NCBI GenBank assembly: GCA_021647705.1
Contig: JAKIUF010000022.1
Location: 1 to 64,000, forward strand
Direction: 5' to 3'
DNA length: 64,000 nucleotides
Source: Gammaproteobacteria bacterium
GTDB lineage: Bacteria; Pseudomonadota; Gammaproteobacteria; SZUA-152
Shown here: in pieces, positions 1 to 64,000 of the stretch
How positions within the stretch are numbered: the first letter of the stretch is position 1
Layout: every line of letters begins with the position of its first letter
Notes under the pieces: model-generated
What the model saw: the letters and a program-made list of their open reading frames with translations, nothing else
What the model was told of the DNA's origin: nothing
Database searches by the model: none
Position numbers and translations under genes: made by a program

Positions 1-108
1 TTTTTAGGAAGGGCGGGTGATGGAGACCCGGGAATAACAACGTTGTGGCGAGGCTGGAAACGACTCAATGATATTTCGCGAGGCTGGGTTCTTGCGCAGA
101 GTATATAA
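1..108 (+). mobile_element. C-terminal tail of an IS4-like transposase (partial)
   Basis: Frame 1 is open from the window edge to a TAA at 106-108. The peptide contains GDGDPGITTLWRGW followed by KRLNDISRGW, which resembles the C-terminal end of IS4-family DDE transposases (a GRKGDGEPG...W.G..R..D pattern) as I remember it. No catalytic residues are in view because the rest lies outside the window. The stop falls only a few bases before the Abi-like reading frame, so the element's end is presumably right at this junction, but I cannot point to a terminal inverted repeat. The family assignment is tentative. Confidence 0.45.
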
Positions 109-111
109 CTT

Positions 112-591
112 ATGGGTAATAGAAAGCCTTCATGGGTGGTGATGGAGTTGCTCACCTTTGGTCAACTTTCAATGATTTATGATCGTATGGCGAATGCCAG
201 CGATCAAAAAGCGATTGCCAGATTATTTGGTACGCAGGCTGAGCTATTACGCTCATGGTTGCAGACCTTGTCATATATGCGAAATGTTTGTGCGCATCAC
301 TCACGCTTGTGGAATCGAGAATTAGGTAATGCTCCCAAGGTACCCAAAAAGAGCCCTTCAAGCTGGATAAAATGGCCGATTGAGGTGTCAGATGACAATA
401 TCAGGCCATATGTAAGACTATATTTAGTTTTAGTGGTTATTGAATTTTTACTACAATCAATTAATCCTGAGTCATCATGGCATCAGCGATTGTTTGAATT
501 AATGCACAAGTACAACCGTGTGAGTAAGGCGCATATGGGGATGCCAGAAGAATGGAGCACTGATTCATTTTGGCGTTTATCAGAAGAGTAA
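112..591 (+). CDS. Abi family protein (Abi_2-like), C-terminal part, probably truncated by an insertion sequence
   Basis: This 159-residue frame has the hallmark C-terminal motif of Abi_2/AbiD/AbiF-like abortive-infection proteins: RNVCAHHSRLWNRELG at about residues 58-73, preceded by PSWVVMELLTFGQLS near the start. In full-length family members these motifs sit in the second half of a roughly 300-residue protein, so about 130-150 N-terminal residues are missing. The ATG at 112 is therefore probably not an original start. The frame begins directly after the stop of a transposase-like tail, which suggests that an insertion sequence removed or displaced the 5' half. The RNxxAHH pattern recalls HEPN-type RNases, but activity of this fragment is doubtful. 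Nothing downstream looks like a partner gene. Confidence 0.6.
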   Translation: MGNRKPSWVVMELLTFGQLSMIYDRMANASDQKAIARLFGTQAELLRSWLQTLSYMRNVCAHHSRLWNRELGNAPKVPKKSPSSWIKWPIEVSDDNIRPYVRLYLVLVVIEFLLQSINPESSWHQRLFELMHKYNRVSKAHMGMPEEWSTDSFWRLSEE

Positions 592-698
592 GAAAAAACG
601 CTGGTTCGTCCGTCAGGTTTTCCGGTCGTTTGAGCAATAGCCAACGTGTTTTCGTTAGTATAGGTTCATAGCCTTTCTTCTTCAGTTCCCTTGCCTCA

Positions 699-728
699 GT
701 GAAAAACCTGCCGGATTTTGTTTTTCAC
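699..728. promoter_or_regulatory. 9-bp inverted repeat upstream of uvrD
   Basis: GTGAAAAAC at 699-707 and GTTTTTCAC at 720-728 form a perfect 9-bp inverted repeat with a 12-base spacer, 38 bases before the uvrD start. It could be an operator or a leader hairpin. It does not match a LexA box, and no function is established from sequence. Confidence 0.25.
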
Positions 729-765
729 CGGAATGAGAGCAGAAGAGTTCTGGTAGAATGCCCGC

Positions 766-2940
766 ATGGATGTTTCCCACATAATAGATGAACTCAACGA
801 GGCCCAGCGTGAGGCGGTGTGTGCCCCGCCCGAAAACGTGCTGGTGCTGGCGGGCGCGGGCAGTGGCAAAACCCGGGTGCTGGTACACCGTATTGCTTGG
901 CTGGTGGCAACGGAAGGTCTGTCGCCTTACGGTATTCTTGCCGTCACTTTCACCAACAAGGCGGCTGCGGAGATGCGTGGCCGTATCGAGGACTTGCTCA
1001 AACAGCCGGTGGGCGGGATGTGGGTGGGCACTTTTCATTCCTTGGCGCATCGCCTGCTGCGTACTCACTGGAAAGATGCCGGTTTACCGCAGACATTCCA
1101 GATTCTCGACAGCGAAGACCAGCAACGCGCCATCAAGCGGGTGATTCGCAGTCTCGAACTGGATGATACACAGTGGCCGCCAAAACAGGCGCAATGGTTT
1201 ATCAATGCGCGCAAGGACGAGGGCCAGCGTCCCGAACACATCGAGCATTTCGATGACCTTTATCAAAAACAGATGATCCGCATTTACCAGACTTACGAGG
1301 AAATGTGTCAACGCTCGGGGCTGGTGGATTTTGCCGAGTTGCTGTTGCGCGCGCACGAGTTGTGGCTGAAAAACCCACATTTGCTGGCACATTACCAGGG
1401 CCGCTTTCAACACATTCTGGTGGATGAGTTTCAGGACACCAACAGCATTCAGTATGCCTGGATACGTGTTCTCGCAGGCAAAGCATCCCGGGTATTTGCC
1501 GTGGGTGATGACGATCAGTCGATTTATGGCTGGCGTGGTGCGAAGATCGAAAATATCCAGCAATATACCCGTGATTTCCCGGGTACCCACACCATAAAGC
1601 TGGAACAAAATTACCGTTCCACAGCGAATATTCTCAATGCCGCCAATGCGTTAATCGCCAACAATGATGATCGTTTGGGCAAAAACCTGTGGACCGCTGA
1701 TGAAGACGGTGAAGCTATCCAGCTATATTCCGCGTTCAACGAGCGTGACGAAGCGCGTTTTATTGCCGAGCAAATTCAGAACTGGGTGGATAATGGTAAT
1801 CCCTATCGGGACAACGCTATTCTTTATCGCTCCAATGCACAGTCGCGAGCGATTGAAGAGGCGCTGATTCAGGCCGGTATTCCTTATCGTGTTTACGGTG
1901 GCATGCGCTTTTTTGAGCGAGCAGAAATTAAAGATGCGTTGGCTTATTTACGACTCATTGCCAACCGGAATGACGATGCCGCTTTTGAACGGGTAGTTAA
2001 CACGCCCACGCGCGGCATCGGCGACAAGACTGTTAGCGCTGCGCGTGATTATGCCCGTGAGCATAATGTCGCCCTATGGCAGGCGGCACAGGCCGTGGTT
2101 GAGCAAAAGCTGTTGCCCGCACGGGCCACGTCTGCTCTGGGGGCGTTTCTTGAGCTGATCACCCGGTTGGCCAGTGATGCCGACGGCATGGATCTCTACG
2201 AGCAGTTAGAGCACATCCTGCATCACAGCACTCTGCTTGAGCACTATAAAAAAGACCGTAGTGAAAAGGGGCAGGCGCGGGTGGAAAACCTGGAGGAACT
2301 GGTTAACGCTGCACGTTTCTTTGAACAGGAAGAAACGCCGGAAGACGAAGAGGAAATGGATGAGCTGTCGGCGTTTTTATCCCATGCCGCGCTGGAAGCG
2401 GGCGACAAACAAACCGATGGCTCGCAGGATGGTGTGCAACTGATGACCCTGCATTCCGCCAAAGGTCTGGAATTTCCGCTGGTGTTTTTGGCCGGGGTGG
2501 AGGAGGGCTTGTTCCCGCATCAAATGTCATTGGACGAGCCGGGTCGTCTCGCCGAGGAGCGTCGCCTCTGTTATGTGGGCATTACCCGTGCCCGTCAGCG
2601 TTTGTATCTGACACATGCCGAAACCCGTCGCTTGTACGGCAACGAAACTTATCCGCATCGTTCGCGTTTTATCAGCGAAATTCCTGCTGAGTTAATGGAA
2701 GAAGTGCGACTCGGCGGCAGTGTCAGTTTTGCCGCCAGTCGTCCGGCGGGGTTTTCCTCCGTGCGGGAGCCATCCGTTGGTGGCATGCGGCTTGGCCAGC
2801 GTGTGCTGCACGCCAAGTTTGGCGATGGCGTGGTGCTTAATGTGGAAGGTCAGGGCGCGCAGGCACGGGTGCAGGTGAATTTTGACGGCATTGGCAGCAA
2901 GTGGCTGATGATGGAATACGCGAATTTGCAGCCGGTATAA
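766..2940 (+). CDS. uvrD: DNA helicase II (UvrD)
   Basis: A 724-residue superfamily 1A 3'-5' DNA helicase acting in nucleotide-excision and mismatch repair, where it unwinds and releases incised strands in the cytoplasm. The Walker A motif GAGSGKT is at residues 30-36. VDEFQDTN (motif II), QNYRST (motif IV), LMTLHSAKGLEFP (motif V) and VGITRARQRLYLT (motif VI) follow in order, and the C-terminal tail has the UvrD-like GQRVLHAKFGDGVV segment. The length is normal for UvrD. The first residues, MDVSHIIDELNEAQREAV, align with the family N-terminus and support the ATG at 766. It is monocistronic here, followed by a repeat-filled gap. PcrA or Rep is less likely given the C-terminal tail. Confidence 0.96.
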   Translation: MDVSHIIDELNEAQREAVCAPPENVLVLAGAGSGKTRVLVHRIAWLVATEGLSPYGILAVTFTNKAAAEMRGRIEDLLKQPVGGMWVGTFHSLAHRLLRTHWKDAGLPQTFQILDSEDQQRAIKRVIRSLELDDTQWPPKQAQWFINARKDEGQRPEHIEHFDDLYQKQMIRIYQTYEEMCQRSGLVDFAELLLRAHELWLKNPHLLAHYQGRFQHILVDEFQDTNSIQYAWIRVLAGKASRVFAVGDDDQSIYGWRGAKIENIQQYTRDFPGTHTIKLEQNYRSTANILNAANALIANNDDRLGKNLWTADEDGEAIQLYSAFNERDEARFIAEQIQNWVDNGNPYRDNAILYRSNAQSRAIEEALIQAGIPYRVYGGMRFFERAEIKDALAYLRLIANRNDDAAFERVVNTPTRGIGDKTVSAARDYAREHNVALWQAAQAVVEQKLLPARATSALGAFLELITRLASDADGMDLYEQLEHILHHSTLLEHYKKDRSEKGQARVENLEELVNAARFFEQEETPEDEEEMDELSAFLSHAALEAGDKQTDGSQDGVQLMTLHSAKGLEFPLVFLAGVEEGLFPHQMSLDEPGRLAEERRLCYVGITRARQRLYLTHAETRRLYGNETYPHRSRFISEIPAELMEEVRLGGSVSFAASRPAGFSSVREPSVGGMRLGQRVLHAKFGDGVVLNVEGQGAQARVQVNFDGIGSKWLMMEYANLQPV

Positions 2941-2996
2941 CCCTGGATCAATCAACGGAATCTTTTTTCTGGTATGTCTGCATCAATTTTTTCTTT

Positions 2997-3205
2997 CAGA
3001 GGCTTAAGCTCTCGAATAATCGTTCCGGTGTATTGGAAGATTATGTTGTCGTGATACTGACAAGTGGCGAGTGATAAACGCAGAGGTCGCAGAGACGCAA
3101 AGGGCGCAGAGAAAAACACTAAAAACTTTGCGTTCTTTGCGCCTTGGCGATCTTTGCGTTAAATACGCATTGTTTTTTGGAAGGGTGTTTTAGCGCTTGA
3201 TTCAT
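2997..3205 (+). repeat. Intergenic palindromic repeat, family A (copy 1)
   Basis: This fills most of the 2941-3239 gap. A flank reading TTATGTTGTCGTGATACTGA leads into AAACGCAGAGGTCGCAGAG and a partly complementary arm ending GATCTTTGCGTTAAATAC, so a long imperfect hairpin can form. The same flank and hairpin recur at 43641-43816 and, inverted, at 37915-38062. The right end (TTTTAGCGCTTGATTCATA) lies about 35 bases before the dctP start, so the element may be part of the dctP leader. It has no coding capacity. Confidence 0.75.
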
Positions 3206-3239
3206 ATTTAAATTTAGATACATAAACAAGGACAACATC

Positions 3240-4337
3240 ATGTTTCGAAGTAAGTTGCTGGTTTTTTTCACGCTGTTTGCCGTATTGGTTTTGAGCGCCT
3301 GTGGTGGATCTAATACACCGACGACTGCTGTTGCAGCGGAAAACAAAACCTACAAATGGAAACTGGTCACCACCTGGCCGCCAAACTTTCCTATTTTTCA
3401 GGAAGGTGTAGAACGTTTTGCCAAGGATGTAAAAGCCCTGAGCAATGGTCGACTCAATATTACCGTTTATGCGGGGGGGGAGCTGGTGCCGCCTTTGCAA
3501 GCCTTTGATGCCGTTTCCCAGGGTACGGTGGAAATGAGCCACGGTGCGGCCTATTACTGGGCTGGGAAAATCCCCGCCGGACAGTTTTTTACCGCAGTGC
3601 CTTTTGGTATGAATGCGCAAGGCATGAATTCGTGGCTGTACGCAGGTGGCGGGTTGGAGCTGTGGCGTGAACTGTATAAACCACACAATCTGGTGCCTTT
3701 TCCCATGGGGAATACTGGCGTGCAAATGGGTGGCTGGTTCAATAAAAAAATCGACTCCATTGCTGATCTGAAAGGGTTGAAAATGCGCATTCCTGGTCTT
3801 GGCGGCAAAGTGTTTGCCAAGGCAGGCGGCACACCGGTATTAATGGCCGGTGGTGAAATTTATACCGCGCTGGATCGTGGCACTATCGACGCTACCGAAT
3901 GGGTCGGGCCTTTTCATGACGAGCGTCTTGGCCTGTATCGTGCTGCCAAATATTATTATTACCCCGGCTGGCATGAGCCCGGTCCGGTGCTGGAATTGAA
4001 TGTTAATTCTGAAGCCTGGAGCAGTCTCTCGCCGGATCTGCAAAAGACGATAGAAATTGCCGCTTCTGCATCCAATCTGTGGATGCTGGCGCAGTTTGAA
4101 GCGAAGAATCTTGAAGCTCTTGGGAAATTGAAAAATGAATACAATGTGCAGGTGCTCGCGTTTCCGGATGAAGTGATTGCCGAATTGCGCAGGTTGTCCA
4201 CGGTGGTGCTGGAAGAAGAGGCTGGTAAAGATGACGATTTCAAACGCATCTATCAGGCTTACAAAACCTTCGCGGATAACAATGACAGCTGGAGCGAACT
4301 CTCCGAGGCTGCTTATGCTAAGGCACGCAAACCTTAA
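3240..4337 (+). CDS. TRAP transporter solute-binding lipoprotein (DctP family)
   Basis: A 365-residue extracytoplasmic solute receptor of a tripartite ATP-independent periplasmic (TRAP) transporter, which binds an organic anion and passes it to the membrane subunits. The N-terminus has a lipoprotein signal with lipobox LSAC (cysteine near residue 21), then a Ser/Thr-rich linker. WKLVTTWPPNFP begins the mature domain, and LKGLKMRIPG carries the arginine that usually grips the substrate carboxylate. The overall pattern (GAAYYWAGK, ATEWVGPFHDERLGL) resembles the 2-oxoacid/mannitol-chloroaromatic subgroup (TakP-like). The partner genes dctM and dctQ are 1.5 kb away on the opposite strand, so the set is not one operon. 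A run of eight G (3473-3480) lies inside the gene. The substrate is unknown. Confidence 0.88.
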   Translation: MFRSKLLVFFTLFAVLVLSACGGSNTPTTAVAAENKTYKWKLVTTWPPNFPIFQEGVERFAKDVKALSNGRLNITVYAGGELVPPLQAFDAVSQGTVEMSHGAAYYWAGKIPAGQFFTAVPFGMNAQGMNSWLYAGGGLELWRELYKPHNLVPFPMGNTGVQMGGWFNKKIDSIADLKGLKMRIPGLGGKVFAKAGGTPVLMAGGEIYTALDRGTIDATEWVGPFHDERLGLYRAAKYYYYPGWHEPGPVLELNVNSEAWSSLSPDLQKTIEIAASASNLWMLAQFEAKNLEALGKLKNEYNVQVLAFPDEVIAELRRLSTVVLEEEAGKDDDFKRIYQAYKTFADNNDSWSELSEAAYAKARKP

Positions 4338-4515
4338 GAGTGATTTTTTTGCGTATCGAGTAATAAACGCAGAGGTCGCAGAGACACAGAGGCGCAGAGA
4401 AAAATAAATAAAAACTCCGCGCCTCTATGGTCTTTGTGTTAATGGCACCTGCTTCAACATACTGTTTATCGGGTGAGTGAAATACAAAACGATTTTTGCA
4501 ATTTATTAAAATATG
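4338..4515 (+). repeat. Intergenic palindromic repeat, family B (copy 1)
   Basis: The element starts AGAGTGATTTTTTTGCGTAT, contains AATAAACGCAGAGGTCGCAG and its complementary arm ending GGTCTTTGTGTTAAT, and closes with TTTATCGGGTGAGTGAAATA. The same unit occurs at about 5341-5534 and 5638-5790 in the same orientation. The central hairpin resembles family A, but the flanks differ. No gene is present. Confidence 0.75.
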
Positions 4516-4557
4516 AAACCAGAGGCTAAATTACCCTGTTTTTTAGCGTATGCGGTT

Positions 4558-4630
4558 GTAGGGTGGCATGTTTTTTTGCCCACGCGGATGCGGAACCACC
4601 CCGTGGGCACAAACTACGTGCCCACCCTAC
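4558..4630. repeat. Intergenic palindromic repeat, family C (copy 1)
   Basis: GTAGGGTGGCATG... at the left pairs with ...CGTGCCCACCCTAC at the right, enclosing a second inverted pair (GCCCACGCGG / CCGTGGGC). It is one of four complete copies (also 5248-5321, 5551-5624, 30457-30559), and a short related palindrome lies at 26941-26961. It is 80 bases upstream of slyD. Confidence 0.8.
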
Positions 4631-4709
4631 GTAACTACGCAACCGCGTTAATAATGCGAACTTGATAAAGCACCCCCTGGCAACCAAAATATAAATCAAA
4701 GGAAATTTC

Positions 4710-5192
4710 ATGACTATCGCAGAAAATAAAGTAGTTACCCTGCACTACACACTTACCGATGATGAAGGCACTGTTATCGACCAATCTGACGACGGCAGTT
4801 TTTTATACCTGCACGGTGCCAGCAATATTATTCCGGGTTTGGAAAATGCGCTGACAGGCAAGGCATCAGGTGATGAGTTGAAAGTGACAGTACCCCCCGA
4901 AGAGGGTTACGGTGAACGTGATGATGCGCGTCTGGAAAGTGTGCCACGGGAGATGTTTCCGGCAGATGCCGAAATTGAAGCAGGTATGCAATTCAATGCC
5001 GAAGGCCCGGAAGGTGAAATGATGACAGTCACCGTGGCTGGAGTGGAAGGTGATACTGTGAAAATTGATGGCAATCATCCGCTGGCGGGTGTGCAGCTCA
5101 ATTTTGATGTGAAGGTGATTGATGTTCGTGATGCCTCGGCTGAGGAAGTGGAGCACGGACATGTGCATGGGCCAGATGGGCATCAGCACTGA
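4710..5192 (+). CDS. slyD: SlyD-like FKBP-type peptidyl-prolyl cis-trans isomerase
   Basis: A 160-residue FKBP-type prolyl isomerase and chaperone of the SlyD group, cytoplasmic. The FKBP fold is split by an insert-in-flap domain (about residues 70-125). The motifs VVTLHYTLTDDEG, YLHGASNIIPGLENAL and KVTVPPEEGYGERD are typical. The C-terminus ends in a short histidine-rich tail (EHGHVHGPDGHQH), as in metal-binding SlyD proteins, although shorter than in Escherichia coli; nickel or zinc binding is inferred. An AAAGGA ribosome-binding site precedes the ATG. The gene sits between the two parts of a TRAP transporter and is bracketed by family B and C repeats. A second, tail-less FKBP (fkpB) lies at 43119. 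Confidence 0.9.
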   Translation: MTIAENKVVTLHYTLTDDEGTVIDQSDDGSFLYLHGASNIIPGLENALTGKASGDELKVTVPPEEGYGERDDARLESVPREMFPADAEIEAGMQFNAEGPEGEMMTVTVAGVEGDTVKIDGNHPLAGVQLNFDVKVIDVRDASAEEVEHGHVHGPDGHQH

Positions 5193-5247
5193 ACGCAAAA
5201 AGCTGCGCCCCTGTGTTAATAACACTGATTTAAAAAAACCTCAGGCT

Positions 5248-5790
5248 GTAGGGAGGGCATGTTTTTTTGCCCACGCGGATGTGGAATTAGCGCGTGGGCA
5301 CAAACTACGTGCCCACCCTACCTTCTGCCTTCTATTTCAAATCTTGAGAGTGATTTTTTGTGTGTCGAGTAATAAACACAGAGGTCGCAGAGGCACGGAG
5401 GCACAGAGAAAAACAAATAAAAAACTCTGTGCCTCTGCGTCTCCGTGGCCTCTGCGTTAATAATACCGACTTTAAAAACTGCTTATCGGGTAACCGAAAT
5501 ACAAAACGGTCTTTGTCATTTATTAACTGATATTACATAAACCTCAGACTGTAGGGTGGGCATGTCTTTTTGCCCACGCGGATGTGGAATTAGCGCGTAG
5601 GCACAAACTACGTGCCCACCCTACCTTCTGCCTTCTATTTCAAATCTTGAGAGTGATTTTTTGTGTGTCGAGTAATAAACACAGAGGTCGCAGAGGCACA
5701 GAGAAAAAAATAAAACTCTGTGCCTCCGTGGCCTCTGTGTTAATAACGCTGATTTAAAAAAACGCGTATCAGCTAAGCAAAGTACAAAAC
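5248..5790 (+). repeat. Tandem duplication of a repeat C + repeat B unit (period 303 bp)
   Basis: The convergent gap between slyD and dctM holds two head-to-tail copies of one unit. Each starts with a family C palindrome (5248-5321 and 5551-5624), followed by the shared stretch CTTCTGCCTTCTATTTCAAA and a family B hairpin (about 5341-5534 and 5638-5790). The C starts are exactly 303 bases apart. The second hairpin lacks part of the arm found in the first. There is no open frame of note, and dctM ends just beyond. Confidence 0.85.
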
Positions 5791-5796
5791 AATGTA

Positions 5797-7113
5797 TTAA
5801 AACCCCTGCATAGAATCCATGATGTCCGGCAGCCACAATGTGACTTGTGGGAACAGCATGACCATCAACAACGCCAGTAGTTGGATGCCCACGAAGGGCA
5901 GGATGCCACGATAGATCTGTGGCATGCGGATTTCCGGCGGGGCGGCGGCTTTGAGATAAAACAGCGAAAAGCCGAAGGGCGGTGTTAAAAAAGAGGTTTG
6001 CAGGTTGAGGGCGATCAACACGGCGAACCACAGCATGTCGATACCCATAAACGCGGCAATGGGCGCAAGAATGGGCACGACGATAAAGGTAATCTCGATG
6101 AAATCGAGGAAGAAGCCGAGTATGAAAATCACCAGCATACTTACTAGCAGGAAGCCCCATGGGCCGCCGGGCAGGCCGGTCATTAATTCTTTCACCAGAT
6201 CATCGCCGCCCATGCCGCGGAATACGAGACCAAAGGCAGTGGCACCGATCAAAATCATGAACACCATGGATGTCATGCGGGTGGTGGAACGCATGGCTTC
6301 GCGTAAGTTGCCAAGGTTAAGGCGTTTACGAATGGCGGCCAGAAACAATGCACCCAGTGCGCCCACGGCAGCAGATTCGGTGGGTGATGCCACACCAAAG
6401 AAAATCGAACCCAGTACGGCGAAGACCAGAAACAGGGGCGGGATCAGACTTTTAAACACCTGAGGCCACAGCGGGCCAGCGTTATCATCTACGGGCAGGG
6501 CCGGTGCTTCGTTCGGCCTGAATTTGGCGCGTACCAGCACATAGATAATAAACAGGGCAATCAGCACTAGCCCGGGTGTTACTGCCGCCATGAACAGTCG
6601 GCCTATGGGTACGCCAATCACATCACCCAGCAGCACCAGAATAATACTGGGCGGGATGATTTGCCCCAGGGTGCCTGAAGCGGCAATGGTGCCGGTGGCC
6701 AGTTCGGGTTTATAACCGTGGCGCAGCATCACCGGCAGGGCGATTACCGCCATGGTGACCACTGTGGCACCTACTACGCCGGTGGTGGCGGCCAGTAACG
6801 CGCCCACCAGTACAATGGACACACCCATGCCGCCGCGCAGGCGACCAAACAGACGCGCCATGGTTTCCAGTAATTCTTCGGCGATACCGGATTTTTCCAG
6901 CACGATACCCATAAACACAAACAACGGCACGGCAATGAGCGTGAAGCTGGTCATTACCCCCCAGATACGCAGAGGCAATAGGGCGAAAAATTCCAGCCCC
7001 AGAGCAATGCCGCCAAACAGCAGGGCTACTGCACCCAGGGTAAACGCCACCGGGTAACCGATGAGCAACAGGGCGATTGCGGCCGCCAGCATGACCAGTG
7101 CCCAGATTTCCAT
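5797..7113 (-). CDS. dctM: TRAP transporter large permease subunit (DctM family)
   Basis: A 438-residue, very hydrophobic inner-membrane protein with about 11-12 predicted membrane segments, the ion-driven transport subunit of a TRAP system. Motifs such as GYPVAFTLGAVA, VPLFVFMGIVLEKSG and GTLGQIIPPSIILV are characteristic of DctM. I place the start at 7113, where MEIWALVML begins, rather than at an in-frame ATG 20 codons upstream. There TAATG joins the dctQ stop to the dctM start, a classic coupling arrangement. Its solute-binding protein is probably the DctP at 3240-4337, encoded divergently beyond slyD. The gene ends in a repeat-rich convergent gap. Confidence 0.9.
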   Translation of the reverse strand: MEIWALVMLAAAIALLLIGYPVAFTLGAVALLFGGIALGLEFFALLPLRIWGVMTSFTLIAVPLFVFMGIVLEKSGIAEELLETMARLFGRLRGGMGVSIVLVGALLAATTGVVGATVVTMAVIALPVMLRHGYKPELATGTIAASGTLGQIIPPSIILVLLGDVIGVPIGRLFMAAVTPGLVLIALFIIYVLVRAKFRPNEAPALPVDDNAGPLWPQVFKSLIPPLFLVFAVLGSIFFGVASPTESAAVGALGALFLAAIRKRLNLGNLREAMRSTTRMTSMVFMILIGATAFGLVFRGMGGDDLVKELMTGLPGGPWGFLLVSMLVIFILGFFLDFIEITFIVVPILAPIAAFMGIDMLWFAVLIALNLQTSFLTPPFGFSLFYLKAAAPPEIRMPQIYRGILPFVGIQLLALLMVMLFPQVTLWLPDIMDSMQGF

Positions 7114-7673
7114 TAATTCTGTGTTCCTTTGTGATGAGTCTGTGGAGGGGGATTGATTTCGTTGTTGCCCCATAGAATTTGTACGCTACGCAGCATGTGT
7201 GCCAGTCCTTGTAATAGCAGCAGTGCAAACCCTACGGGAATGGCGGCTTTGAGCAGGAACCGGTATGGCAGCCCGCCCGGGTCCGGCGAGCCTTCACCGA
7301 TGGCGAAGGAGCTGGTGACAAAGGGCAGGGAGCTGATGATGATCAACAGGCAAAACGGCAACAGAAAAAACAGTCCACCGAGCAAATCCACCCAGGCACG
7401 GCGGCGGTCGTCCATGTGGCGGCTGTGGTAAAAAATATCCACTCGCACATGGCCATTATGTTTGAAGGTATAGCCCGCACCGAACAAGAAAATCAGTGCG
7501 AATAGGTGCCATTCCAGTTCTTGCAGACCCACGGAGCCCGCCTGGAACAGGTAGCGCATGGTCACGTCGAAACCGATAATCAGCACCATGCCCAGCACCA
7601 GCCACGCAGTGGCGCGGCCGCTCCATTCAGAAATAACTTCGATGCGGGAAATGAGACGATTAAGCAGTGGCAA
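7113..7673 (-). CDS. dctQ: TRAP transporter small permease subunit (DctQ family)
   Basis: A 186-residue membrane protein with four predicted helices. LVLGMVLIIGFDVTMRYLF near the N-terminus and the LQELEWHLFALIFLFGAGY segment are the usual DctQ pattern, and FKHNGHVRVDIFYH is the conserved cytoplasmic loop. It stabilises or assists the large subunit in the inner membrane. It is the first gene of a two-gene operon with dctM, sharing one base at the stop/start. A 237-base gap separates it from the divergent outer-membrane protein gene at 7911; promoters for both should be there, but no clear boxes are visible. Confidence 0.85.
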   Translation of the reverse strand: MPLLNRLISRIEVISEWSGRATAWLVLGMVLIIGFDVTMRYLFQAGSVGLQELEWHLFALIFLFGAGYTFKHNGHVRVDIFYHSRHMDDRRRAWVDLLGGLFFLLPFCLLIIISSLPFVTSSFAIGEGSPDPGGLPYRFLLKAAIPVGFALLLLQGLAHMLRSVQILWGNNEINPPPQTHHKGTQN

Positions 7674-7910
7674 GGTAGGTTTCCGGGTATTTAAAATATC
7701 AGAGATTCAAAGGAAGGCGTGATTCTAATGGTCTGGCGACTGTAAACCAACCATCCTTTTTACCGGAGGCATTGAAAATGCCCGAATGGCGGCTCTAAAG
7801 AAACGTCGCTTCCTCGCCGATGGACACATCGACTATGCTCAGACCGGATGTGCGATACAGCGACACCGGATCGGCTATACCAAAACTGCGCACATACTAT
7901 GGAGACCGCA

Positions 7911-9260
7911 ATGAAACGATTGATGACTGCCACAGCGCTGACTGTTGCCGCTGCACTGCTTCCTTTATTAGCCCAGGCTACCCCGTTATATCATCCGCCG
8001 GGGTCTAATCTGACTTATGGTGCGGTGAGCAATGGTCAGTCCATCATGTCGGATATCACTAATCCGGCTGCCGGTGCGGCGGTGTTGCAGCAGAATGGCA
8101 ATCAGTACCGGTTCGGGATTTTGAGTTCGGTTGGTGCGGGGTATGAGTTTGGCGAAGTGGATAATCTGTATTCACGAATTGATACAGAGTCAGAGGCATT
8201 CCAAAACCTCCAGACGGTAACATCTGTTGCCGACATTGACGCTCGTCTGGTCAGCCTCAACGCTTTACTGGTGGATATTGAGGACAATGGTTATGCTAAG
8301 GTGTTTTTCGGTGGCCATCTGCCGGTAATGCCATTGGTTGTTGCGCATAAAGCTCTGGGGGGCAGTCTGGTGTTGGATGTCAATGGCTCGATAGCCGCGC
8401 GGGCAACTGCGTTGAATGATCCTGTCAATTTCAATTCTGCGGATGCGAGCATGGGGATCGATGATCCCACTGATGATTTGACACTCACGTTTGCGGGGGC
8501 TGTTCCAAACGGGTTTACGATTGATAATGACAGTACTGTATTGGTGAAAGCTGCTCGTACTATAGAGATTGCATTGGGTTACAGCCGTCCCCTTTTGAAG
8601 ACCCGTGAGGCGACGTTGTATGGTGGTTTAAGGGGGCGTTATTATAAAGTTGATACCAGCCGCACAGGTATTCGTTTCAGTGGGCTTGTTGATGGCACTG
8701 AACAGGTCTTTGAGGATGCACTGGATTCCAATCTGGATTCTGATAGCGGGCTGGGGCTGGATGTCGGCGTGCTGTGGGTCAGTGAGTATTATCGCGCAGG
8801 AGCCACTCTGACTAACATCAACGAACCTGAATTCAAGTTTAGCCCCATTGATCTCAGTGGTTACAGTGATCCGGGTGGCCCCGTGTACCAAAAGCTGGCA
8901 GCGAGCAATACTTATACTATGGAGAAACAACTCCAACTGGAAGCGGCCTTGTATACAGCCAGCCGGAATTGGGTGATTTCCGGTGGACTGGATGCCAATG
9001 CGGTGGAGGATGTGTTTGGTGATGAATACCGGTGGGCCACGGTAAGTGCGGCTTATGCCACTGATACCTGGTGGTTGCCGGGCATCCGTGCCGGTCTTCG
9101 TAAAAATCTGGCGGGCTCGGAAATCAACTATTACACACTGGGTGCGACACTGGCGGTGGTTAATGTGGATCTGGCCTGGAGTTCGGACAAGGTTACGATT
9201 GATGGCAGCAGTGTGTCGCGTGGCGCGATGTTAAATCTGGGGCTGGAAATCAGTTTTTAA
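7911..9260 (+). CDS. Outer-membrane protein, TraF_2-like
   Basis: A 449-residue exported protein with a clear signal peptide (MKRLMTATALTVAAALLPLL, cleavage near ALLAQA-TP). The remainder alternates polar and apolar residues and ends in LGLEISF, a terminal phenylalanine typical of outer-membrane beta-barrels. Segments such as LTYGAVSNGQSIMSDITNPAAG resemble proteins annotated as 'conjugal transfer protein TraF' (PF13729), a name that does not imply conjugation. The start at 7911 has GGAG 6 bases upstream; a longer in-frame start at 7848 has no support. It converges on a second TraF_2-like gene with only 21 bases between stops. Function is unknown; a FadL/OmpP1-like channel is one possibility. 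Confidence 0.65.
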   Translation: MKRLMTATALTVAAALLPLLAQATPLYHPPGSNLTYGAVSNGQSIMSDITNPAAGAAVLQQNGNQYRFGILSSVGAGYEFGEVDNLYSRIDTESEAFQNLQTVTSVADIDARLVSLNALLVDIEDNGYAKVFFGGHLPVMPLVVAHKALGGSLVLDVNGSIAARATALNDPVNFNSADASMGIDDPTDDLTLTFAGAVPNGFTIDNDSTVLVKAARTIEIALGYSRPLLKTREATLYGGLRGRYYKVDTSRTGIRFSGLVDGTEQVFEDALDSNLDSDSGLGLDVGVLWVSEYYRAGATLTNINEPEFKFSPIDLSGYSDPGGPVYQKLAASNTYTMEKQLQLEAALYTASRNWVISGGLDANAVEDVFGDEYRWATVSAAYATDTWWLPGIRAGLRKNLAGSEINYYTLGATLAVVNVDLAWSSDKVTIDGSSVSRGAMLNLGLEISF

Positions 9261-9281
9261 CATTGAGTATTTAACGCAAAA

Positions 9282-10445
9282 TTAAAATTGCAGGCCCAAC
9301 TGGGCTGAAATACCTTCACTTTCGTCGCCGCTGTATGCGGCGACATCTATTTGCAGTGTGCTGATTAGCAGCCCAATACCGGCGGAGCCGTATGAGGCTT
9401 CATTGCCGGTCAGGTTCTGATTATAACCGGCACGCAATGTCAGCCATTGCCACACTTGCCATTCCCAGCCCAGGGCGGCAATTTGTGAAGCGGAACCAAA
9501 ACCGACCGGGTCATTTTCCAGCAGGTCGATATCTAGTTCCAATACAGAATAGCGACTTTGGTAGGCAAAACCGGCACGTAGTTGTGGTTCAACTTTGAAG
9601 ACATCGCCGCTGTCACCGTATTTGTAATTTCCGGGCACGATATTTTTTGCCACCAGCCCCATTTTCCACACACCAAATTCTTTCAATACACCGATATCGA
9701 AGATGAACTGGCCTCCGTTTTTGCTGCCGGTGCGATTAATGTCAACATCTGCGCTGCGTAGCGGGTCAGCATAACCATAGCCCGAAACCAACAAAAATTT
9801 TGCGCTGAAACCGACGGTCAGGTTTCGCATCCAACCACTTCCATTCAGCACTTTGGCGGCGGCAACACCGTTTTCAACGACGCGCAGCCCGCGTTGTGCC
9901 AGGGTGGAGGCATAACTCGGTGCAGCGAGATTATCACCGCCGATCATGGGTTGAGCAGTGGTTGCTTCATAGACATTAAAAAATGCCGCGCCGCTGAGAA
10001 TGCGACTGGGTATTGCCAGCACGAAGGCTGAATTGCGGCTGCTGCTGTACAGGTTGCCATCCAATGCATTGAGCTGTTGCTGCACCGCAGCCCGGTTGGC
10101 GGCATTATTGTTGCCGTCCAGTGTATCGGCAGCTTGTTGAAAGGCGCTGAGACTGTCTTCGACATTATCGGGGTCACCCAGTTGTCGGCTGAGCGTCGGC
10201 GCTAATAAAAACCATTCGTGAACTTCATCGGCTGTGGCCAGCAGGGCCGGATTATTAAATACCGCAAATTGCGGTCCCGAGGCTACTCCCACACCGCCCA
10301 TGGCCATGGTGCGGGCATCAAACACACCAAAAGGCACGGCAGTGGCGGTTTGTGTACATAACGTTAAGAGCAGCGCAAACGGCCAGCCAGGGTGCAGTTT
10401 TTTGTCGTTTTTACGGGAAAACATCTTCACAGTCATTTTTTGCAT
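9282..10445 (-). CDS. TraF_2 family outer-membrane protein
   Basis: A 387-residue predicted beta-barrel protein with an N-terminal signal (HPGWPFALLLTLCTQTATA) and a C-terminal phenylalanine (AQLGLQF). The segment FDARTMAMGGVGVASG followed by AVFNNPALLA is the recognisable start of the TraF_2 domain, which is also similar to FadL/OmpP1-like channels. The sequence between residues about 85 and 130 is Asn/Ala/Gln-rich and probably forms a periplasmic or coiled insertion. It begins 5 bases after the serB stop, so the two are probably co-transcribed. It converges on the related gene at 7911-9260. Its cargo or role is unknown. Confidence 0.65.
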   Translation of the reverse strand: MQKMTVKMFSRKNDKKLHPGWPFALLLTLCTQTATAVPFGVFDARTMAMGGVGVASGPQFAVFNNPALLATADEVHEWFLLAPTLSRQLGDPDNVEDSLSAFQQAADTLDGNNNAANRAAVQQQLNALDGNLYSSSRNSAFVLAIPSRILSGAAFFNVYEATTAQPMIGGDNLAAPSYASTLAQRGLRVVENGVAAAKVLNGSGWMRNLTVGFSAKFLLVSGYGYADPLRSADVDINRTGSKNGGQFIFDIGVLKEFGVWKMGLVAKNIVPGNYKYGDSGDVFKVEPQLRAGFAYQSRYSVLELDIDLLENDPVGFGSASQIAALGWEWQVWQWLTLRAGYNQNLTGNEASYGSAGIGLLISTLQIDVAAYSGDESEGISAQLGLQF

Positions 10446-10449
10446 GGCA

Positions 10450-11280
10450 CTACTCCAAAAAATCCAACACCGTATTCAGTCCACCAAATTGTATAGATAC
10501 ATCGGCCTGTGTGCGAACTGTTGGTTTCGCATGGTAGGCCACTCCCAGTCCGGCAATGCCCAGCATTTGCAAATCATTGGCACCATCACCCATGGCGATG
10601 ACCTGCTGGCGAGTGATGCCAAGTTGTTCGCACAGTTGTTGCAAATAGTCTGCTTTGGCCTCAGCACCGACAATGGCTCCCTCCACCGTGCCGTTGAGCT
10701 TCCCCTTTTCCTGAGTGAGCACGTTGGCCAAGGTGAAGTCCAGGCTCAGGCGTTGTTTGAGACGCTCGGTGAAAAAGGTAAAGCCACCGGAAACCAGCGC
10801 TGTTTTGATTTGACGTTGCTTGAGTCCACGGATCAATATCTCGGCTCCGGGGTTTAATTGTAGACGTTCGTCATACACATGTTGCAGGGCGGAGGTATCC
10901 AGCCCTTCCAGCAGAGCGACGCGCTGTTTCAATGAGGCGGCAAAGTCCAGTTCACCGCGCATGGCGGCTTCGGTGATGGCGCTGACCTGGGGTTTCACGC
11001 CAATAAAATCGGCGATTTCATCCACGCATTCGATATTGATGAGAGTGGAGTCCATGTCGGTGATGAGCAGGCCCGCTGCGGCGGCATCGAAATGTTCGGG
11101 CAGGGTATTGATATCCAGTTGACAGGCTTCACGCAGTGAATCCAACGTTTCTGGGGCCAATGCTGTGTGTTGTACACGGAAGTGCTGGGCGTAAATGCTT
11201 GGCTCGGTACCCAGCGCCTGAGTGATGTGTCGGGTTTGTTGGGAAGTGAGGGTATTGCTATGAATAATAGTTGTAGGCAT
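10450..11280 (-). CDS. serB: Phosphoserine phosphatase
   Basis: Catalyses the last step of serine synthesis, phosphoserine to serine, in the cytoplasm. A HAD-family protein: the nucleophile motif DMDSTLINIE is at about residue 75, the SGGFTFF threonine/serine motif follows, and GDGANDLQMLGIAGLGVAYHAK carries the Mg-binding aspartates (quoted in two parts: GDGANDLQML, then GIAGLGVAYHAK). The N-terminal 70 residues form the small ACT-like regulatory part seen in gammaproteobacterial SerB. I take the ATG at 11280 (276 residues); an in-frame TTG at 11289 is less likely, and no strong ribosome-binding site is visible. The next gene downstream (TraF_2) starts 5 bases after the stop. Confidence 0.93.
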   Translation of the reverse strand: MPTTIIHSNTLTSQQTRHITQALGTEPSIYAQHFRVQHTALAPETLDSLREACQLDINTLPEHFDAAAAGLLITDMDSTLINIECVDEIADFIGVKPQVSAITEAAMRGELDFAASLKQRVALLEGLDTSALQHVYDERLQLNPGAEILIRGLKQRQIKTALVSGGFTFFTERLKQRLSLDFTLANVLTQEKGKLNGTVEGAIVGAEAKADYLQQLCEQLGITRQQVIAMGDGANDLQMLGIAGLGVAYHAKPTVRTQADVSIQFGGLNTVLDFLE

Positions 11281-11382
11281 AAGTATCAACAGGTGGTGAC
11301 TTTACTGGTGGATAGGGAGGTGTATTACGTGCCGGATAGTGTAACCGCAGTGCGTTGGCAAGCCCACTTTTGTTAACACCCT

Positions 11383-12273
11383 CTAACCACATTCACTGAG
11401 CAGGCGGTCGATCATGCCCTGGGCCTGTGATTCATAGCCGCCGCCAAACAAATTAAAGTGGTTGAGAATATGGTACAGGTTGTAGAGCGTTTTGCGCGTG
11501 GCATAACCGGCATCCAGCGGCCAAGCGGCGTTGTAAACGGCATAAAAGGCGGATGAAAAGCCCCCAAACAGTTCGGTCATGGCCAGGTCGGTTTCACGGT
11601 CACCGAAATAGACGGCAGGATCAAAAATCACCGGTTGGCCCTGCGCATCAAAGGCCGCATTGCCAGACCACAAATCACCATGCAACAGGGATGGCATGGG
11701 TTGGTAATCGGTGAAAAAAGCAGCCAGTGTCGTTTGTAGCTTTTCACCACGGCGCAACAGTGAGCGTTTTGCTCCGTTTTGGCCAGCCAGTTCCAGTTGT
11801 GCTCCCAGTCGTTGTTCGGCCCAAAATGTCACCCAGTTATCGGTCTCGTGATTGAGTTGTGGGGTGCTGCCGATGGTGTTGTGTCGATGCCAGCCAAATT
11901 GTGGGCACCGGGTCTGGTGCATTGCCGCCAGTTTTCTGCCTAGCTGTGCATCGTCCCCTGTACCTTGAAGTGTTATGTGCTCCATCACCAGATAGGCATT
12001 TTCTCCGGCAATGCCACTACAAATAGGGGTGGGCACCCGCAGGCTGTGGCTGTTGATCAAGGCGTGTAATCCCTCTGCTTCGGCCTCGAACATGGACAGG
12101 TTATCAGCGGTATTGGTTTTGATGAAAAAGGTCTGTTGGTTTCCGTTTTCGCTGCCGGTGAGTGCATAGGCGGCGTTAATACAGCCACCGCCTATAGAGC
12201 GTACGGTGTCAGTAGCCAAAATTACTCCCGATGCAATTTGCACCTGCTGTGAAATGGATTGCCAGTCGGGCAT
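11383..12273 (-). CDS. Fructosamine kinase family protein
   Basis: A 296-residue member of the fructosamine/ketosamine-3-kinase family (PF03881), which phosphorylates glycated amines for deglycation. The kinase-like catalytic loop reads SLLHGDLWSGNAAF, and FDPAVYFGDRETDLAMTELFGG carries the metal-binding aspartate (split as FDPAVYFGDRETD and LAMTELFGG). SIGGGCINAAYAL is the nucleotide-binding loop and VMEH the hinge. The start at 12273 has AAGGA 6 bases upstream; a longer frame begins at 12339 without such a site. It is separated from serB by 100 bases on the same strand. Bacterial homologues (YniA type) are poorly characterised, so the substrate is inferred. Confidence 0.85.
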   Translation of the reverse strand: MPDWQSISQQVQIASGVILATDTVRSIGGGCINAAYALTGSENGNQQTFFIKTNTADNLSMFEAEAEGLHALINSHSLRVPTPICSGIAGENAYLVMEHITLQGTGDDAQLGRKLAAMHQTRCPQFGWHRHNTIGSTPQLNHETDNWVTFWAEQRLGAQLELAGQNGAKRSLLRRGEKLQTTLAAFFTDYQPMPSLLHGDLWSGNAAFDAQGQPVIFDPAVYFGDRETDLAMTELFGGFSSAFYAVYNAAWPLDAGYATRKTLYNLYHILNHFNLFGGGYESQAQGMIDRLLSECG

Positions 12274-12489
12274 GGTTTTTCCTTGGGGTTCTTGTGCGTG
12301 TGGTTGCTGGAATGATAAACGGTATTGTCTGGCTGGCACTTGTTTTCTGTTTGTTTTCGAAAGCGCTGTTTAAAAATCAACCAGATGGTTGAAGTGTTAG
12401 CATAGTCTGACTTTACGGTTGGCGAGTTAACTTAAGGTGGTTTCTCGTTTCTCTGTGCTAAGCGCTTGCCACGAATGAAGGATGTTCAT

Positions 12490-12524
12490 TTATCCACAAA
12501 ACCTGTGGATAACTTTGTGCATAA
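12490..12524. promoter_or_regulatory. Cluster of three consensus DnaA boxes beside an AT-rich stretch
   Basis: TTATCCACA (12490-12498) and TGTGGATAA (12504-12512) are facing perfect DnaA boxes 5 bases apart. TGTGCATAA (12516-12524) is a third, matching TTATNCACA on the other strand. The following 12540-12660 is strongly AT-rich with several A and T runs. The surrounding gene-free gap (12274-12827) holds nothing else except the cytochrome terminator. This could be a replication origin, a DnaA titration or reactivation site, or a DnaA-controlled promoter. No dnaA, dnaN, rpmH or mnmG gene is nearby, which weakens the origin idea. Confidence 0.55.
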
Positions 12525-12774
12525 GCTGAGGGAAGTGGTTTGTTGACCTCGGTTTTGTTACAGATTTATTAAATTGGTCAAAAAACAGTCACCATTTTTT
12601 AGTCATTAAAAACAACAGGTTATAGTTTTTTGTTGGTCTGTCCGTCAAAAAAACGTTTAAGCCGGTCAGAATGTGAGCAATGTGAAACATATTGTGTATA
12701 ACGTTCCACGCTGGTATATCGTCAAGACTGTTTTAATGGTATTGCAGGTGTTGAGGCGTCTAAAAATACGGCAC

Positions 12775-12800
12775 AAAAAAAGCCAGCACGGTGTGCTGGC
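12775..12800 (-). terminator. Rho-independent terminator of the cytochrome c gene
   Basis: GCCAGCAC (12782-12789) and GTGCTGGC (12793-12800) form a perfect 8-bp stem with a 3-base loop. On the minus strand it is followed by seven T (12781-12775). It lies 28 bases past the stop of the cytochrome gene at 12828. Confidence 0.9.
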
Positions 12801-12827
12801 CCTTTGTGCTGCTGATAAACGCCGAAA

Positions 12828-13151
12828 TTAGAGGGCCATGATGAAATCGACCAGTTTTTCGATGTTTTCGTCAGATACACGAGGTGAGTAAGGAGGCATG
12901 GGAGCGCCGCCAGTGATGTCAGCCCAATTACCTTTGCCACCTTTTTTCACTTTGGCGATCATGCGATCTTTAGCACCGGCGTCACCCTTGTATTTGGCAG
13001 CCACATCTTTCCAGGATGGACCAACGATTTTTTTGTCAACACCGTGGCAAGCCAAACAGCCACTTTTTTTGGCCAGTGCGAGATCTGCTGTTGCTTGACC
13101 GGAAATTAACAAGGCTGCTACTGCAGGAACTATCAACCATTTTGCTTTCAT
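12828..13151 (-). CDS. Class I c-type cytochrome (c551/c552-like)
   Basis: A 107-residue periplasmic monohaem cytochrome. The signal peptide MKAKWLIVPAVAALLISG ends near QATA-DL. The haem-binding site GCLACHG is at about residues 31-37. The axial methionine is in the GGAPMPPYSPRVSDE segment, the usual position in c551-type proteins. It is lysine-rich, suggesting docking to acidic partners. AGAGGA lies about 8 bases before the ATG. It is monocistronic with a strong terminator downstream. The likely role is soluble electron transfer between periplasmic oxidation systems and a terminal oxidase; the specific partner cannot be read from sequence. Confidence 0.9.
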   Translation of the reverse strand: MKAKWLIVPAVAALLISGQATADLALAKKSGCLACHGVDKKIVGPSWKDVAAKYKGDAGAKDRMIAKVKKGGKGNWADITGGAPMPPYSPRVSDENIEKLVDFIMAL

Positions 13152-13490
13152 TTAGGGCTTCCTCTTGATTTTTGTATCCAATATTTAATTAAAACTAACG
13201 AAAGAATTCGCAAACGAAACACATCTCAAGCGCTAAACTCCGCGTGATGACAAGGTTTCGTTCCCCCGTTCTCTTTTTCAGAGCAATGTGCGAGGCAATA
13301 TATTGTCGCCAGTCGCAGTCTTCCTCATGTCAGGTATGCGGCCGCAATTTCTGGACGCCGCCGTAACCTTGGGCGGTTTTATGCCATTGGGATGGTCTGC
13401 TGTCAAGTTCAGCGTAGGTTCAGGGAGACTGTGGGTGGTGGTTCGGAAGTGGGAGTGTGTGTATTCCGAGAATTGTTTCCAGGGGAAACC
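13152..13490. other. Intergenic region between cytochrome c and the DUF2782 gene
   Basis: This 339-base gap must contain the minus-strand promoter of the cytochrome gene. I see AT-rich sequence near 13160-13210 but no convincing promoter boxes and no repeat. A 100-codon plus-strand frame (13288-13590) runs antisense into the DUF2782 gene and looks spurious. Confidence 0.4.
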
Positions 13491-13796
13491 CTACCATTTT
13501 TTGATGACCCAGGCCGGGATTAACAGGGCTGGGTCGGTGTCATTTTTGCGGGTTTCCAGGTTGCCGTCACCATCACTGTCCACCAGATAATAAGGCACAC
13601 CGTGTTTGGGGGAGACGCGAATGGCGTAAAGCTGGCCGTTGACTCGTAATTCTTCAACGATATCGGTTGTGGCATCCTGAATGGTGACTTCGCCGGAAGA
13701 TTCCGGTTCTTCGGCCAGCGCAACGCTGGTAAAAAATAATAAAAGGGTTATGACCAAGCGAGTGGCAAAAGGAAAAATCAGCTTTGAAAAATGCAT
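13491..13796 (-). CDS. DUF2782 domain protein, exported
   Basis: A 101-residue protein with an N-terminal signal (LVITLLLFFTSVALA) and a C-terminal domain reading YAIRVSPKHGVPYYLVDSDG, then an acidic DGDGNLET segment and a conserved basic-aromatic end (PAWVIKKW). This matches DUF2782 (PF11191), whose function is unknown. It is divergent from polA, 166 bases away. As I recall, the same neighbour is found next to polA in Pseudomonas, which supports vertical inheritance. Probably periplasmic. Confidence 0.8.
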   Translation of the reverse strand: MHFSKLIFPFATRLVITLLLFFTSVALAEEPESSGEVTIQDATTDIVEELRVNGQLYAIRVSPKHGVPYYLVDSDGDGNLETRKNDTDPALLIPAWVIKKW

Positions 13797-13962
13797 AAGA
13801 CTTGTCTCTTTGCGACGGGGGTAGTGTTAAATATCCGCGTCAAAAATTCTGATGTGAGAAGGAGGTTAAAAACATCAATGGTACCGTGAGACAAAACAAC
13901 CCATAATCGCCCACGGTCTTATGACCATCACCATTCTATTCTAATCAAGATATGCTCGCACT

Positions 13963-16707
13963 ATGAAAGCAAACAAACAACTGATTCTCGTCGATGGCTC
14001 GTCATATTTGTATCGCGCCTTTCACGCCATGCCCTCATTAAGCAATTCCCAGGGCCAACCCACAGGTGCGGTATATGGTGTTGTCAATATGCTGCGCCGC
14101 TTGCTGAAAGATTTTCAGCCGGAATATATGGCGATGGTATTTGACGCCAAGGGCAAGACCTTCCGTGATGATCTTTATGCTGAATACAAGGCTAATCGTC
14201 CTCCTATGCCGGATGAGTTGCGTGAACAAATTGCCCCGTTGCATGCCATTGTTGAGGCTATGGGGTTGCCGATGTTGATTGTGGACGGTGTGGAGGCGGA
14301 CGACGTGATCGGCACTCTCGCCAGACAAGCTACAGAGATGGGGATGGATTGTCTGGTGTCCACGGGCGACAAGGATATGGCACAGCTGGTCAATCAGCAT
14401 GTCACGCTGATGAACACGATGGATAATTCCACATTGGACCCGCAAGGCGTGGTGGATAAGTTTGGTATTCCGCCAGAGCGCATTGTGGACTACCTCACGT
14501 TGATGGGCGACAGCGTGGACAATATTCCCGGTGTGCCCAAGGTCGGTCCCAAAACCGCAGTGAAGTGGCTGACCCAGTACGGCACATTGGATGACATCAT
14601 CGCCAGAGCGGGTGAAATTACGGGCAAAGTAGGGGAGAACCTGCGCGATGCGCTGGAACAATTACCGCTGTCCCATCAGTTGGCCACCATCAAATGTGAT
14701 GTGCCGCTGGATGCAGGGCCGACTGAGCTTAAAGTGCAGGCGGCGGATACAGAGCGCCTGACACAGTTATTTGCTGAGATGGAATTTAAAACCTGGTTGT
14801 CTGAGTTGTTGCCAGGCAAACCCGGACAGAGTGCAGATAATCATTCTTCACAGGTAACAACAGATGAAAAGGGTATGTCAGCGGCCGATGTGAATTACGA
14901 CATCGTGTTAGACGAATCGGCTTTTGAGGCTTGGTTGAAAAAGCTTCAGCAAGCCGAACTGTTTGCTTTTGATACGGAGACCACCAGCCTTGATTACATG
15001 CAGGCAAAAATCGTCGGTGTGTCGTTTGCGGTAAAAGCAGGAGAGGCAGCCTACGTACCGGTGGCTCACCAGATTACCCTGGAGGATGCCGATGCCAGCG
15101 CACAGTTGGGCCGTGATTTTGTATTAGAGAAATTACGTCCGTTGCTGGAAGATGCGAGCAAGGCCAAGGTCGGCCAAAACCTCAAATATGACATGAGCGT
15201 GCTGGCCAATCACGGTATTACCCTGCGTGGTGTGGCTTTCGATACCATGCTGGAGTCCTATGTGCTGGACAGCACTGCTACGCGCCACGATATGGACTCA
15301 TTGGCGCTCAAATATCTTAACCGCAACACTATTCATTTTGAAGACGTGGCCGGTAAGGGCGCTAAACAAATCACTTTTGATCAGGTGTCTATTAGTGTTG
15401 CTGGTCCATATGCCGCAGAAGATGCGGATGTAACCTTACAATTGCATCAGACATTGTGGCCTCAGCTGGGAAAGGAGCCCCGACTCGTCGAACTGTTTCG
15501 GGACATTGAATTACCCTTGCTGACCGTGCTCTCGCACATTGAACGCAACGGTGTGTTGATTGATGCCAATATGTTGGCGAAACAGAGTGAAGAGCTGGCA
15601 CAGCGCATGCTGGAGATTCAAAACGAGTCTTATGAGGTGGCGGGCGAAGAATTTAATCTTGCCTCGCCTAAACAGATTCAAAAAATTCTTTTTGAGAAAC
15701 AGGGCTTGCCAGTACGGAAAAAAACCCCAAAAGGTGCGCCATCTACTGCTGAAGAAGTGTTAGCGGAACTGGCTCATGATTTTCCATTACCCAAACTGAT
15801 TCTTGAATACCGGGGCATGAGTAAACTGAAGTCCACATATACCGACAAACTGCCGCAACGCATTGATCCTGGCACAAAGCGGGTGCATACCTCGTATCAT
15901 CAGGCCGTGGCCAGCACTGGACGGTTGTCATCATCCGAGCCCAATCTGCAAAATATTCCGGTACGCAGTGCCGAGGGACGACGCATTCGTCAGGCTTTTA
16001 TCGCACCAGCCGGTTTCAGCGTGCTGGCGGCTGACTATTCGCAGATAGAGTTGCGCATCATGGCACACCTTTCCGGTGATGAAGGTTTGCTCAAGGCTTT
16101 TGCGGCGGGGGAGGATATTCATCGCGCCACTGCTGCTGAGGTGTTTGCTGTGCCGTTGAAAGAGGTGGATAACGAGCAGCGGCGCAGTGCCAAGGCCATC
16201 AACTTCGGGTTAATTTATGGCATGTCAGCTTTTGGGCTGGCACGACAACTGGACATTACGCGTGGCGATGCCCAGGAATATGTTGATCTTTATTTTGAAC
16301 GTTATCCCGGCGTGAAAAAATTTATGGATGATACCCGCGAACAGGCGCATGAGCAGGGTTATGTGGAGACGGTGTTGGGTCGTCGTTTGTATCTGCCAGA
16401 TATCAATCACCGTAACGGTCAGCGTCGTCAATATGCTGAACGCACGGCCATTAATGCACCCATGCAGGGTACAGCTGCGGACATTATTAAACGCGCGATG
16501 ATTGTGGTGGATAATTGGATTGAATCTGCCGGGCTGGATATCAAGTTGATCATGCAGGTGCATGATGAGTTGGTATTTGAAATTCGGGATGAACACATTG
16601 AGGCCGCAAAAATTGAAATCAACCGGTTAATGACCGGAGCGGCTGAACTCAAGGTGCCGTTAGTCGTGGATATAGGCATAGGCAGCAACTGGGATGAAGC
16701 GCATTAG
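13963..16707 (+). CDS. polA: DNA polymerase I
   Basis: A 914-residue enzyme for gap filling and Okazaki-fragment maturation. Three domains appear in order. The 5' nuclease (about residues 1-290) has VFDAKGKTFRDDLYAEYKAN, DGVEADDVIGTLA and STGDKDMAQLV. The 3'-5' exonuclease begins with FDTETTSLDYM near residue 335, so proofreading residues are kept. The polymerase has motif A DYSQIELRIMAHLSGD near 690, motif B RRSAKAINFGLIYGMSAFGL near 740, and motif C QVHDELVFE near 864. The length is normal. The ATG at 13963 fits the family start (KQLILVDGSSYLYRAFHA). Downstream is a mobile-like repeat and then the sRNA candidate. Confidence 0.97.
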   Translation: MKANKQLILVDGSSYLYRAFHAMPSLSNSQGQPTGAVYGVVNMLRRLLKDFQPEYMAMVFDAKGKTFRDDLYAEYKANRPPMPDELREQIAPLHAIVEAMGLPMLIVDGVEADDVIGTLARQATEMGMDCLVSTGDKDMAQLVNQHVTLMNTMDNSTLDPQGVVDKFGIPPERIVDYLTLMGDSVDNIPGVPKVGPKTAVKWLTQYGTLDDIIARAGEITGKVGENLRDALEQLPLSHQLATIKCDVPLDAGPTELKVQAADTERLTQLFAEMEFKTWLSELLPGKPGQSADNHSSQVTTDEKGMSAADVNYDIVLDESAFEAWLKKLQQAELFAFDTETTSLDYMQAKIVGVSFAVKAGEAAYVPVAHQITLEDADASAQLGRDFVLEKLRPLLEDASKAKVGQNLKYDMSVLANHGITLRGVAFDTMLESYVLDSTATRHDMDSLALKYLNRNTIHFEDVAGKGAKQITFDQVSISVAGPYAAEDADVTLQLHQTLWPQLGKEPRLVELFRDIELPLLTVLSHIERNGVLIDANMLAKQSEELAQRMLEIQNESYEVAGEEFNLASPKQIQKILFEKQGLPVRKKTPKGAPSTAEEVLAELAHDFPLPKLILEYRGMSKLKSTYTDKLPQRIDPGTKRVHTSYHQAVASTGRLSSSEPNLQNIPVRSAEGRRIRQAFIAPAGFSVLAADYSQIELRIMAHLSGDEGLLKAFAAGEDIHRATAAEVFAVPLKEVDNEQRRSAKAINFGLIYGMSAFGLARQLDITRGDAQEYVDLYFERYPGVKKFMDDTREQAHEQGYVETVLGRRLYLPDINHRNGQRRQYAERTAINAPMQGTAADIIKRAMIVVDNWIESAGLDIKLIMQVHDELVFEIRDEHIEAAKIEINRLMTGAAELKVPLVVDIGIGSNWDEAH

Positions 16708-16730
16708 AAAGGGTTAACATCTTCCTGCAA

Positions 16731-17315
16731 TGTGAATTAAGGGCTAACTCCCCCCCTGTTTTCATGCATATGCTGGCTGGACCTGGCTAATGAAAACCCA
16801 ACGCAAAGGCGCAAAGAGGCAGAGAACGCAGAGAGATTCACAGTATTGGAGATTCAGGTGTTTGCGAGAACCTGCGTGCAAATAAAACTAAAATCTCAAT
16901 CGCTCCGGATATATATCTTTGGCCCGTTGTCCTCTTAACCCTTCCTGATTACCCATGAAGCTCAGCCATAAAGCAGAAAATCTAACATCAACAAATTCAA
17001 TTAGTTATAAATAAATTTTCGAATACTTAACTTCATTATGACGAAAAACCCTCAATATGCGTCCTATTTCCACAATACTTTGCAACTCTGTCGAGTGAGA
17101 TTTACGTATTTATTGAGGTTACGAGGTTACGAGGTTACGCTGAGCTTAGGTTGGCTGCGTTTCATGGGTAATCAGGTAACCCTTTGCGCTCTCTGCGTCT
17201 TCGCGCCTTTGCGTTAGATTTTATGACGCTGTGATTCGGAGCGAGGAAACAACCTGTTCCACTGAATGTAAACCAATGATGTTATCGGTTGAATATTTTT
17301 AGTGCTTAATTCACA
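16731..17315 (+). repeat. MITE-like element (family D, long copy)
   Basis: The element is bounded by TGTGAATTAAGGGCT (16731-16745) and AGTGCTTAATTCACA (17301-17315), which are inverted repeats matching at 13 of 15 positions. Inside lies a second inverted pair of about 30 bases, AACGCAAAGGCGCAAAGAGG near 16799 and its complement ending GCCTTTGCGTTAGATTTTAT near 17222, and three direct GAGGTTAC units at 17115-17138. A shorter, inverted relative lies at 37646-37905. I find no transposase or long frame, so it would need help in trans to move. No clear target duplication is visible. It fills most of the polA-sRNA gap. Confidence 0.7.
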
Positions 17316-17350
17316 TGACTGTGTCAAACAAAATATTTTTGTGAGGGCTG

Positions 17351-17377
17351 CAACTTTTTATGATCCTGCTCGTCTTA
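17351..17377 (+). promoter_or_regulatory. Possible sigma-E/AlgU-type promoter of the sRNA candidate
   Basis: CAACTT (17351-17356) and TCTTA (17373-17377) are 16 bases apart. The extracytoplasmic stress sigma factor RpoE/AlgU prefers GAACTT-N16/17-TCTGA, so the match is 5/6 and 4/5. A start would fall near 17383, just before the first hairpin. A TATGAT at 17359-17364 could be a sigma-70 -10 box, but no well-spaced -35 accompanies it. Confidence 0.4.
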
Positions 17378-17383
17378 GTGTAT

Positions 17384-17505
17384 GAGCAGGCGCGATGCCT
17401 GCTCCCCGCTTCCCTCCCTAGCGGGTTTAAGCCTGGCGTCCCCAACGTCGGGTGCTTTTAGCCCCGGAGGCTGTCCCGATGATCGGGTGCCACCGGGGAT
17501 TTTTT
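17384..17505 (+). ncRNA. Candidate small RNA at the Spot 42/ErsA locus (polA-engB)
   Basis: A 120-base stretch folds into successive hairpins: GAGCAGGC/GCCTGCTC (17384-17391/17397-17404), then CCCGC/GCGGG (17405-17409/17421-17425) exposing the pyrimidine-rich loop TTCCCTCCCTA, a linker with GTCCCCAACG, and a strong intrinsic terminator. In Escherichia coli spf (Spot 42) and in Pseudomonas ersA occupy this same gap between polA and engB; that is established knowledge and the positional argument here. A C/U-rich loop suits pairing with purine-rich ribosome-binding sites. I cannot claim primary-sequence homology. It is on the plus strand, opposite engB, and no protein frame is evident. Confidence 0.6.
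17462..17505 (+). terminator. Rho-independent terminator of the sRNA candidate
   Basis: CCCCGG (17462-17467) pairs with CCGGGG (17493-17498), enclosing GGC/GCC and CCCGA/TCGGG pairs, and is followed by ATTTTTT. There is no T run on the minus side, so the terminator points in the plus direction and cannot serve engB. The nearest plus-strand gene is polA, 750 bases upstream, which implies a separate transcript. Confidence 0.85.
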
Positions 17506-17509
17506 ATTG

Positions 17510-18169
17510 TCATCTTTTATCATCAAAGTCCAGCCAACGATCCAGCACAGCATAGGTTTCGGTTAATCCTGTGCCTTTGAGTGCGGAAAATAATTGTACA
17601 CTGCACAGATCGTCAGGCGCATGCGCCGTGAGTTCCCGCTGTACCTGCATCAGGGTATTTTGCGCTGCGCCGCGTTTAAGTTTGTCCGCTTTGGTCAGCA
17701 GCACATGTACGGGCATGCCCACCTGCCAGCACCAGTCTAGTAGCTGTTGATCCACTTCTTTGAGTGGGTGGCGCACATCCATGAGCAAAATCAGTCCGCG
17801 TAGCGATTGGCGCTCGGAAAGATACGCTTCCATGGTCTGCTGCCAGCGACGTTTGATTTCTTCGGCCACTTTGGCGTAACCGTAACCGGGTAAATCCACC
17901 AGATGGCGTTGTCCATCCAATTGAAAAAGATTAATCAGTTGGGTGCGCCCTGGTGTTTTACTGGTTCGGGCTAGCGATTTTTGTTCACATAAGCGGTTGA
18001 TTGCACTAGATTTTCCTGCATTTGAGCGGCCTGCGAAAGCGACCTCAGGGCCACACTCTTGTGGCAGTTGGTTGAGCCGGGCAGCGCTGATAACGAAGCT
18101 GGCGATGCGATAACGGATGGCTGGATTTGCTTTTTGAAAGTTAGGAGAGGTCACGGTGTATTTGTCCAA
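17510..18169 (-). CDS. engB: Ribosome biogenesis GTPase EngB (YihA/YsxC)
   Basis: A 219-residue circularly conserved TRAFAC-class GTPase that helps assemble the large ribosomal subunit. The P-loop GRSNAGKSS is near residue 47. The G2/G3 region [11 protein letters not shown] leads into [10 protein letters not shown], and TKADK is the G4 specificity motif. The length is typical. The start is uncertain: the longest frame uses TTG at 18169, with a GTG at 18154 as the alternative, and neither has a clear ribosome-binding site. It is on the opposite strand to polA with the sRNA candidate between them, a conserved gammaproteobacterial arrangement. Confidence 0.92.
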
Positions 18170-18305
18170 ATTGGAGAATGTGTCGCCAAGTGCCTAAAAT
18201 CTATTGGCATTTTTGTGCTAGCTGCAATAGTCTAGGTTGCTGGTATGTCAGGCACGGAACGCTGGAACGGGACTTTATCAAACGCAAACTCGTATGGGAA
18301 CGCTG

Positions 18306-18686
18306 ATGGCCACAAGTACAACCAATACAACTACAATCACACACGTTAGATACACGAGCATTAAAAGGCGTGTGTTTACGCTGATGACCAGTCTGGCTAT
18401 GAGTATTATTATCGCGCCAACGGGAATCAGCAATGCATATGCGGTAGGCAGCGTGAAGGAGGGAGGTGTCAAGGCGCGGGCTTGTCAGGTCTGTCATGGT
18501 AAGGGTGGAAAAAGCACTAAAGAAGCCTATCCTATTCTGGCCGGGCAACATGCAGCTTACCTTCGCAAGCAATTACAGGCTTTTCGGACAGGTGCCCGTA
18601 AAGACCCCATTATGAATGGCATGGCAATCGAGCTTAGTGATCAGGATATCGAAGATCTGGCTGCTTTTTTTAGCAGTATCGAATAA
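18306..18686 (+). CDS. Monohaem c-type cytochrome (cytochrome c4/c5-like)
   Basis: A periplasmic cytochrome with one haem site, ACQVCHGKGG, and an axial methionine in DPIMNGMAIEL, the arrangement of a single cytochrome c4 half. The C-terminus DQDIEDLAAFFSSIE is also c4-like. The N-terminus is threonine-rich and precedes the hydrophobic segment LAMSIIIAPTGISNAYA, so the true start may be later than 18306 (for example 18384), leaving a normal signal peptide. It is followed 93 bases later by a dihaem cytochrome c4 on the same strand. Probably an electron carrier to a terminal oxidase. Confidence 0.8.
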   Translation: MATSTTNTTTITHVRYTSIKRRVFTLMTSLAMSIIIAPTGISNAYAVGSVKEGGVKARACQVCHGKGGKSTKEAYPILAGQHAAYLRKQLQAFRTGARKDPIMNGMAIELSDQDIEDLAAFFSSIE

Positions 18687-18779
18687 CTCGCCGACTAGGT
18701 CTTGCTGCTGGTGTGTCGAGTATAACAAGCTACACTTAGGCTTTTTAAGGAAACTCTCTTAACTTCGGAGACCTGCAAC

Positions 18780-19424
18780 ATGATGTCGCTGCGCTTTGTT
18801 TTTTGCCTATTGATTAGTATACCGATACATACTTATTCTTCAGAAGCACCAAATGAACGGGCCGACGGTAATGCCAGCGAGGGGCAGGTTAAATCAGCCG
18901 CCTGTCAGGGTTGTCATGGCTCGGATGGCAACAGTTTCAGTCCGGACTGGCCTAATCTTGCCAGCCAGAATGCCAATTATTTGTCCAGGCAAATTCGTGA
19001 TTTTCAGTCGGGAGCCCGCCAGGATCCTGCGATGCAGAGCATAGTGATAGGGCTGGTTGAGCAGGACATCATGGATATTGCGGCCTATTTCGCGGCACAA
19101 AAAGTGAAGGTCGATGCTTCTTCAAACTCTGCGGCAGGTAGAAAACTTTATATGGGTGGCAATCGTTACACGCATCTGCCCGCTTGTGCCGGTTGCCACG
19201 GACCCAACGGGGTGGGCAATGGGCCGGGAGTGATCCCCAGCCTTGTGGGCCAAAAACCCGGTTATGTGATTAAGACTCTGCGGGATTTTAAAACCGGGAC
19301 GCGCAGCAATGACCGCAATCAGATCATGCAGGACATCGCAGCAAAAATGACAGAGAAGGAAATGGAAGCGGTGGCGCAGTTTCTCGCCGGTATGGGGGCT
19401 GAGGCACCCGATACCGACGAGTAG
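18780..19424 (+). CDS. Dihaem cytochrome c4
   Basis: A 214-residue periplasmic protein made of two homologous cytochrome domains. The signal peptide is SLRFVFCLLISIPIHTYS. Haem sites are ACQGCHGSDGN near residue 41 and ACAGCHGPNGVG near residue 139, each with a downstream methionine (QDPAMQSIVIGL; NQIMQDIAAKM). GGAG lies about 8 bases before the ATG. Cytochrome c4 passes electrons to cbb3 or other oxidases and is commonly found beside engB/polA/dsbA in gammaproteobacteria. It ends 16 bases before the convergent cyclic-nucleotide-binding gene. There is no visible terminator between them. Confidence 0.93.
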   Translation: MMSLRFVFCLLISIPIHTYSSEAPNERADGNASEGQVKSAACQGCHGSDGNSFSPDWPNLASQNANYLSRQIRDFQSGARQDPAMQSIVIGLVEQDIMDIAAYFAAQKVKVDASSNSAAGRKLYMGGNRYTHLPACAGCHGPNGVGNGPGVIPSLVGQKPGYVIKTLRDFKTGTRSNDRNQIMQDIAAKMTEKEMEAVAQFLAGMGAEAPDTDE

Positions 19425-19440
19425 GTTTTATTTGCGTTGC

Positions 19441-19926
19441 TTATTTTCGGCCTGGGGCATAAAAATAGCTGTTAAAGGTGGAGACGTCCTGGCTCACCTG
19501 GCGGAACAGGTGATCGAGACTGACAATGGCGTGCTCCAGCAGGTTCACGGCGATGTAGGGGTGCTCTACGCGCAGCCGTTTGTACATGGCCCGACTCAGT
19601 TTTAGCAGGCGGGTGTTGTTGACCAGTGCCTTTGCCCGTACTGAGCGAGGATTACGGTCAAAAAATGACATCTCGCCCATTAATTCGCCGGACTTGATGT
19701 GTCCCACCTGACTTTCGGCCTTGTCGCCCGCATACAGCGCCGTTTCACCCGCGATAACGAAATACAATGCCTCTCCCACATCGCCGATTTCGGCGATGAC
19801 ATCACCTTTTTTAAAGGTGACCAGCTCCGTGTAATCAATCAGTGTGGTGACTTCCTTGATCGTCAGTGATTCACACAGGTATTGCTGATTTAAAAATTGC
19901 GTCAGATCGATCTTTTCGGAGACCAT
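19441..19926 (-). CDS. Stand-alone cyclic nucleotide-binding domain protein
   Basis: A 161-residue protein consisting almost entirely of one cNMP-binding domain. KKGDVIAEIGDVGEALYFVI starts the beta-roll, and GELMGEMSFFDRNPRSVRAKA (read as GELMGEMSFF then DRNPRSVRAKA) is the phosphate-binding cassette region with its Glu and Arg. A C-terminal helix (HPYIAVNLLEHAIVSLDHLF) follows. There is no helix-turn-helix, so it is not a complete Crp/Fnr regulator. AAGGAG is well placed upstream of the ATG. It may act by protein contact; its partner and ligand are unknown. It converges on cytochrome c4. Confidence 0.8.
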   Translation of the reverse strand: MVSEKIDLTQFLNQQYLCESLTIKEVTTLIDYTELVTFKKGDVIAEIGDVGEALYFVIAGETALYAGDKAESQVGHIKSGELMGEMSFFDRNPRSVRAKALVNNTRLLKLSRAMYKRLRVEHPYIAVNLLEHAIVSLDHLFRQVSQDVSTFNSYFYAPGRK

Positions 19927-20153
19927 GGGGTCATACTCCTTGCTTGAGGTCGGTTGTGTTGAGTGATCAAAATTGAGCCCGTTTGTTCGGGGTCATAAAA
20001 ACTAAGGCCATAGCATAAACCCTAAACGATAATCTGCGCCAGTGAAGAGCCAGTCTGTTTTATTGCGTTCATTCAACGATTTGGATAGGCTCACGCACAG
20101 CCGTATTGCGGTTTGCGGGCAATACTTAATAATAAATGACGAGGTTAATCTCC

Positions 20154-20777
20154 ATGAAAAAATTTACTCTCCCGTTTGCAGCCTTTGCCATGGTTGTTGC
20201 ACTGGGTTTCACCAGTGCTGGCAATGTGATGGCAGCCAAAAACTATGAAATGGTCAATCCGCCTCAGCCGACCACCAGTAAAGACAAAATTGAGGTGGTG
20301 GAATTGTTCTGGTACGGCTGCCCCCACTGTTTCACGTTAGAGCCCTATGTGGAGCGCTGGCTGAAACGCAAACCTGAAAACGTCAAATTTGTACGCATGC
20401 CCGGCGTGTTCCGTCCTAGTTGGGAAATTCACGGTCGCGCCTATTACACGGCGGAAGTCCTCGGTGTGGTGGATAAGGTGCATAAGCCTATGTTTGAGGC
20501 CATTCACGAGCAAAAACGCAGCCTGAGTGACGAAGCCTCCATCATGGCCCTGTTTAAGGCAAATGGCGTAAGTGAAAAAGATTTCAAACGGGTATTCCGC
20601 TCCTTCGCAGTGGAAACCAAACTGCGCCGTGCCAAAGATATGGGGCAGCGTTACGGTGTCCGTGGTGTACCGGCCCTCATCATCAATGGCAAATACCGCA
20701 CGGGTGTGACGGAATCCGGTGGTAATTCCAAAGTCTTCAAAGTGGTGAACGAGCTGGTCGAAATGGAAAGCAAATGA
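20154..20777 (+). CDS. dsbA: Thiol:disulfide interchange protein DsbA
   Basis: A 207-residue periplasmic thioredoxin-fold oxidase that introduces disulfides into exported proteins. The signal is MKKFTLPFAAFAMVVALGF with cleavage near VMA-AK. The active site CPHC is in FWYGCPHCFTLEPY, and the cis-proline loop is GVRGVPALIING. I choose the ATG at 20154, which has GAGG upstream, over an in-frame ATG at 20136. Its position after the cytochrome c4 region and before an endonuclease-type gene fits the polA-region synteny. DsbA would support maturation of the many c-type cytochromes and of cysteine-containing pilus proteins such as PilY1. Confidence 0.94.
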   Translation: MKKFTLPFAAFAMVVALGFTSAGNVMAAKNYEMVNPPQPTTSKDKIEVVELFWYGCPHCFTLEPYVERWLKRKPENVKFVRMPGVFRPSWEIHGRAYYTAEVLGVVDKVHKPMFEAIHEQKRSLSDEASIMALFKANGVSEKDFKRVFRSFAVETKLRRAKDMGQRYGVRGVPALIINGKYRTGVTESGGNSKVFKVVNELVEMESK

Positions 20778-20844
20778 TTCTGCGCCGAGCTGAGTGCGGT
20801 CGCATTACGGCGACTGCGCCGCCTTGTCTGGAGCATATTGCGCC

Positions 20845-22476
20845 ATGAAAGCCGCAGAACTCTTCGTCCGTTGCCTGGAAAATGAAGGTGTTGAATACAT
20901 CTTTGGCATTCCCGGTGAGGAAAACCTCGACGTAATGGACGCCTTGCTGGATTCTAATATCCAGTTCATCACCACACGTCACGAACAGGGTGCGGCCTTC
21001 ATGGCCGATGTTTATGGTCGTCTCACCGGGCGTGCTGGGGTGTGTATGGCCACTTTGGGTCCGGGGGCGACGAATCTGATTACCGGTGTCGCCGATGCCA
21101 ACATGGATCATGCGCCACTGGTGGCCATTGCCGGTCAGGCTGATACTCATCGCCTGCACAAGGAATCTCATCAGGTGCTGGATCTGGAGCAACTGTTCCG
21201 CAGTTTTACCAAATACAGCTCACGTATTCTTGCGCCGGATATCATCACTGAAGTGACACGGAAGGCTTTCAAGGTCGCGCAAACGGAAAAAACCGGCGCG
21301 TGTTTTATTGAGTTTCCTGAAAATATCGCGTCGATGCACATCGACGATACACCGTTGCGCGTCAAGCACGCCAGTATGCCCGAGCCGCCAGCGAATCGTG
21401 TGGCCTACGCTGCTGAAGTGATTTCCAATGCCCGTGAACCCATTATTCTTGCCGGTAATGGTGTGGTGCGTGCCGGAGCCTGGCAGCAACTGGCGGATTT
21501 TGCGCAACGAATGAATATCCCGGTTACCAACACCTTCATGGCCAAGGGTGTGTTGCCATTCAGGCATGCCATGGCATTGGGCAGTGCGGGGCTGCAATCA
21601 CAAGATTATGTCAATTTCGGTTTTGAGCAGGCTGATGCCATTATCTGCGTGGGTTACGACTTGGTGGAATACCACCCGCGCCTGTGGCACCCCACCCGTG
21701 ATCGCACCATCGTACACATCGACAGTTCACCCGCAGAAGTGGATGCTCACTATCCTGTTTGTGTTGGTGTGGTAGGGGATATTAAACACTCGCTGGATCG
21801 CATCGCCGAGCAGGCTACGCCCCATGAAGGCCACAAATTGCGGCCGCTGCGCGAGGCGTTGATCAAGGAAATGAATCAACATCGCGACGATGAAAGTTTT
21901 CCGCTCAAACCGCAAAAAATCATCTGGGACTTGCGAACGGCCCTGGATCTGGAAGACACGGTCATCTGCGACGTGGGCGCGCACAAAATGTGGATGGCAC
22001 GCATGTTTCGCTGTGAACACCCCAATACCTGTCTGATCTCCAATGGCTTTGCCAGCATGGGCATCGCCGTGCCCGGTGCGCTGGCTGCACGTCTGGCTCA
22101 ACCGCAGCGCAAAGTGGTGGCCGTGACCGGGGACGGCGGTTTTTTGATGAATGTTCAAGAAATAGAGACCGCCGTCCGCTTAAAAATAGCCATGGTAGTG
22201 TTAATCTGGAACGACTCGGGTTACGGTCTTATCGAATGGAAACAAATGAACCAGTTTGGACGGCCATCCAATGTGGAATTTGGCAACCCGGATTTTGTGC
22301 AATTGGCCGAATCCTTTGGTGCCAGGGGTTACCGCATTGAGGAGGCCAAACAATTACTGCCAACGCTGAAGCAGGCTTTAGCGGACGATGCCGTCAGTAT
22401 TATCGACTGCCCGGTGGATTATCGCGAAAACCTGCGTCTTACTGAAACTCTGGGTGAGATGATTATTCATTTGTGA
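20845..22476 (+). CDS. Acetolactate synthase large subunit-like thiamine-diphosphate enzyme
   Basis: A 543-residue ThDP-dependent enzyme. The N-terminal part has GIPGEENLDVMDALL with the cofactor-activating glutamate, TRHEQGAAFMADVYGRLTG, and TLGPGATNLITGVADA. The C-terminal half has GDGGFLMNVQEIETAVR, the Mg/ThDP-binding motif, then WNDSGYGLIEWKQ. This is the pattern of catabolic-type acetolactate synthase (AlsS/BudB), which joins two pyruvates without a regulatory subunit; no ilvN/ilvH gene is adjacent. The start at 20845 has GGAG 11 bases upstream. Other ThDP enzymes of this superfamily cannot be excluded. It lies between dsbA and the endonuclease gene, which are neighbours in Pseudomonas as I recall. 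Confidence 0.82.
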   Translation: MKAAELFVRCLENEGVEYIFGIPGEENLDVMDALLDSNIQFITTRHEQGAAFMADVYGRLTGRAGVCMATLGPGATNLITGVADANMDHAPLVAIAGQADTHRLHKESHQVLDLEQLFRSFTKYSSRILAPDIITEVTRKAFKVAQTEKTGACFIEFPENIASMHIDDTPLRVKHASMPEPPANRVAYAAEVISNAREPIILAGNGVVRAGAWQQLADFAQRMNIPVTNTFMAKGVLPFRHAMALGSAGLQSQDYVNFGFEQADAIICVGYDLVEYHPRLWHPTRDRTIVHIDSSPAEVDAHYPVCVGVVGDIKHSLDRIAEQATPHEGHKLRPLREALIKEMNQHRDDESFPLKPQKIIWDLRTALDLEDTVICDVGAHKMWMARMFRCEHPNTCLISNGFASMGIAVPGALAARLAQPQRKVVAVTGDGGFLMNVQEIETAVRLKIAMVVLIWNDSGYGLIEWKQMNQFGRPSNVEFGNPDFVQLAESFGARGYRIEEAKQLLPTLKQALADDAVSIIDCPVDYRENLRLTETLGEMIIHL

Positions 22477-22548
22477 ATTATTAATACCCAATAATTAAAT
22501 CTAACAGCCATAATCAAGACAGCAGCCTCAACTGACGACACATAATAT

Positions 22549-23352
22549 ATGCATACTGTACCTATTCCTGATCCTTTTGAAACGGCCAGCCCAGGCACTC
22601 GGTTGAAGTTGCTGAGTTACAATATTCAAGTGGGCATTGCTGCCAAACGTTATCGGGATTACGTGACCGACAGCTGGAAACATGTGTTGCCTCATGCGCA
22701 AACCTACGACAACCTGGGCCGTATCGCGCGCGCTATCAGTGATTTTGACATCGTGGCCTTGCAAGAGGTAGATGGTGGCAGTCTGCGTTCCAGCTTTATC
22801 AATCAGACTGAATACCTCGCCAACCGGGCCGACTTTCCCTTTTGGCATCATCAAACCAACCGTAACTTTGGCAAAATCGCCGCCCACAGCAATGGTTTGT
22901 TGAGCCGTTACCGGCCTACGCAGATACGCGAGCACAAGCTCCCAGGTTTATTGCCCGGTCGAGGTGTGATGGTGGTGCGCTATGGCCATCAGGACAACCC
23001 GCTAGTGTTACTCATTATGCACATGGCATTGGGTAAGCGTGCTCGGCAACGGCAGTTTGAGTACGTCACACGTATCGTCAATCAATACCAGCATGTTGTT
23101 GTGATGGGGGATCTCAACTGTCAGCCGGACAGTAACGAAATGCAGTTCCTGATTTCCGCCACAGATTTGTGTGAACCCTGTCATGGTCTGAAAACCTTCC
23201 CAAGCTGGCGGCCTGCACGCACTCTTGATCACATTCTTACCTCCTCAAGCCTGCAAGTGCATGATGTACATGTCATGCAGCATCTGCTTTCCGACCATCT
23301 GCCCATCGCCATGGAAATTACCCTGCCAGACGAGTTTCATATCGCCGCCTGA
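22549..23352 (+). CDS. Endonuclease/exonuclease/phosphatase family protein
   Basis: A 267-residue metal-dependent hydrolase of the EEP fold. Ordered motifs are LLSYNIQVG (first strand), ALQEVDGG (Mg-binding Glu), GDLNCQPDS (Asp/Asn pair) and the C-terminal LLSDHLPIAMEI (catalytic His). There is no signal peptide, so it is cytoplasmic. Substrate classes in this family range from DNA to phosphodiesters and sphingomyelin, so the actual substrate is open. It is followed 32 bases later by the GGDEF gene on the same strand, a pairing also found near dsbA in Pseudomonas, and is probably co-transcribed with it. Confidence 0.85.
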   Translation: MHTVPIPDPFETASPGTRLKLLSYNIQVGIAAKRYRDYVTDSWKHVLPHAQTYDNLGRIARAISDFDIVALQEVDGGSLRSSFINQTEYLANRADFPFWHHQTNRNFGKIAAHSNGLLSRYRPTQIREHKLPGLLPGRGVMVVRYGHQDNPLVLLIMHMALGKRARQRQFEYVTRIVNQYQHVVVMGDLNCQPDSNEMQFLISATDLCEPCHGLKTFPSWRPARTLDHILTSSSLQVHDVHVMQHLLSDHLPIAMEITLPDEFHIAA

Positions 23353-23384
23353 GTCAAATCCAAAAAAGCGCCTAAACTCATCTT

Positions 23385-25025
23385 ATGGACGAAGAAAACT
23401 GGAAACAAAAATATCTCGCGAGTCTGGATAATCTTGAAAAGCAGGAAAACGAATGGCAAGCCACTGAAGCTCTGCTCAAACAAGGGCTCACTCGCGTCGC
23501 CCTGGCTGCACAAGGACTGGATGTCACACTGGACGACGACCTTGTACTGCTGCGCAAAATCCTGCGCAAAGACATCGATTTGCAACAACTTGAAAGTGTG
23601 GTCAGTGACCTGACCCACTCTGTCAAACGACTGGACGAACATCGTAATGACAAAAATACTGCCCATAATCCACAGGAATTATTGACACAATGGCTGGACA
23701 GTTTGTCCTTTCCTGCCCCGCTTAATGCGCGCATCAACACCCTGCGTCAGAAAATTGATGCCACACATAATCTTACCGATATGGAAGCACCCCTGCGCGA
23801 ATTGTCGGAGCTGTTTAACACAGCAATGCAACACGAAAATAGGGTTTCGCAACACGCTTTACAAAACAATAATGAACAACAAAAACAGAACGGCGGCTTT
23901 TTCAGTCGCTTGTTCGGTGGTGATACTCGTAACGCAAGCAGCGAGCAGGCGCATGTCGTAATAGACAAACCTGCGATACCTCAAATCAACGAATTTTGTA
24001 TTCAATTGCTGGACAGGTTAAGTCTGCCTGCCGAACTCACTGATCAGGTGGAAAACCTCAAAGACCGATTCGCTGAGGGTCTTTCCGAGCGCTCGGTTGC
24101 GCCTGCACTTGCTGCCATTGCCAACCTCATCTCCGCCATGCGTCGGCAAATGGAAGAGGAAAATAAAGAACTACAGACCTTCTTGCATCAGCTTGGAGAT
24201 AATCTCAAAGAGATAGACCAAAATCTTTCTGGAGCACAAAACACGTACAAAGAATCAATGAGTAGCGGTCGCGAATTTGATGCTGTAGTACATGCTCATG
24301 TACAGGATATTCAAAGCAAGGTAGAAGCTGCGCCGGAATCCAGTCAGCTCAAACAACAAATTCAGGGTCGGCTTGATGCTATTCGCAAACATCTTGAGCA
24401 ATATCGCGAAACAGAAGAAACACGCCAACAGCAATTAGAGATCCAATTGGCCCACCTCAACAGCCGTGTACACGGCATGGAAAATGAAGGTGAAAAGTTA
24501 CGCCAACGTCTGCAAGAAAAGCACGAACAAGCCGTGCGGGATCCGCTCACCGGCCTGCACAATCGTCTCGCCTACGACGAAAGAGTTATGCAGGAATTTG
24601 CCCGCTGGAAACGCTACGGACAACCCATGGTACTGATGATGATCGATGTTGATCATTTTAAACATGTCAACGACACCTACGGCCACAAAGCCGGTGACAA
24701 AGCCTTGGTATTAATTGCCGACCAGCTGCGTAGTCATTTGCGTGAAAGCGATTTTCTTGCCCGTTTTGGCGGCGAAGAGTTTGTCGTGCTCATGCCGGAA
24801 ACGGATCTTGAGTCTGCTGTAGTGGCTGCCGAAAAATTACGTGCTGCCGTTGAGAAATGCCAGTTCCATTATCAAAACACACAAGTCAGCATTACCTTTT
24901 CTGCCGGGCTTGCCCAACTGCGCAAAAATGATAACCCCGAAAGCCTGTTTCAGCGTGCTGATGAAGCCATGTATCGCGCCAAAGAAGCCGGGCGCAATCA
25001 ATGTTTGATTGAAACGCCTTCCTGA
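23385..25025 (+). CDS. Diguanylate cyclase (GGDEF) with coiled-coil N-terminus
   Basis: A 546-residue cytoplasmic protein. Residues 1-370 are charged and helical with long coiled-coil stretches, including QLEIQLAHLNSRVHGMENEG just before the catalytic domain. The GGDEF domain starts at DPLTGLHNRLAYDERV. The active site is GGEEF, and RESD lies exactly five residues upstream, so the c-di-GMP product-inhibition site is intact. There are no membrane segments and no EAL domain. It makes c-di-GMP from two GTP, which in this genome could affect type IV pili. The signal sensed by the N-terminal region is unknown. Confidence 0.93.
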   Translation: MDEENWKQKYLASLDNLEKQENEWQATEALLKQGLTRVALAAQGLDVTLDDDLVLLRKILRKDIDLQQLESVVSDLTHSVKRLDEHRNDKNTAHNPQELLTQWLDSLSFPAPLNARINTLRQKIDATHNLTDMEAPLRELSELFNTAMQHENRVSQHALQNNNEQQKQNGGFFSRLFGGDTRNASSEQAHVVIDKPAIPQINEFCIQLLDRLSLPAELTDQVENLKDRFAEGLSERSVAPALAAIANLISAMRRQMEEENKELQTFLHQLGDNLKEIDQNLSGAQNTYKESMSSGREFDAVVHAHVQDIQSKVEAAPESSQLKQQIQGRLDAIRKHLEQYRETEETRQQQLEIQLAHLNSRVHGMENEGEKLRQRLQEKHEQAVRDPLTGLHNRLAYDERVMQEFARWKRYGQPMVLMMIDVDHFKHVNDTYGHKAGDKALVLIADQLRSHLRESDFLARFGGEEFVVLMPETDLESAVVAAEKLRAAVEKCQFHYQNTQVSITFSAGLAQLRKNDNPESLFQRADEAMYRAKEAGRNQCLIETPS

Positions 25026-25036
25026 CGATTATTAAC

Positions 25037-25459
25037 ATGGCACACAAATCTACACCTGATTCCAAAGCCAATGGCGGAAAAAAAATTCGCATCGACAAGT
25101 GGTTATGGGCCGCACGTTTTTACAAAACCCGATCACTTGCCAGTGAAGCAATTAAAGGTGGCAAGGTGAGTGTTAACAGTCATCGAGCCAAACCCAGTCG
25201 AGAAGTGGAACTGGGAGACACACTCGTTCTTCGGCAAGGTTTTGATGAAAAGACCGTCATCGTGCAAGCACTGTCTGACAAACGTGGTCCAGCGACTGTA
25301 GCGCAACAGCTTTATCAGGAGACGGCCGACAGTATTCAAAAACGTGAAAAAGAAAAAGAACTGCGTAAACTCGCTGCGGTGCAGCGGCCACATGGAGAAG
25401 GGCGGCCGACCAAACGTTCGCGACGACAGATACATCGGTTTACACGTTCGGAATCATGA
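25037..25459 (+). CDS. hslR: S4-domain RNA-binding heat-shock protein Hsp15
   Basis: A 140-residue protein with an N-terminal S4 RNA-binding domain (RIDKWLWAARFYKTRSLASE, then GKVSVNSHRAKPSREVELGD) and a basic C-terminal helix ending KRSRRQIHRF. It matches Hsp15, which binds stalled 50S subunits carrying nascent peptide and helps recycle them. It lies 11 bases after the GGDEF stop on the same strand. Its stop overlaps the ATG of a broken frame at 25456. Confidence 0.9.
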   Translation: MAHKSTPDSKANGGKKIRIDKWLWAARFYKTRSLASEAIKGGKVSVNSHRAKPSREVELGDTLVLRQGFDEKTVIVQALSDKRGPATVAQQLYQETADSIQKREKEKELRKLAAVQRPHGEGRPTKRSRRQIHRFTRSES

Positions 25460-25728
25460 CAGGGAGCAGGGTTGGTGATTTTTCGGATAAGGGAAAAAAC
25501 ACATCCACCCTTGCATGAAAGGCACTGGGTGCAGAGTTTGGCCGTGAGATTGGTAAGCAGTTATATGACCAAATTTCAGCTTATGAAGTGACGAATGGTT
25601 ATGATTTCCGAGAGAATGCCTCACGGCTGGACATTTTTTTGAGTTATTTATATATGTTCTTTACCATTTTGTTTTTGGGGAGTTTCGGGTATATACCCGT
25701 TATCCCTGTACGGAATGATGTGGATTAA
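25456..25728 (+). pseudogene. Possible degenerate gene remnant overlapping hslR and dsrP ends
   Basis: From the ATG at 25456, which overlaps the hslR stop as ATGA, a frame runs 20 codons to a TGA at 25516 and then stays open for 69 codons to TAA at 25726. The second part reads ALGAEFGREIGKQLYDQISA and later LSYLYMFFTILFLGSFGYIP, which looks coding-like with a hydrophobic segment. I do not recognise a family. The last 29 bases run antisense into the end of dsrP. It may be a decayed gene or chance; no selenocysteine machinery or hairpin supports read-through. Confidence 0.3.
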
Positions 25729-26914
25729 TCTTGGCATCGGCCAAACTCAAGGGCAGAAAGCGCAGGATTTTGACCGCAAACAGGGTGGCGGCGAAGGCGA
25801 GTGCTACACCACCCAAACCGAGCATGACCTCCGGTGCGGTGGGTGAATACGTCACGATCACACCATCATAAAAACTGCTGCTGACTTCTTTGCCGGGAAA
25901 CAGGTCCATGGGAAAGGCCTGGCCACCGATGATAATGATGTACATCTGCGATAGTCCGCCAGCGATGACGAGAATGGCGGCAGCGGTTGTCCAACCCATG
26001 GAGGCACGGAAGGCAGGGGCGTAGCAAATGATCAACGGGAAAATGGTGCCCAGCAGTATGTAACCCACCCAGAACAAGCCGCTGTAAATATTGTCGCCTG
26101 AGAGAATGAAGTCTTCCACGCCATGGTGCTGGGTGGCGTACAGATTGGTGAGATGGAAGGTCACCACAAAGAGTAATACAGCGGCCACAAACAGCCCCAG
26201 CAGTTTTTGCAGGCGGTTGATCAGGTAGCAGCCGATTTCGCGACCAGTCCATTGGTAGGTTGCCAGCAGGAAAATCAGGAAAAAGGCCAGTCCGAAGGCA
26301 AAGGACATGACGATGAACATGGGAGCCATGATGGCGGCATCGTAAAACTGGCGGGCGACGATGAAACCAAAAATGGAACCGGTACCGGTGGTCAGTGCCA
26401 GTCGCCATAAAAAGGCGAAAAAGCCTGCGGTTTTTGAGTATTTGTTCAGGTTGCGCTGCATCATGGTCCACAGGTAGACGCCGACGATGAGAAAAAAGCC
26501 GTTATACAAAATCATGTTCCAGGCAAAGATGGATTTGAAGTTGTAAGTGGTCATGGCCACGATGAGGCGGTCCGGTCGGCCCAGGTCCAGCACCAGTACC
26601 ATGAGTCCGCCCGTCAGTAGGGTGATGGCCATAAGGCCAGAAAGCGGGGCCAGTGGTTTGTATGAAGTTTTACCGAAGACTGATGACATGGAGGCGACGT
26701 TGAGCGCGCCGGAGGCGGCGACAATCAGAAATACTGCAAACACATGTGGCATGCCCCAGATAATCTGGTTGTTCATGCCGGTTACCCAGTGGCCGTTGTG
26801 TTCCATGTACCAGGCAGAGCCCAGTCCGGCGGCAATCGTTAGTCCGAGCAGGGCTAACAGTATATAGTAACCTTTACTGTTGCCGGTGATTTCGCGGAAG
26901 GTGGTGGGTTTCAT
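25700..26914 (-). CDS. dsrP: DsrP, NrfD-like membrane subunit of the DsrMKJOP complex
   Basis: A 404-residue integral inner-membrane protein of the NrfD/PsrC family with about 9-10 predicted helices. It is thought to exchange electrons between the quinone pool and the periplasmic ferredoxin DsrO. Recognisable segments are WYMEHNGHWVTGMNNQIIWG, the VLDLGRPDRLIVA loop, and AFGLAFFLIFLLATYQW. It is the last dsr gene in this locus; no dsrN, dsrR or dsrS follows. A 169-base palindromic element lies between it and dsrO. Past the stop is a 14-base perfect palindrome (25686-25699) but no T run, so a terminator is not evident. Confidence 0.94.
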   Translation of the reverse strand: MKPTTFREITGNSKGYYILLALLGLTIAAGLGSAWYMEHNGHWVTGMNNQIIWGMPHVFAVFLIVAASGALNVASMSSVFGKTSYKPLAPLSGLMAITLLTGGLMVLVLDLGRPDRLIVAMTTYNFKSIFAWNMILYNGFFLIVGVYLWTMMQRNLNKYSKTAGFFAFLWRLALTTGTGSIFGFIVARQFYDAAIMAPMFIVMSFAFGLAFFLIFLLATYQWTGREIGCYLINRLQKLLGLFVAAVLLFVVTFHLTNLYATQHHGVEDFILSGDNIYSGLFWVGYILLGTIFPLIICYAPAFRASMGWTTAAAILVIAGGLSQMYIIIIGGQAFPMDLFPGKEVSSSFYDGVIVTYSPTAPEVMLGLGGVALAFAATLFAVKILRFLPLSLADAKINPHHSVQG

Positions 26915-26940
26915 TGTTTATCGCTCATTCATCAATTTTG

Positions 26941-26961
26941 GGTGGGCGGTGCCCACCCTAC
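26941..26961. repeat. Short family C-like palindrome in the dsrO-dsrP gap
   Basis: GGTGGGCGGTGCCCACCCTAC is a compact palindrome that appears to be a collapsed version of the family C ends (GTAGGGTGGGC / GCCCACCCTAC). It lies just upstream of dsrP and next to a larger element at 26984-27152. Confidence 0.55.
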
Positions 26962-26983
26962 ATTTTCGTTGTCTGTCCGTTTC

Positions 26984-27152
26984 GTAGGTTGGGGTGAATG
27001 TTTTTTATGAACCCCAACGCGCCAGAACAACAAGCCGCCTCTAAAGTCATGTTCAAGCCACCACAAACACATTCATTTCAATTTTCAACGCCAAAAAATA
27101 TTTCTGTTCCGTGTTATGAACCTGTTGGGGTTCGTACCTCACCCCAACCTAC
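26984..27152. repeat. 169-bp inverted-repeat element between dsrO and dsrP
   Basis: GTAGGTTGGGGTGA (26984-26997) and TCACCCCAACCTAC (27139-27152) are perfect 14-bp inverted ends. Just inside, GAACCCCAAC near 27009 and GTTGGGGTTC near 27124 form a second pair. About 110 bases of non-coding AT-rich sequence lie between. It is analogous in plan to family C but with different ends. It begins 13 bases past the dsrO stop, so it is transcribed if dsrO and dsrP share a message. Confidence 0.75.
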
Positions 27153-27164
27153 CCGGAATCCAGG

Positions 27165-27950
27165 TTAAATACCTTGATAACGCACCCCCAGGTCTAGGCG
27201 CAGGTCACCCCGGATTTCGGTGGAGGCCGTGCTGGCCATACGCCGGGCAATGTCACTATTAGCATCATTCATATTGCCAAACAAAATCGCTTTTTCCGGA
27301 CAGGCTTCGGCACAGGCAGGAATTTCACCCTTGTCTACACGATGCACACACAGGGTACAGCTTTCCACTGTGCCTTTGCCGCGTGGTCCGTATTCCTTCT
27401 GGTTTTCGATAGTTTCATGCACAAAAGAACGCGCTTTGTAAGGGCAGGCGATCATGCAATAACGACAGCCGATGCAGGTATGTTTGTCTACCAGCACGAT
27501 GCCATCAGGGCGTTTGAAAGAGGCACCGGTAGGGCATACGTCTACACAGGGAGGATGTGCGCAGTGCTGGCACATCAACGGCAGTTTGGTGGTGTGCCCG
27601 GTTTTTTTGTCGCGTAAGGTTACTGTGCGAATCCATTGGGCATCGGTTTCGGGACGACCAAAACCGGTAAGATTAAATTCGTCATTACAAGCTGTTACGC
27701 ATTTGTCGCAGTTGTCTACACATTTGTTGGTATCGATAAGAAATCCCCAGCGTACTTCACTGCTGGCGGGTTCAGCATCCGGTTTGGCACGGGCGATGCT
27801 GGTAAAAAATACGCCGGGGCCAAGGGCGGCTGCACCGGCAAGTGCGGCACTGCCTCCTAACAGCTTGCGGCGATAATTGTCGATTTTGTTGTTGTCTTGA
27901 GTGTTGTCTTGAGTCTTATTTTTACTGTGAGTCTGCTGTTCATTGCTCAT
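27165..27950 (-). CDS. dsrO: DsrO, periplasmic iron-sulfur subunit of DsrMKJOP
   Basis: A 261-residue ferredoxin-like protein with a twin-arginine signal (YRRKLLGGSAALAGAAALG) for folded export. Four cysteine clusters are visible: CVDNCDKCVTACN, CQHCAHPPCVDVCP, CIGCRYCMIACP, and CTLC with a later CAEACP. These are enough for up to four [4Fe-4S] clusters, as in the PsrB/NrfC/HybA family. It would shuttle electrons between haem protein DsrJ and membrane DsrP. The start overlaps the dsrJ stop by 4 bases (ATGA), indicating coupling. Confidence 0.94.
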   Translation of the reverse strand: MSNEQQTHSKNKTQDNTQDNNKIDNYRRKLLGGSAALAGAAALGPGVFFTSIARAKPDAEPASSEVRWGFLIDTNKCVDNCDKCVTACNDEFNLTGFGRPETDAQWIRTVTLRDKKTGHTTKLPLMCQHCAHPPCVDVCPTGASFKRPDGIVLVDKHTCIGCRYCMIACPYKARSFVHETIENQKEYGPRGKGTVESCTLCVHRVDKGEIPACAEACPEKAILFGNMNDANSDIARRMASTASTEIRGDLRLDLGVRYQGI

Positions 27951-28348
27951 GGTCTTGTCCCCGTTGTTTTAGCACCGCCGGGTACGGATGTGTGACATTG
28001 AAAACAATCAACTTGCACGGCTGCGTAGTCATGGCATTCGCGACAAAAATGGCGTGGGTCTTTTACGGTGACCGGCTGATTGTCCGTACCTTTGACTACA
28101 TGACAAGTAAAGCAGTTTTTCAGGCTGTGTTTTTGAGTGCGAATGCCTTTGCGCAGAGTGTCATCACGCTGGTGCGACAGCAACTCCATATGATTTCTGC
28201 GCATGAAACCGATTTCTTCCACACATTGCTCACCTTTAATGGCTTCGGGTATATCCGGCACGGGCACATCAGCCACAGCCTCAAAAGAAAAAAGCGTAAA
28301 GACCAGAGCGACAAGCCCGAATCTTTGTATATTTCTTTTCGCTTTCAT
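27947..28348 (-). CDS. dsrJ: DsrJ, triheme c-type cytochrome of DsrMKJOP
   Basis: A 133-residue periplasmic cytochrome with a signal or anchor helix (FGLVALVFTLFSFEAVA) and three CxxCH sites: CFTCH, CRECH and CFQCH. One DsrJ haem in Allochromatium has an unusual His/Cys ligation; the extra cysteine here is probably the one in GEQCVEEIGFMRRNHMELL, the conserved segment ahead of the haems. It works with DsrO in the periplasmic module of the transmembrane complex. It lies 20 bases after dsrL and overlaps dsrO. Confidence 0.93.
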   Translation of the reverse strand: MKAKRNIQRFGLVALVFTLFSFEAVADVPVPDIPEAIKGEQCVEEIGFMRRNHMELLSHQRDDTLRKGIRTQKHSLKNCFTCHVVKGTDNQPVTVKDPRHFCRECHDYAAVQVDCFQCHTSVPGGAKTTGTRP

Positions 28349-28368
28349 CTTTTTTCTTGCTCCTACTT

Positions 28369-30342
28369 TTATTCACCGAGACCCATCTGGATATAACCCG
28401 TGGGACAGACATCGGCACAGATGTGACAACCGATACATTTGGAATAATCAGTAGCCACGTAACGTCCCATCGTAGATTCCTCTTTTTTCACTTTGAACAC
28501 GGCATCCTGCGGGCAATAAATAATGCAGTTGTCACATTCAAAGCACATACCGCAACTCATGCAGCGTTTGGCTTCGGCGACGGTGTCCTCTTCGGACAAT
28601 GCATTCATGCGTTCTTCAAAGTGGCCCAGCACTTCGTCAGAGGCGGGTACGTCTTCGGTGCGAACGTGACGCGCTTCGTGGGCAAAATGCCCGAGGAACA
28701 GTTTATCTGCAGGAATAATCTGATGTGCAGAACGATCTTCGTAGTTATGAATGGCAAAATCAGCGTCAGCGGTGCCATGCTGGCCTCGGTCAATGCCGCG
28801 TACCTTTGCGTCACCTTCGGGGGCAAAGTGCGCAGGTTCATGATGGGTTTCACGCAGCTTGTTCAGCAGGTTGAAATGATGCACGTCCACTTTCGGACGT
28901 TTGCCCGTTTCTTCATTTTTCAGGTAGTGGTCGATGCTTTCTACGGCCACCGATGCCTGACCGATAACTGTGGTTAACAGATGGGGTTGCACGATGTCGC
29001 CCGCAACAAAGAAGCCGGGTTTATTGGGCACTTGAAAGTTTTTGTCAGCGTCGATCAGGCCACGGTCATTACCAAATTCTTCCATACCTTTCAGGTTGCC
29101 GGTTTGACCGATAGCGGAGACGATGAGATCGGCGGCGATGTCGTATTCAGAATCGTCGATGGGCGTCATGTTCTTGCCTTCCCATTTCAGTTTGCGTACG
29201 CGCAGGGCTTTGGCACGACCGTTATCTCCCATAACCACGGCAATCGGATCAATGGAATCGATGATCTCCACACCTTCGCGGGTGGCGTCATCTATTTCAT
29301 GTTGGGCGGCGGCCATACTGGAGACGGGATGGCGTGACAGCAGGGCGACTTCAGCGCCCTCACGGTTGGCAACACCGGCTACATCATGTGCCGTCTGGCC
29401 GAGGATGATGTGTTCCGGCCGGTCATTTTCGTGGACATCGGTAATCTTGCCGATACGACGGGCCACAGAGGCCACGTCGATGGAGGTATCACCACCGCCA
29501 ATCACTACCACCTTGCCGGTGACACCTTTCAGACGGCCTTCATTAAAAGCGGCGAGGAAGGCAACGCCAGAGAGACAATTGCTGGCTTCAGTGAAATTGT
29601 CCACCGGCAGATCCCGACCGGATTGTGCGCCGATGGCAAACAGTACCGCGTCAAAATCTTTTTCCAGTTGTTTCAGGGTAATGTCTTCGCCCACACGGGT
29701 TTGTGATTTTGTTTCCACGCCCATATTGATGATGCGGTTCATTTCGCCATGCAGCACATCACGCGGGGTGCGATAGCCGGGAATACCGTACATCATCATG
29801 CCGCCCAGATCTTCGTGATCATCAAAAATCGTGCAAGCATGGCCTTTCAGGCGTAATTGATATGCAGCAGACAGCCCGCAGGGGCCACCACCGATGATGG
29901 CGACTTTTTTGCCGGTGTCAGCACCGGGGGTAAATTCAAGACCGGCATCCAGTGCGCTGTCGCCGATGAATTGTTCTACGGCATTAATGCCCACAAAGTC
30001 TTCCACTTGATTACGGTTGCAACCATCCTGACAAGGTGCAGGGCAGACACGGCCCATGACCGAAGGAAAGGGATTGGCTTGGGTGGAACGACGAAAAGCA
30101 TATTCCTGCCAGTCCATACCGTCGGCCGGTTTTTCGATACCACGTACGATGTTCAGCCAGCCGCGAATGTCTTCGCCGGAAGGGCAGCTGCCCTGGCATG
30201 GTGGTGTTTGATGCACATAAGTGGGGCATTTGTGGGTGCGGTCGCCATCAAAAATCTGTTCGCTCCAACGGGTGACTTCGTGGTCACCATCTTTGTATTT
30301 GCGAAACGTGTGTGCCTTTACTTCATCTGCTGGTGTCGCCAT
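28369..30342 (-). CDS. dsrL: DsrL, NAD(P)H:acceptor oxidoreductase of the sulfur-oxidation pathway
   Basis: A 657-residue cytoplasmic iron-sulfur flavoprotein related to the small subunit of glutamate synthase. The N-terminal cysteine region has CPTYVHQTPPCQGSCPSGED, the FAD-binding Rossmann motif is VAIIGGGPCGLSAAYQL, and the NAD(P)H-binding motif is VVVIGGGDTSIDVASVA. The C-terminal ferredoxin domain has CMSCGMCFECDNC and CIGCHICADVCP. In sulfur oxidisers it is proposed to take electrons from DsrAB and reduce NAD(P)+; it is a marker of the oxidative pathway. The ATG at 30342 with AGGAGA 8 bases upstream is preferred over an ATG seven codons earlier. Confidence 0.95.
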   Translation of the reverse strand: MATPADEVKAHTFRKYKDGDHEVTRWSEQIFDGDRTHKCPTYVHQTPPCQGSCPSGEDIRGWLNIVRGIEKPADGMDWQEYAFRRSTQANPFPSVMGRVCPAPCQDGCNRNQVEDFVGINAVEQFIGDSALDAGLEFTPGADTGKKVAIIGGGPCGLSAAYQLRLKGHACTIFDDHEDLGGMMMYGIPGYRTPRDVLHGEMNRIINMGVETKSQTRVGEDITLKQLEKDFDAVLFAIGAQSGRDLPVDNFTEASNCLSGVAFLAAFNEGRLKGVTGKVVVIGGGDTSIDVASVARRIGKITDVHENDRPEHIILGQTAHDVAGVANREGAEVALLSRHPVSSMAAAQHEIDDATREGVEIIDSIDPIAVVMGDNGRAKALRVRKLKWEGKNMTPIDDSEYDIAADLIVSAIGQTGNLKGMEEFGNDRGLIDADKNFQVPNKPGFFVAGDIVQPHLLTTVIGQASVAVESIDHYLKNEETGKRPKVDVHHFNLLNKLRETHHEPAHFAPEGDAKVRGIDRGQHGTADADFAIHNYEDRSAHQIIPADKLFLGHFAHEARHVRTEDVPASDEVLGHFEERMNALSEEDTVAEAKRCMSCGMCFECDNCIIYCPQDAVFKVKKEESTMGRYVATDYSKCIGCHICADVCPTGYIQMGLGE

Positions 30343-30456
30343 AGCGTCAGTCTCCTGATCCACTGGTGTGTCGGGTGTGTTTTACGCACCATTAACGGTG
30401 ATTCAACAATCAACGTTAAAATGGTGCATAAAATTCATCCTGCCTATTTGTCTTAT

Positions 30457-30559
30457 GTAGGGTGGGCACGTTTTTTATGCCCACGCGTGTCTTGTTTTTT
30501 AATTCAGTTGTAGCGTTAATTTAATATCCGCGTGGGCACAAAAAACGTGCCCACCCTAC
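30457..30559. repeat. Family C palindromic repeat between dsrL and dsrK
   Basis: GTAGGGTGGGCACG (30457-30470) and CGTGCCCACCCTAC (30546-30559) are perfect inverted ends. GCCCACGCG and CGCGTGGGC form an inner pair, so nearly the whole 103 bases can fold into a long hairpin. The right end overlaps the dsrK stop codon at 30556-30558: the CTA of CCCACCCTAC is the TAG that ends DsrK. The rest of the dsrK-dsrL gap (30364-30456) shows only AT-rich leader sequence. Confidence 0.85.
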
Positions 30560-32058
30560 GTTTTAGTTCCCAGCTGGATGGCATCGCCAACCACCTGGTG
30601 CAAGCTGGTAATCATGTCCATGGGAAATTGATACGCGGGCAAGGCCTTGCTGAACTGGGCTTTGCAAATAGCACAAATGGCCACCATGGAGTTGACGCCG
30701 TGTTCATCCACCACCTGCTTCAATGCCTGCATGCGTGGCATGGCACCTTTGATGCGAATTTCCATCAGGTCATCGGTCAGCAAGCCGCCACCACCGCCAC
30801 AACAAAATGTATTTTCATGAATAGTTTCGGGGGACATGTCAAAAAAGTGATTGGCCGAGGCGGTGATTAATGCACGGGGTAAAATAAACTGTCCGCCGGG
30901 TATGTTGCCCATGCGCGAGGCGCGTGCCACATTGCAGGAGTCATGAAAGGTGATGCGCCGGTGATCGTTGGCTTCTTTATCAAGGTTTAAGGCACCGCGC
31001 TGAATTAAATCGTAAGTGAATTCGACTATGTGCTGCGGTGCGGGATAGTTGGGATCAAGAAAATCAAACGGGCCCACCAGCGTGTTCCAGAAGCTGTAGG
31101 CCACACGCCAGGCATGACCGCATTCGCCGACGATAATACGTTTAACGCCCAGTTCTTCGGCAGCATCCCGAATGCGCTGAGCCACTTTTTTCAGGTTATC
31201 ACCACTGCCGATGAACATGGAAAAATTAGCAGCCTCGGAGGCATACGAGGACAACGTCCAGCTGATACCGGCCTGATGGAAGACCTTGCCGTAACCAATC
31301 AATCCGTCAATATGCGGTTCGGCAAAAAAATCAGCAGAGGGTACAATGAGCAATACATCAGCACCTTTCACATCCACCGGATATTTCACCGCAACACCGG
31401 TGTCTTCTTCTACTTCTTCTTCCAGGTTTTCCAGTGTGTTGATCAGGGCTTTTTCAGGCAGACCCAGATTGTTACCGACAGTCTGTAATTTGCCCAGAAT
31501 TTCGTTACAGTATTTCTGACCGTGACCCACGGTATCCATGATGTCGCGCGCAGCCATGGAAATTTCGGCGGTGTCGATGCCGTAAGGGCAAAACACGGAA
31601 CAGCGACGACATTGCGAACATTGATGGAAGTAGCTGTACCATTCATCCAGTACACTCTTATCCATGTCGCGGGCACCGACAAGTTTGGGAAAATGCTTGC
31701 CCGCAAAGGTGTAATAACGGCGGTAGATACTGCGCAATAAATCCTGACGCGCCACCGGCATGTTTTTGGGATCTTTGGTGCCGAGGTAATAATGGCACTT
31801 GTCGGCGCAGGCTCCGCATTTTACGCAACTGTCGAGGAAGGTGCGCAAGGCACGGGAGCCGTCCACCAGTTCACCCAGACGGGTAACGGCTTTTTCTTCC
31901 CAGTTGTCCACCAGCTTGCCGGGGAATCCGAGTTTTTCATTGTGTTGAGCTTTGGCCGGATACGGGCTGCTATGTACCATCGAATTCACCTCATACTTCG
32001 GTGTATCGATGATTTCGATATTTTTAAATAGCTCGGGTGTATCGAATTTAGCGGCCAC
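30556..32058 (-). CDS. dsrK: DsrK, HdrD-like iron-sulfur subunit of DsrMKJOP
   Basis: A 500-residue cytoplasm-facing protein related to heterodisulfide reductase subunit D. Two [4Fe-4S] motifs are CVKCGACADKC and CSQCRRCSVFCP. The CCG-type site that carries the special cluster is FHDSCNVARAS with FCCGGGGGLL. DsrK is believed to act on the DsrC cysteines (trisulfide or disulfide) and to exchange electrons with DsrM. The short C-terminal tail QLGTKT ends at a stop codon contributed by a palindromic repeat, so the last residues may differ from relatives. dsrM lies 46 bases upstream. Confidence 0.95.
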   Translation of the reverse strand: MAAKFDTPELFKNIEIIDTPKYEVNSMVHSSPYPAKAQHNEKLGFPGKLVDNWEEKAVTRLGELVDGSRALRTFLDSCVKCGACADKCHYYLGTKDPKNMPVARQDLLRSIYRRYYTFAGKHFPKLVGARDMDKSVLDEWYSYFHQCSQCRRCSVFCPYGIDTAEISMAARDIMDTVGHGQKYCNEILGKLQTVGNNLGLPEKALINTLENLEEEVEEDTGVAVKYPVDVKGADVLLIVPSADFFAEPHIDGLIGYGKVFHQAGISWTLSSYASEAANFSMFIGSGDNLKKVAQRIRDAAEELGVKRIIVGECGHAWRVAYSFWNTLVGPFDFLDPNYPAPQHIVEFTYDLIQRGALNLDKEANDHRRITFHDSCNVARASRMGNIPGGQFILPRALITASANHFFDMSPETIHENTFCCGGGGGLLTDDLMEIRIKGAMPRMQALKQVVDEHGVNSMVAICAICKAQFSKALPAYQFPMDMITSLHQVVGDAIQLGTKT

Positions 32059-32104
32059 GTATCAAGTCTCTTTCGTAGAAATAAATAGCTAAAAAATAAA
32101 AAAG

Positions 32105-32821
32105 CTATTTTGCCGTCCAGCCCGCCGTGTGACGAACCTCGCGAGGATTATCAACCTGGTTGCGTGTGGGCATAAAAAACAGGCCTGGCACATGCAATAG
32201 TTTGCTGATGGGGAAAATCACCATCAACACAATCACCAGTCCCAGGTGCAACAGCACAAAAATATCCGAGGGTAACGGTTGCAGATCAAAATACATCAGA
32301 CCCAGCATCCAGGTTTTAAGCGCCACGATATCGGTATGCGCCAGATATTTAATCGCCAGTCCACTAAGACCAATGGCCACCAGCAGGGCTAACATCAAGT
32401 GGTCAGACAGGCTGCTGATGTAACGTACACGATCCACCAGAAAACGTCGTGCCCACAAACCGAGCAGGCCGGCCAACATGGCAAAACCGGCGTACTGTCC
32501 GAAGGGTTGCATCAAGGCAACCACCGCCCACACCGGTTCCTGGAAATAACGCAAATGGCGAAAAAGGACAAGCGCCAGTGCGACATGGAACATCCAGCCA
32601 AATAACCAGGTCCATTTACAGGCTTTAAACAGGCTTTGAAAAACAGTGACTTCTTTGGTCATGCGCCAGACAACACCGGCTTTGGTGGTGGGGGCCGGTG
32701 TGACAGGTATTTTTAATGGTGCGGGTGTGCGTGCATAAATGATAACTTTACGCGCTACGCCCACGACGAGCAGCAGCGTTGCCGCGTAAAAAAGGATGGC
32801 GTAAACCACTGAAAGTGTCAT
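32105..32821 (-). CDS. dsrM: DsrM, NarI-like b-type cytochrome subunit of DsrMKJOP
   Basis: A 238-residue inner-membrane protein with about five or six helices, in the nitrate-reductase gamma/NarI-like family. Histidines placed in helices (LFGWMFHVALALVLFRHLRY and LSDHLMLALLVAIGLSGL) are candidates for ligating two b haems. It exchanges electrons between menaquinone or ubiquinone and DsrK. Upstream the operon is interrupted: an inverted repeat and an unrelated AT-rich gene separate it from dsrC, where a direct neighbour is normal. Whether dsrM is transcribed from the dsrA promoter or a local one is unclear. Confidence 0.94.
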   Translation of the reverse strand: MTLSVVYAILFYAATLLLVVGVARKVIIYARTPAPLKIPVTPAPTTKAGVVWRMTKEVTVFQSLFKACKWTWLFGWMFHVALALVLFRHLRYFQEPVWAVVALMQPFGQYAGFAMLAGLLGLWARRFLVDRVRYISSLSDHLMLALLVAIGLSGLAIKYLAHTDIVALKTWMLGLMYFDLQPLPSDIFVLLHLGLVIVLMVIFPISKLLHVPGLFFMPTRNQVDNPREVRHTAGWTAK

Positions 32822-32863
32822 TTATCAACCTGATCGTAGGATAAAAAATTTATAGATTCTAAT

Positions 32864-32893
32864 ATAACAATTTGTTTTTTGGTTAAATGTTAT
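32864..32893. repeat. Inverted repeat between dsrM and the inserted gene
   Basis: ATAACAATTT (32864-32873) and AAATGTTAT (32885-32893) are inverted repeats with one unpaired base and an 11-base T-rich spacer, lying just past the stop of the inserted gene. It could be a weak terminator or a recombination remnant. The ends faintly recall integron attC cores (TAAC...GTTA), but the element is far shorter than a normal attC. Confidence 0.4.
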
Positions 32894-32895
32894 GT

Positions 32896-33213
32896 TTATA
32901 CTTTCGTAGGCTCTAACTTGATATTTACACCCTCTATTATTAACGTAACATGTAGTTTTAAAATACCATATTTAAGTCCATCATATGGTCGCTGCGGATC
33001 AGATATAAAAGAATATATATGATCTTTTCCTAAAGTCACAGCATATCCATATGTTAGGGTGCGCAATCCAATTTGTTTTTTTTGCTCATCAATATACTCA
33101 ATTATCCAGTCAATATCTTTCCAGTTTTTAGATGATTTATTGGTACACATTTTTGGTAAAGGACGCAGGCGTATCCTCATGCCAACGTTTTCTTTAAATT
33201 TACGCCAATTCAT
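32896..33213 (-). CDS. Hypothetical cassette-like protein inserted in the dsr operon
   Basis: A 105-residue, lysine- and isoleucine-rich protein encoded by DNA much richer in A+T than the flanking dsr genes. It begins MNWRKFKENVGMRIRLRPLP and contains DIDWIIEYIDE, TLGKDHIYSFISDPQR and GLKYGILKLHVTLIIEG. This pattern resembles a family of hypothetical proteins (NVGMRVRLRP ... TTLGKDHIHHFTSDP ... GLKYG.L.L) that I recall from genomic islands and integron-type cassettes; that recollection should be tested. It has no signal peptide or membrane helix. No known sulfur role. It is oriented with the operon, so it would be co-transcribed. Confidence 0.65.
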   Translation of the reverse strand: MNWRKFKENVGMRIRLRPLPKMCTNKSSKNWKDIDWIIEYIDEQKKQIGLRTLTYGYAVTLGKDHIYSFISDPQRPYDGLKYGILKLHVTLIIEGVNIKLEPTKV

Positions 33214-33268
33214 TGAACATATTCACTTTAATAAGGTTTAGCAGTGCGTTGTCTGGGAGGTGGCTGGT

Positions 33269-33293
33269 CGAGGTGAAATTTATTATCGCCTCG
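33269..33293. promoter_or_regulatory. Hairpin downstream of dsrC
   Basis: CGAGGTGA (33269-33276) and TCGCCTCG (33286-33293) can form an 8-bp stem (one G-T pair) in the region past the dsrC stop. No T run follows on the minus strand, so it may be an RNA-stabilising or processing hairpin rather than a terminator. It could help keep dsrC mRNA more abundant than the distal genes. Confidence 0.35.
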
Positions 33294-33323
33294 GCAGCTT
33301 ATTAAACCCCGGTGATTATGCGG

Positions 33324-33656
33324 TTAAACACAGCCCGTGGGTTTGGGTAACCCGGCAATCTTGCAGGCCTGCTTGGCCGGGCCGTAGGGGAACAGCTCAT
33401 ACAGATATTTGCTGTTACCTTTATCTTTGCCCAGTTTTTTGCCGATGGCTTTGGTGAGCACACGCACGGCCGGTGCAATCTGGTATTCCTCATAATATTC
33501 ACGCAGGAAGTTCACCACTTCCCAGTGACTGTCGGACATTTCCAGGTTTTCGGCGACGGCGATGGCTTTGGCAATATCGATATCCCACTCGTCACGGTTT
33601 TCCAGGTAACCCTCTTCATCTGTTTCGATGTTTTTTCCACCTACTTCCAGGGCCAT
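33324..33656 (-). CDS. dsrC: DsrC, sulfur-carrier protein
   Basis: A 110-residue soluble protein of the DsrC/TusE family. The flexible C-terminal arm reads KQACKIAGLPKPTGCV and has both redox cysteines: the penultimate one (CysA) and a second one 11 positions earlier (CysB). Having both marks a true DsrC rather than TusE-only forms. It accepts sulfur from DsrEFH, presents it to DsrAB and returns to the DsrMKJOP complex. GGAGAAT lies upstream of the ATG. It is followed by a hairpin and a foreign-looking gene instead of dsrM. Confidence 0.96.
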   Translation of the reverse strand: MALEVGGKNIETDEEGYLENRDEWDIDIAKAIAVAENLEMSDSHWEVVNFLREYYEEYQIAPAVRVLTKAIGKKLGKDKGNSKYLYELFPYGPAKQACKIAGLPKPTGCV

Positions 33657-33715
33657 ATTGATTCTCCTTCCGTTCGTCTGTTGTTAAATAAAAGTGTCAA
33701 TAAAATAATGCGCAG

Positions 33716-34024
33716 TTATAACCAGGATTGTGTCACGTCATGCTCGGCAACCAGTGCCACAAAACCGCTGTAATCCACAATTTTGATACCTTCAATGATG
33801 CGTGCTTCATCAATCCCGCGTGCTTTGAGGTCGGGCCCCATGACATAAAAGGAAATGTTGTCCATTGCATCAGAGACCATGGCTGATTTGTGTGTGCCTT
33901 GCATGGCACCGTATACACCGTCTTCAATCATCAGCAGGGCATTGCCTTTTATTGCGTGGATGATAGCTGATTCCAGTGTATTACGCTCAAGCGGTGATTT
34001 GTTAACGGTGTGTAGTTGTGACAT
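33716..34024 (-). CDS. dsrH: DsrH, TusB-like subunit of the DsrEFH sulfur transferase
   Basis: A 102-residue cytoplasmic protein of the DsrH/TusB family. The N-terminus LHTVNKSPLERNTLESA, GNALLMIEDGVYGAM, and VMGPDLKARGI match the family. The cysteine at position 20 of Allochromatium DsrH is alanine here (LESA), and the protein contains no cysteine at all. That cysteine is reported as dispensable compared with DsrE Cys78, so the complex may still work. It forms the DsrE2F2H2 hexamer, which passes sulfur to DsrC, encoded 59 bases downstream. Confidence 0.93.
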   Translation of the reverse strand: MSQLHTVNKSPLERNTLESAIIHAIKGNALLMIEDGVYGAMQGTHKSAMVSDAMDNISFYVMGPDLKARGIDEARIIEGIKIVDYSGFVALVAEHDVTQSWL

Positions 34025-34036
34025 ATCGTTTCTTTC

Positions 34037-34444
34037 CTAAAAACTGAATACAACGTCGGATTGTTCCATGATTTTTGCCATTTCAGCGGCGGAAATGACT
34101 TTGATGGAGTCTTTTTCGGCCCAGTCATCGTCTTCGTCTTCCCAGGTCAGTGGCAACAGGTCATCCAGCGTCAGGCCTCGCGCATCCAATGATTCCTGTT
34201 CAACATAAATCTTGTTGACATCATAATCCCCCAGTGCTTTGTAAGTGGGTGAAAAGTTTTTCATGCCGATGCCTTTGGTGTCTTGTCCTTTGGTGATCTG
34301 GTAAACGCCATCATCCAGAAAGGCAAGGGAAACATCCTGTTCAAAGGCGGCTCCAATCAATACGACTTCCAGTGCTTCCAGCGCATAAATCGTCCCGTAG
34401 GGTGCTTTGCGGTTAACGTACAAAAATTTCTTTGTTTCAGGCAT
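34037..34444 (-). CDS. dsrF: DsrF, TusC-like subunit of the DsrEFH sulfur transferase
   Basis: A 135-residue protein of the DsrE/DsrF-like fold. KKFLYVNRKAPYGTIYALEA at the start and VSLAFLDDGVYQI match DsrF/TusC. It has no cysteine that would act in transfer, as expected for this structural subunit. The C-terminus VFSF is followed after 12 bases by dsrH. It assembles with DsrE and DsrH. Confidence 0.93.
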   Translation of the reverse strand: MPETKKFLYVNRKAPYGTIYALEALEVVLIGAAFEQDVSLAFLDDGVYQITKGQDTKGIGMKNFSPTYKALGDYDVNKIYVEQESLDARGLTLDDLLPLTWEDEDDDWAEKDSIKVISAAEMAKIMEQSDVVFSF

Positions 34445-34482
34445 AACAATAATTTCCCTTGATGACCTGTTCAGTCACCCGT

Positions 34483-34875
34483 TTAATCGCCAAAAGTGAT
34501 CAGACGGTCACTCTGGATCCCCGCTTCGATTAACTGACCCAAACCGGAAATGCGAAAGCCGGGCGCAATGTTGTCGGCATTTTTGCCGTTACGTTTGGCT
34601 TCGTCGGCATCGGCGATGCCACGCCGCTGTGCCGCAGCAACACAAAGCACAAGGTCCAGTGCGTATTCTTTTGCCAGCGCAGACCAGCGATTGATGATAT
34701 TGCGGTCGTCCTGTGGCGGAGAGGCCAGACGGGTACCGTTGTTGACACCGTCATGATAAAAAAAGATGCGAAAACATTCGTGTCCGTCTTCCAGCGCGGC
34801 TTTGGTGAAGTTATAAGCCGTGTCTGATGCCTGATGGGTGTACGGGCCTTCACTGATCATGACGGAAAATTTCAT
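34483..34875 (-). CDS. dsrE: DsrE, catalytic subunit of the DsrEFH sulfur transferase
   Basis: A 130-residue TusD-like protein that holds sulfane sulfur as a persulfide and hands it to DsrC. The active cysteine is residue 78 in LDLVLCVAAAQRRG, the same number as in Allochromatium vinosum DsrE. YTHQASDTAYNFTKAAL and IFFYHDGVNNG are family features. It begins 19 bases after dsrB and precedes dsrF by 38 bases. Its presence supports operation in the oxidative direction. Confidence 0.95.
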   Translation of the reverse strand: MKFSVMISEGPYTHQASDTAYNFTKAALEDGHECFRIFFYHDGVNNGTRLASPPQDDRNIINRWSALAKEYALDLVLCVAAAQRRGIADADEAKRNGKNADNIAPGFRISGLGQLIEAGIQSDRLITFGD

Positions 34876-34894
34876 TGGTTACTTCCCTGATGGC

Positions 34895-35968
34895 CTAGAA
34901 ACGAATATGCGTGGACGCATTCAGCGACTTGCGCGCACCGGTCCAGTTGTCGATATGGAATTTGGTGAACGGCAGTTCGGTCAGCTCAAAGAAACGGGGC
35001 CAGCCGATACGTTCGATCCAGTCACCGATGCGTTCCCAGTTTTTGGCATCGGCTTTATAAGTATTGAGAATATTCTTGACGACTTCTGTGACTTCCGGCC
35101 AGCGTGGCGGGTTGTTGGGGATGCCTGCGGCCACCAGTTTGTGGAACATGGGTTTGCTGCGGGCGTTGGAGTGTTTGCCGCCTACCCAGATGGCCAGTTT
35201 GGAATGTTCCGGGTCATTGATTTGCATGGGCGGGCAGGGTGGGAAACAGGCTCCGCAACAGATACATTTTTTCTCGTCTACTTCCAGTGAGGGCTTGCCG
35301 TTAACAATAGCGGGGCGAATCGCTGCCACCGGGCAACGGGCCACCACCGAAGGACGTTCGCAAACGTTGGCCACCAGGTCATGATTGATTTTCGGTGGTT
35401 TGGTGTGTTGTACGTTGATGGCAATATCACCCTGGCCACCACAGTTGATCTGGCAGCAGGAGGTGGTCATGTGGACACGGTTAGGCATCTCTTCGGAGCG
35501 GAATTCATCGTATAGCTCATCCATCAGGGCTTTTACTACACCAGAGGCATCTGTGCCGGGAATGTCACAATGCAACCAGCCCTGGGTGTGGGAGATCATG
35601 GTCAGCGAGTTGCCGGTGCCGCCCACGGGATAACCGGCATCTTCAAAGGCATCGATTAATGGTTGCACTTTGGCTTCGTCGGTTACTGATACTTCCATAT
35701 TGGAGCGGATGGTGAAACGCACATAGCCATCGGCATATTGGTCGATGATGTCGCACAATAAATTGATTTCGTAGGGGCCGAGCTGACGCTGGGTACCGAC
35801 GCGCACGGTCCAGACTTCATCACCGCTTTTGGCAACGTGATGCAATACGCCGGGGCGTGGACGGTCATGATAGGCCCAGTTACCGAAGTTTTTGATATAG
35901 GCCGGGTGCATATACTGGAATCCGTCCGGCACACCACTTTCAGTGGGGAAGCGTGGTTGTTCGCTCAT
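34895..35968 (-). CDS. dsrB: DsrB, beta subunit of reverse dissimilatory sulfite reductase
   Basis: A 357-residue subunit of the sirohaem sulfite reductase, which in sulfur oxidisers makes sulfite from DsrC-bound sulfur. The cluster/sirohaem cysteines are in TTSCCQINCGGQGD with VARCPVAAIRP nearby. The ferredoxin domain has CICCGACFPPCPPM. The N-terminal half contains GVLHHVAKSGDEVWTVRVG, a substrate/sirohaem-binding region. It is 51 bases downstream of dsrA and directly followed by dsrE. Confidence 0.96.
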   Translation of the reverse strand: MSEQPRFPTESGVPDGFQYMHPAYIKNFGNWAYHDRPRPGVLHHVAKSGDEVWTVRVGTQRQLGPYEINLLCDIIDQYADGYVRFTIRSNMEVSVTDEAKVQPLIDAFEDAGYPVGGTGNSLTMISHTQGWLHCDIPGTDASGVVKALMDELYDEFRSEEMPNRVHMTTSCCQINCGGQGDIAINVQHTKPPKINHDLVANVCERPSVVARCPVAAIRPAIVNGKPSLEVDEKKCICCGACFPPCPPMQINDPEHSKLAIWVGGKHSNARSKPMFHKLVAAGIPNNPPRWPEVTEVVKNILNTYKADAKNWERIGDWIERIGWPRFFELTELPFTKFHIDNWTGARKSLNASTHIRF

Positions 35969-36019
35969 TTTTTATCTCCAATCAATATTCGTTGATGCGT
36001 TGTCTGGCGTTTCTGAAGA

Positions 36020-37333
36020 TTAACCTGTCTGACGTTCTTTCCACTTGTTGGCTTCTTCATCCCAGGTATCCATGCGCACATAACTGCTCTGACGCGCGTC
36101 GGAAATCATGTTGGGGTCTACGTCAAGGTTGATGCCTTCAAGGAAGTTCACCAGACCGATGCGGTCAATGGTTTCACCCACACGCTCGTGCTCCAGTGCA
36201 TTCTCCGCCCAGAAATCAATGATTTCCTCGGCCAGTTCCACCAGTTTTTCATAATCTTCTTCGGTATCCAGTTTCATGAATGGCACAATGACTGTGCCCA
36301 TGGTATCGCCGATTTTCAGCGTGCGTTTACCTCCGAGCAACAGGGTGACACCTTTATCGTCACCCGTGCTGAGCGCACGGGTCATCACGTTGATGCAATG
36401 CATACAGCGCACGCAGTTGCGGTTGTCTACATCCAGTGTGTCATCGTCGTTCAGTGACAGGGCGCGGGTGGGACACATATTGATCACGCTATCGACCACA
36501 TATTTGCGGCCTTTGTCAGCTACGAATTTTTTCACTTCTTCCTGATCGACTTTCATATCATCGCGCCAGGTGCCGATCACCGCAAGATCGGAACGCTGGA
36601 TGGAATTCATGCAGTCATTGGGACAACCGGACACTTTAAACTTGAATTTATAAGGCAGGGCGGGGCGGTGCATATCGTCGAGGAAGTTGTTTACCAGCCG
36701 ACGGTGAATTTTTTGCTCATTGGCGCAGGACTGCTCGCAACGGGCAGCGCCCACACAGGACATGCCGGTGCGCACACAGGGTCCGGCACCGCCGAGATCC
36801 CAGCCGTAGCCGTTGATTTCATCGAAAAAGCTTTGCGTGTTATCCGTGGTGGTGCCAATGAACATGATATTCCCGGTCTGACCATGAAATGCGATGAGAC
36901 CGGAACCGTATTTGTTCCACGAGTTGGATAGCTGACGTAGCATGTCGGTGGAATAATGGTTACCGGCCGGAGGCTGTACTCGCACGGTGTGAAATTCTTT
37001 GGATTCGGGAAACATGGGCTTGCCGTCGTCTCCCATCAATTCGGTAAAGCGCGGGATGATGCCGCCACCATAACCGTAAACAGATACCGTACCACCTTTC
37101 CAGTAACCCAGCCGTGTTTTGTAAGAATGCTCCAGCTGTCCCAGCAAATCGACCATCATGTTGGCATGTTTGCCCTCATAGGCCAGACGTTTCAAACCGG
37201 TGACAAAGCTGGGCCAGGGGCCGGACTCCAGTTGATCGAGCATGGGCGTATCATGGAGGGGTTTGGACGACTTTTTCTCCTTGGGGAGATACGTGCTGTG
37301 TTTTTCAGGATCTTTCGGTGTCTGCTCGGCCAT
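36020..37333 (-). CDS. dsrA: DsrA, alpha subunit of reverse dissimilatory sulfite reductase
   Basis: A 437-residue catalytic subunit, first gene of the dsr operon. The sirohaem-[4Fe-4S] cysteines lie in CVGAARCEQSCANE and SGCPNDCMN. The ferredoxin insert has CPTRALSL and CVRCMHCINVMTRAL. The start at 37333 has GAGGAG upstream; an earlier in-frame TTG at 37366 is unlikely. DsrA and DsrB form the alpha2beta2 enzyme. The upstream 800 bases contain a leader hairpin and two repeat elements, and the divergent gene is ribF. Confidence 0.96.
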   Translation of the reverse strand: MAEQTPKDPEKHSTYLPKEKKSSKPLHDTPMLDQLESGPWPSFVTGLKRLAYEGKHANMMVDLLGQLEHSYKTRLGYWKGGTVSVYGYGGGIIPRFTELMGDDGKPMFPESKEFHTVRVQPPAGNHYSTDMLRQLSNSWNKYGSGLIAFHGQTGNIMFIGTTTDNTQSFFDEINGYGWDLGGAGPCVRTGMSCVGAARCEQSCANEQKIHRRLVNNFLDDMHRPALPYKFKFKVSGCPNDCMNSIQRSDLAVIGTWRDDMKVDQEEVKKFVADKGRKYVVDSVINMCPTRALSLNDDDTLDVDNRNCVRCMHCINVMTRALSTGDDKGVTLLLGGKRTLKIGDTMGTVIVPFMKLDTEEDYEKLVELAEEIIDFWAENALEHERVGETIDRIGLVNFLEGINLDVDPNMISDARQSSYVRMDTWDEEANKWKERQTG

Positions 37334-37452
37334 GGCCCGGTTCTCCTCGATTGCTTTCGGGTTCAACTGTTTTTTTCAACGCTTTAATTTCCAGAATTTC
37401 TACTTTGCAGCGTAAATGCGATGTTTCCTGGTGTTCTTTATGGATGCTGTGT

Positions 37453-37480
37453 CACCGCCGGAGTTGTATCTGCGGCGGTG
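37453..37480. promoter_or_regulatory. Hairpin in the dsrA leader region
   Basis: CACCGCCG (37453-37460) and CGGCGGTG (37473-37480) form a perfect 8-bp GC-rich inverted repeat about 120 bases upstream of the dsrA start. There is no T run on the minus strand. It may be a leader hairpin or a regulator site. The rest of 37367-37645 shows no gene or clear promoter boxes. Confidence 0.4.
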
Positions 37481-37645
37481 GTGGCACTATCGGCACTTAA
37501 TCAGCATTTATTGATATTGAGTGTATGAGACCGGTGCCGAGGTGCAAATGGCTCCAAGGGGAGGGGGATCGGATTTGCAACTATCTCTTTAGTGATACGA
37601 CTATTTCTGCTTGATCGATATTTTTTCGAGCCAGGCTCCTTTCAA

Positions 37646-37905
37646 TGTGAATGTCAGCGCTAAAAACAATCAACCGAATAACATCATTGGGTTACATTCG
37701 GCGGTACAGGCTGTTTTTCGCCCATGAATCACAGCGTCATAAAATCTAACGCAAAGGCGCGAAGATGCAGAGAGCGCAAAGGGTTATGAGGATAACGGCA
37801 AAAGCGATAAAAATCTCAAATGTTGTGGATCCCTGCGCCTTTGCATTGGGTTTTCATTATTCAGGCTCAGTCAGCATACGCATGAAAACATCTGTTTTAA
37901 GAATC
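37646..37905 (-). repeat. MITE-like element (family D, short inverted copy)
   Basis: Read on the minus strand this matches both ends of the 16731-17315 element. The part near 37646-37785 corresponds to the right 140 bases of the long copy (CGCCTTTGCGTTAGATTTTA, ATGACGCTGTGATTC, the AATGATGTTAT stretch and the TGTGAAT end). The part near 37830-37890 corresponds to its left end (TTTTCATGCGTATGCTG, AATGAAAACCCAATGCAAAG). The central 350 bases of the long copy are missing. It abuts a family A element. Confidence 0.65.
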
Positions 37906-37914
37906 ACCGTGTAT

Positions 37915-38062
37915 TTAACGCAGAGGTCGTAAATGACACAAAATTTTTAGTGTTTTTCTCTGTGTCCTTTGCGCCTCTGCGACCTCTGCGTTAATAACAC
38001 ACCACTTTGTCAGTACCACGACAACATAACCTCCCGGTACACTGGAACGATTGTCCAAAATC
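37915..38062 (-). repeat. Family A palindromic repeat (copy 2)
   Basis: On the minus strand this shows the same flank as the copies at 2997 and 43641 (CGTTCCAGTGTACCGGGAGG, TTATGTTGTCGTGGTACTGA) and the hairpin AACGCAGAGGTCGCAGAGGC with its complement near 37916-37930. Together with the family D copy it takes up more than half of the dsrA-ribF intergenic region. The ribF promoter must lie in 38063-38166. Confidence 0.7.
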
Positions 38063-38166
38063 TTCTGGTATTGCGTAGGCTTCAGTCATTGATTCGTTAA
38101 TTTGAGTGCGTAACATCAGTTAATAGCAGTGACTCGCGCGTAAACCTTTGTCACACTACGTCGCCC

Positions 38167-39096
38167 ATGCAAATCATCCGCAACCTCCAAAACCTCAAGC
38201 CCCATCACCATGGCTGCGTCGCCACCATCGGCAACTTCGATGGCGTACATCTCGGCCATCAAGCCGTACTTGGCCAGTTGGCGGAAAAAGCGGACGAACT
38301 CAACTTACCGCTTACCGTCGTTACTTTTGAGCCTCAGCCCCAGGAAGTTTTCCGTCCCGAACAAGCCCCCCCCCGCTTGACCCGTTTTCGTGAAAAGGTG
38401 CAGGCATTGCGTCGTTATGCAGTGGACCGGGTGCTGGTGTTGCGTTTCAACAAGCGATTTTCTCAACAGTCTCCTGATGAATTTATTCAACGTTTGTTGG
38501 TGGGCGGCCTGGGTGTGAAATACCTGGCGATTGGCGATGACTTCCGTTTTGGCAAAGATCGTGTGGGTGATTTTGCCATGTTACAGGTAGCAGGCGGGCA
38601 GCATGGTTTTGATGTGGTGAACATGCATACTTTCGCTCAGGATGGGGAGAGGGTGAGCAGCACACGGGTGCGGGCAGCGCTGGGTAACGGTGATCTCAAT
38701 AGTGCGGAAAAGTTGCTGGGGCGGGTGTATCGCATGAGCGGGCGAGTGGCGCATGGCGATAAAAAAGGACGCACCATTGGTTTTCCCACGGCTAATATTC
38801 ATTTACATCGTATTGCTACGCCGCTGCGCGGGGTGTTTGCGGTGGAATTGTTTGGCCTTGAGGGTGAACCGCTGCCCGGGGTCGCAAATTTGGGTACCCG
38901 GCCAACGGTGGGAGGAATGCGCACTTTGCTGGAGGTGCATTTGTTTGATTTTGACGGCGATATTTATGGCCGCCATGTGCATGTGGATTTTTTGTTGAAG
39001 CTGCGTGATGAACGGCGCTTTGATTCTTTTGATGCGTTAAGGGCGCAGATTTCACAGGATGCCGAGCAGGCGCGGGCATTCTTTGCACGGTCATAA
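38167..39096 (+). CDS. ribF: Bifunctional riboflavin kinase/FAD synthetase
   Basis: A 309-residue enzyme that makes FMN and FAD from riboflavin. The N-terminal FAD synthetase (nucleotidyltransferase) domain has CVATIGNFDGVHLGHQAVL and later VSSTRVRAAL. The C-terminal riboflavin kinase domain has RVAHGDKKGRTIGFPTANI and GVANLGTRPTVGG. The length is typical. A run of nine C (38366-38374) lies inside the gene. It heads the ribF-ileS-lspA-fkpB-ispH block, but a PsiE-like gene on the opposite strand interrupts ribF and ileS. Confidence 0.95.
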   Translation: MQIIRNLQNLKPHHHGCVATIGNFDGVHLGHQAVLGQLAEKADELNLPLTVVTFEPQPQEVFRPEQAPPRLTRFREKVQALRRYAVDRVLVLRFNKRFSQQSPDEFIQRLLVGGLGVKYLAIGDDFRFGKDRVGDFAMLQVAGGQHGFDVVNMHTFAQDGERVSSTRVRAALGNGDLNSAEKLLGRVYRMSGRVAHGDKKGRTIGFPTANIHLHRIATPLRGVFAVELFGLEGEPLPGVANLGTRPTVGGMRTLLEVHLFDFDGDIYGRHVHVDFLLKLRDERRFDSFDALRAQISQDAEQARAFFARS

Positions 39097-39113
39097 TCGG
39101 TGCGCTGGCAGAT

Positions 39114-39548
39114 TTATTCCGGTTTATTATCCGAGGGTTCCCGATATTGGTCGCGATCGCCTTCCGGGAAGGGGTAGCGGTATTTGCCATAACGGATGAG
39201 CAATGCAGACCCCGCCAGTATCAGGATGGCGGCGGCGACAGCAATCACTTCCCAGCTGTCGATATTTTTGATGTCCAGTGCCAGATAACGGGCGAGCGCT
39301 ACAATGGCAATATACAGTGGCATTCGCACGGGCAGTTTGCCGGAGTCCAGGTAGACAGCCACCATGGCGACGACTTCAAGATAAATGAACAGTAGTAACA
39401 GGTCGGCCAGAGTGACCAGACGCTCATCCACCATGCGGAGGATTTCCTGGGCACCGGCAATGAGGGTGGCGATGGTGATGATGGCCAGTCCGGCGTATTC
39501 GATAAGTTTGAGCAGGCGTCGGCTTGCTTGGTAGGTTTTGCCTGTCAT
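39114..39548 (-). CDS. PsiE-like membrane protein
   Basis: A 144-residue protein with four predicted membrane helices, matching the phosphate-starvation-inducible PsiE family (PF06146). LLLLFIYLEVVAMVAVYLDS and VRMPLYIAIVALARYLALD are the conserved core. The start at 39548 gives the family length; the longer frame to 39683 adds an unlikely leader. It lies antisense between ribF and ileS, an odd placement in an otherwise co-directional block. PsiE function is not established. Confidence 0.8.
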   Translation of the reverse strand: MTGKTYQASRRLLKLIEYAGLAIITIATLIAGAQEILRMVDERLVTLADLLLLFIYLEVVAMVAVYLDSGKLPVRMPLYIAIVALARYLALDIKNIDSWEVIAVAAAILILAGSALLIRYGKYRYPFPEGDRDQYREPSDNKPE

Positions 39549-39712
39549 GACGAGAAGATTAGCACGGAAATATGAAGAAACGGTGACTATGACGGTTTTT
39601 CCGTGATGTTGGCTAGCCGTCGACCATGGTGAGCGGGTAAAATGCTCCGCTTTGGTGGTTTCCTTGCGAGGCTGTCCAGTCAACCCTTAACTTTGATGAG
39701 AGATGCCCTAAC

Positions 39713-42580
39713 GTGAGCGAGTCGAACGACTACAAGTCTACCCTGAACCTGCCTCAAACCGATTTTCCCATGCGTGGAAACCTGGCTAAACGCGAGCCGG
39801 ACATGCTGAAAAAATGGGAAGCAACAGGTTTGTACCAAAAGTTGCGCGCGGCGGGTGAGGACCGGGAGAAATTCATCCTGCATGACGGCCCACCCTACGC
39901 TAATGGTGATATTCATATCGGCCATGCGGTGAACAAGGTGCTGAAAGACATCATTGTTAAATCCAAAACCCTCAGCGGTTTTGATGCGCCTTATGTGCCG
40001 GGCTGGGATTGCCACGGCCTGCCCATCGAACTCAATGTGGAAAAAAAGATTGGCAAGGCCGGAGCAAAAGTCGATGCCGCTACTTTTCGTGAGGCCTGTC
40101 GCACGTACGCGCAAAAACAGGTGGATGGTCAGCGTGAGGATTTCAAACGTCTGGGTATTTTCGGTGAGTGGGATAACCCGTATTTGACCATGGACTTCCA
40201 GTTTGAGGCGGATATTATCCGCACGCTTGGCAAAATCATCGACGCGGGGCATCTGCACAAAGGCTCCAAGCCGGTACATTGGTGTACTGATTGCGGTTCG
40301 GCACTGGCCGAAGCGGAAGTGGAATACGAAGATAAAACCTCGCTAGCGATTGATGTGCGTTTTGCGCTGCTGGATGAATTGGCGTTGTTTGCGCGCGTGC
40401 ATCATGTCGAAGACAGTGACGGCAAAAAACACACAGGTGAAGGCCCCCTCTCTGTGGTTATCTGGACAACGACGCCATGGACACTGCCTGCCAATCAGGG
40501 GGTCGCAGTGAATTCGGAGCTGGATTATGCCGTGGTGCAAACGGAAGGCGAGCATGGACCGGAACGTTTGATTCTTGCCGAGGCTTTGCTGAAAGATGCC
40601 ATGGGGCGTTGGAGCCGTAATGATTATCGTGTGATTGCCTATTGCCGTGGTACTGATCTTGAAGGCCTGAAACTGGGGCATCCTTTTTATGCACGGGAAG
40701 TGCCGGTGATTCTGGGTGATCATGTCACCACTGAATCCGGTACCGGCTGTGTGCATACCGCGCCCGGTCATGGTCAGGAGGATTTTGTGGTGGGTATGAA
40801 GTATCACCTGCCAGTGGAAAACCCCGTGGGGGGTAACGGTGTGTTTCTGCCCGACACAGAATTGTTTGCAGGACAGCATGTCATGAAAGCCAATCCGCAA
40901 GTGGTCGAGGTATTGAAAACCAAAGGCACGCTGGTGCATGAAGAAGCACTGCGTCACAGCTACCCGCATTGCTGGCGGCATAAAACGCCGATCATCTTCC
41001 GCGCCACACCACAATGGTTTATCAGCATGACCAAAAATGGCCTGCGTGATGCGGCGATGAAAGAAATTGAAAAAACAGATTGGATGCCCGATTGGGGCAA
41101 GGCACGCATTGAAGGCATGGTCACCAATCGCCCGGACTGGTGTATCTCCCGCCAGCGCACCTGGGGAGTACCGATCCCGTTGTTTGTGCATCAGCAGAGC
41201 GGCAAATTACATCCCGATACCGCAACATTGATTGAACAGGTTGCATTGCGTGTTGAGGAGAAAGGTGTTGATGCCTGGTTCCAGCTGGATGCAAAAGAGT
41301 TGCTGGGTGATGCGGCGAGTGAATATGACAAAGTGAGTGACACGCTGGATGTGTGGTTTGATTCTGGAGTGACTCATGCCTGTGTGCTGGATCGTCGTGA
41401 CGAATTGCAGCGTCCCGCAGACTTGTATCTGGAAGGATCGGACCAGCATCGCGGTTGGTTTCAGTCTTCGTTGCTCACTTCGGTAGCGACCACTGGCAAG
41501 GCACCATACCGTGCCGTGTTGACCCATGGTTTTACCGTCGATACCAAAGGACTAAAAATGTCCAAGTCCATGGGTAACGCGATTGCGCCACAAAAGGTGG
41601 TGAATAATCTGGGTGCCGATATTCTGCGTTTGTGGATAGCAGGTGTGGATTATCGTAACGAGATGACTGTCTCGGATGAAAACTTCAAACGTACGGCTGA
41701 TGCCTATCGTCGTATCCGTAATACGGTACGTTTTCTGTTGGCAAACCTGGAGGGTTTTGATCCGATAAAACACAGCGTGGCTCCGGCAGAGATGTTGTCG
41801 CTGGACCGTTGGGTTGTGGCCCATGCAGCCAAACTGCAAACAGATGTTGTTGATGCTTACGACCGTTACGATTTTCATCATGTTTACCAAAAACTGCATC
41901 ACTTTTGTAATACGGATTTAGGCAGTTTTTATCTGGATGTGATTAAAGATCGCCAGTACACCACACAGGCAGACAGTTTGGCACGGCGCTCCTGTCAGAC
42001 CGCCATGTATCATATTATCGAAGGCATGGTGCGATGGTTTGCGCCAATTTTGAGTTTTACGGCAGAAGAACTTTGGTCGTTTATTCCGGGTAAACGCAGT
42101 GAATCCATTTTTCTGGAACAGTGGTACACGTTCCCTGAAATTGACGATGGCAATATGGGGGCGGGTTTTTGGCAACAGGTGCTGGAAGTGCGCGAGGCAG
42201 TGAGTAAAGAACTGGAAACCTTGCGTGTTGCTGGCGATATTGGCTCATCACTGGCAGCAGAAGTGGATTTATATTGCGGGGGAGACATCTATGATCGCTT
42301 GACGAGCCTGGATGATGAATTGCGTTTTGTATTGATTACATCGTATGCGCGTGTTTATCGCAAAGAGGAACGCGATGCTGAAAAAACCGATGGTGCTGCA
42401 CATGCCACACTCGAAAACGGTGACGAGCTTTATATCGCGGTATCGCCTTCGGCACATGCCAAATGCTCTCGCTGCTGGCACCATCGCGAGGATGTCGGTA
42501 CGAATAATGCGCACCCCGAACTGTGTGGTCGTTGTGTTGATAACGTAGAGGGCTCCGGCGAACAACGCCGGTTTGCCTGA
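39713..42580 (+). CDS. ileS: Isoleucyl-tRNA synthetase
   Basis: A 955-residue class I aminoacyl-tRNA synthetase. The HIGH motif is in [11 protein letters not shown] near residue 65 and the KMSKS motif in [10 protein letters not shown] near residue 614. The editing domain has [13 protein letters not shown] and [16 protein letters not shown]. The C-terminal zinc site is [12 protein letters not shown] plus LCGRCVDNV. It starts with GTG at 39713; the N-terminus [20 protein letters not shown] is as expected. It is followed 9 bases later by lspA, a pairing conserved in proteobacteria. Confidence 0.97.
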
Positions 42581-42589
42581 GTATTGAAT

Positions 42590-43117
42590 ATGTCGAGTTC
42601 AAACAGCATGTTGAAATGGTTATGGTTGTCCGCTTTGGTGGCAGCGCTGGATTTAACCACCAAGGCCGTTGCATCACACTATTTAGTGTTATATCAACCC
42701 GTGCCGGTATTCCCCGGCTTTAACTGGACGCTGGCGCATAACTCCGGTGCAGCATTCAGTTTTCTCGCCTCTGAATCAGGTTGGCAGCGCTGGTTTTTCA
42801 GTGTGATTGCATTGGTGGTGAGTATCGGCATCACGATCTGGATCACACGCCTTAAATCGACGGAAACCTGGCTGGCTGTGGCGTTGGCCTTGGTGCTGGG
42901 TGGAGCTATTGGTAATTTGTGGGATCGTGTGACGCTGGGTTATGTGGTGGACTTTATCGATGTGTATTACCAGCAATCGCATTGGCCTGCGTTTAACATT
43001 GCCGACTCGGCCATCTGTGTGGGTGCAGTGCTGTTGATCATCGACAGCTTTCGCGGCGAACGTGATGATGCCAAAGATGGTGGCGTGAAAAAAACAAAGA
43101 CAAAAAACGGAGTGTGA
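42590..43117 (+). CDS. lspA: Lipoprotein signal peptidase (signal peptidase II)
   Basis: A 175-residue inner-membrane aspartyl protease with four helices that cleaves prolipoproteins. The catalytic aspartates are in GNLWDRVTLGYVVDFIDVYY and in PAFNIADSAICVGA. TLAHNSGAAFSFLA is a family motif. I use the ATG at 42590; an upstream TTG at 42584 is possible. It lies between ileS and fkpB with almost no gap. The DctP lipoprotein in this window is a likely substrate. Confidence 0.95.
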   Translation: MSSSNSMLKWLWLSALVAALDLTTKAVASHYLVLYQPVPVFPGFNWTLAHNSGAAFSFLASESGWQRWFFSVIALVVSIGITIWITRLKSTETWLAVALALVLGGAIGNLWDRVTLGYVVDFIDVYYQQSHWPAFNIADSAICVGAVLLIIDSFRGERDDAKDGGVKKTKTKNGV

Positions 43118-43118
43118 T

Positions 43119-43583
43119 GTGACGGATGAAGTCGCCATTTATCACGGTAGTGGAGTGTCTATGCACTTCACTATTTCTTTAGAGGATGGGACCGTAGCCG
43201 AGACCACAGAGGGTGATGACCCACTGCATTTTGTGATGGGTGATGAAACGTTGGTGGAAGGTCTGGAGCTAGCCTTGTTTGGTTTGAAGGCGGGCGACAA
43301 ACAAAGCCTGAAAATTGGTCCTGAGACAGCCTATGGGTATCCTGACCCTGAAAATATTCAATCGATGGATCGTTCTGACTTCCCCGAAGAGATGGAACTG
43401 GAGCGGGGAGTGATTGTGAGTTTTGCGTTGCCGGATGGTGAGGAATATCCGGGGATGATTACCGAGGTGAACGACAAGCAGGTGATGGTGGATTTTAATC
43501 ATCCATTGTCCGGCCATGAAATTTTGTTTGAAGTGGAAATTCTGGAAGTGACAGGTGGTGAAGAGCCGCCGGCGATGCAATAA
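43119..43583 (+). CDS. fkpB: FKBP-type peptidyl-prolyl isomerase FkpB (SlpA)
   Basis: A 154-residue short FKBP of the SlpA/FkpB type, with an insert-in-flap domain but no histidine-rich tail. HFTISLEDGTVAETTEG, GDETLVEGLELALFGLKAGD and GPETAYGYPDPENIQ are diagnostic. It starts with GTG one base after the lspA stop. It belongs to the conserved ileS-lspA-fkpB-ispH order. ispH follows after a 297-base gap filled by a repeat element. Confidence 0.92.
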   Translation: MTDEVAIYHGSGVSMHFTISLEDGTVAETTEGDDPLHFVMGDETLVEGLELALFGLKAGDKQSLKIGPETAYGYPDPENIQSMDRSDFPEEMELERGVIVSFALPDGEEYPGMITEVNDKQVMVDFNHPLSGHEILFEVEILEVTGGEEPPAMQ

Positions 43584-43640
43584 CTGTAATTAGTCTGTTT
43601 TTTCCTGGTATGAATACGCCTTTCCAGCAAAGGCCGGAAT

Positions 43641-43865
43641 TCAGAGGTTTAAACCCTCGGGTAATTGTTCCAGTACATTGGAAAATTATGTTGTAGTGGT
43701 GCTGACAAGTGGCGTGTTATAAACGCAGAGGTCGCAGAGGTCGCAGAGACGCAGAGGGCACAAAGTTTTTAGTGTTTTTCTCTGCGTCTCTGTGCCTCTG
43801 CGACCTCTGCGTTAATACCCGGCTCTTTTTTGAGAGCAGATATTTTTGGTGCTTAATCGATATTG
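43641..43865 (+). repeat. Family A palindromic repeat (copy 3)
   Basis: The left flank TTCCAGTACATTGGAAAATT and TTGTAGTGGTGCTGACAAGT match the copies at 2997 and 37915. The hairpin AACGCAGAGGTCGCAGAGGT...CCTCTGCGACCTCTGCGTTA is nearly perfect here. The right end (ATTTTTGGTGCTTAATCGAT) reaches 16 bases from the ispH start, so the hairpin would be in the ispH leader if transcription starts upstream. Confidence 0.8.
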
Positions 43866-43880
43866 AAAAGAGACGTTGAG

Positions 43881-44822
43881 ATGCAAATTTTATTAGCCAA
43901 TCCCCGCGGGTTTTGTGCCGGTGTTAATCGCGCCATTGAAATTGTGGAGCGTGCGCTGGATTTGTTTGGAGCGCCGATTTATGTGCGTCATGAAGTCGTG
44001 CATAACCGCTTTGTCGTGGATGGCCTGCGTGACAAGGGCGCAATTTTTGTCGATGAACTTGAGGATGTGCCGAATAATGGCACCGTGATTTTCAGTGCGC
44101 ATGGTGTTTCACAGGCTGTGCGTAAAGAAGCTGCAAAGCGCAAACTAAAAGTGTTTGATGCCACCTGCCCACTGGTGACCAAGGTGCATATGGAAGTGGT
44201 GCGTCACGAAAAAGCTGCGGAAGAAGTAGTGTTGATCGGCCACGCCGGTCACCCGGAGGTAGAGGGGACATTGGGACAGTATGCTGGTGAGGGTATGTAT
44301 CTGGTGGAGTCCCCCGCAGATGTAGCAACGCTGGAAGTAAACAATGCCGATGCATTGGCCTATGTGACCCAGACGACCTTGTCGATGGATGATACCCGGC
44401 AGGTTATTGATGCCTTGCGCGAGCGTTTCCCCAATATTCATGGACCTAAAAAAGATGACATTTGTTATGCCACACAAAACCGTCAGGATGCGGTAAAGGA
44501 TTTGGCTGCGCATTGTGAGCTGGTGTTAGTGGTGGGTTCTGCCAATAGCTCTAATTCCAATCGCCTGCGTGAACTGGCGGAACGCTTGGGAGCCAGTGCT
44601 CATTTGATTGACGGTGCCGTGCAAATACAGGAAGAGTGGTTATCTGTGTTGAGTGAAGGAAGCAATATCGGTGTTACCGCAGGTGCCTCTGCGCCTGATG
44701 TGTTGGTACGTGAAGTGATTGAGCGCTTGCAAACACTCACGAGTGCGACAGTGTTGGAGTCTGATGGACAGGTGGAAAATGTGGTGTTTTCGTTGCCCAA
44801 GGCGTTGGTAAGCAAAAAATAA
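43881..44822 (+). CDS. ispH: 4-hydroxy-3-methylbut-2-enyl diphosphate reductase
   Basis: A 313-residue [4Fe-4S] enzyme, the last step of the MEP isoprenoid pathway. The three cluster cysteines are in [17 protein letters not shown] (residue 12), [14 protein letters not shown] (near 96) and [14 protein letters not shown] (near 197). HEVVHN and [10 protein letters not shown] are conserved substrate-binding segments. The start at 43881 matches the family start; an upstream in-frame start at 43863 is not supported. It converges on the pilin genes across a region with a decayed frame and an orphan gene. Confidence 0.97.
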
Positions 44823-44893
44823 GGCGCATGCAGCAATGCTATTGCTGATAAATAGCAGTACGCCGTAGGTTAGTGGTGAGTTTGTGAAGCTTA

Positions 44894-45116
44894 ATGTGGC
44901 GAAAAAGTATTAGTGGATATGCTGGTGTTGGCGGTGGGTTTACGTTTGGTAGAAGCTTCAAAGAGAAAATAAAGACACCTATCAATTAATTGTCATCCAA
45001 GTGAGGCATTGCCGGGTAATGCAGGCCATGTGCATGATTGGGGCAGACCATTAAATGGAGGGCCGCCTACATATGTAGATCGTGGGCCACCCACTCCATA
45101 TTCACCAATCCCCTAA
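44894..45116 (+). pseudogene. Broken reading frame upstream of an orphan AT-rich gene
   Basis: Two overlapping frames look like pieces of one gene. The first (44894-44989) reads GYAGVGGGFTFGRSFKEK. After a frame change the second (about 44971-45116) reads HPSEALPGNAGHVHDWGRP and ends PPTPYSPIP. A single inserted T near 44990 would join KDTYQLI to CHPSEALPG. The glycine-rich then polar C-terminal character recalls the ends of polymorphic (Rhs-like) toxins, but I do not recognise the family. The AT-rich gene starts 10 bases later. Confidence 0.4.
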
Positions 45117-45125
45117 TTTAAAGTG

Positions 45126-45539
45126 ATGGATAAAATGATTCCTGGTTTCCATGATGCTAAGATTATTTCTGTTCAACTAGAACTACAAGATGATAGCCTG
45201 CTTAGAATAAATACCCTTCATGAGAAGAGAATAAAGAGTATCAATGTCCAAGGATTGATAAAGCTGAGAGTCAGTGACTTTGAAGAGGGGAATATAGTAT
45301 CGAGAGTTTATTCGTATACGGGGCACAATTGTGCTCAGCATTCTGATGTTGTTCTGAAAAATCTGAACTACGTGTACAAATTATCAAGTGATTTTCTTGA
45401 AAAATATCCTGACAAAAAAGCATTTATAGTTGAAAAATATAATGAGGTTATCAAAGGAAATTTGGTTTTATTGGAAATTGAACCTGCATATGGTTGTTAT
45501 CTGGTTGCTCTCGGAAAAAATATTGAAATTGAAAAATAA
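45126..45539 (+). CDS. Hypothetical protein, possible orphan immunity protein
   Basis: A 137-residue, lysine-rich protein encoded by AT-rich DNA unlike its neighbours. It has no signal peptide, membrane helix or motif that I recognise. It begins MDKMIPGFHDAKIISVQLEL; FHDA.I..v.l.. starts are seen in small immunity-like or hypothetical proteins, which is weak support. It directly follows a broken frame whose end resembles a toxin tail, so an orphan immunity gene is one reading. The start is ATG at 45126 with an in-frame GTG just before it. No promoter is evident. Confidence 0.6.
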   Translation: MDKMIPGFHDAKIISVQLELQDDSLLRINTLHEKRIKSINVQGLIKLRVSDFEEGNIVSRVYSYTGHNCAQHSDVVLKNLNYVYKLSSDFLEKYPDKKAFIVEKYNEVIKGNLVLLEIEPAYGCYLVALGKNIEIEK

Positions 45540-45849
45540 ACAATAGCTTTCTCACAGGTACAACATAGGCAATGCGAAATGACGCGGAATAGTCGTTCTA
45601 TTGCAAGGACAACAACGCAGCCATGGGGTAAATAGGGCGTGCAATTAGACCTAAATTTCAATCGTTACGGGTATATAACATCTTCGGAGAACAGGAAACT
45701 GAAACGGCCGCTTACGGTAGCGCTATCAAGGAAAATAGAGACACCCATCAGTTAATTTGGCATCCTGATCGACCCTCGTTAGAAACCCCGCTATTCCAGA
45801 GGCGGGATAGCGGGGGGGGGGCGTTGGCATTTTTTACTTACTCTTGCCT
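45540..45849. other. Intergenic region with repeat fragments and a strong hairpin
   Basis: No gene. About 45638-45682 resembles 16875-16918 inside the family D element (CGTGCAA, CTAAA, TCAATCG, TATATA in the same spacing). About 45731-45768 repeats 44967-45003 near the broken frame. CCCCGCTATTCC (45786-45797) and GGGATAGCGGGG (45804-45815) form a 12-bp stem with one G-T pair, beside a run of ten G (45812-45821). It lies past the pilY1 stop and may end that transcript, although the T run is short (TTT). Confidence 0.55.
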
Positions 45850-48800
45850 TTAAGTTCCATCCTGCCAATAGATTTCCTGTATCGGGTTGGGGTTATCTAT
45901 TCCTTCACATTCGGTACCTACGCAGTTAACTATTTTAATTTTGCCATCGCTATTTTCTCTGAACACAGCGGTGGGGGCTGGTGGTATGCCCGTACGTGTC
46001 AGGAGTGTGGCGCGATCTTCTAACGCCGGATCAGCTTCATTGCTGCGTGTGGGTGTGGCATCAAACAGGCTGACGCGATAGAGGCGTCCCTGGCCGGGAG
46101 GTGGTCCGCATTCACTGTTTTCGACGGCTTCCGGAGGAGTGTACGTGGTGAATAAAATTTCTCCATTGATGGTTATGGAAGGGGCCAGCACTTTTTCACC
46201 GCTGCCATCGCCAAGTGTGATGTACCAGCCAGTGGAGGCGGCTAAAGCGTCGATATCAGTGCTATTGGCGACCAGACTGTTGGTAGCGTCAAATAGGTTT
46301 TCATCGCTACCGTTACTGCCATCGCTTATAGGTGTAATGGTTTCATCTGTAGGAATGAGGCCTACATGGAGATCACGTAACGAATAAAACCGGTCATTCA
46401 CACGAGGTTTGTCATCATCATCAATGGTGAGATGGTTCAACGGATGGGCCCGGTAACCGGAGCCAATGTTGATGGAAACATAAGGGGGCGCACCACGGCG
46501 CTGGGTGAGTACCACATCGGGTGGATAGTAGAAACGGCGATTGTCGGCTTCGGTTTCACCACTGAGGCTGGCCAGTAATACGCCGGTACTATCTGTCAGT
46601 GTGGATTTGAGATCAATACGAAAGATCTGTCCACGCATGTCACCCACATACAAACGATCAGTATGACCGTCGTGGTTGCTGTCCATCAGGCGTATATCGG
46701 AGGGGATGCTGTGCGTCATTTTTTCCAGTTCCAGACTGGCATCACTGTCTTTTGGGCCAGCCCACCACAAACGTTCACCAGTGGTGGCATCTACAATGAA
46801 AATGGCGCGGCCGATCGTATCATCATTGTCATCCCGTCCATCGGCATTCAGCGGATTGTCATCTTGTGCTTTGTCGTAACCACCACCAAAAATCAGCACC
46901 TTTTTTGTTGTAGCGCCGTATTTGATGGATGCCAGTGTGGGTTTGGACCAGCTTTGCCCCAGCTCTTCAAAACCCGGCGTGTTATCAGGACCGCCTCGGA
47001 TGACCCATTTTAGAGTGGGAGCGGTGCGGTTAGTAACGTCTAATGCATAGTAGTTGTTACCACCACGGCGCATACCGACATAAATATAGACGTGATCTCC
47101 ATCATTAGCATCGATAGTAGAGTCTGAGTCATCACTTTCTTTGACCCAGGCTGAGATGCTGCCATCCAGACCATAAACCATGGAGCCAGTTTTGCCAGCC
47201 AGTTTTGGCAGATTGGGTAGCAGCTCTTTAGGAATGAAGGCAAACAGTTCCTTGCCTCCTTCTTCGGTGCCTTCTTTACCGGGTGAAGCATCAAGTGCAT
47301 GCAGGAAACCGTCATTAGTGGCAACGAACAGGGTCAGGTCGGCATCCTCTGCGTTATCTCCGCCGTAAGTGACCAGTACCGGCTGTGAATGCAATGGTGC
47401 GCCAATCTTGGCGCTACGGATAGTATCGAGTACATGGGTGAATTCGGCGTTGGTTCTTGTGCTGTCTTCTTTATCGTCGTCATCAGTGATACTGATGTCC
47501 AGCATATCTGCGGTTAAGTTACTACTGTTGGCATTTTTTAACGTATTTTTGAAGGTGCTGATTCCTGGAGTGTCGGGAATCAGGCCTGTTTCATCATCGT
47601 AGTCACCTGTGTAGGTGTACAGGTTGCGATCATTTTTGGCCGGTAAACGGCGGTTGGCTCCACCGATAACGATATTGGCACCATCATCAGTATTGGACCA
47701 AAAACTGCGTGATTGCTCCAAAAACATGCCATCCTCGCCAATAACCGGGCGTGAAACAGCATCGACTAATTGATAAGCATCATTGAGTTCGTAGGGCTTA
47801 ACGTTGCCATCCCATTTGGGTGTTGCGGCAGGCTCAAATAGCGTGTAGTACAGTCTGTTTATGTGTGAGATGCCATTAAAGGTATTGGCGGCTAACGCGG
47901 GTGGGGAAAAACTGTCATTGGCGTTGGTGATGACTCTGAGGATGGAAGTGAAGGCCTCTTCCAGCTCTTCTTTATCATCAGCAACAGTGTAGGTTCCACC
48001 GCCAGCGTCGGCCGTCTGTTGTAGTAGCGTCTGATTTGAGGTAAATCCAATGGTATAGGTTTGTACCGTTTGTGTGTCGGGGATATTGCTGGATTGATCT
48101 ACAGTGTTCAGGTATTTGGCGATGTCGTCCAGACAGTCACCATCGTCGTTCTTGAGACAGCTGGTATTATCGTGGATATATTGGTAAGCTTTTGTTCGTT
48201 GCCCGTTTGTGTTTAACCTGACATTGTCCAGCATATCTTCCGCTGGTCCGCCATCGGTGAGCAGGATAGTGTAGTTTTTCTGACATTCGGAGTTACTGAT
48301 GGGACTGATGTATTTGGGTCTGGTGTGTGTACTGTCATTGTCGGAGACACCCGAAACGTTGGTGTTATCGGTGGTGCGATGACCATAATCAACAGTCTCC
48401 CCACCCCAGAAAAGCGCGGCCTCGTAAAGTGTTTCGGATAAGGGAGTCTGGCCATCGGTGCCCAAATTACGAGATGCGCGAATAATGTTTTCCCGGGTGT
48501 CGCTGTTCAGCTCCTGCATGGGAGAGACAAAATAGCCGCCATTGTTGTTGTTGGAAAAACGCATCAAGGCAACATTTATTCCTTGGTAGGATGGGTTTTC
48601 CATCAGGTCTTTAAACACATTTTGCAGGATGGACAGACGCGAGGGCCCATTTTGGAGTCGATTTTCGTTTGTCGCATCGACATCCCAACCCATGCTGCTA
48701 GAGGTATCCATGATAAACAGCACATTAGGTTTCATGCGAACCAAACCACCAGGGCCGACAAGCACTTCGATATCCTCAGCCAGTACAGGGTGACCAGCGG

Positions 48801-48861
48801 CTAATACATACAGCATGCTGATGCATAGTGCGAAGAGGCGACGTTTGATTTTAGTTTTCAT
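45850..48861 (-). CDS. pilY1: PilY1-type pilus assembly/tip protein with von Willebrand A domain
   Basis: A 1003-residue exported protein of type IV pili. The signal is RLFALCISMLYVLAAGHPVL. A von Willebrand A domain follows with metal-site motif DTSSS (residues 52-56) and LLTDGGPAED. The C-terminal half is a PilC/PilY1 beta-propeller: LFVATNDGFLHALDASPG, YVGMRRGGNNYYALDVTN and the calcium-loop-like DSNHDGHTDRLYVGD. The order pilV-pilW-pilX-pilY1 places it last in this module. PilY1 proteins prime pilus assembly and can act as adhesins or mechanosensors. It is distinct in architecture from the other PilY1 at 52675. Confidence 0.92.
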   Translation of the reverse strand: MKTKIKRRLFALCISMLYVLAAGHPVLAEDIEVLVGPGGLVRMKPNVLFIMDTSSSMGWDVDATNENRLQNGPSRLSILQNVFKDLMENPSYQGINVALMRFSNNNNGGYFVSPMQELNSDTRENIIRASRNLGTDGQTPLSETLYEAALFWGGETVDYGHRTTDNTNVSGVSDNDSTHTRPKYISPISNSECQKNYTILLTDGGPAEDMLDNVRLNTNGQRTKAYQYIHDNTSCLKNDDGDCLDDIAKYLNTVDQSSNIPDTQTVQTYTIGFTSNQTLLQQTADAGGGTYTVADDKEELEEAFTSILRVITNANDSFSPPALAANTFNGISHINRLYYTLFEPAATPKWDGNVKPYELNDAYQLVDAVSRPVIGEDGMFLEQSRSFWSNTDDGANIVIGGANRRLPAKNDRNLYTYTGDYDDETGLIPDTPGISTFKNTLKNANSSNLTADMLDISITDDDDKEDSTRTNAEFTHVLDTIRSAKIGAPLHSQPVLVTYGGDNAEDADLTLFVATNDGFLHALDASPGKEGTEEGGKELFAFIPKELLPNLPKLAGKTGSMVYGLDGSISAWVKESDDSDSTIDANDGDHVYIYVGMRRGGNNYYALDVTNRTAPTLKWVIRGGPDNTPGFEELGQSWSKPTLASIKYGATTKKVLIFGGGYDKAQDDNPLNADGRDDNDDTIGRAIFIVDATTGERLWWAGPKDSDASLELEKMTHSIPSDIRLMDSNHDGHTDRLYVGDMRGQIFRIDLKSTLTDSTGVLLASLSGETEADNRRFYYPPDVVLTQRRGAPPYVSINIGSGYRAHPLNHLTIDDDDKPRVNDRFYSLRDLHVGLIPTDETITPISDGSNGSDENLFDATNSLVANSTDIDALAASTGWYITLGDGSGEKVLAPSITINGEILFTTYTPPEAVENSECGPPPGQGRLYRVSLFDATPTRSNEADPALEDRATLLTRTGIPPAPTAVFRENSDGKIKIVNCVGTECEGIDNPNPIQEIYWQDGT

Positions 48862-48948
48862 AGTGTATGCCTGTGGTTATGTATTTTGACAGGAAGTCTC
48901 CCGTTGCGTTGTAACGGTTCTTCGATTTTGCGGTTAACAATTTTGTGT

Positions 48949-49428
48949 TCAGGGACTCGCCATTACGTTTAATACGCGGTAACCCTGAATATTGACGCTA
49001 CGAATAGCACCCACCTGGGCGATGCCTACAATCTCGAAAGTGCGTGCTACAAAGATGTTGCCACTGCTATTTGTCATCGCAATATCAAGAGTATCAGGGT
49101 CGTACCTGTGTTGACTGGTGCTGGTAATGGTGGTGATGACACCATCAATGGTTACAGTGCGATCACGATTGACAAGAGGGTCATCGCTACGAGCATCACT
49201 CACTGCCCCAAAGGGGTTGGTGAACTCAGTAAAGAAAGCTTCACGTATTGATGATTCAGCTTGTTGAAAGGTGGTGGTGGCGATTTGTGAATTAGCCGCC
49301 ATTTTTTCTTCCATAATCGAACCACCCAGGCTGCTGACGCCAATGAGGGTGAGCACCAGCAGGATAAGCAGGCTTATGACCAGTACGGCACCGTGCTGCC
49401 GAGTTTTCATGTTGTGTGATGTGTGCAT
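48949..49428 (-). CDS. pilX: Minor pilin PilX (module 1)
   Basis: A 159-residue protein with the PilX-type N-terminus: RQHGAVLVISLLILLVLTLI, then a helix ending in SIMEEKMAANSQ and FQQAESSIREAFF. PilX lacks the classic Gly-Phe type III signal, and this one keeps G-AVLV. AGGAG is 6 bases upstream of the ATG at 49428. It lies between pilW and pilY1, and the minor pilins together form the priming complex of the pilus. Confidence 0.85.
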   Translation of the reverse strand: MHTSHNMKTRQHGAVLVISLLILLVLTLIGVSSLGGSIMEEKMAANSQIATTTFQQAESSIREAFFTEFTNPFGAVSDARSDDPLVNRDRTVTIDGVITTITSTSQHRYDPDTLDIAMTNSSGNIFVARTFEIVGIAQVGAIRSVNIQGYRVLNVMASP

Positions 49429-49450
49429 GATGTGCTCCTGTTTCTACACG

Positions 49451-50218
49451 TCAATTACGCAGGGAAATAGTGGTTGTAATTTCCCTGCGCAGGAGACGAT
49501 CGTTGGGCTCGAATGGTGTTGCATCCAGCAAGGCGTAAGAATTGGTATCGATGGCGGAACGTACAGCCTCGCGACTGATAAAACGCATACCGATACGCAC
49601 GCTGACGACGTTGGCCATGTCGGCAACCTGATCCGCACGCACGTAACGGTTGGTGGAGCGTGGGTCGCCATCAGTGTTTTCGCCGTAGAGGATTTGCAGA
49701 CTCTCTACGCCTTCGACCAGGGGCTGTTCAGCACCGATGTTGCCACGGCACATCAGGCGATTGTTGCGAATGAAATAATGATTAGTGGCAAAGGGATTGC
49801 CAGCAGCAGGAACGGGGACAGCCTGACCAAGGCAATCTGTATTGAATTGATAGGTCAGAGTGATCTGGTCGTTGTTGTCAGCGCCGCCATCAGCTGTTCT
49901 GGAGCGGGGAACGTCGTTCACAGCGGGGATATCAGTTGTGGGAGCAACCACATTGAGAAAGGCGGGCTGTGGTGTGGCAGTGGGATCGACCGCAATACCA
50001 TTAAAACCGGCCATGTGAATATCCCGGGTCAGTAATTCCATGGCGATACGCATATTTTCCTGCACAAAACCCATATTGCGCTGCAATCGGCTGGAGGCTT
50101 TGTTGGCCTGACTGATTTGCAAAATGCCCGCCAGCATCACCAGGCCAATGGTGATGGCTATCATGATTTCTATCAACGTGAAGCCGTGTTGTTTACGCTT
50201 GAAGTCAGGTTTTTTCAT
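49451..50218 (-). CDS. pilW: Minor pilin PilW (module 1)
   Basis: A 255-residue prepilin. The leader KRKQHG precedes FTLIEIMIAITIGLVMLAGI, with the cleavage Gly and Glu5 conserved. The C-terminal part is longer than in major pilins, as is typical for PilW, and includes VVSVRIGMRFISRE. It lies between pilV and pilX on one transcript with short gaps. It contributes to the minor-pilin tip complex. Confidence 0.88.
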   Translation of the reverse strand: MKKPDFKRKQHGFTLIEIMIAITIGLVMLAGILQISQANKASSRLQRNMGFVQENMRIAMELLTRDIHMAGFNGIAVDPTATPQPAFLNVVAPTTDIPAVNDVPRSRTADGGADNNDQITLTYQFNTDCLGQAVPVPAAGNPFATNHYFIRNNRLMCRGNIGAEQPLVEGVESLQILYGENTDGDPRSTNRYVRADQVADMANVVSVRIGMRFISREAVRSAIDTNSYALLDATPFEPNDRLLRREITTTISLRN

Positions 50219-50253
50219 GTTGGGGCATCCAGGCTCAGGAGGTATTACACCGC

Positions 50254-50832
50254 CTAGGGTATGACTACCAGTCGTATGGTTTGTGGTGTGGCTGCGCCAT
50301 CCGTGGGGCTGAGCTCATTCCAGCTCACTGTCACCGTATGTGGCGAGCCGGGTAAACATGGGTCATCGTTGCAGGTCACGCTGGCTGTGCCGTTAGGTAA
50401 CAGATTAGTCACTCCGCTTTTCTTGACACCGGCAGCTGCGGTGCCGCAGCCCCATACCCACCTATCAAAGGCTGCCATTTCGGGGGCTGTGCAATTGACG
50501 GCGTCTCCTGCGCTGGTATTGCCACAAAGTCTTGCAGCAGGTGCCGCGCAATTTTCGACATTAACAATGATGTTGTTATAAGCATTGGCATCGACACCCG
50601 TAAGGTTGGCGCGCATGCGTTCCACAATGTCGTTTGCCAGCAAGGTCGCTTTGCTGCGTGTTTCGGAACTCATGTTGGCGCGCAGGCCATTGATTTGCAG
50701 CCCAGCCAGCCCCAGCAGGCCAACGGATACCACGACGATGGTGACCAGTACTTCGATGAGAGTGAAGCCGCCGTTGTGTCTACGCCAGGAACGCGGCTTG
50801 CGAGTTGTGGTGTTGCGTGAAGTCATGGGCAT
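50254..50832 (-). CDS. pilV: Minor pilin PilV (module 1)
   Basis: A 192-residue prepilin. RRHNGGFTLIEVLVTIVVVS is the type III signal with Glu5, and SVGLLGLAGLQINGLRANMS is the usual PilV continuation. The C-terminal domain has several cysteine pairs (CAAPAARLC, CNDDPCLPG) likely to form disulfides. An internal ATG at 50826 overlaps the preceding stop as ATGA, so the true start may be 50826. Confidence 0.88.
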   Translation of the reverse strand: MPMTSRNTTTRKPRSWRRHNGGFTLIEVLVTIVVVSVGLLGLAGLQINGLRANMSSETRSKATLLANDIVERMRANLTGVDANAYNNIIVNVENCAAPAARLCGNTSAGDAVNCTAPEMAAFDRWVWGCGTAAAGVKKSGVTNLLPNGTASVTCNDDPCLPGSPHTVTVSWNELSPTDGAATPQTIRLVVIP

Positions 50833-51407
50833 GGAACAGGATCTTCGGCACCATTTTCGACGATGCCATCGTTGTCAGTGTCCTCGGCTTGACGTACTTG
50901 TCCTCCTACAGAAATAACCAGTGCGGCAGCCGTTGTGTTACCGCGAGAATCACAGTTGGTGATGGTGCCATTGCTGCCAAGGGCCAGACCTTGCGGTGAA
51001 AATGTTATCTGGTTAATGACATTATTATTGCCAATGAGTGTAGAGTTGCCTTGCAGTCTGCCATGAACACGCAGTAATTCTTCGCCTGCGTTCGGGTCCA
51101 GGCCCGCAACACCATTAATGCCATTGGGGTTAGTGAATATCATCCAGCCCTGCGACCAGTCACCCGAACCGCCGCCAATGACACAGTTGGTGCCGTTAGG
51201 GCTTTTGCACAAAGTAACAGGTATCCGGCGTGAAACAGCACTGTTACGTGCTAACTGCAATGCGGTGGCCAGTCCGTTGATGGCGATAGTTTGGCGATTG
51301 TTCTGGGTATATGACTGAAAACTGGGAATGCCAATAGAGAGCACAATGGCAGCGATGGCCATAGTGACAATAACTTCAATTAGTGAGAATCCATTCTGCC
51401 TGCTCAT
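50823..51407 (-). CDS. GspH/FimT family minor pilin (module 1)
   Basis: A 194-residue pseudopilin. QNGFSLIEVIVTMAIAAIVL is the prepilin signal, followed by GIPSFQSYTQNNRQTIAING, and the C-terminal domain with CDSRGNT fits GspH/FimT/FimU. It stands where fimU or fimT precedes pilV in Pseudomonas. It overlaps pilV, so the genes are coupled. FimU versus FimT cannot be separated without alignment. Confidence 0.85.
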   Translation of the reverse strand: MSRQNGFSLIEVIVTMAIAAIVLSIGIPSFQSYTQNNRQTIAINGLATALQLARNSAVSRRIPVTLCKSPNGTNCVIGGGSGDWSQGWMIFTNPNGINGVAGLDPNAGEELLRVHGRLQGNSTLIGNNNVINQITFSPQGLALGSNGTITNCDSRGNTTAAALVISVGGQVRQAEDTDNDGIVENGAEDPVPCP

Positions 51408-51539
51408 GCGCCGGACTATACCGGCTTTTTTTTTCAGGGCTAGAGGGTGAGCGACGGATGGTGCTCATTGGCCGATGGACGGTCTAACCTAAAGTGACGG
51501 GCAGCTCAGCCTAAAGCGGTGGTTTTGTCGATCTTGTTA

Positions 51540-51974
51540 TTACCAGCAAATGTCAACGGTGCCCGTGCCGCCGATGATACCTTGTTGCCCTGTGTGGGTC
51601 AGTGTCAGGGTGGCACATTCCGTGTCCCTCAGTTGACCAGCGATTGGTGTGGCTGTGATGGTGAAATCTGCTGCGTTGCTGGCAAGTGTCAAATTGTATT
51701 TCCTTTCGCCGGATGGTAGTGGGAACGGGGCGGTGCAGAGGAGATCATTGTAGGCATTGGTGGTGGTAAAACAACGTTCCATTGTCTGGGCAGCACTTAA
51801 CAATGAGGCTTTACCATCGGATCTTCCCGCTTTTATGACTGAGTTTTGGTAGGCAGGTAAAGCAATAGAAGCGAGAATACCGATGATGGCGATAGTAATC
51901 AGTAATTCAACCAAGGTGAATCCTTGCATGAATGTGGGCTGATGTCGGGTGTGTTGTGTGGGCTGGATAAACAT
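51540..51974 (-). CDS. pilE: Type IV pilin PilE-like
   Basis: A 144-residue prepilin. QGFTLVELLITIAIIGILAS is the classic signal with Gly(-1), Phe+1 and Glu+5, then IALPAYQNSVIKAGRSDGKA. The C-terminal domain has a CATLTLTHTGQQG segment and a terminal cysteine (DICW), the disulfide pattern of PilE-like minor pilins. The start at 51974 has AAGGT upstream; a longer frame extends to 52049. It sits between the two GspH/FimT genes, linking modules 1 and 2. Confidence 0.87.
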   Translation of the reverse strand: MFIQPTQHTRHQPTFMQGFTLVELLITIAIIGILASIALPAYQNSVIKAGRSDGKASLLSAAQTMERCFTTTNAYNDLLCTAPFPLPSGERKYNLTLASNAADFTITATPIAGQLRDTECATLTLTHTGQQGIIGGTGTVDICW

Positions 51975-52065
51975 ATTTTTACCTTGTGCTGTTTGTGTGC
52001 ATCTCTCGTGTTGGGCGATGAGTATCGCTGTAGCACCGTTTAACTTCAATATCTGTATTTCCTGA

Positions 52066-52659
52066 TCAGACGGGGGCGCAGTCTACAGCGGCGGGTAGTG
52101 GATTACCGATCAGTCGCGGACGACCAGTAGGGCGAATTTGCACCTGACGACCAAAGGTATGCCCTCGATCATCGCAAATAGCGAAAGTGGCAGCAGCGCT
52201 GGTACCGTCGCCATTGTAAGTAAAGGTATTGAGGGTACCGGCGGTCAGTATGGTGGCTGTACCGCCAATGGCCTGACTGACCTTGATGAGAGTGTCGCCT
52301 GGTGGATTAAAGGCACCATTGGTGTTGGCATCAACAAACACTATCCAGCCTCCTGTCCACGCATTGCCAGCACCAAGGCAGGCAGGAGTGGCGGCATTAG
52401 GATCGGCGCTGCTGCACAATACGACACCGGTACCACGTTTTACTGCCTCACTGCGGGCAATGTTGATGTCAGTAACCAGACTGTTGGTTTGTGTCGCCAG
52501 CCGGTTATTGGCAATGGTGGTCTGGAAACTCGGCACCGCTATCGTCAGCAAAATGGCGGCAATGGCCATGGTGATAATCAACTCAAGCAGTGTGAAACCG
52601 GTTTGCCCACCGGGCGATGCCTGCCCAGTGGGAGAACAGATCATAGGTGTATTGCTCAT
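52066..52659 (-). CDS. GspH/FimT family minor pilin (module 2)
   Basis: A 197-residue pseudopilin. QTGFTLLELIITMAIAAILL is the prepilin signal and VPSFQTTIANNRLATQTNSL the next helix. The C-terminal domain has GVVLCSSAD, GGWIVFVD and FAICDDRGHTFGR, the GspH/FimT pattern, and resembles the gene at 50823. The leader before the glycine is long (about 20 residues), so the start may lie at an internal ATG. It lies 15 bases downstream of the large pilY1. Confidence 0.85.
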   Translation of the reverse strand: MSNTPMICSPTGQASPGGQTGFTLLELIITMAIAAILLTIAVPSFQTTIANNRLATQTNSLVTDINIARSEAVKRGTGVVLCSSADPNAATPACLGAGNAWTGGWIVFVDANTNGAFNPPGDTLIKVSQAIGGTATILTAGTLNTFTYNGDGTSAAATFAICDDRGHTFGRQVQIRPTGRPRLIGNPLPAAVDCAPV

Positions 52660-52674
52660 TTGCGTTACTCCCGT

Positions 52675-55600
52675 TTACTTGATCTGACGCCAGGACTGAC
52701 GGTCTGCCGAGAGCCCTTGGTCGTTGCCGAGTGCGATATCGGTGTCATTGGTGGTATCCGTATAGTTAATGTTAGTCCTCCGGGTGCTGTCGTTCAGGAT
52801 GGCGGGCGCGCCAGTGGGAGCACCCCCTTCGATGCGACGACCGCTGCCTGAAGCATCGACAGTGGTGCCACCATCATCATAGGAGACCTGATCGGCATCA
52901 TCGAAAATACCGTCACCGTTGAGGTCGAAGGGGGAGTTATCCAGGCGGCTGCCATCGTAGGCATCCACTTGCATGAACCAGCCGGAGCCATCCGGGTTGC
53001 ATTCATCGCCGCTGGGAATCAGAGTGACGAACAATACGGTGCCGGCCAGCAGTATCGGGCGATAAATAACGCGCTCACCGGGGTCAGGCAGTTTCATGTA
53101 CCAGCCCTTCTCGCTGCCCAGGGCTTCGTCGCTGGTGACACGAATGTCACAGGATCCCGCTGTGCCATCAAAATTGGTGCAGGACGTGCTCACAAATGGT
53201 TCTACTTCTTGCTCCAGAAGTACATCAGCAGGTAGACCGGTAACGGGATTACCATTGTCAATGATGCCGTAGAAGGCTTGATCTTGTGAACCTGTGGTGG
53301 TGTTGTCCGCAGCTTCCAGATATTTGCCCGTGCCGAAGTAAATCATCAGATCTACGCCGTTGGCTGAAAAGCCGACATTGGCCTTGGCCGTAATGGGCTG
53401 TGGTTTATTGCTGGAAGTAGAATCCCTGGCCACGAACAGTGGCAAGGGGGTAGCCGTTGTGCCATACGCGACTTTCCAATTGCTGGCAGATGAGTCTTTG
53501 AGGTCAAATTTCCACATGTTGCCCAGTAGGTCACCCGCGTACACATAGTCAACGATGAAATCGCCATCGATATCTACTGGTGTCACGGTGGCCAGGCCAT
53601 TGGGGTCGGAGAGACCACCGGCCTTGGTGTTGATTTTGCGAATCACTGAGCCGTCCGCGATATCCACGATGTATAGCACGGCATGGCCAGTGGTGCTGCG
53701 AGCACCATCGTTCTCGGTATTGTTATAGCCATTACCGAAGATGGCTGCCCATTCGCCGTTATGTAAACGCACAATGGCGGGTTTGCTGTAGGTGTAGCCC
53801 AGGGCGAATTCTGTGCCGGCATCATCGGCAACGCCATCATTTTTGTCGGAGAACTCCCACAGGACTTTGGTTTTATCCATGCTGGCTGGGTTGGTGATGT
53901 CCAGGGCGTAAATAGCCTGACCACCACGATTGAGGCCTCCTACCAGCACTGTTTTCCAACTGCCCCCGAAAAAAACATCAGCAACGCTGGGGGAGCCATC
54001 CACATAAAATTTGTGGCTGTAAGAGGGCGAGGTCAGGTCGCTGAGGCGCGGGAAGACCTCATTGGGAATGTAGGCGAGCAGTTCCTTGCCCATGTTGCTG
54101 CCGCTGGTTTCGGCATTGAAGCCATGTAGCATGCCGTCGTTGCCACCGACATAGACCATGGGGACACGCGGGGTGATTTTGAAAGTGTTGAAAAAGGCCG
54201 AATAAGGTGAAGTGTTTTCTGGCGCACCACTGCCCCAGTTATTGGGATAACGTGCTCGCGGGTTGCCCACATAAACCGGGCTGGAGTTGACCATATCACC
54301 GAGGATGTGAGTGTCGCCGTCTTCATCAACGCGGTTACGAAAGCCGGGAAGACCTGTAACGCCTCGCAGGAATTTTGCGCGGCTACGACCATAACCATCG
54401 TAGTTGCCATTGGCATTTTCATCCAGCCGGTTTTGTTGATAGGAGGTGAGATCATCCCATGCGAAGTCCCGCCCTCCACCAGGTGAAGTACCACCATCAT
54501 GGGTGAAAAAATTACGAGAACCTGGGGGGGGGAGCTGAGCTTCTGCTGACCAGATGGGGGTGGGGATGATTGCGCCGATGGTACCAGCATTTGGGTCGTT
54601 ATTAATCGCGTAGGACTTGAGGTCACCCGTCCAGGTGCCAGTGTTGAAAGTAGAGCGGATCAGGGCAGTATCCGAGTTGATCTGACCACTGGTGAGTGCT
54701 GCAGAGCTGGCGGATACACCACTGCGGGCGATGATCTCGTTGAAGGCACTGGACAGCTGGTTGCTGAGGTCCAGCGCATTGGTTACCAGGAAGTAGTTGT
54801 CCGGGTTACCATCGCCGTCTTCGTCCCATTCAGAGGCAAGGTCGGGCAGGTTGTTGGCAGTGGCACTGTCTTCCTGGAAACCACCCCATTTAGCGGCATA
54901 CCACAGTGGGTCTTTGAGGAATGTGGTGCTTGCACCTGAGGACTGAGGCGTAAAAATGCGTGTGGCTGTTGTTGGTAAATCCACTCCAGCAATGTTGGGA
55001 GTATCCAGGAAATAATCTACCTGTTGGTTGCCTCCAGTATTGCGAACTTCTAGGTAGGTGCCATCGGCGGTGGTGCCGGAGATGACGTAACCCATGTGCA
55101 TGACGATACAGCCGGAGGAGTATTCGATATCCATGTTAATGGTGACTGTACCATTGCTGTTGACCGTGTATTCGTATACTGCGATAGCGTCCATATCATG
55201 GTCGGCAGCTTGTTCTACGTCTTCAAAGTTGATGCGGAATCTGCCAAAGGTGGGCGTGAGGGACTCCACATAAAAGTCCACAATGGTGTTGGTGAGTTGA
55301 AAATCGCCCGGGACTCGGCTAATCGGAGGAAGAACCCAACAGTCGGCGGCCACAGATTTGGCAAATGGCACCAAGGTGATGGTACTGTTGCCTACAGGGA
55401 TTTCGATGTTGGGTAATGGTGAGGCCAGAGCCACCGAAAAGGTATCAATTTTTTGCTTACCGTCGGCCGGATTGATGTCGTTGATGGTGCCGAAATAGCC
55501 GATGCTGGCAGAATAATAACTCCCTTGCTTGGTGGGTTCTTCCGGTGCCAAACCACGAACGTTGCTCAAGGTAGTCACCATTTTGCTAGTGGGGGCACCA

Positions 55601-57108
55601 TCGGCAATTGCACCAACTTGACCAATGAAGTGGTTGCCAGCGACGCTAGGTTCGTTGCTGCTGATAGTGTCAGCCAAAACTGACACGTCCAAGCTACTGA
55701 CATCGCCAGTGAAACTGCCAAAGAAGCTGCCGGGTAACTGATCCGAATCATAGGACGGGTTGATGTCTGAGATCACAATCTGGAATGGTTTGGAGCAGGA
55801 AGAGAAGCCGCCGTTGCCGATATCATAGGGGTCGATCCAGTTTGGCAGTGGCAGGCCAAGAGCAGCATCATCGTTGCCGAAGTTGGCTATGTTGAATGCC
55901 GAGGTAGGTGATGCTTTGCCAGCAAAATAACGCATGCCTTCGTACATCATTTCAGCAATTGGGTTACCCCAATCAGTAAATTCGCCCTCATTCATGGGGC
56001 GGTTAACAATCCACGCACCAGGCGAGCCAGGCTCATAGCTGTTATCTCCATAACGGAAATTAGCAATTCTCAAACGATCCATGGAACCAATTATGCCGAT
56101 GGTCGCGGTATAAGTGCCGTCATTAGCATTGATTTCATCGGTAATAGAACTGATATTTTTACGCAGCACGCCGCCGGAGGTGTTTCTCTCATAGGAACCG
56201 GTGAGCAGGCCAAAATACATGCTGTCATTTTCACCATAGTTTTGCAGCAGACCGACAGGCTTGTTGTTGCCGTTGGGGTAAGCCTGGCAGTTGGCTTCCA
56301 GTAGGCCAGTGACACAGACCCGGACGCGAACCACAAAGTCGATGATGCGGGAGGTGCCCTGGTTGCAGGTTGTGCCAGCGTCAATGCAGGTAGCTCCTGC
56401 CACCGGGCGTTCTTTGGAAAGCCATTCCCAGACGCGGAAATCGGTATCGTTTAATACCCGCAACAGGGGTGCATCGTTTTCACTCACCAGAGTTGTGTTG
56501 GCAAACAGGTGGCGGAGGCCGGCAACAGGCAGGTTCAACGGCGAGTATTCACGAATGTCAAAACCGCTGGTGGCAATATCCGTGTACTCTTTACCCCAAC
56601 TATGGGCATCCTGTGGGATATAGGAACGTTCCAGCACGGTTTCGGAGTTGGTGTCTACGGAACGGGTACCACCGTAAAAAACTTTGCGCAAGGCATCGAT
56701 GCGCGAGGTGGTGAGGTAATTCAGAAAATCACCGGACCATTCGCTACCGCCGGAACATCTTTTGTCGGTAGTGATGGAGCTGGGTTCAAAACGGTTGTTG
56801 CCACCGTCGTAGACATAACAGATATTGGAACCAAAATAGCCGTAATAATCGATGACATCCGGTTTGTAATTGGTGTCCAGTACACCATCACCATTGAGAT
56901 CGGAAGCATCGTTGTAAGCTTCGTAGTAGAGCTTGTGATCACGGCCCATAGTCATCAGCGTGAGCGGTGGCGCAGATTGCGCGGCAAACAGGGGGTTGTC
57001 GGACAGATTCAAAGGAGCAGCCTGGCTGGTGCTGGCGGTCAGCACCAATCCTGTTACCAGTATATTGAGGGCGATAGCAACAGGGGGAAGCATACGTAGC
57101 GTTTTCAT
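52675..57108 (-). CDS. pilY1: Large PilY1/PilC-type pilus protein (module 2)
   Basis: A 1477-residue exported protein. The signal is MLPPVAIALNILVTGLVLTA. The N-terminal part begins MGRDHKLYYEAYNDASDLNG with a calcium-like loop (DLNGDGVLD). The C-terminal half is the PilY1 beta-propeller: VYVGGNDGMLHGFNAETSG, TVLVGGLNRGGQAIYALDIT and the loop VDIDGDFIVDYVYAGD. I see no clear DxSxS metal site, unlike the other PilY1. The ATG at 57108 with GAGG 8 bases upstream is preferred over the longer frame to 57168. A tract of nine C on the coding strand (54524-54532) lies within the gene. Confidence 0.9.
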   Translation of the reverse strand: MKTLRMLPPVAIALNILVTGLVLTASTSQAAPLNLSDNPLFAAQSAPPLTLMTMGRDHKLYYEAYNDASDLNGDGVLDTNYKPDVIDYYGYFGSNICYVYDGGNNRFEPSSITTDKRCSGGSEWSGDFLNYLTTSRIDALRKVFYGGTRSVDTNSETVLERSYIPQDAHSWGKEYTDIATSGFDIREYSPLNLPVAGLRHLFANTTLVSENDAPLLRVLNDTDFRVWEWLSKERPVAGATCIDAGTTCNQGTSRIIDFVVRVRVCVTGLLEANCQAYPNGNNKPVGLLQNYGENDSMYFGLLTGSYERNTSGGVLRKNISSITDEINANDGTYTATIGIIGSMDRLRIANFRYGDNSYEPGSPGAWIVNRPMNEGEFTDWGNPIAEMMYEGMRYFAGKASPTSAFNIANFGNDDAALGLPLPNWIDPYDIGNGGFSSCSKPFQIVISDINPSYDSDQLPGSFFGSFTGDVSSLDVSVLADTISSNEPSVAGNHFIGQVGAIADGAPTSKMVTTLSNVRGLAPEEPTKQGSYYSASIGYFGTINDINPADGKQKIDTFSVALASPLPNIEIPVGNSTITLVPFAKSVAADCWVLPPISRVPGDFQLTNTIVDFYVESLTPTFGRFRINFEDVEQAADHDMDAIAVYEYTVNSNGTVTINMDIEYSSGCIVMHMGYVISGTTADGTYLEVRNTGGNQQVDYFLDTPNIAGVDLPTTATRIFTPQSSGASTTFLKDPLWYAAKWGGFQEDSATANNLPDLASEWDEDGDGNPDNYFLVTNALDLSNQLSSAFNEIIARSGVSASSAALTSGQINSDTALIRSTFNTGTWTGDLKSYAINNDPNAGTIGAIIPTPIWSAEAQLPPPGSRNFFTHDGGTSPGGGRDFAWDDLTSYQQNRLDENANGNYDGYGRSRAKFLRGVTGLPGFRNRVDEDGDTHILGDMVNSSPVYVGNPRARYPNNWGSGAPENTSPYSAFFNTFKITPRVPMVYVGGNDGMLHGFNAETSGSNMGKELLAYIPNEVFPRLSDLTSPSYSHKFYVDGSPSVADVFFGGSWKTVLVGGLNRGGQAIYALDITNPASMDKTKVLWEFSDKNDGVADDAGTEFALGYTYSKPAIVRLHNGEWAAIFGNGYNNTENDGARSTTGHAVLYIVDIADGSVIRKINTKAGGLSDPNGLATVTPVDIDGDFIVDYVYAGDLLGNMWKFDLKDSSASNWKVAYGTTATPLPLFVARDSTSSNKPQPITAKANVGFSANGVDLMIYFGTGKYLEAADNTTTGSQDQAFYGIIDNGNPVTGLPADVLLEQEVEPFVSTSCTNFDGTAGSCDIRVTSDEALGSEKGWYMKLPDPGERVIYRPILLAGTVLFVTLIPSGDECNPDGSGWFMQVDAYDGSRLDNSPFDLNGDGIFDDADQVSYDDGGTTVDASGSGRRIEGGAPTGAPAILNDSTRRTNINYTDTTNDTDIALGNDQGLSADRQSWRQIK

Positions 57109-57152
57109 AAACATGTCCTCGTTAATCATTTTTTTGGCGTACAGGATTTCGA

Positions 57153-57755
57153 TCATGGTTTCAGCCACAGGGTTTCGATCATGGCTTCAGCAGTGGTGGT
57201 GCCACCTACACCGATGGCAGTGATACGGTACAAGCTAGGAGGGGGTGGGCCCTCCGTAGGGTCGAGACTATACCCTTGCTTTATGTCGCTATGGTATTCC
57301 ACGATGAAACGTGGGTCAGCAGCAGGTGTGCTGTTGGATGTGCTGCTGGGAAAAGTAAAGGCGCGAGCATTGGTTTGCCACCAGCTAAAGTTTTTTGTGG
57401 TCATGTTGGCGTAATCATCCAGCTGGACGATGTTGCAGGGTGGAGTACACGTGCTGCCATCATCCGGTTTTAGTGTATCGGTATCTGCACTTCTTACCCA
57501 GTCTTCACCACTTCGTATGGCACTTTCCGCAGCCTGGAAAGCCATGCCCTTATCACGCACATTATTGGACATACGCTCCTGCATAATGGTGGATTGCATG
57601 CCGGACAGCCCAAGCAATGTGAGTACGATCAGTAGCATCAGGCTGACGATGAGTGCTGCGCCAGTCTGGTGCTTGCGCGTGACTGACAGCATGCATGTTG
57701 TTAGGCCAGTGAATGGAGACATGTGTGGTCTCTTGTGGGTATTAATATGTTTCAT
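57153..57755 (-). CDS. pilX: Minor pilin PilX (module 2)
   Basis: A 200-residue PilX-type protein. HQTGAALIVSLMLLIVLTLL is the hydrophobic signal, followed by STIMQERMSNNVRD and AFQAAESAIRSGEDWV. The leader is long (about 30 residues). The start at 57755 shares TAATG with the pilW stop, so translation is coupled; internal ATGs are alternatives. It precedes the large pilY1 as in module 1, and is longer than the module 1 PilX by 40 residues. Confidence 0.83.
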   Translation of the reverse strand: MKHINTHKRPHMSPFTGLTTCMLSVTRKHQTGAALIVSLMLLIVLTLLGLSGMQSTIMQERMSNNVRDKGMAFQAAESAIRSGEDWVRSADTDTLKPDDGSTCTPPCNIVQLDDYANMTTKNFSWWQTNARAFTFPSSTSNSTPAADPRFIVEYHSDIKQGYSLDPTEGPPPPSLYRITAIGVGGTTTAEAMIETLWLKP

Positions 57756-58708
57756 TATTGGTTCCGGTTACGAATGCTGATAGTGTTGCTGAAAGTGCGG
57801 CGTAGACGACCGTCGCCACCGACCGCCACGTTGCTGGCTAGGCTGAAGGCGGTAAGAGTAATGCGCACGCTGCGCACCTCGTCCATATTGAGTCCGGCTG
57901 TACCAGCGGGGACATAGCGCATGTCACCGGCTCCACTAATCAGCTGACCATATGTAATCTGCATGTCTTGAATGCCTTCCACCAACGTTTCGTTAACACC
58001 ACCTTCGGTGCGGATCAGCGAGGATTCACCACTGTCAAGGTCGGCGTTGATGGAGTAGGTGACTCGACGTACCTGAAATATCATGGCTTTGGTGTTACTG
58101 CCACCATAGCTGAAATTCAGGCTGTCCGTGAGGTTACCCGGCGAGCCACTAGCGGTATGTTCAATGGGGTCAACGGGGCCGAGAGATGTCGCGTTGGTGA
58201 CCTGGAAAATATCGCCTTTTGCGCAGTTGGTAATGAGCATGATATCACCCGGCTGTATGCCGCTGCCGTTGGTCACAGGGATATCGTTGCCCACCCCTCC
58301 CATAGCGGCATTTAATAATGTGAGTCTGTTGCTTCGGGCTCCGGTGATAGTGATTCTATCAGGAGCGATACCAGCGCCATTGATGCCTGCAATGCCACCG
58401 TTGCTAAGCAGATTTTCAAAGTCTGCACCCCCAGGGTTAAGGTTATCGGTGATGATGCTGATATCCTGGCTACGACAGCCCCAGAAAGCCGCCATACGCA
58501 GCTCTTCCGCTAAAATGCGCATGGCTGTGCGACCATTTTCCTGAATGAGAGATAGGGATTCCTGCACCCGAAAACTTTGTTTGTTGGACTGAAAAATCTG
58601 CAATACCCCAGCCATCAATATCAGGCTGATCACCATGGCGACCAGAATCTCGATGAGCGTTAGGCCGGTTTGCTGTGGGCGCATTGTATGTATTGTTTTC
58701 ATGAGCAT
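57755..58708 (-). CDS. pilW: Minor pilin PilW (module 2)
   Basis: A 317-residue prepilin. QQTGLTLIEILVAMVISLIL is the signal; Leu replaces the usual Phe+1 but Glu+5 is kept. RVQESLSLIQENGRTAMRIL and AAFWGCRSQD follow, and VRSVRITLTAFSLAS ends the domain. It is longer than the PilW of module 1, with the extra length in a Gly/Ser/Asn-rich middle. It is coupled to pilX by TAATG. Confidence 0.85.
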   Translation of the reverse strand: MLMKTIHTMRPQQTGLTLIEILVAMVISLILMAGVLQIFQSNKQSFRVQESLSLIQENGRTAMRILAEELRMAAFWGCRSQDISIITDNLNPGGADFENLLSNGGIAGINGAGIAPDRITITGARSNRLTLLNAAMGGVGNDIPVTNGSGIQPGDIMLITNCAKGDIFQVTNATSLGPVDPIEHTASGSPGNLTDSLNFSYGGSNTKAMIFQVRRVTYSINADLDSGESSLIRTEGGVNETLVEGIQDMQITYGQLISGAGDMRYVPAGTAGLNMDEVRSVRITLTAFSLASNVAVGGDGRLRRTFSNTISIRNRNQ

Positions 58709-58734
58709 GATTTCATATTTATAGAAACGAGGTT

Positions 58735-59250
58735 TTAGAAACGGTTGTAAAGCACTTGCCCGGTAACAGAAAAACAGGTCATGTCATTGGGGTCTGCCGG
58801 GACACAATTTGTACCGGTGGCACCCGTGCGCATGTCGTCCCACATAACGGTGACGGTGAAGGGTGCATTGGCGTTGGTACCGGCGATAATGCCACGACCG
58901 GATGGTAGAACAGCGGCCAGACGAGTTGCCCATTCGAAGGTATCGCTGGTAGCCAATGTTACCGGGTCGCAATTGGTGTCAATGCATCCCGGGTCTGTCA
59001 GTGGGCCTCCTCCGGTATCAATAGCGTTGTAGCTGCCTGCTTCAACTCCGAAGGGGTTGGCACGCATACGGTCCAGAATATCGTATGCAAGGAATGTGGC
59101 CTGGGTGCGCTGGTAGGCGTTGTTGTTGTGCTTCAGGCTGCTGGCTTGCAGACCGGCGAGCCCCAGCAAACCAATCGCCAATACGACAAGGGTCACTAGT
59201 ACTTCGATTAGCGTGAAACCACGCATTGTTGTCTGTCTATTTTTGTTCAT
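58735..59250 (-). CDS. pilV: Minor pilin PilV (module 2)
   Basis: A 171-residue prepilin. TTMRGFTLIEVLVTLVVLAI is the signal with Gly, Phe and Glu5 in place, then GLLGLAGLQASSLKHNNNAY. The C-terminal part contains paired cysteines (CIDTNCDPV; CVPADPNDMTC). It is the first gene of the pilin cluster in transcription order, so the cluster promoter should lie upstream in 59251-59588. Confidence 0.87.
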   Translation of the reverse strand: MNKNRQTTMRGFTLIEVLVTLVVLAIGLLGLAGLQASSLKHNNNAYQRTQATFLAYDILDRMRANPFGVEAGSYNAIDTGGGPLTDPGCIDTNCDPVTLATSDTFEWATRLAAVLPSGRGIIAGTNANAPFTVTVMWDDMRTGATGTNCVPADPNDMTCFSVTGQVLYNRF

Positions 59251-59588
59251 ACGCTTTTACTCATGCGAGTGTTTACAAAATGTTGTACAAATTTTAATCG
59301 CTGAAGGGCCATCTGGTAGCCGTTTTATCGACCATTGATCTGGAATATGTAGCCGCTGGTCAAAATTTCGACAAATCCAGGGTTTGGGGTTGCGTGGGTA
59401 GAGAGAAGTGTTTGTAACTTGTTGAAATAAAAGCTTTATTTTGTGTGTGTTCGGAGGTGGTTGCGGTAGCACTCAGGGGAATTCAGGAGAGTATTAAGGG
59501 TAAAAAAACAGGTTCTTCGAGACGAGCGGGCTATATGGTCTGACTAACGGTGAGGCCCAGGCTATTTTTTTGTGGGGTGGTACCGGGC
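59251..59588. other. Intergenic region between rnfE and the pilin cluster
   Basis: This 338-base gap should hold the minus-strand promoter for pilV (module 2) and the end of the rnf transcript. I see no palindromic repeat of the kinds found elsewhere, no clear terminator after rnfE, and no convincing promoter boxes. Short frames here are not coding-like. Confidence 0.4.
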
Positions 59589-60278
59589 TCAGGTAGTGGA
59601 TTCGACCGGTGCCGGTGCGGCTACCGTTTGCGCCGTGCGTTGCGCACGTCGTTTGTCGATGACATTTTTACCCGCAATGAGCAGCCCCAAAGCTAAAAAA
59701 GCGCCGGGCGGCAGGATGGCCAGCAGGAACCCCCGGTAGTCGTCGAACAGGGTGATGGTGAGCCATTGGGCTCCTTCGCCAAACATTAACTCGGCCTGGG
59801 CAAGCAGGGTGCCGTGGCCGAGAATTTCCCGGAGCGCGCCAAGCAATAACAATACGAGAGTGAAACCGATACCCATGCTCAGTCCGTCCAGCAGTGATCG
59901 TCCTACCGTGTTTTTGGAGGCGAAGGATTCTGCACGGGCGATAATGACGCAGTTGGTGACGATGAGGGGAATAAAAATGCCCAGCACCAGATACAGGTCG
60001 TAAAGAAAAGCCTGCATCAGCAGTTCCACTGCGGTAACGAAGGAGGCAATAACCAGCACGAAGCAGGGAATGCGCAGTTCCGGGCGTACCAGATTACGAA
60101 TCAGTGACACGGTGACGTTGGAACCGGCCATCACCAGCGTTGTTGCGATACCCAATCCCAGAGCATTAACCACGGTGCCGGAAACCGCCAGCAGCGGACA
60201 GAGGCCGAGCAATTGCACCAGCGCGGCGTTGTTGTTCCACAGGCCTTCTTTGAGGATTTCGGTGTTGTCGTTATTCAT
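59589..60278 (-). CDS. rnfE: Rnf electron transport complex subunit E
   Basis: A 229-residue inner-membrane protein with six predicted helices, one of the two homologous ion-pathway subunits of the Rnf complex (RnfA and RnfE). [20 protein letters not shown] at the start and [20 protein letters not shown] are diagnostic; the conserved cysteines in such segments may hold an intramembrane cluster. It overlaps rnfG by 8 bases. Rnf couples ferredoxin and NADH to Na+ or H+ movement; RsxE of the SoxR-reducing system is homologous. Confidence 0.94.
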
Positions 60279-60945
60279 GGCGGGCTTTTTCCGGGGTAAT
60301 TTCTGTATGCACTTTTTCGGGTGAAAGGGATGGCCTTTGGAACAGCTGATCCCGGTTCAGTTCATAGAATTTTAGCGCGTTATGCACGGCTTTGACGATT
60401 GCCCGCGGAGTAATGGTGGCTCCGGTGAACTGGTCAAACTGGCCACCATCACGATGTACTGCCCATCCTTTGTCTTGCGGGTTGCCCAGTGAGCGACCGT
60501 TAAAACCAAATACCCAATCCGAGCGTTTTTCTTCGATGCCATCACCCAGTCCGGGTGTTTCGCGGTGGCTGAGCACACGCACACCCAGTACGGTGCCATC
60601 AAAGCTGATACCTACCAATATCTTGATGGGCCCGACGTAACCATCTGGAGCAAGCGGTGTGATAGCCAGCGCTACCGGTTGACCATTTTTGCGCGCACGG
60701 AATACCGGTACAGGATCTTTTGTGCCCAGCCGTTGCTGATCAGTGACGGTAATCATGTTATGGAAAATATCGTTGTCATGCAGTTCCGGTTTAATCACCG
60801 CGTGCAGATTGCGTAGCATGAACTGACGTTCAGATTCGGCGATACGTTCTTCGGTGCCTGTGAAAATCAGCGCCACCAGCCCGGTACCCACCAAGGCAAA
60901 CAGACCCAACAGAATAGCGCTGCGGCCCATATGTTTGCCTAACAT
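60271..60945 (-). CDS. rnfG: Rnf electron transport complex subunit G
   Basis: A 224-residue protein with one N-terminal membrane helix and a periplasmic FMN-binding domain. [20 protein letters not shown] and [19 protein letters not shown] (the threonine that binds FMN covalently through a phosphodiester) are the family hallmarks. It starts at the rnfD stop with TGATG overlap. It carries electrons through the periplasmic face of Rnf. Confidence 0.94.
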
Positions 60946-62024
60946 CAGGTGTTGCCTCCATCACCGGATTTAGACGACGGTTTTTCATAATTCTTTTTAT
61001 AACCAAAGACCCGTGGCTGGGTGTAATAATCGATGGTGGGTGCTGCCATGTTCATCAGTAATACTGCGAAGGCTACACCGTCAGGATAACTGCCCCAGGT
61101 GCGAATCACATAAATAAGTATGCCAATGCCGATGCCATAAAAAATACGCCCCCGTGGCGTGGTGCTGGCGCTGACCGGGTCAGTGGCAATGAAAAAGGCC
61201 GCTAGCAGGGTAGCGCCACCAAACAGGTGAAACATGGGGGATGCATAGGTGTCTGGGTCCAGCATGAAAAAGAAAAACGAAATGACAAACAGACTGCCCA
61301 TTAAGGCCAGAGGAATATGCCAGGTAATAATGCGTTTGTAGATCAACCATACGCCACCCAGCAGAATCCAGTTGCCCACCCATTCCCAGCCGACGCCGCC
61401 AAAATCACCAAAGATGGCATTGCCGCGCACAATTTCGCTGACGGTAAGATTCAGCCCCAGTTCGGTTTTTACCGTATCCAGCGGCGTGGCCATGCTCAGT
61501 GCATCAATGCTGAGCAAGTAGGGAAAGCTGCCGGTGAAAATAATATTCAGTGTATCCAGAAAACCTATTTGCAGTTGGTTGACGATGTTGGGTGGCACCC
61601 ATTGAGTCATTTCCAGTGGGAAGGAAATCAGCAGCATCACATAACCCACCATTGCCGGGTTGAAAGGGTTATAACCCAGTCCACCGTACAATTGTTTGGC
61701 GACGATAATGGCAAAGGCGGTGCCCATTACGGTGATCCACCAGGGTGAAAAAGGTGGAAGACAAAAGGCCAGCAACACGCCTGTGAGTACAGCACTGCCA
61801 TCAGTAAGGAACGGTGCAATGGGGCGTTGGCGAATGCGCAGCATCAGTGCTTCGGCACACAGTGCCGTAGCCACGGCGATCAGAATGTTGATGATCAGAC
61901 CCCAGCCAAAAAACCAGGTGTAAGCAATGATTGCCGGTACCAGCGCCAGACAGACGCGCGCCATCATGCCGGTGATGTGGACGCCGGAATGGATGTGGGG
62001 TGATGATGGTGTATCAAGATTCAT
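60945..62024 (-). CDS. rnfD: Rnf electron transport complex subunit D
   Basis: A 359-residue inner-membrane protein with about nine to ten helices. The covalent FMN site is the threonine pair in DPVSASTTPRGRIFYG. GYNPFNPAMVGYVMLLISFP and SDGSAVLTGVLLAFCLPP-like (seen as FLTDGSAVLTGVLLAFCLP) segments are conserved. It overlaps rnfC by 4 bases (ATGA). It forms the ion-translocating core with RnfA and RnfE. Confidence 0.95.
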   Translation of the reverse strand: MNLDTPSSPHIHSGVHITGMMARVCLALVPAIIAYTWFFGWGLIINILIAVATALCAEALMLRIRQRPIAPFLTDGSAVLTGVLLAFCLPPFSPWWITVMGTAFAIIVAKQLYGGLGYNPFNPAMVGYVMLLISFPLEMTQWVPPNIVNQLQIGFLDTLNIIFTGSFPYLLSIDALSMATPLDTVKTELGLNLTVSEIVRGNAIFGDFGGVGWEWVGNWILLGGVWLIYKRIITWHIPLALMGSLFVISFFFFMLDPDTYASPMFHLFGGATLLAAFFIATDPVSASTTPRGRIFYGIGIGILIYVIRTWGSYPDGVAFAVLLMNMAAPTIDYYTQPRVFGYKKNYEKPSSKSGDGGNT

Positions 62025-63712
62025 GGCTTGCTGTCCTGCACGGGGTTCCGTTGGACATCCTGTTTGTTGATGATGCCTTTATTTAATTCCGTGCGACGAG
62101 TATCAGCTTCGCTGATTTGTTGTTGTTGTTCCGTCGTTAAGTTCTGTGTGTTTTTGGGTTTGATGCTGTTGTTCTCACGTTTTGTTTTGGCACGTTCCAT
62201 TGCCGCCTGGATGGCCGCTTTTTTGGCCTCGTCTTCTTTGTTGGCAGCATTGCCAGCTGGTTTGAGTGCCGCACGTTTTTTCTTGTGTCGTTCCTGTTTC
62301 TCACGTTTCTCACGTTCCAGCCTTTGCTCACGAAACTGATGTCGTTCACGGGCGATATCTGCCAGGGCTTTTTCGTGTTGCTGTGCCCATATCTCTGTTT
62401 TGGCATAGCGAAAATAATGCACCAGTGGAATCTGGCTGGGGCAGACATAATCGCAGCAGCCGCATTCAATGCAGTCGAATAAGTGATAATCCTGTACTTT
62501 GTCAAAATCCTTGGCGTGTGCGTACCAGTATAATTGTTGTGGCAGCAAATCAATGGGACAAGCAGTTGCGCAATTGCCACACCGGATGCAGGGCATGGCA
62601 TGCTTGTCGCGTGAAGGCAGTGGCACATCGCCTATGGTGGAATTGACCAAAATGCAGTTAGTGGTTTTGGTGACGGGTGCTGTTACGTTGTGCAGAGCGG
62701 TGCCCATCATGGGCCCGCCCAGAATAACCCGGCTCAGGGTATTGCGATTGCCGCCACATTCTTCAATAAGGTCAATGACCGGTGTGCCGATGAGCACTTC
62801 CAGATTACGTGCATGGGCGACGCTGCCCGCAACGGTGACATAACGGGAAATAAGCGGCTCAGCGAATTCAATAGCACGGTAAACAGCATAGGCGGTGCCA
62901 ACATTATGGCAGACTATGCCGATATCCAGTGGTAATCCACCGGCAGGCACTTCTTTGCCGGTGAGTACCTGAATCAGTTGTTTCTCGCCACCCGTGGGAT
63001 ACACTGTAGGCACCTGGATGACGTCGATAAAGTCGGCACCGGTGTTCCGTACCTGTTCCTGCAAGGCACGGAATGCAGCCGCTTTGTTATTTTCGACACC
63101 GATAATGCAGCGTTTGGCTTGCAAGGCATAACGCATAATGCGTAAGCCAACGATAACTTCCAGCGCACGCTCGCGCAGCAGCATTTCATCACAGGTAATG
63201 TAGGGTTCGCATTCAGCACCGTTGAGGATCAGTGTGTCTACCACATGATCACCGGGAGTGAGTTTGATATGTGCCGGAAAGCCCGCCCCCCCCATGCCAA
63301 CGATACCGGCATCACGAATATGTGCCCGTATTTTTTCCGGTGGCAGCTCGTGGTAGTTGGTGATGGAGTGTCTGTCTGTGTGCCAGCGCTCTTCGCCATC
63401 GGTATCAATGATGATACAAGGTGCATCCAGATGCGAAGGGTGTGATACGGGGTGGTTGGCAATGGCCACTACGGTGCCGGAGCTGGAGGCATGTACCGGA
63501 GCACTGATGGTACTGGCGGGGCGGGCGATGAGTTGACCTTTTAATACCTTGTCGCCCACGGCGACGATGGCTTCAGCCGGTGCCCCAATGTGTTGCTGCA
63601 AAGGCAACACCAATTGTTTGGGCAGACGCGCAGCCTGCACGGATTGCGTCATGGCATCTTTTTTGTGTTCTTTAAGATGAACACCACCATGAAATTGAAA
63701 CAGGCGTCGCAT
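62021..63712 (-). CDS. rnfC: Rnf electron transport complex subunit C
   Basis: A 563-residue NADH-binding, FMN and iron-sulfur subunit at the cytoplasmic face. FQFHGGVHLKEHK starts the protein, GMGGAGFPAHIKL is the glycine-rich nucleotide loop, and the clusters are CIRCGNCATACP and CIECGCCDYVCP. The C-terminal 100 residues are a highly charged Lys/Arg/Glu/Ala tail, common in gammaproteobacterial RnfC. The start at 63712 shares TGATG with the rnfB stop; a longer frame to 63769 is not supported. Confidence 0.95.
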   Translation of the reverse strand: MRRLFQFHGGVHLKEHKKDAMTQSVQAARLPKQLVLPLQQHIGAPAEAIVAVGDKVLKGQLIARPASTISAPVHASSSGTVVAIANHPVSHPSHLDAPCIIIDTDGEERWHTDRHSITNYHELPPEKIRAHIRDAGIVGMGGAGFPAHIKLTPGDHVVDTLILNGAECEPYITCDEMLLRERALEVIVGLRIMRYALQAKRCIIGVENNKAAAFRALQEQVRNTGADFIDVIQVPTVYPTGGEKQLIQVLTGKEVPAGGLPLDIGIVCHNVGTAYAVYRAIEFAEPLISRYVTVAGSVAHARNLEVLIGTPVIDLIEECGGNRNTLSRVILGGPMMGTALHNVTAPVTKTTNCILVNSTIGDVPLPSRDKHAMPCIRCGNCATACPIDLLPQQLYWYAHAKDFDKVQDYHLFDCIECGCCDYVCPSQIPLVHYFRYAKTEIWAQQHEKALADIARERHQFREQRLEREKREKQERHKKKRAALKPAGNAANKEDEAKKAAIQAAMERAKTKRENNSIKPKNTQNLTTEQQQQISEADTRRTELNKGIINKQDVQRNPVQDSKP

Positions 63713-64000
63713 CAAGCTGTTTTCTCCTGTTTGTTGTCTGTTTCTTCCGCTTCTTCCGGGAATGACCACTTCCAGTTATTGAGGTCAGTGCTGACGGGCA
63801 CCATTTCGATGCAGTCCACCGGGCAGGGTGGCAGGCATAGATCACAGCCAGTGCATTCGGAAGCAATTACCGTATGCATTTGTTTGGCGGCACCGAGAAT
63901 CGCATCCACCGGGCAGGCCTGAATACACAGGGTGCAGCCGATGCAGATTTTTTCATCGATAACGGCCACGGTTTTGACATTTTCCTCGACCCCATTTTCT
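63712..64000 (-). CDS. rnfB: Rnf electron transport complex subunit B (C-terminal part, runs off the window)
   Basis: The last 95 or so residues of Rnf[21 protein letters not shown] and [16 protein letters not shown] are the two [4Fe-4S] motifs of the ferredoxin-like domain, and [10 protein letters not shown] is near the usual C-terminus. The frame is open to the window edge, where [10 protein letters not shown] continues the protein upstream. The N-terminal membrane anchor and Fe-S domain are outside. The stop overlaps the rnfC start. Confidence 0.93.

Follow-up and report, generated by a model that had tools for sequence, protein, structure and literature searches.

A predicted small RNA gene between polA and engB with a sigma-E/AlgU-type promoter, and its apparent relatives in Gamma- and Betaproteobacteria

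The sRNA gene and its conservation among close relatives

The window (the whole 64,000-nt stretch of DNA that was analysed) carries polA and, convergent to it, engB/yihA, and between them on the plus strand lie a sigma-E/AlgU-type promoter, a predicted small RNA (sRNA) of three hairpins and an intrinsic terminator (Table 1). No protein gene is evident on the plus strand of this gap.

Table 1. Coordinates of the genes and RNA features at the polA-engB locus of the window
Feature	Position	Strand	Details
polA (DNA polymerase I)	13963..16707	+	upstream neighbour of the sRNA
promoter, sigma-E/AlgU-type	17351..17377	+	CAACTT 17351-17356, N16, TCTTA 17373-17377; GTCTTA from 17372
predicted sRNA, ~124 nt	17382..17505	+	5' end deduced from promoter position (+/- 3 nt)
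hairpin 1	17384..17404	+	GAGCAGGC / GCCTGCTC; sequence variable across the sRNA family, hairpin retained
hairpin 2	17405..17425	+	loop UCCCUCCCU 17411-17419; proposed main seed, anti-Shine-Dalgarno-like
hairpin 3	17431..17453	+	loop CCCCA 17440-17444; proposed second seed
intrinsic terminator	17462..17505	+	stem CCCCGG 17462-17467 / CCGGGG 17493-17498; T6 17500-17505
engB/yihA (ribosome-biogenesis GTPase)	17510..18169	-	convergent neighbour; start codon uncertain

The sequence from just past the promoter (17378-17508) folds at -63.7 kcal/mol (z -4.5), which none of 200 dinucleotide shuffles equalled, and the stretch that includes the promoter (17351-17510) reaches -65.3 kcal/mol with z -3.8, likewise unmatched by any of 200 shuffles. 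For 17378-17508 the minimum free energy structure is identical to the centroid structure and consists of the three hairpins and the terminator. The loop of hairpin 2 is unpaired with a probability of 1.0 and that of hairpin 3 is also unpaired, as computed by accessibility; these two loops, downstream of polA, are the C-rich ones, while the terminator loop is not C-rich. A simple terminator scan of the window did not list the terminator at 17462-17505 because its branched arm is longer than the loop limit of the scan.

The promoter lies ~640 nt and the predicted sRNA start ~675 nt past the polA stop, while the whole polA-to-engB gap spans only 226-291 nt in most loci of the same GTDB family. 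The long distance in the window is due to an intervening stretch (16793-17222) that holds an imperfect inverted repeat (41 nt, 85%, arms 348 nt apart) and, nested in it, a 25-nt inverted repeat. Since the gap is much shorter in most family loci, this stretch looks like a MITE-like insertion.

The GTDB family comprised 24 genomes, which were also all those searched of the order, and the sRNA was found in 23. In an alignment of ten family members that was not fitted to structure, all three helices were retained and five pairs carried two-sided changes (two in hairpin 2 and three in hairpin 3), a number reached by none of 500 shuffles. The outer stem of the terminator was 98-99% paired in this alignment and in the wide alignment described below. 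The promoter was also kept: AACT and the downstream TC were invariant in all 19 aligned family loci, with a spacer of N16 in 18 of them and N17 in one. An RpoE/AlgU orthologue, scoring well above the curated cut-off, and Hfq are both encoded in the genome. Among 20 sampled family loci, 16 had no Rfam match at curated cut-offs and the other four matched RF02837 (anti-hemB).

A preliminary description of this DNA had proposed a structured plus-strand sRNA at the polA-engB locus, composed of three hairpins and a strong terminator where no plus-strand protein gene ends, and transcribed from CAACTT-N16-TCTTA with a start just before hairpin 1. The fold, the covarying stems and the content of the gap agree with that proposal and its coordinates were right; the promoter reads as described, and comparison of the gap among relatives, suggested there as a check, found hairpins and promoter kept across the family loci. 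The terminator placed "750 bases past polA" exists as well, with the distance now given as ~675 nt from the polA stop to the predicted RNA start. Two further suggestions of that description, possible targets among respiratory or envelope genes and a sulfur oxidiser as host, gained no such support.

Distribution and locus arrangements across the class

A covariance model built from the ten family members (R1), which carries no positional information, was applied to an even sample of 369 genomes of the class. Matches came from 130 genomes, representing 101 of 271 genera and 76 families; on the window R1 scored 119.6 bits at 17404-17505, the window sequence being one of the ten from which it was built. 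Most of the matches were at the same kind of place: 120 of the 145 match loci examined adjoin polA and/or engB. polA was found at 88 class loci, in 84 of them upstream of the sRNA and in the same orientation, and engB at 107, in 101 of them downstream and converging on it. A search of named genomes with a DNA pattern yielded 80 loci, 73 of them matching R1; among the seven others, six came from other phyla and the last, from a Rhodoferax MAG, was recovered by a wider model (R2), which scores 83.5 bits on the window (itself among the sequences building R2).

In the wide alignment, which was fitted to the model and is therefore biased towards the structure, 19 of 21 pairs showed two-sided changes. 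CUCCC was present in the loop region of hairpin 2 in 113 of 127 matches outside the window's own family, a motif that the model itself favours. Hairpin 1 has no conserved sequence, yet it is nearly always a hairpin: among 124 members with a recognisable promoter, its mean z was -2.8 against mononucleotide shuffles, and 90% were below -1. As read from the aligned sequences, the pattern of this sRNA family is one of varying stems and constant loops.

The promoter also recurs widely. The strict pattern AACT-N17/18-TCNNA was found upstream of 126 of the 210 wide-set members versus 0.6% of random stretches, an approximately hundredfold enrichment with nearly fixed spacing and with a -10 sequence of mostly GTCATA or GTCTTA; it was missing in ~40% of the set. 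The wider polA/engB-locus C-loop sRNA family, as defined in this analysis, comprises a promoter (AACT-N17/18-TC), hairpin 1, hairpin 2 with a CUCCC loop, hairpin 3, a CCCCGG terminator and polA, engB or hemB as neighbour, and the window RNA has all of these traits.

The neighbouring genes follow three arrangements: i) polA, sRNA, engB in gammaproteobacteria; ii) hemB (divergent), sRNA, engB in the betaproteobacteria Azoarcus, Aromatoleum, Dechloromonas, Nitrosospira, Thiobacillus, Accumulibacter and others; iii) hemB, sRNA, hemJ in Ramlibacter, Rhodoferax, Caenimonas and other Comamonadaceae. The identities of hemB and hemJ at these loci were assigned from their sequences. The polA-engB/yihA gap holds Spot 42 in E. 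coli and ErsA in Pseudomonadaceae, in agreement with the preliminary description. The ErsA loci came from a family-wide polA query of Pseudomonadaceae; in one genus of that family, polA was not adjacent to engB in the loci queried via engB.

Several further features of these loci were observed. Tandem sRNA copies, two to five per locus, occur in three genomes (G193 at L082/L383, G300 at L175 and G284 at L189) and at seven other loci, resembling sibling sRNAs. Four sRNA loci without engB or polA have, by eye, cytochrome c and ResB-like genes as neighbours, and neighbours of the same kind lie beyond engB in the window (18237-19424). A betaproteobacterial-type hemB-sRNA-engB locus is present in a MAG record titled Klebsiella pneumoniae (CAMDRJ010000108.1); that species name is probably wrong.

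Relation to anti-hemB, sX13, ErsA and Spot 42

At curated cut-offs the window had no match in Rfam. Below them, anti-hemB (RF02837) aligned end to end (model positions 1-81) with 17403-17507 at 35.4 bits (E 2e-6), under its gathering cut-off of 49.5. The two RNAs share, in the same order, a UCUCCUCCCUG-loop hairpin, a second hairpin and a CCCCGG terminator; they differ in that anti-hemB neighbours hemB whereas the window RNA sits between polA and engB. This difference is bridged by the hemB-sRNA-engB and hemB-sRNA-hemJ arrangements, which link the window RNA to anti-hemB, and the Rfam name is explained by the betaproteobacterial copies adjoining hemB. Moreover, RF02837 members above the cut-off occupy polA-engB gaps in other genomes, and over the same 369 genomes the coordinates of this model were often those of R1. 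Weak RF02837 matches were taken cautiously, because the model also responds in four control genomes, E. coli among them. In Burkholderia cenocepacia, anti-hemB/ncS04 has been described solely as an expressed RNA of 105 nt with no assigned function (PMC5688073).

The sX13 RNA of Xanthomonadaceae (RF02232; 115 nt) also lies downstream of polA and is built of three stem-loops with apical C-rich loops, with which it down-regulates, independently of Hfq, mRNAs that carry G-rich motifs close to their start; it was reported to be constitutively expressed (PMC3771888). The position downstream of polA is common to sX13 and the window RNA, in which hairpins 2 and 3 have C-rich loops but the terminator does not; sX13 was compared here through the RF02232 model and its published description. 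In a 62-kb scan of chosen family loci, every RF02232 match fell on a family RNA. In G193, R2 matches four tandem copies at 61-70 bits: one of the copies scored 48.3 bits with RF02232 (cut-off 50), and another scored 37.1 bits with the ErsA model (RF01719). Overall, members of the sRNA family other than the window RNA reached 31-48 bits with RF02232 versus the cut-off of 50, and across the sRNA family the scores of both RF01719 and RF02232 stayed below curated cut-offs.

ErsA (Pseudomon-1), which is transcribed by AlgU/sigma-22 (PMC8395346) as the preliminary description had stated, shares with the window RNA the polA-engB gap, a CCCCGC..CCCUAGCGG element, a CCCCG terminator and a promoter sequence of the AlgU/sigma-E type (GAACTT-N17-GTC in ErsA). 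ErsA differs in a 34-nt U-rich single-stranded domain, by which it binds the anr mRNA (PMC8575079); the window RNA is without this domain and has hairpins throughout. Although RF01719 scores up to 134 bits in the Pseudomonadaceae polA-engB gap, neither it nor RF02232 gave a match on the window at E values up to 10. A blind scan of the class with RF01719 matched 24 genomes besides the Pseudomonas-like one, and in 17 of them the match was at the R1 site; among the remaining seven, three adjoin engB or polA and four lie elsewhere, looking like plain terminators. In the reverse direction, R2 ranked ErsA first in all 21 Pseudomonadaceae loci (15-32 bits versus at most 15.3 bits for anything else). 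ErsA therefore looks homologous to the window RNA beyond synteny, and the earlier suggestion that this RNA corresponds to ErsA by position and has a sigma-E/AlgU-type promoter is strengthened, an RpoE/AlgU orthologue also being encoded. The covariance search with the Spot 42 and ErsA families that had been proposed alongside it was productive in part: the ErsA model picked family loci blind, while the window itself matched neither the ErsA nor the Spot 42 model.

For Spot 42 (RF00021), significant homology was found in neither direction, whether by Rfam on the window, by RF00021 over the class (where the window's own genome had no match) or by R1 and R2 on the E. coli spf locus (at most 12.6 bits, E 0.57). 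Within the 5 kb of E. coli DNA spanning polA and yihA, R2 scored highest on Spot 42 itself (L323, 3434-3506), though not significantly, and one weak RF00021 match in another genome was not beside polA or engB. Spot 42 of Enterobacterales and Vibrionaceae resembles the window RNA in its polA-yihA/engB position, length (~109 nt) and terminator; membership of Spot 42 was nevertheless rejected, as no match was found in either direction and the position alone is common. Spot 42 is not known to use a sigma-E promoter. It is repressed by cAMP-CRP, according to the title of a work cited in PMC3295665. The sX13 paper names two further sRNAs of the polA locus, Spot 42 and ar7 of alphaproteobacteria, without settling how they are related (PMC3771888).

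More distant resemblances were also recorded. The alphaproteobacterial ar14 (RF02344) and RF02278 weakly match family copies (L383 1092-1194, L066 1495-1606 and L189 2944-2999), the RF02278 trace being a single weak match on a tandem copy in L189. The sRNA family may have a still wider range, since ar7 sRNAs occupy the polA locus in alphaproteobacteria (PMC3771888). S17 of Bordetella and the toxic small RNAs of Betaproteobacteria (RF02278) share CU-rich unpaired regions, which in them are complementary to ribosome-binding sites (PMC11722255, PMC5688073); they differ from the window RNA in locus and architecture.

Alternative readings, proposed action and meaning

That the RNA is only the terminator or 3' UTR of polA, or is processed from the polA transcript without a promoter of its own, is very improbable. 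It does lie on the same strand downstream of polA and ends in a terminator, and hairpin 2 follows the end of polA by only ~100 nt in most family loci; yet a spaced promoter stands between polA and the RNA in the window, well apart from the polA stop, and in 18 of 19 family loci (the stretch of the remaining one is without polA), and the RNA persists in the absence of polA beside hemB and engB or hemB and hemJ. A coding function, as in E. coli Spot 42 which carries spfP, would fit an ATG-initiated ORF starting at 17382, and we consider it the remotest of the readings: none of the three reading frames is conserved in relatives, which show stops and length changes not divisible by three, while base pairs covary. 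A cis-antisense RNA to engB was rejected, as the two do not overlap (17505 versus 17510), their distance varies and engB is replaceable.

The strongest doubt about family membership is convergence, since GC-rich C-loop hairpins and terminators may arise more than once. On such a reading this would be a true sRNA of the locus, unrelated by descent to ErsA and sX13, with C-rich-loop hairpins that arose independently at the same place. GC-rich terminators and C-rich loops are common in sRNAs and can inflate scores of the RF01719, RF02232 and RF02837 kind, the cross-model scores are under curated cut-offs, and the U-rich domain of ErsA is missing. Against this stand the shared place, promoter type, spacing, CCCCGC..CCCUAGCGG element and terminator. 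Convergence is further disfavoured because tandem copies in one genome bridge the models, matching those of sX13 and ErsA side by side, and because blind ErsA-model matches coincide with R1 sites. We therefore judge independent origin improbable, if less so than derivation from polA.

Thus 17382-17505 is probably an sRNA gene in its own right and a divergent representative of an old polA/engB-locus sRNA family of proteobacteria that appears to include ErsA (RF01719), sX13 (RF02232) and anti-hemB/ncS04 (RF02837), presumably RpoE-induced and acting by loop-based repression. Judged by the models, its relatives are spread across Gamma- and Betaproteobacteria. Anti-hemB and sX13, absent from the preliminary description, appear to be its closer relatives. 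Assigning the window RNA to ErsA, sX13, anti-hemB or Spot 42 is not warranted, because this RNA fails each curated score and is without the U-rich domain of ErsA. We consider it possible, if somewhat doubtful, that the common ancestor of Gamma- and Betaproteobacteria had one RpoE-controlled C-loop sRNA beside polA/engB, of which ErsA, sX13, anti-hemB and the window RNA would be direct descendants, and that Spot 42 arose in a lineage by loss of the sigma-E promoter and C-rich loops during rewiring to CRP and carbon metabolism.

By analogy with sX13 and ErsA, and given that the loops vary least, the RNA would be induced by stress and mask ribosome-binding sites. RpoE/AlgU would transcribe it on envelope stress and the terminator would end it; the CU-rich loops UCCCUCCCU and CCCCA would base-pair with several mRNAs at G-rich Shine-Dalgarno or start-site regions and prevent their translation, as sX13 does in Xanthomonas (PMC3771888), and Hfq may be dispensable, as for sX13.

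The family link of ErsA, sX13 and anti-hemB appears to be unreported: no Rfam clan is shown for RF01719, RF02232 or RF02837, and no publication linking the three was found in the literature searched. sX13 is a virulence regulator in Xanthomonas, and ErsA is a regulator of biofilm and anaerobiosis in Pseudomonas. Together with anti-hemB/ncS04, these separately studied sRNAs look like local variants of a single old envelope-stress RNA. In 2013 the sX13 paper asked whether polA-locus sRNAs exist in other bacteria and whether structurally related ones act alike (PMC3771888). That question now gets a concrete, testable answer, with a proposed seed, UCCCUCCCU, that can be tested across many genera.

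Follow-up and report, generated by a model that had tools for sequence, protein, structure and literature searches.

The dsrK stop codon of a gammaproteobacterium lies in the GTAG head of a REP dimer

The closest described counterparts of the repeat considered here are the GTAG-tagged REP families. According to Di Nocera et al. (2013; PMC3733652), they carry GTAG at one end of a 20–40 bp palindrome, reach high copy numbers, form head-head dimers with units 20–100 bp apart and are located just after genes, to whose flanking ORFs the GTAG termini often give a TAG stop codon (termed opal there). Nunvar et al. (2010; PMC2817692) describe a Haemophilus REP of the form GTAGGGTGGGCTT..AGCCCACC and 3' ends of rayt genes, which encode REP-associated tyrosine transposases (RAYTs), inside BIMEs; a 2021 study of TnpAREP (PMC8266576) gives GTAG a role in recognition or cleavage, and in both sources the RAYT gene lies between inverted REPs. 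A passage of PMC12306157, drawn from its reference 17, states that REPs less than 16 nt from a stop codon can lower translation via ribosome stalling.

In the window analysed here, a 64,000-nucleotide stretch of DNA, dsrK (family cut-off, 400 bits) is followed on the same strand by a gene which we take to be dsrL, a name that comes from the initial annotation and from operon order. The spacer between the two genes measures 213 nt if the ATG at 30342 is the start of the second, as an AGGAG upstream of it suggests; the ORF list also offers a GTG at 30363. At the dsrK side of this spacer lie two inverted arms of 31 nt each, 97% complementary and 41 nt apart, whose outer 14 nt (GTAGGGTGGGCACG and CGTGCCCACCCTAC) are perfectly inverted. 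The right arm reads GTAG-GGTGGGCAC-GTTTTTT-GTGCCCAC-GCG, and the left arm differs from it by one base. Both arms are REP hairpins of the GTAG-tagged type, short palindromes that bear GTAG at one of their ends, and together they make up a head-head dimer (REPIN/BIME) of 103 bp with its GTAG ends outside. On the minus strand dsrK ends ACT AAA ACG TAG GGTGGGCAC..., where the TAG is part of the GTAG head of the arm, just as had been claimed for an inverted-end repeat, then called family C, that overlaps the dsrK end and holds its minus-strand stop. The strong hairpin said to separate dsrK from dsrL is also there: the predicted RNA fold of positions 30440–30600 has −81.4 kcal/mol (z = −11.67), none of 200 shuffles being equally stable, and its stem includes the stop codon. 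A second, different dyad within the remaining spacer is also found in genome G006 of the same genus, where most of the REP dimer is lost.

Table 1. Coordinates of the features at the dsrK 3' end, in window positions
Feature	Position	Strand	Remarks
dsrL-like gene	28369..30342	-	Pyr_redox_2 and Fer4 domains; NF009410, 705.6 bits; probable start at 30342
Remaining dsrK-dsrL spacer	30343..30456	.	Holds a different second dyad, 30373-30393 / 30420-30440
Second REP unit, inverted	30457..30487	+	GTAG head outward; forms with the first unit a 103-bp head-head dimer
Spacer between the REP units	30488..30528	.	41 nt
REP unit at the dsrK end	30529..30559	-	GTAG head 30559-30556; hairpin 30532-30554; gives dsrK TAG 30558-30556
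dsrK	30556..32058	-	500 aa; C-terminus ...QLGTKT + TAG; NCBIfam DsrK NF045796, 574.8 bits

The repeat thus shares the terminal GTAG, the copy number (see below), the dimer arrangement, the position beside gene 3' ends and the TAG supply with the families of Di Nocera et al. (PMC3733652), but the dsrK copy has a longer loop, and neither dsrK nor the present organism is among the cases in the parts of that paper available to us. Its head and the start of its stem are the same as in the Haemophilus REP (PMC2817692). The dsrK case is a well-documented further instance of the stop supply already known for GTAG REPs.

Copy numbers agree with the initial view of an inserted, mobile-type repeat. In the 4.44-Mb genome to which the window belongs, the core TAGGGTGGGC occurs at least 122 times compared with 6 times for the pattern read backwards, and GTAGGGTGGGCAC at least 68 times compared with zero, all copy counts being lower bounds because part of the genome is masked. 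Among the places listed, the cores are dispersed over many contigs. Within the 64-kb window, with two mismatches allowed, the motif count (26) is weakly above the shuffle mean (18). Further cores in the window are located at 4619, 5310, 5552–5623, 26950 and 39888, the last without the second palindrome half. For a sample of ends we took the stretches around 115 of the 122 cores, together with a few extra cores that these contained, leaving out contexts already represented and ends preceded by less than 600 nt. Among the resulting 119 distinct ends, the G of GTAG is kept in 114, and 105 have both the head and the second palindrome half; 35 head-head pairings no more than 300 bp apart were found in the genome. 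The REPs lie beside gene 3' ends: around the 105 complete heads, all from this one genome, stops of ORFs of 100 or more codons (not all of them confirmed genes) fall at the TAG of the head in nine cases, in the preceding 60 nt in 26 and in the following 60 nt in four.

The genome has 13 matches to Y1_Tnp (PF01797), 12 of them above the cut-off. The match on contig C27 is a RAYT (NF047646, 188.4 bits; cut-off, 80 bits), and all four proteins tested matched this family at 188–200 bits. Degraded copies of the dsrK-type REP flank this intact RAYT, a difference from the systems described in PMC2817692 and PMC8266576. The same contig holds a 1127-bp element (L018, 1501–2627) that is bounded by REPs identical to the dsrK REP over 33 nt and contains decayed RAYT pieces; it is located a few kbp from the intact gene. 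Three elements of 243–244 bp in the genome (L195, L219 and L221), more than 90% alike, hold a RAYT C-terminal fragment between REPs, a situation resembling that of the rayt 3' ends in BIMEs of PMC2817692; L215 (234 bp) is more distantly related to them. We inspected the flanks of eight RAYT-sized hits in relatives and of two hits in the own genome. Intact long-form GTAGGGTGGGCAC REPs flank the RAYT of G005 and one of those of G011, and a short form, GTAGGGTGGGCA(C/T)TGCCCACC, adjoins the RAYTs of G010 and G009 and the second one of G011. A different REP, GTAGGGTGGAAC, is present at the RAYT-like hit of G007 and at one hit in G004; no REP was seen in the inspected flanks of the second G004 hit, and the RAYT-like hit L263 of the own genome has a GTAGGTTGGGGTG REP that differs from the dsrK type. 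These neighbourhoods (G007, both G004 hits and L263) without a dsrK-type REP count against the explanation proposed below. Thus a cognate RAYT flanked by this REP is found with degraded copies in the own genome, and with intact copies in the decayed element, in G005 and in G011; RAYTs and a decayed RAYT lying between these REPs place the dsrK element in a RAYT-REP system. Judging from these sequences, the own RAYT may have moved the dsrK copy.

A search of 57 genomes gave matches in 29 and 30 dsrK loci, to which 80 of 182 further listed loci were added. When all 110 were examined, one ran off its contig, 17 were repeats of others at the dsrK end and 92 had distinct ends. Loci identical at the dsrK end were L033 and L061 (WFQM01000068.1), L034 and L063 (DROS01000090.1), L036 and L064 (QIGJ01000063.1), L037 and L065 (NVUB02000221.1), and L060 and L062 (JALSGT010000012.1). 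Within the genus, 11 copies with a 3' end were obtained from 10 genomes (G008 is cut off and G004 gave no match). All 11 end in ...QLGTK plus one residue, and their stops coincide in the alignment. The four with a REP on the stop (G000, G002, G006 and G007) all end ACG TAG, giving GTK-T, whereas the seven without one all have Asp (G001, G003 twice, G010 and G011) or Glu (G005 and G009) before a TAA or TAG of their own. Since GTK and the stop position are common to all copies, what changed is the stop codon and one residue, not the tail. The initial annotation had the insertion rewriting the last codons (GTKT); this stands for the final residue and the stop codon, and fails for GTK. Its expectation that relatives lacking the repeat would differ at the C-terminus likewise holds for one residue and is refuted for the stop position. 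In three copies, the two of G003 and that of G011, a short REP hairpin begins 3–7 nt after the stop, and in the sister genus g3 three of the six dsrK loci (L042, L043 and L045) have a GTAGGGTGG REP whose head lies 26–37 nt after the stop. The G003 bin contains two differing dsrK copies (L032 and L060), with 98% and 96% identity to the protein of the window, and possibly represents mixed strains.

Three features of these ends count against the proposed explanation. The dsrK of G005 ends GAG TAG G and has GTAG although a REP body is missing, which shows that chance can produce these four letters on their own. The dsrK nucleotide tree does not unite the four GTKT genomes, which are interleaved with G003 and G009 (node supports there, 0.26–0.95), indicating that loss, recombination or repeated insertion was involved; descent of all four from one ancestral insertion within one clade is unsupported. 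Among the spacers of the aligned relatives, no exact empty site fitting both flanks was found. A faint echo of the ancestral AAAGAC directly after the element was judged too short for use as empty-site evidence.

Other genes end on this REP as well. Fifteen frames open for at least 80 codons enter the 105 complete heads, ten in the frame of the TAG and five in the other two frames. Pfam supports seven of the ten, namely DsrK, DJ-1/PfpI, CobQ, a CobB-like protein, HisI, phosphoglycolate phosphatase (Gph) and an ArsC family protein, so that the search for other stops within the element, called for by the initial annotation, yielded six further supported genes. The remaining three (L154, L170 and L198) have no Pfam support, and gene calls outside the supported set are open frames only. 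Among the five other-frame cases Pfam supports one, RlmB, which reads into the REP; this gene (L222, 961–1719) has REP-coded last residues, RVGTAP. Seven of the eight supported genes are therefore in the TAG frame compared with one third expected (P = 0.0026, from a small, post hoc sample). This lean was measured by the frame ratio and not by a Poisson measure, which was set aside because any frame entering the head in the TAG phase must end there.

Four of these genes were compared within the genus, 12 genomes being searched for each. Among ten close Gph orthologs, the stop lies in the GTAGGGT of a REP or its remnant in five and is a TAA without a REP in four, and G002 (ATAGGGT) is doubtful; the length is 221 residues in nine of the ten. 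At the Gph 3' ends L264–L268 and L271, different REP forms or remnants sit on the same stop codon, as if one REP had replaced another. The REP TAG ends three of ten HisI orthologs, all of 127 residues with a final Ser or Pro; of the seven without it, three have 126 residues, three have 127 and one has 133. Nine ArsC-like orthologs are readable at the end (two others run off their contigs, and another match is a paralog at 50%): four have 117 residues and the GTAGGGT ending, and the five without it have 113 to 121. CobQ has a REP stop in the own genome only, and two other full orthologs have different tails. One row of this comparison seemed to show a very long open frame, an artefact that masked bases had produced. 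Stops made by a REP, with small changes at the C-terminus, thus recur in the genus.

We consider it about 90% probable that the dsrK element is a GTAG-tagged REP head-head dimer, spread by a RAYT, that landed on the dsrK 3' end and supplied its TAG stop. A non-autonomous REP repeat would have been spread by the RAYT, and a copy would have settled on the dsrK 3' end with its GTAG head in the frame where TAG is a stop. The codon before the stop would thereby have changed from Asp or Glu to Thr, with DsrK still 500 residues long, a change that was probably nearly neutral for the protein. In the mRNA, the stop would lie within the base of the long stem, with a local hairpin from 1 nt downstream.

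REPs protect upstream mRNA, and Liang and colleagues are said to have found in 2015 that stop-proximal E. coli REPs lower translation. The hairpin 1 nt after the stop makes an effect on DsrK translation or on the upstream mRNA plausible, and the insertion may have had a modest post-transcriptional effect of either kind, stalling at the stop or mRNA protection, which could shift DsrK output relative to DsrL. A stronger reading seems to us unlikely, namely that selection keeps the REP at the dsrK stop for its control of the DsrK:DsrL ratio, exerted through ribosome stalling or protection of the upstream mRNA. The local hairpin has z = −4.9 over 48 nt (mononucleotide shuffles), and six of the 11 genus copies have, in differing sequence forms, a hairpin with z ≤ −2 that starts no more than about 7 nt from the stop; the REP heads of the three g3 loci also speak for such a role. 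The dsrK hairpin falls within the 15 nt for which stalling is reported in the passage of PMC12306157 cited above. On the other hand, such a hairpin is absent from five of the 11 genus copies, including G006 despite its REP TAG, and the same REP type stands at the ends of many unrelated genes. The dsrK case also differs from the E. coli REPs in that its REP includes the stop codon. A further possibility, that REPs repeatedly occupy the dsrK 3' end in this family and are kept there since a hairpin uncouples DsrK from DsrL output, is suggested by REPs covering the stop in four genomes of the genus, hairpins 3–7 nt after it in three copies and heads 26–37 nt after it in three sister-genus genomes; we regard it as improbable.

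It is very improbable that the element acts between dsrK and dsrL as an intrinsic terminator or attenuator of transcription. It is a stable, GC-rich stem between two genes, but no T-tailed GC stem exists on the minus (dsr) strand in 30300–30700; the single hit there (30532–30554) is on the opposite strand, shuffles give 0.5 hits, and the sequence is dispersed more than 100 times in the genome. A sigma-70 consensus scan of the dsrK-dsrL spacer gave no promoters. Least probable of all is an IS630/Tc1-like (DDE) MITE with TA target duplication, for which the stop codon would have offered the TA. Although TA is present at both outer ends of the dimer, the base outside it is a conserved G (114 of 119 ends) and not a random, unrelated flank; each end also forms a hairpin by itself, and the enzyme associated with the repeat is a RAYT, a tyrosine transposase of the HUH type.

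Our literature search found no paper joining dsrK with extragenic palindromes and nothing on REP, termination codon and stalling together, and the matches examined for REPIN and stop codon, judged by title, were all unrelated. The REP dimer at dsrK provides a clean comparative case, with relatives that have and lack the repeat, in which a RAYT-type repeat takes over the stop of a core energy-metabolism gene. If the 7:1 lean to the harmless frame held in more genomes, it would mean that, owing to the GTAG tag, an insertion at a gene end is nearly neutral. The genomes with and without the repeat are natural pairs for asking whether REPs close to a stop codon tune expression in bacteria other than E. 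coli.
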